From: Acidimicrobium ferrooxidans DSM 10331
GTDB taxonomy: Bacteria; Actinomycetota; Acidimicrobiia; Acidimicrobiales; Ilumatobacteraceae
NCBI GenBank assembly: GCA_945900735.1
Contig: CAMDJX010000006.1
Span: 1 to 35,795, forward strand
Direction: 5' to 3'
DNA length: 35,795 bases
The translations under genes and the position numbers were made by a program. Positions 1-35,795 of this stretch are shown one piece after another. Numbering within the stretch: position 1 is the first letter of the stretch; each line of letters starts with the position of its first letter. The notes beneath the pieces were generated by a model, which was given only the letters and a program-made list of their open reading frames with translations, was not told the DNA's origin and searched no databases.

Positions 1-891
1 TCTCGATTAGTCATCACTCTCGGCGAAAAGGATTCTGATCAATATCTTGAACTGGTGGGGTACTTGGATTTGCCTCAGCCTTATCAGCCGACAAATGCGA
101 AATTCCTAAAAGAAACTGCATCGAAACTACAACGACTTAAGACACGTCAAAAGAACACACGTCGGGAAACTGACGATCAGAACGAACATCCAGTTGGTAG
201 CGATCCAAATCTTGCAGAGAAACTCATTGCCCTCGATAGCGCGATGCGTATAAAAAAGGAATTGGACAATCTTGAAAAGCGTGTTTCTAACTCGACTCAA
301 TCCGTGAGCAGCCAGTTCGATTTTTTGATCAAGCTGCTAACAGAATGGCGTTATGTCGACGCCTGGTCTCTGACTGCTAGAGGGCTCTTGCTCTCCAGGA
401 TTTTTCATGAATCCGACCTTCTCATCGCGGAATGCATTGCAGAAGATCTATTGTGTGGGCTGTCACCAGTTGAACTTGCCGGGGTCGTCAGTTGTTTCAT
501 CTACGAAGACCGAAGCCGAGACGAGGTTTCGGCGGTGCACTATCCGTCAAACGAATTAAAACAGCGCTTTCTAGGAATCCAGAAAATAAGCAGACGGTTA
601 ATCAAAGCCGAGACGGCTTCTGGACTGCAGAATCATCGAAGCCCAGATGCCGGGTTCATTGGTGCCACCCATGACTGGGCGAGTGGTAATTCACTTCTAG
701 ATATTCTCGAGTCCGACGATGTTACAGCTGGTGATTTCGTACGAACAATGAAACAGCTGATCGATGTTCTTCGGCAGCTTTCCTTGATATTTCACAACGA
801 AGCTGATCGAAACTCTGCGTCCAAAGCCGCGGATTTGTTGTTCAGGGGTGTTGTTGCTTCATCTAGCTTGATTGGCAGAATTTCGTCATGA
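1..891 (+). CDS. helY: HelY/Ski2-like DEAD-box helicase, C-terminal part (5' end outside window)
   Basis: The reading frame is open from base 1, so this is the last 296 residues of a longer protein. The C-terminal half matches the DSHCT domain of Ski2/Mtr4/HelY helicases: a helical region around the stretch LLTEWRYVDAW, then a segment reading AECIAEDLLCGLSPVELAG and VSCFIYEDRSRD. Family members are large ATP-dependent RNA helicases of about 900 residues; the ATPase core would lie upstream. Residues 30-80 are charged and probably a linker. An ATG at 55-57 equivalent (GTG) inside the frame is not the true start. The stop overlaps the start of the next gene by 4 bases (ATGA), implying translational coupling. 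Identification of the family is good; HelY versus another Ski2-like helicase is inference. Confidence 0.8.
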   Translation, partial: SRLVITLGEKDSDQYLELVGYLDLPQPYQPTNAKFLKETASKLQRLKTRQKNTRRETDDQNEHPVGSDPNLAEKLIALDSAMRIKKELDNLEKRVSNSTQSVSSQFDFLIKLLTEWRYVDAWSLTARGLLLSRIFHESDLLIAECIAEDLLCGLSPVELAGVVSCFIYEDRSRDEVSAVHYPSNELKQRFLGIQKISRRLIKAETASGLQNHRSPDAGFIGATHDWASGNSLLDILESDDVTAGDFVRTMKQLIDVLRQLSLIFHNEADRNSASKAADLLFRGVVASSSLIGRISS

Positions 892-1517
892 CGATTCGCA
901 AAGGAGAGCAGTGGGGCGAGCCTTGTTCGGCGCCCATTGGTCTCATCGAATTTTCCAATGAACGCGCGCTTGGAATACATATTCGCAACGTCGGCGTCAT
1001 TGCAGCGGCGGTGCTCAAATCCGGAACGCTCACTCGAGCACTAGGCGTGAACTCGTTATTAGGCGAGAGATCGCAAATCAAAGTGGTTGTAGATCTCATA
1101 AAGATTCGATTCATCGACGTTGCAGGGCGCGAACGGGCCGATTTCGCCGTTGGGTCTGTGTTAATCGGTAGAAAGCCTTGGTTGGGGGAGATTTGTATCG
1201 CATCAAACAGTGGCTATCTCGGCAAGCGAGAACTGATGCCGAAGGCACACCCCAACGACGGAGTATTCGATCTGCTTATTGTTCATCGAGCAATGGGGCT
1301 GAGAGATCGCCTCCAGGCACTGCGCAGAGTTAATACGTCCAACCACATCCCTCATCCAGATCTGTCCGTCAAGCAGGTTTCGGTCTTCGCGTGGCCCGGC
1401 GACCTGGACGGGCTGCCATCCGCCAGATGCCGTCTCAACGTGGACGGGGAGAGCCTTGGGTTAATCAGTTCGGTGAAACTTGAGATTTTGCCGGACGCAA
1501 TGACCCTGTATATATAG
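888..1517 (+). CDS. YegS/DagK C-terminal-domain protein lacking the kinase nucleotide-binding domain
   Basis: This 209-residue protein resembles the C-terminal (NAD-kinase-like beta-sandwich) half of diacylglycerol/lipid kinases of the YegS/DagK family. The tell-tale parts are HPNDGVFDLLIVHRAMGLRDR at about residues 122-142, where DagK proteins have a P-x-x-x-DG-x-LD motif, and the late VDGESLG segment near residue 187. Full-length family members are about 290-310 residues and carry a GGDGT motif in the N-terminal half; none is seen here. It starts with ATG overlapping the helicase stop (ATGA), so the two are almost certainly co-translated. It may be a non-catalytic lipid-binding or regulatory derivative. 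Family assignment is by motif recognition only. Confidence 0.6.
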   Translation: MTIRKGEQWGEPCSAPIGLIEFSNERALGIHIRNVGVIAAAVLKSGTLTRALGVNSLLGERSQIKVVVDLIKIRFIDVAGRERADFAVGSVLIGRKPWLGEICIASNSGYLGKRELMPKAHPNDGVFDLLIVHRAMGLRDRLQALRRVNTSNHIPHPDLSVKQVSVFAWPGDLDGLPSARCRLNVDGESLGLISSVKLEILPDAMTLYI

Positions 1518-1565
1518 CTGGGAGAAAGTAGCCGCGGTATGCCCGCTTCAACCCACCGCTACTTC

Positions 1566-1571
1566 TAGTAT
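1566..1571 (+). promoter_or_regulatory. -10 box of a leaderless promoter for the ThyX-like gene
   Basis: TAGTAT lies 8 nt before the GTG at 1580, the spacing expected if transcription starts at the start codon. No Shine-Dalgarno sequence separates the two. Confidence 0.5.
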
Positions 1572-1579
1572 TACGCGCC

Positions 1580-3181
1580 GTGAGTGTTTACATCCCCGAA
1601 GCCTTCTCTGATGACGAATCAGAGGTTTTGAAGCGCTACTTCACCAACCTCGATGGTCCGGTTTTCGCCTTGGTTAATCTGCCAGAGGTAGTAAAAGGCG
1701 CTTTGTTCGCTCGTTACAGCAGAAGCCCGAAAAGTTTGAGACGTCTCTTCCTTGACGAATTTGTAGGAGACCTGGACCTTGCAGGTGATGTCACCATGGA
1801 CGCCACTATCGGTTTGGATCACGCCGAATCGCTCTACGAAAAGATTTTTCTAGAGTATGGAGATGATTCTGTAGCCCAATTGGGTGGAGTGCACTTAGCT
1901 TGCGAACAGGCTTCCAATCTTCTTACGAAGATCTTGGAGTGGGGACGCTTGATGAGCTATCTCGAACAAAGCACGCGTTACATCAGTTATGACGCACGCC
2001 TGGGTGGTCGGTATCGCTATTTCCGCGATCCGGAGATCCTCAACAGCCCGTTTGGTACTCGTTATGTGGGCGACATGGACCGGATGTTTGACACGTACAC
2101 GACACTTGTTACTGGGGTGACTGATCATGTACGCGCCACCATCCCTCGCAATATTAACGACTCAGATTTTGTCTATCGACAAGCAACTAGAGCAAAAGGT
2201 CTCGATGCAGTTCGTGGAGTACTCCCTGCATCGGCATTGTCAAATGTCGGTGTATTTGGAACGGGTCAAGGCTACGAGTCCATGTTGCTGCGGATGCGTG
2301 CGCACCCACTGCCAGAGGCGCGGCATTATGCAGATTTGATGCTTGTTGAACTTCGCAAAGTGATCCCAAGTTTCCTGAAGCGAGTCGACCTGCCCGAACG
2401 TGGCGGCCGATGGAGCGATTACCTCGCACAGAATCACGATAAAACAAGCTTCTTGGTTGATGACCTCTTCGGTGCTTTGGAACCCGACAAAGTTCCAGAA
2501 GTTTCACTCGTTGATTTTGATCCGGACGGTGAATTGAAATTGCTCGCGGCAATTTGTTATTCGCATTCGCATCTTCCAGAATCGCAATTGCTGAAGCGAG
2601 TGGAAGCATTGTCGCATTCTGAACGAGTAAAGCTGATTGCCGCATACGTTGGAAATCGTGAGAACCGCCGACACAAGCCAGGCCGAGCTTTTGAACGAAT
2701 TGATTACCGATTCGATGTATTAGGCGACTATGGCGCTTTTAGGGATTTACAGCGACATCGTCTATTGACGATCGAATGGCAACGTTTGTCTCCCGATCAT
2801 GGATATGTCATGCCTGAACTGGTAGCTGAAGCTGGAATGGATGGAGTCTTCGAGGAGACCATGACCCGTTCATCGACGTTGTATGAAGCCCTTAGGCCCG
2901 ATTATCCCGAGCAAGCCGCCTACGCAATCGCCATGGCCTACAGGCTGCGTTATGTGATGCAGTTCAACGCCCGCGAGGCCATTCACCTGCTGGAGCTGCG
3001 TTCAGCGCCTCAAGGGCACCCGGCCTACCGTCGAGTTGTTCTCGAAATGCACCGATTGATTGCCGAGCAGGCAGGGCATAGGGCCGTAGCTGACGCAATG
3101 ACACATATCACTCACGCTGCTCCGGACCTCGAGCGCCTTGATTCCGAACGTAAGGCAGAATCAAAGCGCGAAAACAAGTAA
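1580..3181 (+). CDS. Tandem ThyX-domain protein (FAD-dependent thymidylate synthase family)
   Basis: A 533-residue protein made of two diverged ThyX-like halves; classical ThyX is about 220-250 residues and acts as a tetramer making dTMP with FAD and methylene-tetrahydrofolate. In the first half WGRLMSYLEQSTRY (near 115-130) aligns with the ThyX signature RHRxxSxxExSxRY, with RHR replaced by WGR. In the second half RHRLLTIEWQRLSPDHGY (near 395) keeps RHR but has Thr for the Ser and loses the downstream pattern; FNAREAIHLLELR later matches the ThyX C-terminal NxRxxxHFxxLR element. Each half therefore keeps a different part of the site. Start chosen at GTG 1580 because of a -10 box 8 nt upstream. 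True dTMP synthesis is not assured. Confidence 0.8.
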   Translation: MSVYIPEAFSDDESEVLKRYFTNLDGPVFALVNLPEVVKGALFARYSRSPKSLRRLFLDEFVGDLDLAGDVTMDATIGLDHAESLYEKIFLEYGDDSVAQLGGVHLACEQASNLLTKILEWGRLMSYLEQSTRYISYDARLGGRYRYFRDPEILNSPFGTRYVGDMDRMFDTYTTLVTGVTDHVRATIPRNINDSDFVYRQATRAKGLDAVRGVLPASALSNVGVFGTGQGYESMLLRMRAHPLPEARHYADLMLVELRKVIPSFLKRVDLPERGGRWSDYLAQNHDKTSFLVDDLFGALEPDKVPEVSLVDFDPDGELKLLAAICYSHSHLPESQLLKRVEALSHSERVKLIAAYVGNRENRRHKPGRAFERIDYRFDVLGDYGAFRDLQRHRLLTIEWQRLSPDHGYVMPELVAEAGMDGVFEETMTRSSTLYEALRPDYPEQAAYAIAMAYRLRYVMQFNAREAIHLLELRSAPQGHPAYRRVVLEMHRLIAEQAGHRAVADAMTHITHAAPDLERLDSERKAESKRENK

Positions 3182-3194
3182 TTCGTGTTTATAC

Positions 3195-3208
3195 AGCCCA
3201 TATGGGCT
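3195..3208. repeat. 14-bp perfect palindrome between the ThyX-like gene and the acidic-protein gene
   Basis: AGCCCATATGGGCT reads identically on both strands. It sits 14 bases past the ThyX-like stop and about 48 bases before the next start. There is no T-run after it, so it does not look like an intrinsic terminator; an operator for a dimeric regulator is possible but unproven. Confidence 0.4.
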
Positions 3209-3243
3209 ATTGTCTCGCCGCACGCCAACGATTAAATATTTTG

Positions 3244-3249
3244 AAGGGA
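3244..3249 (+). promoter_or_regulatory. Shine-Dalgarno site of the acidic-protein gene
   Basis: AAGGGA lies 7 nt before the ATG at 3257. It supports that start and marks this as one of the few genes here with a clear ribosome binding site. An AT-rich TAAATATTTT just upstream could hold the -10 box. Confidence 0.55.
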
Positions 3250-3256
3250 ATTCTGA

Positions 3257-3745
3257 ATGTCAAATGACGATGTCATCGGAGCCGATGATCTTGACCCAGA
3301 AATGATGATCGTCGAGGAAATTGACGGTGACGAAATTGATCCTGATGCGCTCGGACTCGAACTTGAGGATGAGCCGTTTGAAGAGGGAGCTGGCGCACTT
3401 GAAGGTGTAGACGACCTCATAGACGATCCTGACGCAATACCTGCTGTCGAAATCGTTGCCAAGAAGGCTGCAGACGATGACGACGACGACGACGATCTGC
3501 GAACCGAAGATGACGTAGAAGCAGACCTCGATTCGATCCTGCGCGACAAACTGACCGCTGCAGACGATCAACCACCAGAAGACGATGAAGAGGATGCAGT
3601 CGTTGATGATAAGACCGATGGAATGGAACGCCTGCAACCTCGCAGACCAGACGAGACTCAATGTGCGCAGTGCTTTTTACTCGTTCGCAACAGTGCACCT
3701 GGTTGCCCAGTTGAAGACGATGCCTGTCCGCTCTTCGTGTCGTGA
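3257..3745 (+). CDS. Highly acidic protein with C-terminal Cys cluster, DUF4193-like
   Basis: The 162-residue product is dominated by Asp and Glu, including a run of eight Asp near residues 73-80 encoded by GAC/GAT codons. The C-terminus, after an RRPDETQCAQCFLLVRN segment, holds four cysteines in a CxxC plus CPVEDDACP arrangement that suggests a small metal site. This layout (acidic N-terminal region, then a CxxCFLV motif) is like the actinobacterial DUF4193 proteins, whose function is unknown. The gene has a good Shine-Dalgarno site, and its stop overlaps the next start by 4 bases (GTGA). The long acidic tract could bind a basic partner; that is inference. Confidence 0.6.
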   Translation: MSNDDVIGADDLDPEMMIVEEIDGDEIDPDALGLELEDEPFEEGAGALEGVDDLIDDPDAIPAVEIVAKKAADDDDDDDDLRTEDDVEADLDSILRDKLTAADDQPPEDDEEDAVVDDKTDGMERLQPRRPDETQCAQCFLLVRNSAPGCPVEDDACPLFVS

Positions 3746-4197
3746 ACGCCGACGATAAAGCCAAAGACGTTCTGCGCAACGTAATTGGCGCGTCCATCAC
3801 TGCAGCCCAATCTGCGACCCAGGCTGCTCAAGATTTCGTCGCAGATAAGTCACCACAATTTCGCCAACAGTCTAGAAATGCCAAAATGATCGGCCAGATG
3901 GTTGTTCGCATGGGCGCCTCAAAGGCAGGCGAATTGGTCGGTAAGGCATCGCGAAGAATCAATTCGCAGGATCAAAACATTGCACCGACGGCAGAACCAG
4001 TAGAGGCCCGACAAGCCGAAGAATCCAATTTCGTCGCTGAACCTATTGCTCACTACTCGGTGTTGTCGGCCCAGCAGGTCATAGCTCTACTTCCGACGCT
4101 GAATAGCGAAGAGGTTGTTTCGATACAGACATACGAAATCGGCCACCGCAACAGACGCACCGTACTTGCGGCTATTCAAGCGCACCTCGACGAGTAG
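3742..4197 (+). CDS. Conserved helical protein of unknown function (DUF8129-like C-terminus)
   Basis: A 151-residue protein starting with GTG inside the preceding stop (GTGA), so translation is probably coupled. Residues 1-75 are Ala/Gln-rich and helical with scattered basic residues. The last 45 residues, from HYSVLSAQQVIALLP to YEIGHRNRRTVLAAI, form a small motif known from short actinobacterial proteins, in which a YExxHxxRxTVL element ends the chain; it looks like a compact helix-turn-helix interaction module. No catalytic residues or membrane segment are visible. Its function is unknown; context suggests it works with the acidic protein upstream. Confidence 0.6.
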   Translation: MNADDKAKDVLRNVIGASITAAQSATQAAQDFVADKSPQFRQQSRNAKMIGQMVVRMGASKAGELVGKASRRINSQDQNIAPTAEPVEARQAEESNFVAEPIAHYSVLSAQQVIALLPTLNSEEVVSIQTYEIGHRNRRTVLAAIQAHLDE

Positions 4198-4205
4198 GGC
4201 AATAG

Positions 4206-4655
4206 ATGTTTACTGTGCGCGATGCGGCTTCCACTGACGTAGCGAGTCTGCAAACTCTCGAGGATTTCGCCTTTGAATCTTTAAACGCCTACAGGGGGCT
4301 GACGCAGCTCCTTGAGGTGTCGCCGCGAATCGGGAACGAATGGGCCGAAATGCTGATCGACACCAAGTATCGAGTTCTTGTTGGTCAATCTGAAGAAACA
4401 ATCCACGGCTATCTACTGGTCGAGATTTTTCACTCGCTTCGTAAAGCCTTGATCAAACAGGTGTATGTTGACGCTTCGGCCAGAGAACTTGGGCTTGGCG
4501 CACTGATGCTTGAGAGTTGCGAACAAATCGCGCGCGATGCAGGTTGCACGGTGCTTGAGGGTCTCGCGTTACCCGGCGACCGAGAAATGAAGAACTTGTT
4601 CGAACGGTCATCAATGAGCGCTCAACTATTGATCGTTGGCAAAACTCTTAACTAA
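4206..4655 (+). CDS. GNAT-family N-acetyltransferase
   Basis: A 149-residue protein of typical single-domain GNAT size. The acetyl-CoA-binding motif A is visible as VYVDASARELGLGALML near residues 80-97, with the RxxGxG/A loop represented by RELGLG, followed by the helix in which EQIARDAGC sits. An N-terminal HAD/GNAT-type strand-helix start (FTVRDAASTDVASLQTLE) is also present. Substrate cannot be inferred. It is the last gene of a rightward run and lies 8 nt after the helical protein. Its stop overlaps the stop of the opposing enoyl-CoA hydratase by four bases (CTAA). Confidence 0.75.
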   Translation: MFTVRDAASTDVASLQTLEDFAFESLNAYRGLTQLLEVSPRIGNEWAEMLIDTKYRVLVGQSEETIHGYLLVEIFHSLRKALIKQVYVDASARELGLGALMLESCEQIARDAGCTVLEGLALPGDREMKNLFERSSMSAQLLIVGKTLN

Positions 4656-5437
4656 CGGCCTTGCCAGTTTGGTGGGCGCTTCTCGATGAATGCGGTGAGA
4701 CCTTCTTTTGTATCTTCCGAACCAAGAATTGCTCCGAACTCTTTATTCGTCATGTCGATGAGCACCTCATCCGACTCGTACGCAGCGGCAAGCACAATTT
4801 TTCTTGATGCCCAAACAGCCAACGGCGCAGCAAGACAAATTCTTTCGGCTAACGCCAACGCTGCCTCTTCGGCTTTTCCGGGTTCCACAAGATGATTAAC
4901 CATGCCCAATTCGTACGCGCGTTGGGCGGGGAGTGGTTGCCCAGTGAGGATCACTTCCATCGCAGCGTTCTTGCCAATTGCTCGGGGAAGACGGAATAGA
5001 CCACCGGCACCTGCAATCAAATTGCGCATCACCTCTGCCAAACCGAACGCTGAACGAGTTGTAGCGACGAGCATGTCGCAGGCCAGAACCAATTCGCACC
5101 CACCAGCGGTTGCCAGACCATCAACAGCAGCAATTATTGGCTTCTTTCGGTCGCGATATACAAAACCACCAAAACCACCTTTTGATGTGTTGAGTGCTCC
5201 AGCCTGACCGCTATTGATCGCCTTCAAGTCGGCGCCTGCACAAAACACCGGACGCTCTTGCCCTGAGGTATTTGCGCGCAGGATTCCAACCCACACCGCT
5301 GGGTCGCTTTCCAGTTGATCGATGGCTCGCTCCATGGCCTGGGCCACATCGCCGTTGACGGCATTTCGAGCGTCGGGGCGATTCAGTGTGAGATAGGCGA
5401 TTTTTCCTTGAACTTCGTACAACACGGCGTCAGTCAT
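4652..5437 (-). CDS. Enoyl-CoA hydratase/isomerase (crotonase) family protein
   Basis: A 261-residue crotonase-fold protein, the normal length. The oxyanion-hole segment is FCAGADLKAI near residues 66-75 and the second one lies in AAVDGLATAGGCELVLACD, which carries the first catalytic-position Glu. FGLAEVMRNLIAGAGG supplies the second Glu, the pair used for syn hydration of enoyl-CoA. Presence of both suggests true hydratase activity. It probably acts in fatty-acid or branched-chain acyl-CoA breakdown; acyl-CoA dehydrogenase and synthetase genes lie elsewhere in the window but not in the same operon. The start is set by a -10 box 6 nt upstream. Confidence 0.88.
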   Translation of the reverse strand: MTDAVLYEVQGKIAYLTLNRPDARNAVNGDVAQAMERAIDQLESDPAVWVGILRANTSGQERPVFCAGADLKAINSGQAGALNTSKGGFGGFVYRDRKKPIIAAVDGLATAGGCELVLACDMLVATTRSAFGLAEVMRNLIAGAGGLFRLPRAIGKNAAMEVILTGQPLPAQRAYELGMVNHLVEPGKAEEAALALAERICLAAPLAVWASRKIVLAAAYESDEVLIDMTNKEFGAILGSEDTKEGLTAFIEKRPPNWQGR

Positions 5438-5443
5438 AGATCA

Positions 5444-5449
5444 AGACTA
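5444..5449 (-). promoter_or_regulatory. -10 box of a leaderless promoter for enoyl-CoA hydratase
   Basis: On the minus strand TAGTCT is followed by 6 nt and the ATG at 5437. No ribosome binding site fits between. Confidence 0.5.
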
Positions 5450-5466
5450 TTCGCTCAATGCATGTA

Positions 5467-6792
5467 CTACGAAGTTGGTGTCTCAGTTTCGATTGGCGCC
5501 GTCGCTGTCTCGACAGCAGGCTTTGACGCTGGCTTTGTGGCCGGCTTTGGCTTCTGGCGAACTGGGCGGGTCGGGCGCAGTGGTCGGGGAGCAGACGAAC
5601 CGGGGGCGACAACAACACCGAACAGGGAGGCAATGTGCGGGACCATGCTTGCAACACGCTTGACAGTCGCGAGAAGAGCCTCACCTGGGTTTTCGGGTAT
5701 GGAGGTTGGCTTTACTTGAGCGCGCACAGGCGAGAACGCAACTGACTCAAGAACTGCAATCCAACGGTCTGGCGCTTTTTCCGACGACAATGCCGAGGTG
5801 GCAGCCTGTGCCAGTTTTGCTCCTAGTTCGGCAGGGAAAGGTTGCCCAGCCTTAGGTGGTTCGCTTGAAATCTTAAGTGCTCGCACGATACGCGAAACGT
5901 CAATAGCGGCTGCAATGTCTGCGAGCCATTGTGTCTGGCTTGACTCTTGCTTTGATTTCAACGCAAGTTTGAGTTCGGAAGCAAGAACCCGAGTTGATTC
6001 ATCGCGCACGACCATTGGGTCGTCCGAAGCAACAACAACAGACCTTAAATCTCGAAGGTCGAGGTGCTCGATGTCCGCCTTGGCGGCCTCTGCTTTGTCG
6101 AGCCAGTCTGCAACACGAAGTTTCGGCAGCAATTCCTGCGCCATCGAGATCAGACCCTCAGCAGGGACCTCTGGTTTGCCATCTTTGCGCAGTTGATCAT
6201 TTTGAATTTTGACTGCGTCACGAACTGCTTTGATACCACCGTCAAGCGCGCGCTCTGCGACTCCACGTTGTTCTTCCGGCAACGCCGCAAGGACGGCAGT
6301 GCGATGCGTTCGCTTTGGCTTCAGACGTTTAGCTGCTGGACGCTTCGGCAACTCTGGTGGTGCCACGTAGGAAGGCCGACGCGGACGACGGTCGTCAGTC
6401 TTTTCCGCATCGGGCGTGCGAGGTGTTCTTGGTGGGCGCGGCGAGGCGTTCGGTCCATCTCGACGCGGGCCTTTGGAATCGCCACGGGGTTTGCGATCAG
6501 ACTTGCCTTTTTCTGCAAGCTTCTGCGTGACAGGAACAAAATCCTTCTCGCTCACTAGAACTTCCAGCAATGTGCCGCGGTGACCTTTTTCTTTCACGTT
6601 GACAACAGAGAGAACGGTGATTCCGTCAAGATCAAAGTCGGCCTCGACCTTGAGGACATCGCCTGTCTTCGCGCTGGAGGCCAACAACTTTGCGTCGACA
6701 ATGCCCTTCGGGGCCTTTGCACCCGCGGCACGCCACGACCAAGATCCATCATTGCGGTTACTGGTCAATTCGATATCGATGCGCCTAGACAT
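5467..6792 (-). CDS. Uncharacterised basic protein with possible nucleic-acid-binding N-terminal domain
   Basis: A 441-residue protein I do not recognise as a named family. Residues 1-80 look like a small beta-rich domain (WSWRAAGAKAPKGIVD, then TGDVLKVEADFDLDGITVL), plausibly OB-like. Residues 90-165 are a disordered, very basic and Pro-rich linker with RRPRRPSYVAPPELPKRP. Residues 165-350 are helical. The last 50 residues are Pro/Lys/Thr-rich. There is no signal peptide or membrane segment. The basic linker and OB-like start suggest RNA or DNA binding, which is inference. The gene is leaderless and divergent from the gamma-CA-like gene. Probably specific to this actinobacterial group. Confidence 0.7.
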   Translation of the reverse strand: MSRRIDIELTSNRNDGSWSWRAAGAKAPKGIVDAKLLASSAKTGDVLKVEADFDLDGITVLSVVNVKEKGHRGTLLEVLVSEKDFVPVTQKLAEKGKSDRKPRGDSKGPRRDGPNASPRPPRTPRTPDAEKTDDRRPRRPSYVAPPELPKRPAAKRLKPKRTHRTAVLAALPEEQRGVAERALDGGIKAVRDAVKIQNDQLRKDGKPEVPAEGLISMAQELLPKLRVADWLDKAEAAKADIEHLDLRDLRSVVVASDDPMVVRDESTRVLASELKLALKSKQESSQTQWLADIAAAIDVSRIVRALKISSEPPKAGQPFPAELGAKLAQAATSALSSEKAPDRWIAVLESVAFSPVRAQVKPTSIPENPGEALLATVKRVASMVPHIASLFGVVVAPGSSAPRPLRPTRPVRQKPKPATKPASKPAVETATAPIETETPTS

Positions 6793-6800
6793 GGGGCTCT

Positions 6801-6806
6801 ACGGTA
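6801..6806 (-). promoter_or_regulatory. -10 box of a leaderless promoter for the basic-protein gene
   Basis: Minus-strand TACCGT lies 8 nt before the ATG at 6792. It faces away from the -10 box at 6856-6861 in the same 76-bp divergent gap. Confidence 0.5.
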
Positions 6807-6855
6807 CTGCCGCGGTGCTGTATCTCCAATGCCTAATGGCATATTCGCGGCGAAC

Positions 6856-6861
6856 TACGGT
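6856..6861 (+). promoter_or_regulatory. -10 box of a leaderless promoter for the gamma-CA-like gene
   Basis: TACGGT lies 7 nt before the ATG at 6869, with no Shine-Dalgarno sequence between. Confidence 0.5.
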
Positions 6862-6868
6862 CTAGCGC

Positions 6869-7390
6869 ATGGCAATTTATGCATTTGGTGAACGTGTACC
6901 CGTCATTCACGAGACGGCCTTCATCCACCCAGATGCCGTGATCATCGGATCCGTTGAAATCGGCAGCGAATCGACCATATGGGCGGGCGCTGTGCTGCGA
7001 GGCGACGATGGTTTCATCAAAATTGGATCACGAACCAGTATTCAGGACAACACGGTTATTCACACCACACCGATGGACGGAACAACAGTTGGTGATGATT
7101 GTGTGATCGGACACATTGTTCACCTGGAATCTTGCACGATCGAAAATGGGGCACAAGTTTCATCGGGGGCAATTGTTTTGCATCGTGTTCGTGTGGGAAC
7201 AGGTGCGATTGTCGCCGCAAATGCAGTGGTACTCAATGACACGATTGTTCCACCAGGCGCACTTGCCGTGGGAACACCAGCGGTGATCAAAGAGGGACGC
7301 GCACGCCCTGAGGAAATTGCAATGGGGGCTGCTATTTACGTTGAAAAGGGTAAGCGTTTCGCCAAGGAGATGCGCAAGATTTCGGACTAG
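6869..7390 (+). CDS. Gamma-carbonic-anhydrase-like left-handed beta-helix protein
   Basis: A 173-residue hexapeptide-repeat protein of the gamma-CA/PaaY/CaiE type. Repeats such as IGSVEIGSESTIWAGAVLRG and VGTGAIVAANAVV build the left-handed beta-helix, and a C-terminal helix follows. In the family three His bind the metal. Here VIHTT gives H65 and IGHIVHLESC gives H82, but where relatives have GHGAILHGC the third His is Glu (E87), with an extra His at 85. Carbonic anhydrase activity is therefore uncertain; the same fold also serves as acyl-CoA-linked or structural subunits. Leaderless start. Its TAG stop overlaps the opposing stop by 4 bases (CTAG). Confidence 0.82.
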   Translation: MAIYAFGERVPVIHETAFIHPDAVIIGSVEIGSESTIWAGAVLRGDDGFIKIGSRTSIQDNTVIHTTPMDGTTVGDDCVIGHIVHLESCTIENGAQVSSGAIVLHRVRVGTGAIVAANAVVLNDTIVPPGALAVGTPAVIKEGRARPEEIAMGAAIYVEKGKRFAKEMRKISD

Positions 7391-8409
7391 TCGAGTACTG
7401 CCAGGAGTGGCGTGATGTCGAAGTTGTCCAATTGGGGAAGATAAATACGAGCGGCTTCTTGCTTGAACTGCGCACTTAAGTCAGACCGAAAAAACTTTGA
7501 TCCTTCTCTGATTACATAATTCAAGATGAAGAATCGATAGGCGAAGGGCAAGAAGCGCAACTCTGCTTCAGAAAGTGGATTGACGGAATGGTACGCCTTG
7601 AGAAACGTAATAAATTTGGGTTCGAGCAGCGTATGAGGGGAGTACGTAAACGAAGTCTTATCCCCGGTTTTGGAACTTACTCTCGAAAAGAAGTAAAAAT
7701 CGAGCAGTCGCGTGTCAATTCGGAACCAGTCATAGTCCCAACGGCTCATAAGTTGGAACCCATCGTCGCCATTTCTCTGAACCGAGAAATTGCCTAGATT
7801 CCAATCCAACAGAATGGGAATCTTCTGCCATTCGTCAAACGTAATGCTTTCCAGTTCGACGAGGAACTGGTGGGTGCTCTGACGCACGGTGGCAACGTCG
7901 GGCTGCGATAAACCAAAAACTTCGGTCGCATTTGGCTGCATGAGCTGATCTAGAAAATGAATCGCGTCACCCTTGATGGAGTTTGACGTGGAAGATAATT
8001 GTGGCGCTATCAAAGCGCATGAGTTATGGAACTGGGCTATCTCGCTGGCCAGGTTTCGAACATCATCGTCGGTGACTATTTTCGGAAGTTGTTCGCCGCG
8101 CTCTACGTCGACATAGAACACTGCCCAGCAGCTCTCGTCGTACCAGGTGTACACACGACCGTTCTTGCTCAATATGGTTGCTAAGAACTTCGCCCAACGA
8201 GTGTTAGCAAGTAACTGTTGACACCTAAACAAACGGTCGTGATCTTCTACGAATAGGAAGTACGAACCGTACGAGGAAACTTTGCAGACGATGTGCGAAC
8301 CATCGTCAAGCGAAGCGCGAAACACTCGATTTGTTGACACGTGGGCACTAACTTCGTCTACGGCGGTGATTTGCCGTAGATCGCCATAGTCAAGCCATGC
8401 CGCGCGCAC
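7387..8409 (-). CDS. APH/choline-kinase-fold phosphotransferase-like protein
   Basis: A protein of about 340 residues with aminoglycoside-phosphotransferase/kinase-fold features. An N-lobe strand carries a candidate ATP-binding Lys (HIVCKVSS, K43). The catalytic-loop equivalent is ILLDWNLGNFSV, giving D202 and N207 in the D-x4-N pattern, though the His usual in HxD is Leu/Ile. A metal-binding segment SRWDYDWFRID follows near 224-232. Substrate is unknown. The frame stays open upstream to 8646, but that part lies inside whiB; GTG 8409 is the first start after the whiB stop, although no good ribosome binding site is seen. It is probably transcribed from the whiB promoter. Confidence 0.6.
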   Translation of the reverse strand: MRAAWLDYGDLRQITAVDEVSAHVSTNRVFRASLDDGSHIVCKVSSYGSYFLFVEDHDRLFRCQQLLANTRWAKFLATILSKNGRVYTWYDESCWAVFYVDVERGEQLPKIVTDDDVRNLASEIAQFHNSCALIAPQLSSTSNSIKGDAIHFLDQLMQPNATEVFGLSQPDVATVRQSTHQFLVELESITFDEWQKIPILLDWNLGNFSVQRNGDDGFQLMSRWDYDWFRIDTRLLDFYFFSRVSSKTGDKTSFTYSPHTLLEPKFITFLKAYHSVNPLSEAELRFLPFAYRFFILNYVIREGSKFFRSDLSAQFKQEAARIYLPQLDNFDITPLLAVLD

Positions 8410-8443
8410 AATGTATTGTGCGTCGTTCGCGACCCTTTGCGAG

Positions 8444-8746
8444 TTAACGATTGATGTTGCGGACTCCGATTGGGGCGATGAGCCTGTAGCCGGCCTCGTG
8501 CCGTTCTTCTTCAGTTTCCCCACCCCAAAAACCATACTCATGATTTTCTCGGGCAAACGTTTTACAAGTATCAAGAACTGCACAATCGGCGCATACCGTT
8601 CGTGCCATCGCCTCTCTGCGAACACGCGATTGAGGGCGTTCGGCAATAGGGGGGAAGAAGATCTCTGTTAACCCGCGACACGCTGCAACGTTCATCCACG
8701 CATCATCTGTTTGCTCACGCCGTGAGTAGACATCCACCGCTGCCAT
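8444..8746 (-). CDS. WhiB-family iron-sulfur transcriptional regulator
   Basis: A 100-residue Wbl protein. Four cysteines (C23, C52, C55, C61; spacing C-x28-C-x2-C-x5-C) would hold a [4Fe-4S] cluster, and GFWGGETEEER at 72-82 is the family's G(I/V)WGG turn followed by the basic DNA-contact tail. Wbl proteins bind the sigma factor SigA and sense NO or redox state. ATG 8746 is chosen because GGGGG lies 4 nt upstream; an in-frame TTG at 8764 would add six residues. It has its own canonical promoter and a 5' leader, unlike most genes here. Which Wbl subclass it belongs to (WhiB1/2-like) cannot be settled by eye. Confidence 0.93.
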   Translation of the reverse strand: MAAVDVYSRREQTDDAWMNVAACRGLTEIFFPPIAERPQSRVRREAMARTVCADCAVLDTCKTFARENHEYGFWGGETEEERHEAGYRLIAPIGVRNINR

Positions 8747-8786
8747 GTAGCCCCCGATACTCAAAGTCCCAAACGAGACAAATGGG

Positions 8787-8815
8787 ACTGTAGCGGAAAC
8801 TAATCAATCGGTCAA
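8787..8815 (-). promoter_or_regulatory. Canonical -35/-10 promoter of whiB-family gene
   Basis: On the minus strand TTGACC (8815-8810), a 17-nt spacer and TACAGT (8792-8787) form a near-consensus housekeeping promoter. Transcription would start near 8780, giving a leader of about 34 nt before ATG 8746. It is the best two-box promoter in the window. Confidence 0.7.
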
Positions 8816-8822
8816 TTAAAGG

Positions 8823-9884
8823 TTAGGCACCCTTATTGAGCTGCGTGGTCACTCCGGCAACGAACTGGTCAACATCTTCACTGGTGACATCCCATCCCGT
8901 CATCCAACGGACTTGGCCTGCCTTGTCATCCCAGTCCCAAAAGAATGACCATTCCTGCAAAGCCTTTTTGTCTGACGCGTTCAGTATTGGGAAGATGCTG
9001 TTCGCGGCGGGTGGGTGATGCAGCTGAAGTGATTCGATCGAATGCAATTTCTGGAACAAGCGCGATGCACCGGCATTCGACTGAGCGCCAAGCGCGATGA
9101 ACAAATCATCATCGAGGAGCGCCAGATATTGAGCCGAAATGAAACGCATCTTGGAATGCAATTGTGTCAACTGTTTGCGAATGTATTTCGATCGATCAGC
9201 AAGCGCACGATTGAAAAACACGACAGCTTCGCCGAAGACGCCACCAGCTTTCATTCCGCCGAATGTCAATACGTCCACGCCCGCTTCAACCGTGAACGCT
9301 CGTAGTGCATCTCGAGTGCCACCCAAAGCGGCTGTGGCGTGCGCAATTCGAGCGCCATCCATATGTACGAGCATGCCCATGTCGTGGGCCGTGTCGCACA
9401 ATTCCTTCACTTCTTGAGCGGAATACACGGTTCCAAGTTCGGTTGCTTGAGTAAGAGACACGACCCCAGGTTGAACGTGATGTTCGCTACCCAAAAAGTG
9501 TGCTTGATCGCGAATCTTCGCTGGTACCAACTTGGCATCAGCACACGGTAAATCAAGAAGCTTCGCGCCGAGCAAACGCTCTGGTGCGCCAGTTTCATCA
9601 ACCGAGATGTGTGACCAGTTGGTGCAGATCACTGCCTGGGCGGGTTGCAACATGCACGCAAGGGCAAATACGTTTGCACCAGTACCGCCGTAGACGAACC
9701 TCGTCACGACATCTTGCGCGAATAATTCGTTGAAGGCTTCTTCGGCCTGGATGGTGTACTGATCGGCCCCATAAGCTAATTCATGGCCCTCGTTGCAGCG
9801 GAGGAGTGCATCCATCACCGCTGGGTGTGCACCCGCAGCGTTATCACTTGCAAATCTCCGTTTTGGAGCTTGTGGAAGAGCCAT
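8823..9884 (-). CDS. Threonine aldolase family protein (PLP-dependent)
   Basis: A 353-residue fold-type-I PLP enzyme of the low-specificity threonine aldolase/beta-eliminating lyase family, which splits L-threonine or L-allo-threonine to glycine and acetaldehyde. Visible motifs are YGGTGANVFAL near residue 65 (cofactor phosphate contact), HMDGARIAHA near 174 (Asp to the pyridine nitrogen) and FGGMKAGGVFGEAVVFF near 208-224, whose Lys is the likely Schiff-base residue. It starts with ATG; CATACT six nt upstream is a poor -10 match. The gene ends 8 nt before the whiB promoter and stands alone. The assignment to the family is firm, the substrate preference is not. Confidence 0.87.
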   Translation of the reverse strand: MALPQAPKRRFASDNAAGAHPAVMDALLRCNEGHELAYGADQYTIQAEEAFNELFAQDVVTRFVYGGTGANVFALACMLQPAQAVICTNWSHISVDETGAPERLLGAKLLDLPCADAKLVPAKIRDQAHFLGSEHHVQPGVVSLTQATELGTVYSAQEVKELCDTAHDMGMLVHMDGARIAHATAALGGTRDALRAFTVEAGVDVLTFGGMKAGGVFGEAVVFFNRALADRSKYIRKQLTQLHSKMRFISAQYLALLDDDLFIALGAQSNAGASRLFQKLHSIESLQLHHPPAANSIFPILNASDKKALQEWSFFWDWDDKAGQVRWMTGWDVTSEDVDQFVAGVTTQLNKGA

Positions 9885-9930
9885 GTATTCAGTATGGAAG
9901 CAAATCCACCATAGATGCGCACCGAATGAC

Positions 9931-9936
9931 TACCTT
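9931..9936 (+). promoter_or_regulatory. -10 box of a leaderless promoter for the zinc-finger-like gene
   Basis: TACCTT is followed by 6 nt and the ATG at 9943. It decides this start over in-frame upstream codons that fall inside the threonine aldolase gene. Confidence 0.5.
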
Positions 9937-9942
9937 TTTGTC

Positions 9943-10362
9943 ATGACGAAATTGCGTGACTCGTTGGTCAATACGCAGAGCCCAACCTTGCCCAATGGCT
10001 CCACAAGATGCTCGTGGTGCAGGATGCCTATGCAGCGAACCGCCGGTGCAGGTCGACCTCGCCGGTTCTGTTCGCAAGCTTGTCGCCAATGGGATTGGGT
10101 TGCCCGCCAGCGCGCCAGCGAGCTTGCCTTGAGCGAAGACGAGCTGGTGATGACGCGAAGCCAACTTGATGCCTTACGTGATCAGATCTATGTGTTGCAG
10201 TGCGCGATACACGACGTGGAACACGACCTAGATCCGTCAATCGACCCGACGTCAAGAGACTTCAAGGCTGCATTGGTTTGGCTGCTGGCGGCGGCAAAAC
10301 CGTTGACAGAAGACCAATTGACGCCAAGTCGGACTTCTCCATCTGGGATGCCACGCCCATAA
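9943..10362 (+). CDS. Small zinc-finger-like protein of unknown function
   Basis: A 139-residue protein with a Cys cluster at residues 23-46: CSWC, then a GRPRRFCSQACRQ segment, spacing CxxC-x17-CxxxC. The GRPRRFCSxxCRQ pattern is found in short actinobacterial proteins and in domains that bind a zinc ion near DNA-binding regions. A helical segment full of charged residues (about 50-95) may form a coiled coil. The C-terminal 25 residues look disordered. No enzyme motif is present. The frame is open further upstream, but ATG 9943 has a matching -10 box and avoids overlap with the opposing gene. It lies 36 nt before the PLP lyase-like gene. Confidence 0.65.
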   Translation: MTKLRDSLVNTQSPTLPNGSTRCSWCRMPMQRTAGAGRPRRFCSQACRQWDWVARQRASELALSEDELVMTRSQLDALRDQIYVLQCAIHDVEHDLDPSIDPTSRDFKAALVWLLAAAKPLTEDQLTPSRTSPSGMPRP

Positions 10363-10398
10363 TGATAGTTATGTAAAGTTAGGATTCAAGAACGATAT

Positions 10399-11670
10399 AT
10401 GGCCTCAGAACAACGATCACCCACCGCGTTGCCAGCCCTTGGGAAATCCGCCCAGAATGTGCTCAACCAGATGGATGCTTTACGAACCGAAGATGTCCGA
10501 TGGCGTGAAGGGCGAGCATTTTCGCTTGCGTACTTTGCAGGCTCCGAGGTCCAGACGCTTGCCGAGGACGCTTACAAGCGCTGTGCAGGCGACAATGCGT
10601 TGAATACGGCTGCTTTCCCTAGCCTCCGCCGAATGCAGTCCGACGTGCTCGATTATGCGTCTATTTGGCTAGGCGCCAAAGAAGGTTCCGCTGGCTACTT
10701 CACCAGCGGCGGAACTGAAAGCATCCTGATGGCCCTCAAGGCCTCTCGTGACCAATTTGCCCAAGACCGCGGAGTGAGTCGTCCCAATGTCGTAATGCCA
10801 ACGTCGGCCCATGCGGCATTCGCTAAGGCGGGTGCGTACTTCGGTATCGAAATTCGACGTACACCGGTTAAGTCCGATTGGCGTGCGGATGTTGATGCAA
10901 TGGGCGAAGCAATCGACGAGAACACCATCATGGTCGCCTGCTCTGCCCCGCATTATCCCCAAGGTGTGATCGACGACGTTCCTGCGGTTGCTGCTCTTGC
11001 ACAAAGATTTGGAATCAACTGTCATGTTGACGCTTGTATGGGAGGTGTTTCGCTCGCCTACCTAGAACGGCTCGGTCGAAAACTTCCTGCCTGGAATTTT
11101 TCAGTGCCTGGCGTTACTTCGATGTCGGTCGACTTGCACAAGTTTGGATATACATCTAAGGGTGCCTCGGTGATTATGTACGCCGACAAACGAACGCGCT
11201 CGTTTCAGGGGTTCATTACCGATGATTGGCTCGGTGGCATGTATGCGTCGTCAGGCATGTTGGGTACTAAATCTGGTGGTCCAATCGCAGCCGCGTGGGC
11301 AGTAATGAATCATTTGGGCGATAACGGCTACGAAGCACTCACCCAGCGCGCGCTCAACGCAACAACCCGATTGGCCCAACATCTTCGTCAACACCCATCG
11401 CTACAACTTCGTGCAGAGCCCGACGCACTTCTGTTGTCGTTCGGCGCGAAAGATCCTCAACAATTGAATGTCTTCGCAATTGCAGATTTGCTTTGGACAA
11501 AGGGTTGGTACGTCGACCGCCAAACCCCACCAGACTCGCTGCATTGCACCGTTAACGCCGTTCACGATCAGGTCATTGATTTGTTCTTAAGCGATCTGGA
11601 TTGGGCCGCCGAGACAGCGCTGCAAAGCGGCACCACGGGAGATGTCGGCCAATACGGCACCATGCAGTAA
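10399..11670 (+). CDS. Sphingosine-1-phosphate-lyase-like PLP enzyme (group II decarboxylase superfamily)
   Basis: A 423-residue protein of the PLP-dependent decarboxylase superfamily. SVDLHKFGYTSKGASVIMY (about 243-261) closely follows the S1P-lyase signature THKYGYAPKG, with K248 as the Schiff-base Lys. FTSGGTESILMALKASRD near 101-118 is the phosphate-binding segment, and HVDACMGG gives D211. S1P lyases cut phosphorylated long-chain bases to a fatty aldehyde and phosphoethanolamine; bacterial relatives also act on other amino acids, so the substrate is open. No N-terminal membrane anchor is seen, unlike the eukaryotic enzyme. AGGA about 14 nt before the ATG is a weak ribosome site. Confidence 0.8.
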   Translation: MASEQRSPTALPALGKSAQNVLNQMDALRTEDVRWREGRAFSLAYFAGSEVQTLAEDAYKRCAGDNALNTAAFPSLRRMQSDVLDYASIWLGAKEGSAGYFTSGGTESILMALKASRDQFAQDRGVSRPNVVMPTSAHAAFAKAGAYFGIEIRRTPVKSDWRADVDAMGEAIDENTIMVACSAPHYPQGVIDDVPAVAALAQRFGINCHVDACMGGVSLAYLERLGRKLPAWNFSVPGVTSMSVDLHKFGYTSKGASVIMYADKRTRSFQGFITDDWLGGMYASSGMLGTKSGGPIAAAWAVMNHLGDNGYEALTQRALNATTRLAQHLRQHPSLQLRAEPDALLLSFGAKDPQQLNVFAIADLLWTKGWYVDRQTPPDSLHCTVNAVHDQVIDLFLSDLDWAAETALQSGTTGDVGQYGTMQ

Positions 11671-11719
11671 CTCCCAGCAATAACGTCATGACGCAAAGCC
11701 CAAACACCCACTTCCCCAC

Positions 11720-11725
11720 TACTCT
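11720..11725 (+). promoter_or_regulatory. -10 box of a leaderless promoter for the small helical protein
   Basis: TACTCT is followed by 6 nt and the ATG at 11732. Confidence 0.5.
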
Positions 11726-11731
11726 TTCCCT

Positions 11732-12118
11732 ATGAGCGAATCCACTAATGGCGGCTCTCCGCAAGCAAATGGCATAGAAGATCTCCTCAACCTCGTCAAC
11801 GCTCTCAATCCGCTTGCCAATGGAGTCAAGGCTGTTGATCAAGCAAAACGAACGGTTGAGGCATTGATCGCAAGCATGGAGTTGTTCGTTCAGTCAATGG
11901 ACAATTTGAATCAAGTTGCGACTCGCGTCAATCGTCTATTGGACGACATCGAGGGTCCCGTGCGTCAAATCGCACCGCATATCAATGGTGCGCTTTCTGC
12001 TACTGCAAAGCTTGCAGATATCAGTGGAGCGTTGAACGAGCTGACAAAGCGCCTTGGGCCATTACTGTCATTTCTTCCGCAAAGCGGACCAAGCAAAAAC
12101 CCGACAACCGAAAACTAA
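11732..12118 (+). CDS. Small all-helical protein of unknown function
   Basis: A 128-residue protein with no recognised domain. From residue 18 to 110 it is a chain of amphipathic helices rich in Leu, Ala, Val and Asn, with hydrophobic residues at coiled-coil-like spacing (for example LIASMELFVQSMDNLNQVATR). Both ends are polar and disordered. There is no signal peptide and no true membrane span. Such proteins can associate with membranes or with storage-granule surfaces, but nothing here proves it. It stands alone, with its own leaderless -10 box, and its stop overlaps the opposing MerR stop by four bases (CTAA). Confidence 0.55.
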   Translation: MSESTNGGSPQANGIEDLLNLVNALNPLANGVKAVDQAKRTVEALIASMELFVQSMDNLNQVATRVNRLLDDIEGPVRQIAPHINGALSATAKLADISGALNELTKRLGPLLSFLPQSGPSKNPTTEN

Positions 12119-12576
12119 AGAGCGATTGATCTTTTCTGCTGCCCAATTTGTGGTTGCAGCGCGGCATTGCTCATGAGAACGATTCGAGAATCGACCTGTT
12201 CTTTCACACCAGCTAATGGGAGAACATTAAGTACGCCTTGTCCGCCTCGCATCACGTCTACCAACTGATCGCCTTGACACAACACAACCGACTGACCACT
12301 GATCACGATGTGTGCCGCGGTTATCTCGGTATCTACGTGGTCGCGTAAGTATCGAAATACTTCACGAACGGACTCCAATTTGATGCCAGCATCAAGAAGA
12401 TTCTTAATCACGCGTAGCTCTAGAAGATTGCGGTAGTTGTAGACGCGACGAGTGCCACTCCCCTTCGCATCGCAGGAAGACGGGCGAATCAAATCGGTTC
12501 GAGCCCAATAATCAAGTTGGCGATAAGTGATCCCGACAACCTCGGCTGCTTGTGAACCGCTATACCCCTGATCCAT
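12115..12576 (-). CDS. MerR-family regulator, ortholog type of Mycobacterium Rv1830 (ResR/McdR)
   Basis: A 153-residue protein with an N-terminal MerR winged helix: SGSQAAEVVGITYRQLDYWARTDLIRPS, then a Tyr-Asn-Tyr-Arg (YNYRNLLELRVI) wing region. The remaining 80 residues lack the Cys or His pairs of metal-sensing MerR proteins, and VISGQSVVLCQGDQLVDVMRGG forms a small beta-rich end. Its position two genes after the other MerR gene and next to the DUF151 nuclease matches the conserved garA-Rv1828-Rv1829-Rv1830 order, where the last gene regulates division and recovery from drug exposure in mycobacteria. Orthology rests on motifs plus synteny. Leaderless, own -10 box. Confidence 0.85.
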   Translation of the reverse strand: MDQGYSGSQAAEVVGITYRQLDYWARTDLIRPSSCDAKGSGTRRVYNYRNLLELRVIKNLLDAGIKLESVREVFRYLRDHVDTEITAAHIVISGQSVVLCQGDQLVDVMRGGQGVLNVLPLAGVKEQVDSRIVLMSNAALQPQIGQQKRSIAL

Positions 12577-12582
12577 ATCTTC

Positions 12583-12588
12583 AGGCTA
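12583..12588 (-). promoter_or_regulatory. -10 box of a leaderless promoter for the Rv1830-type MerR gene
   Basis: Minus-strand TAGCCT is followed by 6 nt and the ATG at 12576. Confidence 0.5.
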
Positions 12589-12608
12589 AGCCCAAGATTG
12601 GCTGATAA

Positions 12609-13100
12609 CTAGCCCTGAAAATCTTCCGGACTGATGCTGTCAATGAATTGGCGGAAATCATCCAAGATTCCCTCTTCTTCGTCTGGCTGAACCACTGGCG
12701 GCTCTTTAGCGGCAGAATCCATCAGCGCCGACTCGGCGAAGATGGGCGCTCCGACGCGAACGGCAATGGCCACCGCGTCAGATGGCCGCGACGAGACTCT
12801 GCTCGTAGCCCCCTTGACAGCAATCTCTATCTCAGCGAAATACGTGTGCTCAACAACATCTGTCAGCACAATCTTTTCGATAGTTCCACCCATTTCAGAC
12901 ACAACGGTGACCAAGAGATCGTGCGTCAGCGGACGCTCCGGAATGATGCCTTCTAATGCATAGTGAATCGCGGAGGCTTCTGGCCCTCCAATAAATATTG
13001 GAAGCTCACGCATCTTCCCTTCGGTTTCCTTCAACATCAAAACAGGAACGTTTGACGGAACTTCCAGTCGCACTCCAACGAGGTTAAGTTCAACGAGCAT
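12609..13100 (-). CDS. Bifunctional nuclease family protein (DUF151)
   Basis: A 163-residue protein with the DUF151/bifunctional nuclease core: VPVLMLKETEGKMRELPIFIGG near residues 18-39, AIHYALEGIIPERPLTHDLL near 45-63, and the RPSDAVAIAVRVGAPIFA block near 106-122, which is the most conserved part of the family. Plant and archaeal members cut RNA and single-stranded DNA; the bacterial role is poorly known. The acidic tail after residue 130 is probably flexible. It sits between the two MerR genes as in Mycobacterium Rv1829 and C. glutamicum. The start is set by a -10 box 6 nt upstream. Confidence 0.88.
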   Translation of the reverse strand: MLVELNLVGVRLEVPSNVPVLMLKETEGKMRELPIFIGGPEASAIHYALEGIIPERPLTHDLLVTVVSEMGGTIEKIVLTDVVEHTYFAEIEIAVKGATSRVSSRPSDAVAIAVRVGAPIFAESALMDSAAKEPPVVQPDEEEGILDDFRQFIDSISPEDFQG

Positions 13101-13106
13101 AAGCGA

Positions 13107-13112
13107 ATGGTA
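13107..13112 (-). promoter_or_regulatory. -10 box of a leaderless promoter for the DUF151 nuclease gene
   Basis: Minus-strand TACCAT is followed by 6 nt and the ATG at 13100. It overlaps the 19-nt gap after the upstream MerR stop. Confidence 0.5.
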
Positions 13113-13119
13113 GCAACCG

Positions 13120-13890
13120 CTACATGCCTTCTACGTAGGGTTTCGCCGCTGCCGCCATCAAGGAGGCTCGAAGTTGTTCACCTAACTCTATGAAGTCGTT
13201 CAGCAGCTCCAAAGCCTGCTGGCGCGCTGCCGGGTTTCTTTGGCGAAGAAACGGAATGATCCTTTGTTCGAACAAAGCCATTTCTCTTTCGGCTGAATGC
13301 TTCCAGGCCTTCAGATGCCTGACGTCGATACCAAGTTCTACAAACTTTGCCCCAACTTCCACAATCTCCCGATCCAGCACACTGAACATTTCCATGTCGC
13401 CAACTATTCGTGGAGTGACCAAACCAGCCCCTACCAACTGCTTGAGGACTGCTTCATCAATTGTCGCTTCCTGCAGCAGCTCGTCTCGGTTGAGAGATGA
13501 AGTGTTGTCGCGTTCGGCCTGACGACCGCGTGGCTTGCTTGCAGTTTGCGGAATTGTTTTACTCGCAGCAGGATGTGATGCCGGTGTAACGTTTCGAATT
13601 CCTCGCGGATTTGTGTCCTCATATGGGCGAATCATTCCATCGCTCGTGTCACCTTCAAGGCGATTGCGAATTACTTTCAGGGGAAGATAGTTCTCGCGTT
13701 GTTCACGAAGAATGAACCGAAGTCGATCAATCTCTGCTGTGCTGAACTTTCGATAACCAGACGGCGTTCTCTCCGGTTCAATGAGCCCCTGGCTTTCTAA
13801 GAATCGAATCTTCGAAATAGTCACATCTGGGAATTCATCGAGCAACAGCCCAAGCACCTCTCCGATGGATAAATAGTTTTTCTCATCCAT
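13120..13890 (-). CDS. ftsR: MerR-family regulator, FtsR/Rv1828 type
   Basis: A 256-residue protein beginning with the MerR DNA-binding domain: YLSIGEVLGLLLDEFPDVTISKIRFLESQGL, then RTPSGYRKFSTAEIDRLRFILREQRENYLPLKVIR. This region is very close to Mycobacterium Rv1828 and C. glutamicum FtsR, the latter an activator of ftsZ. A Ser/Thr/Arg-rich linker near 85-130 precedes a helical C-terminal domain ending AAAKPYVEGM. It lies between the FHA gene and the DUF151 gene, the same neighbours as in those genomes. ATG 13890 is preferred because the MerR homology begins there; an in-frame TTG at 13929 and GTG at 13896 cannot be excluded. Confidence 0.85.
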   Translation of the reverse strand: MDEKNYLSIGEVLGLLLDEFPDVTISKIRFLESQGLIEPERTPSGYRKFSTAEIDRLRFILREQRENYLPLKVIRNRLEGDTSDGMIRPYEDTNPRGIRNVTPASHPAASKTIPQTASKPRGRQAERDNTSSLNRDELLQEATIDEAVLKQLVGAGLVTPRIVGDMEMFSVLDREIVEVGAKFVELGIDVRHLKAWKHSAEREMALFEQRIIPFLRQRNPAARQQALELLNDFIELGEQLRASLMAAAAKPYVEGM

Positions 13891-13941
13891 CAGCACATAT
13901 CCAGTGTGGCATGGTCTGGACCGAAACAAGAAAACGTCTGG

Positions 13942-14427
13942 TTACGCCTGCGAACCATCGAAAAACACCATTCGATACTTACCAATTTGTAATTCATCGC
14001 CGTGCTCTATGGTGCCTTCATCAATGCGAATTTGGTTGACGTAAGTGCCGTTCAGAGATCCAAGGTCAACAACCGAATAGACCCCTTCTGTGCATTGAAC
14101 TTCGGCGTGTCTGCGGGAAACCGTCACATCGTCCAAACACACAATGCTGTCCGGATGACGACCTATTGACGAAACATCGGGCTGTAATAGGTACCGATCG
14201 CCCGAGTAGGCACCCGATCTCATAACGAGCACCCCTCTCCCCCGGGTGTTTTCGTCAAATACGACTCGGGCGTTATCGCCATTACCTGGGGCATCCTGCA
14301 ATGGGTCAATCGCGCTCAGCACAATCGTGCGTTCGGATGGTTGGTCTAGAACTGTGCCGCAGGCAGAGCAGAACCCCGAATTTGGAGGGTTTCGATGCCC
14401 GCACTGATTGCAAAAGACGTACGACAT
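13942..14427 (-). CDS. FHA-domain protein with N-terminal zinc ribbon, GarA/OdhI position
   Basis: A 161-residue protein. C6, C9, C20 and C23 form a CxxC-x10-CxxC zinc ribbon; the FHA domain spans about 66-155 with GRHPDS (89-94), SRRH (104-107) and LNGTYVN (115-121), the residues that bind phosphothreonine. By gene order it corresponds to GarA/OdhI, which bind the 2-oxoglutarate dehydrogenase and glutamate enzymes and are switched off when an N-terminal ETT motif is phosphorylated. No ETT motif is present; SERTIVLSAID (T34) is the only nearby candidate. Function by analogy is therefore a guess. The gene is leaderless with its own -10 box and ends 51 nt before the FtsR start. Confidence 0.88.
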   Translation of the reverse strand: MSYVFCNQCGHRNPPNSGFCSACGTVLDQPSERTIVLSAIDPLQDAPGNGDNARVVFDENTRGRGVLVMRSGAYSGDRYLLQPDVSSIGRHPDSIVCLDDVTVSRRHAEVQCTEGVYSVVDLGSLNGTYVNQIRIDEGTIEHGDELQIGKYRMVFFDGSQA

Positions 14428-14432
14428 TGCCC

Positions 14433-15029
14433 CTACCGTAGTCCTCGCTCGACGCGGCCCAAACGTACGTTATGAAGCACTACTGGTATATACCGAATAC
14501 CGACAAAGTAACTCATAACAATCCCAGGCAGGCCCAACGTCCAGCCAAGCAAAGTTGCAGCCTCGGCGGTCACATGGGAGCTGGATCCCAGCAACAAAAG
14601 CGGAACGGATGTCATGAGCAGAAATGTATACCGTTTCCCCCAAATACTCACAGCAAATCGTTTCATTCCGAACATTGTCCCCAACAGCATCATCAGTCCG
14701 ACGAAAACCTCACGGAACAAGATGAGGGAACAAAACCAAAGTGGCACTCCACCGTCAATCAACACGGAGCCTGTGCCGACCACAAATAAGGCGCGATCAA
14801 CGAACGGATCGAAGACCATCCCAAACTGCGATGTCTGATTAAACCTTCGAGCTATCCAACCGTCGACCCAATCGGTCATACCAAGCACGCCGAGCAGTAA
14901 TGCTGCACCGGCTCGTTGTTCGTTAACCAAAAGCATCACAACGAACACCGGCAATGTGAGAAAACGGATCAACGTGATCAAGTTTGGGAGGGTGACAACA
15001 CCCTTCGGATCAGTTTCGATTTCACCCAC
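14433..15029 (-). CDS. CDP-alcohol phosphatidyltransferase family membrane protein (PgsA-like)
   Basis: A 198-residue integral membrane enzyme. The CDP-alcohol signature D-G-x2-A-R-x8-G-x3-D-x3-D is complete (DGWIARR, then GMVFDPFVD near residues 56-80), so it should join a CDP-activated lipid to an alcohol. About five or six hydrophobic spans surround it. Phosphatidylglycerophosphate, cardiolipin or inositol-phosphate synthases share this motif, so the acceptor is not fixed; Mycobacterium PgsA2 lies in a similar place near garA. GTG 15029 is chosen over GTG 15035 because TAGTTT lies 6 nt before it and would abut the other. Confidence 0.85.
   Translation of the reverse strand: MGEIETDPKGVVTLPNLITLIRFLTLPVFVVMLLVNEQRAGAALLLGVLGMTDWVDGWIARRFNQTSQFGMVFDPFVDRALFVVGTGSVLIDGGVPLWFCSLILFREVFVGLMMLLGTMFGMKRFAVSIWGKRYTFLLMTSVPLLLLGSSSHVTAEAATLLGWTLGLPGIVMSYFVGIRYIPVVLHNVRLGRVERGLR
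14435..14440 (-). promoter_or_regulatory. -10 box of a leaderless promoter for the FHA gene
   Basis: Minus-strand TACGGT is followed by 7 nt and the ATG at 14427. It overlaps the end of the upstream phosphatidyltransferase gene. Confidence 0.45.
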
Positions 15030-15035
15030 ACACAC

Positions 15036-15041
15036 AAACTA
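15036..15041 (-). promoter_or_regulatory. -10 box of a leaderless promoter for the phosphatidyltransferase gene
   Basis: Minus-strand TAGTTT is followed by GTGTGT and the GTG at 15029. It decides the start. Confidence 0.5.
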
Positions 15042-15080
15042 GTCGTCTGAATTGATCAGGATGCCATCATCTGGTCCCGA

Positions 15081-15086
15081 TATCGT
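15081..15086 (+). promoter_or_regulatory. -10 box of a leaderless promoter for the HIT gene
   Basis: TATCGT is followed by 6 nt and the ATG at 15093. Together with the box at 15036-15041 it makes a compact divergent promoter region. Confidence 0.5.
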
Positions 15087-15092
15087 TACGGC

Positions 15093-15491
15093 ATGCCAAC
15101 ACTGTTTACCAAGATCATCGAAGGACAAATACCGGCGAAGTTCGCATACCGCGACGACCGATGTGTGGTGTTCATGTCGATCAATCCGATAACGGTTGGA
15201 CATGCTCTTGTAGTACCAGTTCAAGAAATTGATCAGTGGACGGATCTATCGCCCGACTTGTCTCAGCATCTTTTAAATGTGGCTAAAAAGGTTGGTAATG
15301 CTCAAAAGTTGGCCTTTGGATGCGAGCGTGCTGGCCTGATCATTGCCGGTTTCGAAGTCAATCATTGCCACCTACATGTCATCCCAACCAACTCAATACA
15401 AGATCTCTCCTTTTCGAATGCTGCCCAGAATGTGGACTACAAACAGTTGCAAGATGCGGCCGACAAAATTGCGTCTTACCTAGCCATTTAA
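15093..15491 (+). CDS. HIT-family nucleotide-binding hydrolase
   Basis: A 132-residue HIT protein, the usual length. The active-site His triad is HCHLHVIP (about residues 91-98), fitting H-x-H-x-H-x-x; IIEGQIPAKFAYRDD and MSINPITVGHALVVP are the two other conserved family segments. HIT proteins of this branch hydrolyse purine nucleoside phosphoramidates or related nucleotides, the middle His acting as nucleophile. The substrate in this organism is unknown. It is leaderless, divergent from the phosphatidyltransferase, and its TAA stop shares four bases (TTAA) with the opposing SRAP stop. Confidence 0.9.
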   Translation: MPTLFTKIIEGQIPAKFAYRDDRCVVFMSINPITVGHALVVPVQEIDQWTDLSPDLSQHLLNVAKKVGNAQKLAFGCERAGLIIAGFEVNHCHLHVIPTNSIQDLSFSNAAQNVDYKQLQDAADKIASYLAI

Positions 15492-16204
15492 AAGAGTGTC
15501 AGCGGTTCCGCTTCTTCGATCGCCTCATATTCGATAAGAGAAGAATCGTCGATGCGAGCACTATTCACTCTTTTGCTCACCGAATGAATATCAAGACGCA
15601 GATCCTTGACTGCTGCAAATTCATCAATCGGAACTACCGCCTCTTCCGATAGCCAGACATCAATACCTTGCTCATCGAGTAGAACAGGCATTCTGTGGTG
15701 TATCGCGAAGATCTGCTCGGATGCTTGGGTTGTAAGGGCAGTGCACGAAACATACGTATCGCTGCCACTCCCCCACGATGTCCACAATCCGGCAATCGCG
15801 AGCATTCCGTCATGACAATATTGCGAACCATTTAATGCGCGAAAATAGTACGGCTGTTTGCTTGAACTTTTTCCATTCACGGTCTCAGATTTCCATTCAA
15901 AATATCCATTAACAGGAATGACGCACCGGTTTCTCGCTAGCAAATTTCGAAAAGATGGCTTTTCGTGCACCGACTCAACTCGGGCGTTGATCATGCTCGA
16001 TGCACGAGAAATATCAGCCGACCACGACGGGACAAGCCCCCAGCGCATTTCCAGAACCTTCCTCGACTCAGAACCTTGCAGTACATAGATCTTTTGCGTT
16101 GGGGCAATGTTGAAGCTCTGTGCCAGTTGGACCGGCGATGCAATGGCGCTAAACGTCTCGGCAATATCCGCAACTGGCGTAAATCGCGTGAATCGACCGC
16201 ACAT
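15488..16204 (-). CDS. SRAP domain protein (YedK/HMCES family)
   Basis: A 238-residue SRAP protein. Removing the first Met exposes Cys2 (MCGRFTRF), which forms a thiazolidine crosslink with abasic sites in single-stranded DNA. Other active-site segments are FNIAPTQ (about 31-37), the NARVES segment near residue 75 (Asn), GYFEWK near 101 (Glu) and HHRMPVLL near 168 (His). These are the residues used by HMCES/YedK to shield abasic sites during replication and the SOS response, so the site looks intact. It lies 5 nt after the DUF554 gene and probably shares its transcript. Confidence 0.92.
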   Translation of the reverse strand: MCGRFTRFTPVADIAETFSAIASPVQLAQSFNIAPTQKIYVLQGSESRKVLEMRWGLVPSWSADISRASSMINARVESVHEKPSFRNLLARNRCVIPVNGYFEWKSETVNGKSSSKQPYYFRALNGSQYCHDGMLAIAGLWTSWGSGSDTYVSCTALTTQASEQIFAIHHRMPVLLDEQGIDVWLSEEAVVPIDEFAAVKDLRLDIHSVSKRVNSARIDDSSLIEYEAIEEAEPLTLF

Positions 16205-16209
16205 ATCTA

Positions 16210-16920
16210 TTAACCAATGACTCCCGTTGGTACCGCAAACAGCCAGACGAGCACTGGCGTAATGACCAGTCCAGGTAGAAGTGACCCAAGCCGGATCTTC
16301 TTGATCTCGAGCAAATTCAGGCCGATTGCCATTACTGCGAAACCACCGGCTGAAAACAATTCGATACGCATTCGATCGTTCAACAAATTGTCCAGAGCCG
16401 AACCACCAAGAGTCAACGATCCTTGCACTACAAAAATGCTCAGTGCGCTAAATACTGCACCGACGCCGTAAATTGCTCCGAAAACTACATTCATAAAGCC
16501 GTCAAGGGTTCCCTTAGTGATGTACAGCTGCGGCGTTTCGCCAGATGCATCTTGCATTGCACCGAGGATCGTTAACGGGCCAATACAGAACAAGAGGGTT
16601 GCTGTCACGAACCCATTTACGAACCTTCCGGGTTCCTGCTTACCTGCGAATCGGCGCCGGATTATCTCGCCAATGCCTTCTAGGCGCCGTTCAATGTCCA
16701 ATAATTCACCGACGATTCCACCGAGAACCATGCCCACCAACGGGAACACCATGTTGTGAGTTTTTAATACGTCGCTAAGACCCAGACCGAGGGTGACCAA
16801 ACCGATTACTTGCACAACAATTGTTTGTATGCGCGCCGGAATTCGATCTCCGATGACAAGCCCAACCAGGCCACCCACCAAAACAGTGGCCGTATTTATC
16901 AATGTGCCTAAGCCAAACAA
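16210..16920 (-). CDS. DUF554-family membrane protein (YdfK-like)
   Basis: A 236-residue membrane protein with about six or seven hydrophobic spans. The N-terminal FGLGTLINTATVLVGGLVGL and the FVTATLLFCIGPLTILGAMQ segment near residue 105 are hallmarks of DUF554, a family of uncharacterised transporters or permeases. TTG 16920 is preferred because GGGGGGAA lies 5-6 nt upstream; an in-frame TTG at 16935 lies before that site and would place it inside the coding region. The gene is directly followed by the SRAP gene, 5 nt away. Substrate unknown. Confidence 0.85.
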   Translation of the reverse strand: MFGLGTLINTATVLVGGLVGLVIGDRIPARIQTIVVQVIGLVTLGLGLSDVLKTHNMVFPLVGMVLGGIVGELLDIERRLEGIGEIIRRRFAGKQEPGRFVNGFVTATLLFCIGPLTILGAMQDASGETPQLYITKGTLDGFMNVVFGAIYGVGAVFSALSIFVVQGSLTLGGSALDNLLNDRMRIELFSAGGFAVMAIGLNLLEIKKIRLGSLLPGLVITPVLVWLFAVPTGVIG

Positions 16921-16925
16921 TGGAC

Positions 16926-16933
16926 TTCCCCCC
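16926..16933 (-). promoter_or_regulatory. Shine-Dalgarno site that fixes the DUF554 start
   Basis: Minus-strand GGGGGGAA is followed by GTCCA and the TTG at 16920, giving standard spacing. The site lies directly next to the intrinsic terminator of the upstream gene, so no promoter is obvious and some read-through may supply transcription. Confidence 0.5.
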
Positions 16934-16935
16934 AA

Positions 16936-16979
16936 AAATAAAAAAGCCGCGGGCGCCTCAACGAGACACCCGCGGCTTT
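16936..16979 (-). terminator. Strong Rho-independent terminator after the collagen-like gene
   Basis: An 11-bp perfect stem (arms 16943-16953 and 16969-16979, sequence AAAGCCGCGGG and its complement) encloses a 15-nt loop. Read on the minus strand it is followed by TTTTTTATTTTT. It begins 17 nt after the stop of the collagen-like gene and is the strongest intrinsic terminator in the window. Confidence 0.9.
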
Positions 16980-16995
16980 CTAATAACTACTTAAA

Positions 16996-17565
16996 TCAGT
17001 CAGGCTTCTTCAGCAGAACCCATTTGTTTGCGGCTGTCTTGATCAACACGCCTTGCTGATAATCACCAGAGTCGAAACTTACTGCACCCGGTGCAGAGAT
17101 TCCGTTGACGGTTACACCAGCTGCGCCCTTAAAGGTTGGCGAACCAGTGGTACGAGCAATTTCGATTCGTGTACCGATTGGGAAGCTTACGCTTGCGTCA
17201 GCCGGAACCGTGATGTCCGTCGCAACAGTTGTGACCAAGATCTTTCCAGCGTCACCGATGACGAGTGTGTCGCTCGCAACGATGATCTCGCGAATACCAC
17301 TCGTTGCAGCAGCACCCGAGGCACCAGCAGGACCCGCAGGACCAGTTGCACCGACAGGACCTTCTTGGCCGAGTGTCAACGTGGTTTCGGTTGCCTTACA
17401 GCCACCGGTCTTTACGTAACGCAATGCGCCTGTGGTCTTCAATGCACAAACTTTTACTGAAGTTGGCGCAGCACTTGCGGAGATAAAACCGCCCATGACA
17501 GAACCGAGACCTACAGCAAGACCTAGAACCAACACTTTTCCACTAAATCGATTGAAACGTTCCAT
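16996..17565 (-). CDS. Secreted protein with short collagen-like Gly-X-Y tract
   Basis: A 189-residue protein with an N-terminal signal or anchor: basic start MERFNRFSGK, a hydrophobic stretch VLVLGLAVGLGSVMGGF, and an ASAA cleavage-like site near residue 33. Residues 34-65 contain two cysteines (VCALK and GGCKATE) that could pair. Six Gly-X-Y triplets (GPVGATGPAGPAGASGAA, about 69-86) follow, then a beta-rich C-terminal domain with ISAPGAVSFDSGDYQQG. Such proteins trimerise through the collagen tract and sit on the cell surface; the partner is unknown. It has the best ribosome site and the best terminator here, suggesting strong expression. Confidence 0.8.
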   Translation of the reverse strand: MERFNRFSGKVLVLGLAVGLGSVMGGFISASAAPTSVKVCALKTTGALRYVKTGGCKATETTLTLGQEGPVGATGPAGPAGASGAAATSGIREIIVASDTLVIGDAGKILVTTVATDITVPADASVSFPIGTRIEIARTTGSPTFKGAAGVTVNGISAPGAVSFDSGDYQQGVLIKTAANKWVLLKKPD

Positions 17566-17570
17566 AAACG

Positions 17571-17578
17571 CCCTCCTT
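17571..17578 (-). promoter_or_regulatory. Strong Shine-Dalgarno site of the collagen-like gene
   Basis: Minus-strand AAGGAGGG lies 5 nt before the ATG at 17565, a near-perfect match to the anti-Shine-Dalgarno sequence. This contrasts with the many leaderless neighbours. Confidence 0.85.
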
Positions 17579-17653
17579 CTATTGGGTGAAACCAGTTTAC
17601 AGGGCTCAAAGAATAAAGATAGGGATCACGATTAGCCATGATAAACATGACAA

Positions 17654-18487
17654 ATGCCGATTATTTGGGCCGGATTAGCGGCTTTGTTCTACGGAGTTGC
17701 TGATTATTCGGGAAGCAGGGCATCGCGATTTGCCAATTCAGCGTCGACAACCTTCTTCGGCCAGGCAACAGCCTTTCTCGGAATCGGTGTATTTCTGATC
17801 TTCGTCCGCACACCAGTCATGCCGATGGAAAGCTGGCTTTGGACAACTGGTGGTGGCTTTGGAGGAGCGATCGCGCTGGTTGCGTTCTATCGGGCTATGT
17901 CGCTTGGTTCGATGACCGTCATCGCTCCAATCACTGCGGTAATCGGCTTGTCGGTCCCGGTTGTTGCCGGGGTTCTCTCGGGAGAGCGCCCAGATGGTTT
18001 GGCATGGTTAGGAATTCTGGTCGCGATTGTCGCCGTCGCGCTAGTTGCCGATGTTCTGGGTAAACATGATTTGCCGACTCCTGGTCGTGTCATTTGGATG
18101 GCCGTAGCTGCTGGTGTCGGTTTTGGAATGATCTTCGTATGCATGGGTAACGCAAGTCACGATCACGGATTGTGGCCACTCTTCGGTCAACGCCTAGTCA
18201 GTGTTCCGACAGTCGCCGCAATCGCTTTATTTCAAGCCCGAAAAATCTACGTACCGAAGAATGTCGTTTTGCTTTCCGTCGCGGCAGGAGTGCTTGATAC
18301 TTCTGCGAATGGTCTTTACCTGTTGGCAACTAATACGGGTTTAATGTCCATCGTGTCGGTGGTTGTCGCCATGTATCCAGTTGCCACGGTATTTTTGGCA
18401 ATGACACTCGACCATGAACGTCTTCACAAGTCACAAGTTGTTGGGCTTTTGCTTGCCCTCATCTCACTCGCACTCGTGAGTCTCTAA
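17654..18487 (+). CDS. EamA/DMT-family transporter
   Basis: A 277-residue inner-membrane protein with about ten hydrophobic spans in two repeated halves, the usual size and layout for EamA-type drug/metabolite transporters. Each half carries the family-like stretches FGGAIALVAFYRAMSLG (about 72-88) and SIVSVVVAMYPVATVFLAM (about 233-251). It probably exports an amino acid, nucleoside or other small metabolite; the substrate cannot be read from sequence. It is divergent from the collagen-like gene, with only TAAACA as a weak -10 match 6 nt before the ATG. Its stop lies 3 bases before the tRNA-Pro gene on the other strand. Confidence 0.88.
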   Translation: MPIIWAGLAALFYGVADYSGSRASRFANSASTTFFGQATAFLGIGVFLIFVRTPVMPMESWLWTTGGGFGGAIALVAFYRAMSLGSMTVIAPITAVIGLSVPVVAGVLSGERPDGLAWLGILVAIVAVALVADVLGKHDLPTPGRVIWMAVAAGVGFGMIFVCMGNASHDHGLWPLFGQRLVSVPTVAAIALFQARKIYVPKNVVLLSVAAGVLDTSANGLYLLATNTGLMSIVSVVVAMYPVATVFLAMTLDHERLHKSQVVGLLLALISLALVSL

Positions 18488-18490
18488 AAC

Positions 18491-18568
18491 TGGTCGGGCT
18501 GGCGGGATTTGAACCCACGACCTCTTGTCCCCCAGACAAGCGCGCTAACCAAGCTGCGCTACAGCCCG
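18491..18568 (-). tRNA. tRNA-Pro (anticodon GGG)
   Basis: The minus strand folds as a complete cloverleaf: acceptor arm CGGGCTG/CAGCCCG, D arm GCGC/GCGC, anticodon arm CTTGT/ACAAG with loop CTGGGGG, T arm with TTCAAAT, discriminator A and an encoded CCA end. The anticodon GGG reads proline codons CCC and CCU. It lies downstream of der and the zinc-ribbon gene on the same strand, with only a small hairpin (arms 18578-18583 and 18593-18598) between; no separate promoter is clear. Confidence 0.96.
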
Positions 18569-18597
18569 TATCAACATGAGGCTATCGCCCAAAGCCT

Positions 18598-18849
18598 CTA
18601 GCGGAATAGGTCGATTACCCGCCACGAGAGATACAAAACAAGAGCACCTACCAACAGCTTGAAATGCCAAGGCAACGAAACGTCTTCGCCGTTGCTACCG
18701 CGTGCCAATCGTTTCAGATCCAAATTTTCGGGCGTGATGCTTCCGTTAATCGTTGTGGTTGCCACCACGCGACCACAAGCGGAACACGAACCATCTTGAC
18801 TCATAGCGGACGGTGCCAAGTATTTGGCACAAGTTTCACACCAAGGCAT
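18598..18849 (-). CDS. Small zinc-ribbon protein with C-terminal membrane anchor
   Basis: An 83-residue protein. Four cysteines in CETC (4-7) and CSAC (22-25) form a zinc ribbon at the N-terminus; a charged linker follows, then one hydrophobic helix (HFKLLVGALVLYLSWRVIDLF, about 62-82) at the very end. The layout is of a tail-anchored protein with its ribbon in the cytoplasm. The gene starts 6 nt after the der stop and is probably co-transcribed with it. Similar small proteins are found beside der in related actinobacteria as far as I recall; the role is unknown. Confidence 0.72.
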   Translation of the reverse strand: MPWCETCAKYLAPSAMSQDGSCSACGRVVATTTINGSITPENLDLKRLARGSNGEDVSLPWHFKLLVGALVLYLSWRVIDLFR

Positions 18850-18855
18850 TTCTGC

Positions 18856-20172
18856 TCAGTCCGCTCGTTTTCTGACGCGCATCTTTATAGGAGTGGAACC
18901 AAATTCAAACTTCTCCCGAATGCATCTCTCTAAATAACGCAGATAAGGCTGCGGTAATTCGCGGTTCACAAAAAGAGTAAATGTTGGAGGATCGGATGCC
19001 CCCTGCAGCGCATACAGCACTCTTGAGCCTCCGCCAGCAGGGTGCTTCTGCTGGGCCTCGGCGATTACACGATTGACATCCTTCGTGGGGACGCGCTTGT
19101 GATACGTCTCGATGCTGTCTTGAAGAATAGGTACAAGGCGATGAACACCTTTACCCGTCAATGCAGACATCTTCAAAACAGGTGCGTCGCCAATAAAGTA
19201 CAACTTTCGAATCATCTCGGTATCGATGTAATCCCGTTGCTCGGCATCAAGCATTTCCCATTTGTTTAGTACAACCAGAACTGGGCAGCCAGCAGCATCA
19301 ATGCGTTCTGCAAGGCGTTGATCTTGGTTGGTGATTCCCTCGAGCGCATCGATAACCAAGATTGCAACGTCCGACTCGTCGACTGCACGTAGTGCGCGCA
19401 CGAATGAGTAGTACTCGGCCGAATCGTCAACCTTGCTTTTGCGCCGCATACCAGCAGTATCCACAAACACGATTGGGCCATCTTCAGTTTCGACCAACGT
19501 GTCGATTGCATCTCTTGTAGTTCCAGGCATGTCGTGGGTGATCGATCGATCTTCGCCAACCAAACGGTTGAACAGCGTGCTTTTACCAACGTTCGGACGA
19601 CCGACGATCGAAACGCGAGGCGTACCCGATTGCCGCCGATCGGTTGAAACAACTTCTTCGACAACGTCGTGCGCATCAATTCGATCAAGGATTGTGTCGA
19701 GCAAGTCTCCAGACTTACGACCGTGCAAAGCTGAAACCGGGACGGGCTCACCGAATCCAAGCATCATGAAGTCCCATTTATCGGCTTCACGACGATCGCT
19801 ATCGATCTTGTTGGAAACCACAATCACTGGGCACGAAACACGGCGCAACCACATGGCGATTGCCTCGTCATCGTCTGTGACACCAACAGCGGTATCCACG
19901 ATGAACAGCACCAAGTCGGCGGTACGAGCCGCCTCTTCCACTTGCAAACTCACTTTCGCATCCAATTCATCACCATCAGGCATCCAGCCGCCGGTATCTA
20001 CGAGATTGAATCGCTTCCCCGTCCATTCCACTTCGCGCTCAAAGCGGTCGCGCGTGATGCCTGGCTGATCCTCGACGATGGCTACTTGGGAACCCAAAAA
20101 GCGGTTAAACAGCGTGCTCTTGCCAACATTCGGACGACCGACGATGACAACGGTAGGAAGCGGGCTTGACAC
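18856..20172 (-). CDS. der: Ribosome-assembly GTPase Der (EngA)
   Basis: A 438-residue protein with two consecutive GTPase domains and a C-terminal KH-like domain, the Der signature. The first P-loop is GRPNVGKS near 12-19 with DTGG and NKID later; the second is GRPNVGKS near 181-188 with DTAG and NKWE. Both domains look intact. Der binds the 50S subunit during late assembly and is usually essential. GTG 20172 is chosen because TACAAT lies 6 nt upstream; the in-frame TTG at 20193 lies before this box. The zinc-ribbon gene and tRNA-Pro follow. Confidence 0.96.
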   Translation of the reverse strand: MSSPLPTVVIVGRPNVGKSTLFNRFLGSQVAIVEDQPGITRDRFEREVEWTGKRFNLVDTGGWMPDGDELDAKVSLQVEEAARTADLVLFIVDTAVGVTDDDEAIAMWLRRVSCPVIVVSNKIDSDRREADKWDFMMLGFGEPVPVSALHGRKSGDLLDTILDRIDAHDVVEEVVSTDRRQSGTPRVSIVGRPNVGKSTLFNRLVGEDRSITHDMPGTTRDAIDTLVETEDGPIVFVDTAGMRRKSKVDDSAEYYSFVRALRAVDESDVAILVIDALEGITNQDQRLAERIDAAGCPVLVVLNKWEMLDAEQRDYIDTEMIRKLYFIGDAPVLKMSALTGKGVHRLVPILQDSIETYHKRVPTKDVNRVIAEAQQKHPAGGGSRVLYALQGASDPPTFTLFVNRELPQPYLRYLERCIREKFEFGSTPIKMRVRKRAD

Positions 20173-20178
20173 TCGTCC

Positions 20179-20184
20179 ATTGTA
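20179..20184 (-). promoter_or_regulatory. -10 box of a leaderless promoter for der
   Basis: Minus-strand TACAAT is followed by GGACGA and the GTG at 20172, which settles the start of der. Confidence 0.55.
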
Positions 20185-20212
20185 CAAGCCCAATGAAGTA
20201 AAGGGACAGAAC

Positions 20213-20218
20213 TACAAT
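20213..20218 (+). promoter_or_regulatory. -10 box of a leaderless promoter for ispH
   Basis: TACAAT is followed by 8 nt and the GTG at 20227. With the box at 20179-20184 it makes a 54-bp back-to-back promoter region. Confidence 0.55.
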
Positions 20219-20226
20219 CGTCGTTA

Positions 20227-21300
20227 GTGACACAACAAACAGCCGATGATGCAAAATGCAGCAATGTTGATGCAGTGCTCCTCGCTGCACCACGTGGCTT
20301 CTGTGCCGGAGTAGAAATGGCAATCAAGGCGCTTGCGTGGATGGTGCGAACATTCCCCGCGCCTGTCTACTGCTTTCACGAGATTGTTCACAACAAGTCC
20401 GTTGTCGAGAGATTTGAAGAGCAAGACGTAATTTTCGTCGAATCGATCGACGAAGTGCCACAAGGATCACCAATCATGCTCTCCGCTCATGGTTCAGCGC
20501 CAGAGGTAGTTACGGCCGCAAAAGAACAAGGGCGTTTCGTCGTCGATTCTGTCTGCCCACTCGTGACAAAGGTGCATCACGAGGTAAAGACTCGAGCTTC
20601 TAAGGGATACAGAATCATCTACGTTGGCCACGAAGGCCATGAAGAGGCAGTCGGCACCATGGCAGTGGCGCCACAATCAATTGACAGGGTCGAAACCGTC
20701 GAGGAAGTTGCCGCACTACCAAACATCGATGGTGCAGTTGCGCTTTTGGCGCAAACGACGCTCTCGCACCGCGACTGGTCGGAGGTCGCACAAGCTGTTC
20801 GCGTCAAGTATCCGCAAGTGTGGTCACCAGGCAAGAGCGATCTGTGTTTCGCAACCACCAACCGACAAAGCGCACTTATGGAGATCGCTGCAAAATGCGA
20901 CACTGTTGTGGTAATCGGTTCGGCAAATTCATCGAACACGATGGCACTTGCCCGCCTCGCCACAGATCTCGGCTGCAATCAGGTGTTGAGAGTGAACAGT
21001 GAACAAGAGATTCCCATGAATCTCTCCGGAACAGTCGGAGTAACCGCGGGTGCGTCTGCCCCCGAGGAGTTGGTTGCCTTGGTACTCGAAAAACTCAATC
21101 CCAAAAATGGCGTAACCGAAATCAGAATTACCACGGAAGACGAATACTTTCCACCACCACGAAACATTCGCGCACTACAACAAGCGGTGGAGCGTTCTGC
21201 AAAGGCGATGGTCGGCGGCGCAGTATCCGTTGGCACCATCCTCGACGATCGATCAATTACTGCAAGCAGCGTTCTAGAACAGTTGCAATCAAATCTTTAG
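20227..21300 (+). CDS. ispH: 4-hydroxy-3-methylbut-2-enyl diphosphate reductase
   Basis: A 357-residue IspH (LytB) protein that makes IPP and DMAPP in the last step of the MEP isoprenoid pathway. The three [4Fe-4S] ligands are C26 (APRGFCAGV), C110 (DSVCPLVTKVH) and C207 (LCFATTNRQ). GHEGHEEAVGTM and SANSSNTMALARL are further conserved substrate-contact segments. The C-terminal tail of about 40 residues is longer than in E. coli. The gene is a single unit, divergent from der, and its stop shares four bases (TTAG) with the opposing acyl-CoA dehydrogenase. Confidence 0.96.
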   Translation: MTQQTADDAKCSNVDAVLLAAPRGFCAGVEMAIKALAWMVRTFPAPVYCFHEIVHNKSVVERFEEQDVIFVESIDEVPQGSPIMLSAHGSAPEVVTAAKEQGRFVVDSVCPLVTKVHHEVKTRASKGYRIIYVGHEGHEEAVGTMAVAPQSIDRVETVEEVAALPNIDGAVALLAQTTLSHRDWSEVAQAVRVKYPQVWSPGKSDLCFATTNRQSALMEIAAKCDTVVVIGSANSSNTMALARLATDLGCNQVLRVNSEQEIPMNLSGTVGVTAGASAPEELVALVLEKLNPKNGVTEIRITTEDEYFPPPRNIRALQQAVERSAKAMVGGAVSVGTILDDRSITASSVLEQLQSNL

Positions 21301-22499
21301 TTTCTTGGAACTTTGCTCCAAGGCATTTCTCGATCGACGCGTACGTCTCCAGGCAAGCCAAGCACTCGCTCGCCAAGGATGTTTCTCATGACCTCACTGG
21401 TTCCACCTTCAATGCTGTTGGCACGGGCCCGCAAGAAGGCTTTCGGAATTGAATCAAAACTCATCGCCGAATTTGGGCGGACGAAATCGTAACTTCCGTA
21501 CAACATTCCATCAGCACCAAGAAGGTCGATACAGAATGCGTAAGTCTCTTTATTCAAATCTGCACTGACCATCTTGCCGATTGATCCCTCTGGGCCAGGA
21601 ACACCCATTTTTCGGCTTTGTCCTGCACGAATGTTTGTCAAACGAGCAACCTCAGCCCGACTCCATAGCTGCATGAGTCGATCTCTAGTTGCGGAGTCTT
21701 TTCGCTCTGGCGACAGTTCTTTCCACAACTTGACAGCTTCCCTGATCGGTCCAGAACCCTGCTGCGGAATGGACCCACCAATGGCAACACGCTCGTTCAT
21801 CAGCGTCGTCAAACTGACTCGCCAACCATCACCTGTTGCACCAAGAGTCTCCGAAAAAGGAACTTTCGCATCCGTAAAATACACCTCGTTAAATTCGGCT
21901 TCGCCGGTCATCTGACGCAAGGGTCGAACTTCTACACCTGGACCATGCATGTCCACAATAAGAGCGGTCAGTCCAGCGTGTTTCACAGCTTCCGGATCGG
22001 TGCGCACTACGAGCAGACCCCATTTCGAAAGATGAGCAAGAGTTGTCCAGACCTTTTGCCCATTTACAACCCATTCGTCACCGTCGCGAACACCTTTTGC
22101 TGAGAGACCTGCGAAGTCTGAACCTGAACCTGGTTCTGAAAACAATTGGCACCAAATCTCTTCACCGGTAAACAACGGTCGGAGATATCGCTCCTTGTGT
22201 TCGTCACTTCCCCACTCCACTAAGGTTGGACCGCACATCCCATAACCGATTGGATTCCTTGCATAAGCACTGGGACCACCAGCTTTACCAACTTCTTCAT
22301 TAACGATTTTTTGGAACTTTGGTGAAACCCCAAGACCGCCACAGCCAACCGGGAAATGCACCCAGGCAAGTCCTAAATCGAATTGTTTTCCCAAAAATTC
22401 AATCGGTTTGGTCGTACGCGCAGGCATCAGCGCCAATAATTCGCCAACCTTTGTTCTTACGAGTTGCTCGTCTATCTGCGTTTGATCAATTAACGACAT
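21297..22499 (-). CDS. Acyl-CoA dehydrogenase family protein
   Basis: A 400-residue flavoprotein of the acyl-CoA dehydrogenase family, which introduces the alpha-beta double bond with FAD. Segments seen are WCQLFSEPGSGSDFAGL (about 136-152), WVVNGQKVWTTLAHLSKWG (about 163-181, FAD/substrate side) and ARANSIEGGTSEVMRNILGE near 363-382, whose first Glu matches the usual catalytic base. Substrate chain length is not clear; a sterol or long-chain role is possible. It is leaderless (TAGTGT, 6 nt spacing) and lies 33 nt after the SirB1-like gene. Confidence 0.9.
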   Translation of the reverse strand: MSLIDQTQIDEQLVRTKVGELLALMPARTTKPIEFLGKQFDLGLAWVHFPVGCGGLGVSPKFQKIVNEEVGKAGGPSAYARNPIGYGMCGPTLVEWGSDEHKERYLRPLFTGEEIWCQLFSEPGSGSDFAGLSAKGVRDGDEWVVNGQKVWTTLAHLSKWGLLVVRTDPEAVKHAGLTALIVDMHGPGVEVRPLRQMTGEAEFNEVYFTDAKVPFSETLGATGDGWRVSLTTLMNERVAIGGSIPQQGSGPIREAVKLWKELSPERKDSATRDRLMQLWSRAEVARLTNIRAGQSRKMGVPGPEGSIGKMVSADLNKETYAFCIDLLGADGMLYGSYDFVRPNSAMSFDSIPKAFLRARANSIEGGTSEVMRNILGERVLGLPGDVRVDREMPWSKVPRN

Positions 22500-22505
22500 A
22501 TCCCC

Positions 22506-22511
22506 ACACTA
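22506..22511 (-). promoter_or_regulatory. -10 box of a leaderless promoter for acyl-CoA dehydrogenase
   Basis: Minus-strand TAGTGT is followed by GGGGAT and the ATG at 22499. GGGGAT directly before the ATG could instead act as a ribosome site, so this one is less certain. Confidence 0.4.
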
Positions 22512-22532
22512 ATTCAGTCAACAATGCATCCC

Positions 22533-23213
22533 TTAATTGGAACCCCGCACAAGACGAGCGAACTCAGTAGTTTCAACCGCAGCAACTTCAGGAATTGCAA
22601 GCCTCATGCGCATGACCCATCGAATCCCCTCAACGTTGCCTTTTCTCCGGTAAATGGACTTCAGGTTGGCCAGAATTCTGATGATCGTGAGTCGGTTCGA
22701 AACCGAGCCGATAAATTCCGTGCTCCAATTGGCCAGACCCGTTAACCCCTCGTAAAGGGCACGGCAGTCCGCTGGGGAAAACGGACCACTTCCATGAAAC
22801 GGATCGAAATAGAGCGGCGAACCATCCGATCCAAGAGAAGCACAAAGATAGTGACCCGGCATACCAACGCCAAACATTGAAAATCCTTTGCGCTCGGCAA
22901 CAGACAAAGCAATAACTGACAGCGAAATAGGAATGCCCGTCTTAGTTTCGAGAACATTACCGATAAGCGAGTTTGCAGGATCGTCGTAATCAATCGAATT
23001 GCCAACAAAAGATCGTGGGGAAAACAATTCCTTCATCATTGAGGGAACATCAAGAGCGACAGTGTTGTTCGAAATCGAATCTAGACCTGCCAATATCGAT
23101 TCGACAGAATACCTAGTGTCGCCAGCATGGCTTATAAGCGCGCACGCCAAGTCCAACTGCGGCTCAACGCTTCGGTCAGCCATTAATTGCGCAAATTCCC
23201 TGAATACATCCAT
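22533..23213 (-). CDS. SirB1-like transglutaminase-fold protein
   Basis: A 226-residue protein of the SirB1/transglutaminase-core-2 family. The N-terminal helical region is followed by DPANSLIGNVLETKTGIPIS (about 77-96), GVGMPGHYLCASLGSDG (about 114-130) and YFDPFHGSG (about 134-142), the conserved family blocks; the His and Asp in the last two would be two members of a transglutaminase triad, but no Cys sits at the usual nucleophile position, as is common in this family. Activity is unknown. ATG is preceded by AGGGGA at 5 nt. The start lies 53 nt from the divergent acyl-CoA synthetase. Confidence 0.78.
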   Translation of the reverse strand: MDVFREFAQLMADRSVEPQLDLACALISHAGDTRYSVESILAGLDSISNNTVALDVPSMMKELFSPRSFVGNSIDYDDPANSLIGNVLETKTGIPISLSVIALSVAERKGFSMFGVGMPGHYLCASLGSDGSPLYFDPFHGSGPFSPADCRALYEGLTGLANWSTEFIGSVSNRLTIIRILANLKSIYRRKGNVEGIRWVMRMRLAIPEVAAVETTEFARLVRGSN

Positions 23214-23218
23214 ATTTG

Positions 23219-23243
23219 TCCCCTGCGAGATTCGTGGAACGTA
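23219..23243 (-). promoter_or_regulatory. Promoter -10 and Shine-Dalgarno of the SirB1-like gene
   Basis: Minus-strand TACGTT (23243-23238) is a candidate -10 box, and AGGGGA (23224-23219) lies 5 nt before the ATG at 23213. The gene thus seems to have a short leader, unlike the facing gene. Confidence 0.45.
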
Positions 23244-23253
23244 CCGTCTGCAC

Positions 23254-23259
23254 TACCGT
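23254..23259 (+). promoter_or_regulatory. -10 box of a leaderless promoter for acyl-CoA synthetase
   Basis: TACCGT is followed by 7 nt and the ATG at 23267. It decides this start over the in-frame TTG at 23216. Confidence 0.5.
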
Positions 23260-23266
23260 ATCGTGC

Positions 23267-24820
23267 ATGTTCCCAGGACACATAGCCCAATCAACACCGG
23301 ACAAGCTAGCGGTGGTTATGGCCCAAAGCGGCTTTACCTACAGCTACAAACAATTGGATGATGCAGCAAACCGATTTAGTCAAGCATTAGCACAACATGG
23401 ACTAAAACGCGGAGACCACGTTGCACTATGTCTCGAAAATCACGATCGTTATTTTGAAGTGGTTTGGGGTTGCCACTATGCCGGGCTCATTTACACGGCG
23501 TGTTCCAGCAGGTTGACATCCGACGAACTTGTATACATCCTGAACGACTGTGGAGCTAAGGCATTCATCACGTCCAAGTACAAGGCGGATCAAGCACTGG
23601 AAATCTCAAATCAGATACCGCAAGTTGATTTACGATTGATGCTCGACGGTGTGGTTGACGGTTTTGACAGTTTCGAAGAATTGGTGTCACAGCAGCCGAA
23701 CGAACCCCTCCTAGACCGCACAGAGGGCGCCGATATGTTGTACTCGAGTGGGACTACCGGTCGTCCAAAGGGTGTCAAGCTTCATCTCCCCGATAATCCT
23801 CTAGGGACTGCGCCTCCACTTGTTGGTCTCGGTCAGTTTCTTCTTGGAATGACTTCCGAGATGGTCTATCTCTCACCGGCCCCGCTTTATCACGCTGCGC
23901 CCCTGCGTTGGAACCTTGTTGTGCAGCGCCTTGGCGGCACGAGCGTGATCATGGAACATTTTGATGCAGAAGAGTTTTTGCAGTGCGTCCAGAAATTCGC
24001 GGTTACCCATAGTCAGACCGTACCGACCATGTTCGTTCGCCTACTCAAACTCGATCCATCAGTTCGCTTGAACTACGACGTATCTTCGCTTAGCTACGTA
24101 TTTCACGCGGCAGCACCATGCCCCATCGAAACGAAGCGACAGATGATTAATTGGTTCGGGCCAGTGATCCATGAGTATTACGCAGGCAGCGAGGGCAACG
24201 GTTTCGTCTATTGCGATACTCCGCAATGGCTCGCGCATCCAGGCACTGTCGGCGTCGCGCTCAGTGGAATTCTCCACATCTTGGATGAAGAAGGCAATGA
24301 GTTGCCTGCCAATGAAACAGGAACTGTCTATTTCGAGAGTCCTGCACGCTTCGAATATCACAATGACCCCGAAAAGACCAAGGCTTCACAAGACCCACTC
24401 GGACGAGGCTGGACAACACTTGGGGATATCGGTTATTTAGACGATGACAAATTTTTGTACCTCACCGACCGAAAAGCATTCATGATCATTTCTGGAGGTG
24501 TCAACATCTACCCACAAGAAGCAGAGAATGTCCTCATTCATCATCCAGAGGTTGTGGATGTAGCGGTTTTCGGTGTTCCGAACGCAGACTTTGGCGAGGA
24601 AGTTAAGGCTGTAGTTCAGCCAAAGACAATGCCTCTAACCGACAAAGACCGCTCTGCCCTTGCCCAGGAGTTGATCAATTACTGTAGACAATCGCTTGCC
24701 GATTTTAAGTGCCCGCGAACTGTCGACTTCCGAGAAGAGCTACCAAGGCACCCGACTGGAAAGCTGTACAAGCGTTTGCTTAAAGATGAGTACTGGGCTC
24801 AATCGGGCCGGAAGATCTAG
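23267..24820 (+). CDS. AMP-forming acyl-CoA synthetase (ANL superfamily)
   Basis: A 517-residue acyl-adenylate enzyme. The P-loop is YSSGTTGRPKGVKL (about 162-175), then YYAGSEGNGF (about 304-313), the GRGWTTLGDIGYLDDD motif with its ATP-ribose Asp (about 385-400), DRKAFMIISGGVNIYPQE (hinge and A8 region) and the C-terminal PTGKLYKRLLK with the catalytic Lys. All parts of the family are present. It activates a fatty or other carboxylic acid to its CoA ester; chain specificity is unknown. It lies next to acyl-CoA dehydrogenase (divergent) and precedes the glycerophosphodiesterase by 9 nt. Confidence 0.92.
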   Translation: MFPGHIAQSTPDKLAVVMAQSGFTYSYKQLDDAANRFSQALAQHGLKRGDHVALCLENHDRYFEVVWGCHYAGLIYTACSSRLTSDELVYILNDCGAKAFITSKYKADQALEISNQIPQVDLRLMLDGVVDGFDSFEELVSQQPNEPLLDRTEGADMLYSSGTTGRPKGVKLHLPDNPLGTAPPLVGLGQFLLGMTSEMVYLSPAPLYHAAPLRWNLVVQRLGGTSVIMEHFDAEEFLQCVQKFAVTHSQTVPTMFVRLLKLDPSVRLNYDVSSLSYVFHAAAPCPIETKRQMINWFGPVIHEYYAGSEGNGFVYCDTPQWLAHPGTVGVALSGILHILDEEGNELPANETGTVYFESPARFEYHNDPEKTKASQDPLGRGWTTLGDIGYLDDDKFLYLTDRKAFMIISGGVNIYPQEAENVLIHHPEVVDVAVFGVPNADFGEEVKAVVQPKTMPLTDKDRSALAQELINYCRQSLADFKCPRTVDFREELPRHPTGKLYKRLLKDEYWAQSGRKI

Positions 24821-24829
24821 CGACTGACT

Positions 24830-25600
24830 ATGAGATCGCACCCCTACCTAGAGCAAGGCAATGTTCTCGCCTTTGCGCATCGGGGCGGTGCCGTCGACCA
24901 GCCAGAAAACTCCATGGTTGCTTTTCAGCGCGCGATTGACATGGGTTATCGATACATAGAAACCGACGTTCACGCCACCAAAGATGGCGTACTCATGGCG
25001 TTTCACGACGATGACCTGCAACGTACGTGTGGACTTGACGTCAAGATCAGCGAGGTCGACTACAGCGCTCTAGCTAGCGCGAAGATTGACGGGTTGGAAC
25101 CGATACCGACGCTGGATGAGATTCTTTCAACGTGGCCAGATATCCGTGTGAATATCGACTGCAAAGCTGATCAGGCCGTTGAACCGCTTATTGCAGCGCT
25201 TCGACACGACAACGTGGTGGATCGAGTGTGCGTCGGATCGTTCAGCGATCGCAGGCTCAGCGTTATCCGCAATGCAATTGGCTCATCGCTTTGCACTTCC
25301 CTCGGACCTCGAGAAGTTGCGAAGTTGCGTCTCTTATCAAGATTGACAAACGCAAAGTCGTTCGCCGGCGCACATGCCGCACAAATACCCATGAGGCAAG
25401 GACCGATTGCGCTCACAACCCAACAACTCGTAGATCACGCTCACGAAATCGGCTTACACGTTCACGTTTGGACAATCAACGATGCAACCGATATGCACGG
25501 GCTCATTGATCTGAAAGTCGATGGGATCATGACCGACACTCTGCAAACGTTAAAGACCGTAATGATGGAACGCAATTGCTGGGGAACGTCCCAGAATTGA
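24830..25600 (+). CDS. Glycerophosphodiester phosphodiesterase
   Basis: A 256-residue TIM-barrel enzyme that splits glycerophosphodiesters to glycerol 3-phosphate and an alcohol. AHRGGAVDQPENSMVAFQRA (about 15-34) gives the first catalytic His and the substrate Glu, ETDVHATKDGVLMAFHDDDL (about 44-63) gives metal ligands and the second His, and HVHVWTINDATDMHGL near 205-220 is the conserved end. No signal peptide is present, so it should act in the cytoplasm, like UgpQ. It follows the acyl-CoA synthetase by 9 nt and probably shares its transcript, linking fatty acid and head-group recycling. Confidence 0.92.
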   Translation: MRSHPYLEQGNVLAFAHRGGAVDQPENSMVAFQRAIDMGYRYIETDVHATKDGVLMAFHDDDLQRTCGLDVKISEVDYSALASAKIDGLEPIPTLDEILSTWPDIRVNIDCKADQAVEPLIAALRHDNVVDRVCVGSFSDRRLSVIRNAIGSSLCTSLGPREVAKLRLLSRLTNAKSFAGAHAAQIPMRQGPIALTTQQLVDHAHEIGLHVHVWTINDATDMHGLIDLKVDGIMTDTLQTLKTVMMERNCWGTSQN

Positions 25601-25602
25601 AC

Positions 25603-26100
25603 TCAGGCGTCTTTTACGCTCCACTTGCGCTGAGCGACTGGATCTTTGTCGCTCCACGGGAAATTGATCCAGAGATCAGTGTGTTTCCATACAAAATCAC
25701 ACTTGATAATTGACTGCGATTTTTCATACAACACCGCCATTTTGGTGTCTGCTAATTGTCCTTTGCAGAATTCCAATACGTGCTTCAGGGTGTGCCCCGT
25801 ATCAGCAACGTCATCGACAATAAGCACCTTTGAATCTTTGATGTCTACAAGGCTCGGCACCGGCGGAAGGATCATCGGAACAGCGAGCCTTTCGTTGACA
25901 CCTGTATAAAACTCGACGTTCATCGTGTACGTATTCTTGACGGAAAGTGCGTAACCAAGCGCTCCGGCAGTGAGTAAACCACCCCTAGCGATAGCAAGAA
26001 TGATGTCTGGCTCGTAACCACTTTCCGCTATTTGCACAGCTAATTCGCGACTGGCAACACCGAATTTTTCCCAAGTCAAAATTTCTCTCTCGTCGCTCAC
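25603..26100 (-). CDS. Phosphoribosyltransferase family protein
   Basis: A 165-residue type-I phosphoribosyltransferase. The PRPP-binding motif is VLIVDDVADTGHTLK (about 94-108), where two adjacent Asp and the TGHT loop hold ribose phosphate; ILAIARGGLLTAGALGY (about 33-49) is the diphosphate-binding region. Size and layout resemble GPT-type or xanthine/hypoxanthine PRTases, but the base is not settled. GTG 26100 is chosen because GGGAG lies 5 nt before it; an in-frame ATG at 26112 lacks a ribosome site and TTG 26169 overlaps the upstream gene. It is last in a long minus-strand gene run. Confidence 0.85.
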   Translation of the reverse strand: MSDEREILTWEKFGVASRELAVQIAESGYEPDIILAIARGGLLTAGALGYALSVKNTYTMNVEFYTGVNERLAVPMILPPVPSLVDIKDSKVLIVDDVADTGHTLKHVLEFCKGQLADTKMAVLYEKSQSIIKCDFVWKHTDLWINFPWSDKDPVAQRKWSVKDA

Positions 26101-26105
26101 ACCGT

Positions 26106-26110
26106 CTCCC
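26106..26110 (-). promoter_or_regulatory. Shine-Dalgarno site that fixes the phosphoribosyltransferase start
   Basis: Minus-strand GGGAG is followed by ACGGT and the GTG at 26100. Confidence 0.55.
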
Positions 26111-26155
26111 ATCCTGTCGCCCGGAACCGCCAGACGACACAAGCAATATAGTTCA

Positions 26156-26395
26156 TCACAATTGCTCAAACGGGCAGTGACGACAGCCCGATGTGCAGCA
26201 ATATCCTCGATCGGCCAAGAATCTTGCCGTCATCACAGAAAGGCCCGAAGACGGGTCTGCATAAGTCGGTTTGCCAGCAGTAACTGCCTCATTATGACGC
26301 GACATTATTTCTGATCGTCTCGGGTGTTGAGGAGATAGTCGTTGAGCAAGCGGCTCGCTCTCGTGATCGGGTCGTAGCTTCGGAAATTTCTGCAC
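26156..26395 (-). CDS. DUF5522-type small Cys-rich protein
   Basis: A 79-residue protein whose C-terminal half reads YADPSSGLSVMTARFLADRG, then CCTSGCRHCPFEQL. This CC-xx-GCRHCP motif, preceded by an HNEAV segment, is the signature of DUF5522, a small family of unknown function thought to bind a metal through its cysteines. GTG 26395 directly follows the aroA stop (one base apart), consistent with translational coupling; an internal ATG (codon 31, 26305) would remove part of the conserved region. The role is unknown. Confidence 0.75.
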   Translation of the reverse strand: MQKFPKLRPDHESEPLAQRLSPQHPRRSEIMSRHNEAVTAGKPTYADPSSGLSVMTARFLADRGYCCTSGCRHCPFEQL

Positions 26396-27670
26396 TTACA
26401 GGCCGTCAATCATCGACCAAAACCCGGGCCAACTCTTACTGACGACCGATGGATTCAAAATGTCTATTCCACCCGAACCAATTCCAATCAGCGAGAAGGC
26501 CATTGCCATGCGATGATCGTGGTGGGTGTCTACCGACCCGCCACGAACATCCGATGGGTTCACAATGAGTCCATCCGTCGTTGCCGTTGTGTTGACACCT
26601 ATGTTTCGCAATTCGCTAGCAAGATCGTCAATTCTGTTGCTTTCTTTAGAACGAATGAACCCGACACCGCGGATAACTGTTGGAGACGAGGCGTATACCG
26701 CAACAGCAGCCAACGTAGGAACCAAATCGGACATGTCGCGCATATCGACATCGATACCTAACAGTTCCTTGTTCTTATCTCGTCGAACCGCAATAGATGT
26801 TGATGTGTATTGAACATCACAGCCCATTCGGCTGAGTAGTTCAGCGAACTTGGCATCTCCTTGCATCGAGTCTTTACCCAGGCCTTGTATCTCCACCGAC
26901 CCCCCAACGATCGCGGATGCAGCTAACGGGTACGACGATGATGATGCATCGGGCTCTACGCGGAAGGAAGTGCCGCGGTACCCACCTGGCGCAACGTTCA
27001 TGTTTGAGATGCCCTCGCTGACCCGAGCGCCGAATGAACGCATTACCTTGGTTGTCATATCTATATAGGGCTGCGAGATGACTTCCCCGACGATGGAAAC
27101 TGCAAGACCATCTGTAAGCACTGGAGCCATGAGTAACAGCGCGGTTGAGAATTGGCTGGAAATTGAAGCAGGCAATGCAACTGTTGTTTGAGTCGTTTTT
27201 CCCCGAGAGATAATTGCTGGCAAGAAACCCTTCTCGCCTTGCCACTCAACGTTCGCACCCAAAGACAATATGGCTTGGTGCAAATCGTTCATCGGTCTCG
27301 ACAGCAGTGAAGGTTCGCCAGTTATCAGTGTTGGACCTTGGACAAGACCACACACGCCTGACAAAAATCTTGCGGTAGTCCCAGCAAGTCGGGCATTGAT
27401 AGTTGCAGCTTCTTTGCGTTCTAGATCGATTCCCGATCGAACCAGAACTTTGTCGTCAGATCGCTCTATACGGGCACCGAGAACCTTGAGCCCCTCGATC
27501 ATTGCTTCTGTGTCATCACCGTCGGGAACGCCAGTTAACTCCGATTCGCCATGTGCCAGTGCTGCACAGACGAGCGCCCGATTCGCTATCGATTTAGATC
27601 CGGGAACATGAACAACAGCATTCAACTGGTGATCTATCTTTTCAATACGTCGTACAATCGCATTGTTCAT
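26396..27670 (-). CDS. aroA: 3-phosphoshikimate 1-carboxyvinyltransferase (EPSP synthase)
   Basis: A 424-residue EPSP synthase, joining shikimate 3-phosphate and PEP in aromatic amino acid synthesis. VPGSKSIANRAL (about 22-33) holds the substrate-binding Lys; AGTTARFLSGV (about 95-105) and GEPSLLSRPMNDL (about 117-129) are the further substrate sites; MRDMSDLVPTLAAVA (about 304) carries the catalytic Asp; RSKESNRIDDLASEL and HDHRMAMAFSLIG follow. ATG overlaps the tyrA stop by 4 bases, so the two are coupled, and DUF5522 follows at once. Length is normal. Confidence 0.96.
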   Translation of the reverse strand: MNNAIVRRIEKIDHQLNAVVHVPGSKSIANRALVCAALAHGESELTGVPDGDDTEAMIEGLKVLGARIERSDDKVLVRSGIDLERKEAATINARLAGTTARFLSGVCGLVQGPTLITGEPSLLSRPMNDLHQAILSLGANVEWQGEKGFLPAIISRGKTTQTTVALPASISSQFSTALLLMAPVLTDGLAVSIVGEVISQPYIDMTTKVMRSFGARVSEGISNMNVAPGGYRGTSFRVEPDASSSSYPLAASAIVGGSVEIQGLGKDSMQGDAKFAELLSRMGCDVQYTSTSIAVRRDKNKELLGIDVDMRDMSDLVPTLAAVAVYASSPTVIRGVGFIRSKESNRIDDLASELRNIGVNTTATTDGLIVNPSDVRGGSVDTHHDHRMAMAFSLIGIGSGGIDILNPSVVSKSWPGFWSMIDGL

Positions 27671-28728
27671 GAAAGACGAGTGACCGAAGGCCGAAATCCG
27701 CGCGCGATGAGACCACCCCTGAACACATCCTTGCTAATTTCCTCGACGACAAGCACAAGCACACCGCGGTCGCCTTCAACAGAGTGCACGACCTCAAAGT
27801 TGGCTGTATTCACGCCAAGTTCCGCTGCAATTGCAAAAATCTCAGCCGCAGCGCCCGATCGATCTGGAATTGGCACACGTATTTCAACAACGTCGAGCAA
27901 ATCACGAACTCTTCCGGGAATATTTGATCGGGCGATTCTTGCATTCTGGAGTCGCGTAAACAGTTGAGATTCGTCCTGCCGAGATACGACATCACGCATG
28001 GAACTTAATCCTTCGATTAGAAGACCAAGCGCTCCTGTTATCGCCACCCGATTCTCTTTGCAGATATCAAGCCAGATAGCCGGGTGGCCAGACGCGACTC
28101 GAGTCATATCTCTAAATCCTCCTGCAGCTAGGCGAAGAACAGCAACATGCTCCTGAGACTGATCGCTCGCCAAACCCATCAAAGTTGCAGCGGTGAGATG
28201 TGGAAGGTGCGAGACAATCGCAACCAACTGGTCATGACGCTGCGCATCTAACACCACAACTTCTGCTCCAAGTGATTTCACCACATTCGCAACAACAGCG
28301 AATGATGAATCAGGCGTGTTCGGCGTGGGTGTAAGCACCCAAACCGCATTGTTAAACAACTGGGCATCGGCCCCCTGCAGCCCAATCAATTCACTTCCGG
28401 CCATTGGGTGGCCACCTACGAACCGCGGATCTTCTATCGCCGCCACAACCGGTGCTTTCACACCACCAACGTCGGTAACGACACCTTTGGTGGAGCGAAG
28501 CGCCAAACGTACTTGATCGGCGACAGCGCCAACGGGGGTGCAAACGAAAGAAATCTCTGCTTCGCTATCAATGCCGATCTCGTGAATGATTCCCAGGGAG
28601 ATTGCCTCTCCTTCAGATTCCACCTTGGCATCGGAACCACTCACCCGCCAGCCCTGTGCAGTGAGCGCCGAAGCAAGTGACCCTCCTATAAGGCCAAGCC
28701 CAAGAATGTTGCAACGACGCATATTCAT
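27667..28728 (-). CDS. tyrA: Prephenate dehydrogenase with C-terminal ACT domain
   Basis: A 353-residue protein for tyrosine synthesis. GLGLIGGSLASAL (about 10-22) is the NAD(P)-binding GxGxxG fold, FVGGHPMAGSE (about 103-113) and VSHLPHLTAATLM (about 170-182) hold substrate-site residues. After a helical dimerisation part, residues 275-340 form an ACT domain (VEIRVPIPDRSGAAAEIFAI), which in this family senses tyrosine. The gene has its own leaderless -10 box and its stop overlaps the aroA start, giving a tyrA-aroA pair. Confidence 0.94.
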   Translation of the reverse strand: MNMRRCNILGLGLIGGSLASALTAQGWRVSGSDAKVESEGEAISLGIIHEIGIDSEAEISFVCTPVGAVADQVRLALRSTKGVVTDVGGVKAPVVAAIEDPRFVGGHPMAGSELIGLQGADAQLFNNAVWVLTPTPNTPDSSFAVVANVVKSLGAEVVVLDAQRHDQLVAIVSHLPHLTAATLMGLASDQSQEHVAVLRLAAGGFRDMTRVASGHPAIWLDICKENRVAITGALGLLIEGLSSMRDVVSRQDESQLFTRLQNARIARSNIPGRVRDLLDVVEIRVPIPDRSGAAAEIFAIAAELGVNTANFEVVHSVEGDRGVLVLVVEEISKDVFRGGLIARGFRPSVTRLS

Positions 28729-28735
28729 AAAGCCA

Positions 28736-28741
28736 ATCGTA
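28736..28741 (-). promoter_or_regulatory. -10 box of a leaderless promoter for tyrA
   Basis: Minus-strand TACGAT is followed by 7 nt and the ATG at 28728. It lies in the 21-nt gap after rluB, so tyrA-aroA may be separately transcribed. Confidence 0.45.
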
Positions 28742-28749
28742 TCCTCGGC

Positions 28750-29514
28750 CTAGTTTGAGATGGCTTCAATTAACGCTTTGACTTCTGCCGAGGTGAGGTG
28801 CCGCCACTCTCCCGGCGGTAGGGATCGATCGACGATGGGACCTATTCGAACTCTTACAAGCCGAATCACCCGATGTCCAACTTCCTCGCACATTCTTCGA
28901 ATCTGGCGGTTCTTTCCTTCATGAATGACTATCCGCAAAACACCTGATTGAACTTGGCTTACATCGGCTGGGGCAGTTATTTCACCATCGAGGTCAACGC
29001 CAATTCTCAAACGATGAATCGCACTTTCACCAACACCAGCATCCGAGCATTCAACATGAACCAAATACTCCTTCTCCACGCCGTGACTGGGGTGCGTAAT
29101 TCTGTTGGTTAATTCGCCATCGTTAGTGAGTAACAGCAAACCTTCCGAATCCGCATCAAGACGTCCAACTGGGTACACCCTTGGCTCCCGAGGGACAAGC
29201 TCCGTGACCGTCGCGCGGTTGTGAGTGTCGCGCGCAGTAGAGATCACTTCGGTTGGCTTATTGAGCAGGTAATAAACAAAATCTGGCCTCACTCCGACAG
29301 GAGCACCATCAATGGCAACTAAATCAACTTCTATATCTACTCGTCGACCCAATATCGCAACGACACCGTTAACAGTGACCCGTCCGTCTGCGATCAGATC
29401 TTCACAAACTCTTCTGCTTCCCCAGCCACGTTGGGCAAGAATCTTCTGAAGGCGCTCTCCTGTACCCAAAACATCTTTTGGATCGGTGCCTCCCGGCACG
29501 GATTTGCTCGACAT
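28750..29514 (-). CDS. rluB: Pseudouridine synthase, RluB/RsuA family
   Basis: A 254-residue protein. Residues 20-80 form an S4 RNA-binding domain (RLQKILAQRGWGSRRVCEDLI), and the catalytic domain holds PVGRLDADSEGLLLLTNDG (about 115-133), whose Asp is the nucleophile of the RluB/RsuA/RluE class. The enzyme converts a uridine of 23S rRNA (or 16S for RsuA) to pseudouridine. Between scpB and tyrA it has the position of Mycobacterium rluB. The stop of scpB overlaps its start by one base (TGATG). Confidence 0.93.
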   Translation of the reverse strand: MSSKSVPGGTDPKDVLGTGERLQKILAQRGWGSRRVCEDLIADGRVTVNGVVAILGRRVDIEVDLVAIDGAPVGVRPDFVYYLLNKPTEVISTARDTHNRATVTELVPREPRVYPVGRLDADSEGLLLLTNDGELTNRITHPSHGVEKEYLVHVECSDAGVGESAIHRLRIGVDLDGEITAPADVSQVQSGVLRIVIHEGKNRQIRRMCEEVGHRVIRLVRVRIGPIVDRSLPPGEWRHLTSAEVKALIEAISN

Positions 29515-30167
29515 CAGTTATCGGAATCTTGGGTGGTTGTGTTGTCGGGCATCTGTGGCACTATCCGCAGTCCCATTTCTAAGGCTTCAACTACTGAAGC
29601 ATCCGGCACGAATTGCGAAATGCCCGGGAGTTTGTCGATAGATGCCAGACCCAACTTTTCTAAAAACATTTGAGTCGTGCCGAACATGACGGCCTGACCC
29701 GGGCCATCGTCACGACCTACTTCTGTGATGTAGCCCCTTGCCTGCAGAGTGCGCATCACCGCATCTGGATCGACACCACGAATCGCCGACACCTGGCTCC
29801 GAGAAATTGGCTGCTTATAGGCAATGATTGCGAGCGTCTCTAGCGCAGCCGAAGAGATTCGAACTTCCTGACTGTCGAGCACGAAACGCTCAACATACGA
29901 GGCGAGGTCGGGATGGGACTGGAGGCGGAAGCCACCAGCGATCTTCACCAATTGAAAGCCATGTCCAGCCTTTTCGTAGGCAGATGCAAGTTCTTCGCAA
30001 AGACGCTCGACTACGTCGACGGACTGTTCAAGTAATTGGGCAAGAAGCGATGGATCAACTGGCTCCATTGCGACCATCAAGATGGCCTCAAGCGCACGAA
30101 CCGTATCGACCTCAACCGTCTCGTCATGCTCATCAAACTGCTGTGTCGACATCTCTCCCCCGATCAT
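29514..30167 (-). CDS. scpB: Segregation and condensation protein B
   Basis: A 217-residue ScpB with two winged-helix domains, the accessory subunit of the SMC condensin complex. VRALEAILMVAMEPVDPSLLAQLL (about 24-47) begins the first domain; ALETLAIIAYKQPISRSQVSAIRGVDPD (in the middle) and a TEVGRDDGPGQAVMFGTT wing mark the second. Termini are acidic and flexible. ATG 30167 overlaps the scpA stop (ATGA); an ATG 15 nt later (30152) follows GGGGGAGAG and could also be used. Tight coupling to scpA is expected, since ScpA and ScpB bind together. Confidence 0.93.
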   Translation of the reverse strand: MIGGEMSTQQFDEHDETVEVDTVRALEAILMVAMEPVDPSLLAQLLEQSVDVVERLCEELASAYEKAGHGFQLVKIAGGFRLQSHPDLASYVERFVLDSQEVRISSAALETLAIIAYKQPISRSQVSAIRGVDPDAVMRTLQARGYITEVGRDDGPGQAVMFGTTQMFLEKLGLASIDKLPGISQFVPDASVVEALEMGLRIVPQMPDNTTTQDSDN

Positions 30168-30943
30168 CCCTCATAATTATCAATCACCAACGCCGACTCG
30201 AAACCACGGTCATCTCCGGCTGTCCAGACAATTGTTATATCTCCGAAACGATCCGCTTGGTCTAGATCGATTCGTCCCTGTTTGTATAACTCGAGGAGTG
30301 CAAGGAAACGGCACACGACCTGAATCCGATCGTCCATGCCATCCGTGAGATCGCGGAATGAGATCGAACCGAGTGCGGGCAAGAGATCCAACAATTCCAT
30401 GAGTGCGTCGGCGACGCTTGCCCGTATCGGTGCTACGTGAAAGAGATCGATGCTTGTAGGAGCTTTAGGCGCAACTGCACGAAGAAATGCACGATGAAGG
30501 CGTAATGCGTTCACACCGTCCAATAAGTCCGGCATCAGTTCGGCAAAACGTTCGTCAGGTCCAGCACGTCTAGGCACGCTCAATCCGGCCATCTCAGAGA
30601 GCTTGCTCATTACCGAGGCAACATCTTTAAAGGTCTTGCAGTCGAGCAGCCTGGCCAACAGTAAATCTCGTTCCTCCCAAAGCGCCAATTCGTCATCGAT
30701 ATCCAGATCGTCCCGACCTGGTAGTAATCGGCGCGTTTTTAGTTCGACGAGAGTGGCAGCAATCAGCAAAAACTCGGTAGCGACATCCAAGTCGAGTATT
30801 TGCATTTTTTGGACCTCAACTAAGTAAGCCTCAACAATGCCAAGCAGAGACACCTCATGGATATCGACCTCTTCTTTCAATATCAAGTGAAGCAAAAGAT
30901 CGAACGGGCCGTCGAAAACTGGAGTGTTGACCTCATAACCCAT
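30164..30943 (-). CDS. scpA: Segregation and condensation protein A
   Basis: A 259-residue ScpA kleisin, bridging SMC heads. The start MGYEVNTPVFDGPFDLLLHLI is the classical beginning of the protein, and ATEFLLIAATLVELKTRRLLPG (about 60-80) is the next conserved block; the C-terminal winged helix (VVCRFLALLELYKQGRIDLDQ) binds the SMC head. ATG 30943 is chosen because TAGCCT lies 7 nt upstream; the frame is open to 31180, but the extra part would overlap trpS and does not resemble ScpA. First gene of scpA-scpB-rluB. Confidence 0.94.
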   Translation of the reverse strand: MGYEVNTPVFDGPFDLLLHLILKEEVDIHEVSLLGIVEAYLVEVQKMQILDLDVATEFLLIAATLVELKTRRLLPGRDDLDIDDELALWEERDLLLARLLDCKTFKDVASVMSKLSEMAGLSVPRRAGPDERFAELMPDLLDGVNALRLHRAFLRAVAPKAPTSIDLFHVAPIRASVADALMELLDLLPALGSISFRDLTDGMDDRIQVVCRFLALLELYKQGRIDLDQADRFGDITIVWTAGDDRGFESALVIDNYEG

Positions 30944-30950
30944 CGGCACG

Positions 30951-30956
30951 AGGCTA
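30951..30956 (-). promoter_or_regulatory. -10 box of a leaderless promoter for scpA
   Basis: Minus-strand TAGCCT is followed by 7 nt and the ATG at 30943, settling the scpA start. Confidence 0.5.
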
Positions 30957-30988
30957 CTTGAAGGAGCGCTCCAGGCAATTGTTTCCAC

Positions 30989-30994
30989 TAGCGT
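30989..30994 (+). promoter_or_regulatory. -10 box of a leaderless promoter for trpS
   Basis: TAGCGT is followed by 6 nt and the GTG at 31001. With the scpA box it makes a 57-bp divergent promoter region. Confidence 0.5.
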
Positions 30995-31000
30995 TAAGAC

Positions 31001-31990
31001 GTGGCACGTGTCCTTTCCTGCATACAACCAACAGGCTCGGTCCACCTTGGCAATTATCTCGGAGCACTCACTAGCTGGGTGTCTGGACAACACCGAAATG
31101 ACGTCTTTCACGGCATCGTCGACCTCCATGCACTTACGGTCACCGACAAACCAGGGGTTATTGGGGATCAAACGCTGCAACTAGCTGCTGTTTTATTTGC
31201 TGTCGGGCTCGATCCGAAAGTAGCCACCATTTTCGTTCAATCGCATATTCCGGCCCATAGTCAGCTGGGCTGGATCATGGAGTGCACCGTAAGTTTCGGC
31301 GAGTTAAGCAGAATGACGCAATTCAAAGATAAGCAATCAAAGCGTGAAGCAGACTTCGTCTCAGCTGGGTTGTTCACCTATCCCGCATTGCAAGCAGCAG
31401 ACATTTTGTTGTACGACGCAGAGGAAGTTCCAGTAGGCGACGATCAAAAGCAGCACATTGAGATAACCCGGGACATTGCCATGCGTTTCAATCATCGATT
31501 TGGCGACACATTCGTGATCCCAAAGGCTGTAACTCCGCCAGTTGGAGCCCGTGTAATGGACTTGCAAGATCCCAGCTCCAAAATGTCGAAATCAACCGAA
31601 AGCGAAGCCGGGTGTGTTTACTTGCTTGATCCTGCCGAATCCATAATGAAAAAGTTTAAACGAGCAGTTACTGATAGTGATAACGAAGTTGTCTACGATC
31701 GCGAAAAGAAGCCTGGCGTGAGCAACCTGTTGGACATTCTGAGCGCCGCAACTGGAACACCTCAACAAAAATTGGCAGATGAGTACACCCAGTATGGAAA
31801 ACTGAAATCCGACTGTGGCGAAGCGGTTGTCGCATTGCTACACCCAATTCAGAAGAGATACACCGAACTTGTTTCCGAGCCAGCGCAACTTCATGACATG
31901 CTAGGCATTGGAGCGCAGCGAGCCGAACTGGTCGCGAAACAAACTTTGCAAAGAGCCCAGGACGCGATAGGCATGACACCGAAGAAGTGA
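31001..31990 (+). CDS. trpS: Tryptophanyl-tRNA synthetase
   Basis: A 329-residue class I aminoacyl-tRNA synthetase that charges tRNA-Trp. The HIGH motif appears as VHLGNYLGA (H15-N18), and KMSKS is perfect at 194-198. GELSRMTQFKDK and EVPVGDDQKQHIEITRDIA are TrpRS-specific contacts. Length is typical. It starts with GTG and is leaderless. It stands as a single rightward gene between two long leftward runs, facing scpA at its 5' end and the HD-domain gene 3 nt after its stop. Confidence 0.97.
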   Translation: MARVLSCIQPTGSVHLGNYLGALTSWVSGQHRNDVFHGIVDLHALTVTDKPGVIGDQTLQLAAVLFAVGLDPKVATIFVQSHIPAHSQLGWIMECTVSFGELSRMTQFKDKQSKREADFVSAGLFTYPALQAADILLYDAEEVPVGDDQKQHIEITRDIAMRFNHRFGDTFVIPKAVTPPVGARVMDLQDPSSKMSKSTESEAGCVYLLDPAESIMKKFKRAVTDSDNEVVYDREKKPGVSNLLDILSAATGTPQQKLADEYTQYGKLKSDCGEAVVALLHPIQKRYTELVSEPAQLHDMLGIGAQRAELVAKQTLQRAQDAIGMTPKK

Positions 31991-31993
31991 TCG

Positions 31994-32437
31994 TTATATG
32001 TTGTCGGCAGTAGCCAATGCAGCAACAACATCAGGTTCGCCATTTCCACGCAGGTATCCAATAGTGATCGTGGAACATCTAGCGGCCTCAAGCAGATCGA
32101 TGCCTATCTCCTCGTGGCGATGGTATTGGGAGAATCGCTGTGTGCGAGGCCCAATAAGTGTTGCTGCAACTCGGGAGAATATTCCCATCTGTAACTGCGA
32201 TTTTCCAATGTCGTGAAGAAGCGCCGATGCCTGAGCATCCCTGCCAGCACTCGGCAAGATCGCTAAAAATCTTTTCAAAACAACCAAAGAATGACGCTGA
32301 TCAACCTTCATGGATTTTATCCACAAATCCAGCTCATTATCCAACAGCACCGAACGGACAAGTTGTTGCTCTTCGTCATTGAGTTTTTGAGCGATTAGCG
32401 ACGTGAGAAATCTCTTGCCCAAATGGTAAAGGTTCAT
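31994..32437 (-). CDS. HD-domain protein (putative phosphohydrolase)
   Basis: A 147-residue protein. After a helical start, QRHSLVVLKRF (about 47-57), the HDIGKSQLQ segment at 75-83 and HRHEEIGIDLLEAARC (about 107-122) form an HD metal-binding core, with the central H-D pair at HDIGK. HD proteins cleave phosphate esters of nucleotides and second messengers, but the substrate is unknown and this one is very small. It starts 1 nt after the xerD stop (TGACATG), so is probably co-translated with it. Its stop is 3 nt from that of trpS. Confidence 0.82.
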   Translation of the reverse strand: MNLYHLGKRFLTSLIAQKLNDEEQQLVRSVLLDNELDLWIKSMKVDQRHSLVVLKRFLAILPSAGRDAQASALLHDIGKSQLQMGIFSRVAATLIGPRTQRFSQYHRHEEIGIDLLEAARCSTITIGYLRGNGEPDVVAALATADNI

Positions 32438-32438
32438 G

Positions 32439-33359
32439 TCATTTACCCAAACTCGCTCGAGGGTGCGATTGCTTGTACATGGTGAATAGCACTTCGTTAT
32501 CCACCTTTGTATATACCTGGGTTGTGCTCACCGATGCATGGCCTAGTAGCTCCTGCACAATTCGAAGATCAGCGCCATGAACCAACATGTGAGTTGCACA
32601 AGAGTGCCTGAGAACGTGGGGTGAGAGATCCTCTGCCAGCCCAGCAATTTTCGCATACTTTTTTACAATCCCCCAGGCGGCCTGCCGCGAAAGCCGTGTG
32701 CCGCGGGAACCCAAGAAAACCGCATCAGCAAAATCCCGTCGAGCCCATTGTTCTGGAACGAGCATTCCTCTTCCACCTGGTGATAGCCATTGCTGCACAG
32801 CTTTTGCCGCGTGACTTCCAAACGGCACGACCCTTTCTTTGGAACCCTTACCAAACAATCTGACCAAACCGGATTCCATATCGATGTCACCCAGCGACAA
32901 ACCACACACCTCGGAAATTCTGGCACCTGTCGCATACAAAAATTCCAGGAGAGCACGATCACGTAGCGCAATCGAATCAACACCTCCAACGGACGACAAC
33001 AGCCGATCTATGTCTTCTTCCGACAAGGCTTTAGGAATACCGCTCGGTACTTTGACACCATCAACGTTTGATGCTGGATTATCCGACCTGATTGATTCGT
33101 CGGACAGGTATCGGTGCAACATCCGAATGGCCGCGAAAGAGCGCGCAACACTTTTTGCGGCCTTTCCCGAATTACGGAGGAGGAGGATGTATTGCTCGAT
33201 ATCTTCTGATGTCGAACGCAAGACGTCGTGTCCACGAGAATCTATGAACTGCTCATACGCAACCAAGTCTCTTGCGTAAGCATCGAGCGTGCGCGGAGAG
33301 CGACCTTGTTCCACGCTCAACCAGTTAAGGAAACGATCGCGAGGAGTAATCAGATTCAA
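32439..33359 (-). CDS. xerD: Site-specific tyrosine recombinase XerD
   Basis: A 306-residue recombinase of standard XerC/XerD length. The N-terminal SAM-like domain (FLNWLSVEQGRSPRTLDAY) binds the core site. Catalytic residues are all there: R147 (ATGARISE), K171/K174 (GKGSKER), H248 and R251 (SPHVLRHS), H274 (LLGHAS) and Y283 (TTQVYTKV). XerD with XerC resolves chromosome dimers at dif. XerD rather than a phage integrase is favoured by the neighbourhood (pyrG, recN, scpAB) as in Mycobacterium. TTG start lies 11 nt after the pyrG stop. Confidence 0.94.
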   Translation of the reverse strand: MNLITPRDRFLNWLSVEQGRSPRTLDAYARDLVAYEQFIDSRGHDVLRSTSEDIEQYILLLRNSGKAAKSVARSFAAIRMLHRYLSDESIRSDNPASNVDGVKVPSGIPKALSEEDIDRLLSSVGGVDSIALRDRALLEFLYATGARISEVCGLSLGDIDMESGLVRLFGKGSKERVVPFGSHAAKAVQQWLSPGGRGMLVPEQWARRDFADAVFLGSRGTRLSRQAAWGIVKKYAKIAGLAEDLSPHVLRHSCATHMLVHGADLRIVQELLGHASVSTTQVYTKVDNEVLFTMYKQSHPRASLGK

Positions 33360-33370
33360 ACTTGCGACAA

Positions 33371-35023
<1,653 letters not shown>

Positions 35024-35026
35024 TTA

Positions 35027-35031
35027 CTCCC
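35027..35031 (-). promoter_or_regulatory. Shine-Dalgarno site of pyrG
   Basis: Minus-strand GGGAG is followed by TAAGTA and the ATG at 35020. This places pyrG among the genes with a real leader. Confidence 0.55.
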
Positions 35032-35040
35032 GTCTGACCC

Positions 35041-35062
35041 AAAAAGTTTCCCCAATGGAAAC
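35041..35062 (-). terminator. Short intrinsic-terminator-like hairpin between recN and pyrG
   Basis: On the minus strand a 6-bp stem GTTTCC/GGAAAC with a 5-nt loop is followed directly by TTTTT. It would end recN transcripts, or act as an attenuator in a pyrG leader. The stem is AT-containing and short, so it is a weak terminator. Confidence 0.5.
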
Positions 35063-35102
35063 CATTCTTTGATGACGGAAGAAAAGCATACCCTGCCGAC
35101 GA

Positions 35103-35795
35103 CTAACGGCGGGAACGCTTGGTTGGAGCCTCGATGCTGGTGGCGGCGAGCAGTTGTTTGGCATGCTCCAAAGCGGCTGTCTCGGCTACCCCACCCGACA
35201 ACATGCGAGCAATTTCCGAGATGCGGTCGGTGGCTGCAAGGGGCGTTGCCTGGGCGAATGTCTGACGATCTCGAACTTGTTTTGACACCTGGATGTGACT
35301 GGTGGCGACTGCGGCTACTTGGGCCAAGTGAGTGACCACCAAAACTTGGTGACGCTTACCCAAGTCGGCCAAGGCCTGGGCAACCGCAACTGCCGCTTCA
35401 CCGCCGATTCCGGCGTCAACCTCGTCGAACACCAGCGTGTGTGGTCCTTCTGTGAGCACCAGCCGTAGAGCCAACATGGTTCTGGCCAACTCGCCACCGG
35501 AAGCTACCTTCGTGAGCGGTAAGGCGTCAGAACCAGGGTTGGCAGCAAGTAAAAAGACGACGCCATCGCCTGCCGCATCCCGCGAAACATCGCCAGAACC
35601 CTCGGCCACATGGACATCGAGCACCGCGTGAGGCATGGCCAATTTCCTCAGCCGTTGTTGTACTGACTTCGCCAGTAATGGTGCAGCCTTCCGCCTGGCT
35701 TCTCCCACAAGCTGTTCCTGTATTCGCAGTTCAGAGACTGCTTGCTTGCGCTCAGTATCGAGTGCCAGGGCCCTTGCCTCGTAGCTTTCAAGTTC
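35103..35795 (-). CDS. recN: DNA repair protein RecN, C-terminal part (5' end outside window)
   Basis: The frame runs to the window edge, giving the last 230 residues of RecN. The ABC signature is VASGGELARTMLALRL, Walker B is HTLVFDEVDAGIGG and the H-loop is VLVVTHLAQVAA; the ELESYEARALALDTERKQAV start is the end of the coiled coil. RecN is an SMC-like ATPase for double-strand-break repair. The gene is next to pyrG, as in Mycobacterium, where two genes separate them. A GTG at 35708 inside the frame is not the true start. Confidence 0.95.
   Translation of the reverse strand, partial: ELESYEARALALDTERKQAVSELRIQEQLVGEARRKAAPLLAKSVQQRLRKLAMPHAVLDVHVAEGSGDVSRDAAGDGVVFLLAANPGSDALPLTKVASGGELARTMLALRLVLTEGPHTLVFDEVDAGIGGEAAVAVAQALADLGKRHQVLVVTHLAQVAAVATSHIQVSKQVRDRQTFAQATPLAATDRISEIARMLSGGVAETAALEHAKQLLAATSIEAPTKRSRR

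Follow-up and report, generated by a model that had tools for sequence, protein, structure and literature searches.

A fused, double-length ThyX of Acidimicrobiales keeps complementary parts of the active site in its two halves

The closest described relatives of the protein reported here are the homotetrameric ThyX enzymes, flavin-dependent thymidylate synthases (EC 2.1.1.148), of T. maritima (TM0449), M. tuberculosis, H. pylori and PBCV-1. In ordinary ThyX each active site sits between three subunits (PMC6514825). For the M. tuberculosis and H. pylori enzymes, subunit A is described as the source of the RHR motif, which binds FAD, and of Arg95 and Arg199, and in the M. tuberculosis enzyme Ser71 and Arg190 come from subunit B and Gln103, Ser105, Arg107 and Tyr108 from subunit C (PMC6514825). 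Arg87 of subunit C is listed there as well; it lies near T. maritima position 70 and was left unused here. Similarly, Gln75 and Arg182 of PBCV-1 ThyX are given to monomer A and Ser88 and Gln89 to monomer B (PMC3498832), PolB holds dUMP by Arg82/His83 of one monomer and Ser96′, Ala97′, Arg98′ and Arg166′ of another (PMC5003785), and H53 has been placed on a third monomer (PMC11940539). Duplication of the ThyX domain has been in print since 2009, when Valas and Bourne reported it in Chloroflexi and "a few other species", as the only ThyX of the genome and uncharacterised (PMC3224940). The passages of that paper on the duplicated protein hold no account of the residues kept in each half, and its likeness to the present protein, in domain duplication and in sole-ThyX status, is one of description. 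The Thy1 protein of Thermus thermophilus with an extra C-terminal domain (6j61) is also longer than usual; however, with 270 residues its chain is too short for a ThyX duplication.

The present gene lies in a stretch of 35,795 nucleotides (the window) of an assembly of 1.64 Mb that is 91% complete. It occupies positions 1580-3181 of the forward strand, on which all features given below also lie, and forms an intact, uninterrupted open reading frame with a GTG start and a product of 533 aa. Thy1 (PF02511) was the sole Pfam family in this protein. Two matches gave 119.3 bits in total and each half alone scored above the cut-off of 24.8 bits (N-half: 51.6 bits, E 1.3e-13; C-half: 71.5 bits, E 1e-19), which bore out the double-length ThyX-like protein of the original prediction. 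The NCBIfam equivalog for single-domain ThyX (TIGR02170 thyX) gave 34.7 bits, under its curated cut-off of 87.9. A pseudogene or frameshift was rejected, as the gene is intact and conserved and both halves are constrained; purifying selection was strong on each of them (dN 0.11-0.22 against seven relatives, with dS saturated in 13 of 14 comparisons). The closest named relatives, with identities of up to 85%, were found in Ilumatobacteraceae/Acidimicrobiales assemblies, many of them lake-derived. Two more double ThyX proteins, 71% and 68% identical to that of the window, are titled Bifidobacterium breve (L127) and Acidobacteria (L162), and these titles are probably wrong. The gene is preceded by genes for a helicase C-terminal domain and YegS_C and followed by those for a short acidic protein, GNAT and an enoyl-CoA hydratase. 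Among 80 named loci these neighbours recurred in 55, 59, 71, 64 and 53 cases, respectively, which indicates an ordinary chromosomal locus. The acidic protein (3257-3745; 162 aa) contains Cys at its C-terminus and matched no Pfam family.

Residues were numbered after T. maritima ThyX by way of chain 5chp_A, in which the native number is the index minus 14; this offset puts RHR at 78-80, and S88, R147 and R174 also fall where published papers have them. The N-half (1580-2449), supported by alignment, Thy1 score and AlphaFold model, carries the dUMP-loop side of the site (S55, E86, S88, R90, Y91 and R147). As predicted from the letters of the window, its sequence has W121-G122-R123 (1940-1948) in place of R78-H79-R80 and then keeps the ExSxRY end of the motif, and in the alignment the active-site loop E86-x-S88-x-R90-Y91 is intact as E129-Q-S131-T-R133-Y134 (1964-1981). 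R147xxLP is intact as R212-G-V-L-P (2213-2227), and D95-D96-S97 (1862-1870) corresponds to H53-x-S/T55, with Asp for the folate-stacking His and the Ser kept. The C-half (2492-3121), for which the same three lines of evidence were used, carries the RHR/R174 side. Here R78-H79-R80 is intact as R392-H393-R394 (2753-2761), preceded by R388-D389, which stand for R74 and, with Asp, for Q75, and N463-A-R465...H469...R474 (2966-3001) corresponds to N163-x-R165...H/N169...R174. After RHR the sequence continues as LLTIEWQRLS without ExSxRY, a loop that the alignment shows as deleted or replaced at E399-W400-Q401 (2774-2782); the loss of the ExS pattern from a second half that keeps RHR was thus also confirmed. 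The motif RHRxxSx(N)ExSxRY is incomplete in either domain, and the full set of its parts is reached only with the two halves together.

Both halves are predicted by AlphaFold to fold as ThyX. The whole-chain model had a mean pLDDT of 75.9, with residues 28-75 and 88-132 under 50, and its residues 305-514 (C-half) matched T. maritima ThyX (5iot) with Z 16.4 over 191 aligned residues (rmsd 2.4). The N-half alone (residues 1-288) was modelled with a mean pLDDT of 90.4 and a pTM of 0.88, and its best match was M. tuberculosis ThyX (2gq2; Z 13.1, 198 aligned, rmsd 3.8). Of 117 N-half rows 92 were aligned for this fold and 87 then used, and the models are of single chains. The nearest unrelated structures reached Z 4.8 and 4.7 in the C-half and N-half comparisons. 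A search of the PDB with one sequence found no ThyX. The BFVD list of structures similar to the N-half included two ThyX-like entries of Gordonia phage Skog (372 and 185 aa), which could be specialised subunits. The fused protein thus shares the Thy1 domain and fold, in both halves, with homotetrameric ThyX, and over its whole chain also the dUMP-loop and RHR residues. It differs in having two domains per chain, halves with part of a site each, Asp for H53 (in bacterial proteins) and for Q75, and a predicted two sites rather than four.

To see how constant the split is, we compared 177 distinct double proteins, 141 bacterial and 36 viral, left from 190 after removal of identical ones. The class was represented by 36 proteins (the window and 35 of 40 regions fetched), a contig scan gave 79 (from 80 loci kept of 567 relatives), the rest of the phylum 26 (from the 25 of 30 chosen genomes that matched), and five phage genomes together with IMG/VR loci gave the 36 viral ones. 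The class regions left out were incomplete or frame-broken (L057, L071, L081, L082) or had a single Thy1 (L065). The viral loci left uncounted were L224 and L225, with the length and score of L223, and L239, with a C-half only. L071, which has two frames, was considered as a naturally split form; its break falls inside the LLRMRA/HPLPEAR stretch, not between the domains, and reads as a frameshift.

The split was identical in all 36 full-length class proteins. Their N-halves each had E86, S88, R90, Y91 and R147, with Gly at position 79 in all and Trp (32) or Arg (4) at position 78; their C-halves each had R74, R78, H79, R80, E58, N163, R165, H169 and R174, with gaps at S88, R90 and Y91 in all 36 and R147 lost. 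Throughout the 177 proteins S55, E86, S88, R90 and R147 were invariant in the N-half (Y91 in 176), as were R78, R80 and R174 in the C-half (H79 and Asp at 75 in 176 each, R74 in 172), and no C-half had an ExSxRY-type match. Across the 92 aligned N-halves the invariant residues were R48, S97, E129, S131, T132, R133, D209 and R212. "Loss of RHR" from the N-half needs some refinement, since it concerns H79, absent from 141/141 bacterial N-halves, and in most of them R78 (Trp in 115/141, Arg in 26/141), whereas R80 was kept in 141/141. The bacterial proteins also had Asp at N-half position 53 (141/141) and N-half R174 (136/141), and in the C-half E58 and R165 (141/141 each), N163 (140/141), H169 (132/141) and R369 at the place of S55 (141/141). 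The place of R165 in the N-half is unsure, being a gap in one alignment, and Q230 was chosen by eye for the count over 177 proteins.

The losses are complementary and follow one fixed split across 177 proteins, so this is not decay. The order along the chain (53/55, 78-80, 86-91, 147, 174) alternates between roles, so that the split cannot have arisen simply by losing one end: the uracil-activating R174 lies about 95 residues past RHR and yet stays with it in the C-half, and the dUMP-binding R147, between them, stays with ExSxRY in the N-half, each in 177/177. With about five separate segments, perfect sorting by role would occur by chance about 1 in 16 times; role sorting alone is thus weak statistically, and what carries weight is that the split is invariant across the 177 proteins.

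The ThyX of Microcystis phage Ma-LMM01 and its relatives, annotated as thymidylate synthase, is also double (491 aa) and has the same split. The viral N-halves were 18-25% identical to that of the window protein and differed from the bacterial ones in keeping H53 and losing R80 (36/36 each), and N163 and R165 were found in none of the 36 viral C-halves. Searches of viral sequences gave no relatives with the window protein and no matches with the first phage protein. In a quick tree of 72 halves the bacterial and viral N-halves grouped together (SH-aLRT 99), and the C-halves stood apart from N-halves plus ordinary ThyX (99). The C-half branches were long and no root was inferred; the tree would fit one old duplication. 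Two different full-length double ThyX proteins (L164 and L189) were seen in one assembly, whose stated contamination of 5% means that they may be mixed DNA. In three IMG/VR loci (L223-L225) the open frames are very compact, at 387 aa, and yet match the double ThyX profile over most of each half. In the open-access literature, to which our search was confined, we found no description of a divided active site, and the passages of three papers that mention phage ThyX do so without this point (PMC7431792, PMC7824862, PMC9927357).

Other ThyX variants were seen in the same material. Five ThyX-like proteins of about 300 aa (L241-L245, in genomes G294, G283, G255, G316 and G395) look circularly permuted. 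In 5/5 the ordinary ThyX profile matched with its positions 61/62-201/203 first and about 18-62 afterwards, the second match being weak (E 0.18-0.4), and their motif reads THR..SRN..SSRA with a C-terminal HWSP.EH. Four of the five genomes had no thyA match and G395 a partial one of 27 bits; a relative of the same genus code (G472) has a double ThyX instead. Such permuted-like proteins are common in phages, with 1023 records matching one of them, and 948 of these matches cover 80% or more of that protein. Additionally, one ordinary thyX (L240, genome G550) has an intein-like insert inside the motif, between RHRVGW and SYNEESGRY.

The original prediction had suggested a pseudo-tetramer with composite or lost sites. 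Composite sites fit well, since each half retains residues that ThyX crystal structures assign to different subunits of one site. Matching the published residue numbers to T. maritima positions by motif spacing, the C-half would supply the part of subunit A and the N-half that of subunit C. We consider it quite likely that the protein is a fused, internally asymmetric ThyX that still makes dTMP, with two composite sites in each two-chain pseudo-tetramer. Two fused chains would pair to give a ThyX-like assembly, in which one C-half would provide the FAD- and uracil-facing group of a working site (R78-H79-R80 and R174) and one N-half the dUMP loop (E86, S88, R90 and Y91) plus R147, so that the two halves probably have to come together for each working site. 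The third-subunit group (position 53 and S55) would most likely come from the other N-half, and viral N-halves retain both subunit B residues, H53 and S55. Each such site would convert dUMP, methylene-tetrahydrofolate and NADPH to dTMP in a flavin-dependent reaction. The two reciprocal sites, lacking both parts of the dUMP machinery, would be catalytically dead, and a four-site homotetramer would have turned into a two-site dimer of fused chains. The fused dUTPase of herpesviruses offers an analogy only, as a duplicated homo-oligomeric enzyme with its motifs divided between the halves and with an unrelated fold and reaction.

Points against this reading are Asp in place of both H53 and Q75, N-half R80 and (mostly) R174 still present in bacterial proteins, the TIGR02170 score under its cut-off and the stretches of low pLDDT in the whole-chain model. 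The Asp at position 53 of the bacterial proteins should not prevent binding, since an H53D mutant of T. maritima ThyX, the mutation being visible in the deposited sequence, was crystallised with FAD and dUMP (4kas). A search of open-access papers for H53D found none. The positions that contact the FAD phosphates sort less cleanly in the bacterial proteins, with S55 in the N-half and N163, R165 and H169 in the C-half. Ser71 and Arg190 have been placed on one subunit (PMC6514825), whereas their counterparts S55 and R165 lie here in opposite halves, which makes the third-subunit assignment uncertain. The retention in bacteria of C-half N163 and R165, and of N-half R80 and mostly R174, could mean either that a C-half makes the third-subunit contact or that some ligand still binds at the other two sites. 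If the first applied, the partner chain's C-half would provide the third-subunit group of the same active enzyme (R165, N163, and R369 for S55), and the true two-fold axis would run between two opposed flavins. The near-invariance of N163, R165, E58 and R369 in bacterial C-halves speaks for this geometry, as does the assignment of R165's counterpart to the neighbour of the RHR-bearing subunit (PMC6514825). However, S55 is invariant in the N-half in all 177 proteins, and the viral proteins keep H53 in the N-half and have lost R165 and N163 from the C-half, and we regard this geometry as unlikely. The second option, that bacterial proteins keep the non-catalytic sites as another kind of site, giving two catalytic flavins plus two structural or regulatory sites for a nucleotide (FAD, NADPH or dNTP), seems doubtful. 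It draws on N-half R80 and R174 and C-half E58, N163, R165 and H169, which are nearly invariant in bacteria, with R80, N163 and R165 gone from all 36 viral proteins; if true, complementary loss would have produced an allosteric thymidylate synthase.

The original prediction had also proposed a function other than dTMP synthesis, and this part was not supported. Following its suggestion, we searched the host genome for a separate thyA or canonical thyX and found neither. The fused protein was the only Thy1 protein, which also led us to reject an extra paralogue beside a normal ThyX, and a profile search with the ThyA domain (PF00303) gave no match in the fused protein or the genome. DHFR, thymidine kinase (PF00265) and dNK (PF01712) gave no match in this 91%-complete assembly either. 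Thymidylate kinase (PF02223), matched in 13 of 14 control genomes, was likewise without a match, probably by an assembly gap or a divergent enzyme, and single absences in such an assembly are therefore weak. A sample of 247 genomes of the class gave a broader basis: 216 had Thy1, 19 thyA and four both (Fisher 2e-12), in line with the largely exclusive distribution of ThyA and ThyX reported earlier (PMC5954106), and DHFR was found in 13 genomes, 11 of them with thyA. Within the order all 71 sampled genomes had Thy1, 40 of them with neither a thyA nor a thymidine kinase (TK1-type) match, and each had two Thy1 matches except G153, whose gene runs off the contig end. One genus of the class sample (g52) has a single-domain ThyX instead, in open frames of 218-239 aa. 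Thymidine kinase was present in 124/247 class genomes, and thymidine salvage is thus an option for many relatives. Genomes with Thy1 alone, the exclusion of thyA and the association of DHFR with thyA together give the picture of a functional thymidylate synthase.

Loss of thymidylate synthase activity, with another role taken on by this ThyX relative, would agree with the lack of a full site in either half alone, R78-H79 and ExSxRY each being lost in one, and with the score below the TIGR02170 cut-off. Lost function is known for the single-domain ThyX of Corynebacterium glutamicum, which is not required for thymidylate in an organism that depends on ThyA (3ge9, 3fnn). However, that situation differs from the genome of the fused protein; losses that are complementary and universal in 177 proteins, in genomes that mostly have no other dTMP synthase, with thyA strongly exclusive and DHFR going with thyA, make this reading very unlikely. 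Flavin-dependent methylation of another pyrimidine nucleotide, instead of or besides dUMP, would have a precedent in PolB, which acts with UMP (PMC5003785), and the uracil-side Q75 is Asp in 176/177 double proteins, so that the nucleotide contacts may differ. But PolB accompanies an ordinary thyX as an additional copy in an antibiotic pathway, whereas the fused gene is single and stands in a conserved chromosomal neighbourhood, and we hold such a substrate to be extremely improbable. From the genome distribution and the kept residues, the fused enzyme most likely still makes dTMP, and it looks like the organism's normal thymidylate route, of unusual design.

A fused ThyX of this kind would explain how thymidylate is made with a seemingly broken ThyX in a large group of bacteria, which takes in the sampled class around Acidimicrobiales and other classes of the phylum, and in several phage groups. 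Since mutations can be placed in one half alone, the part that each subunit plays at a ThyX site could be tested in turn, unlike in the homotetramer. The protein would be a clean natural case in which duplication, fusion and complementary loss have turned four equal sites into two composite ones.
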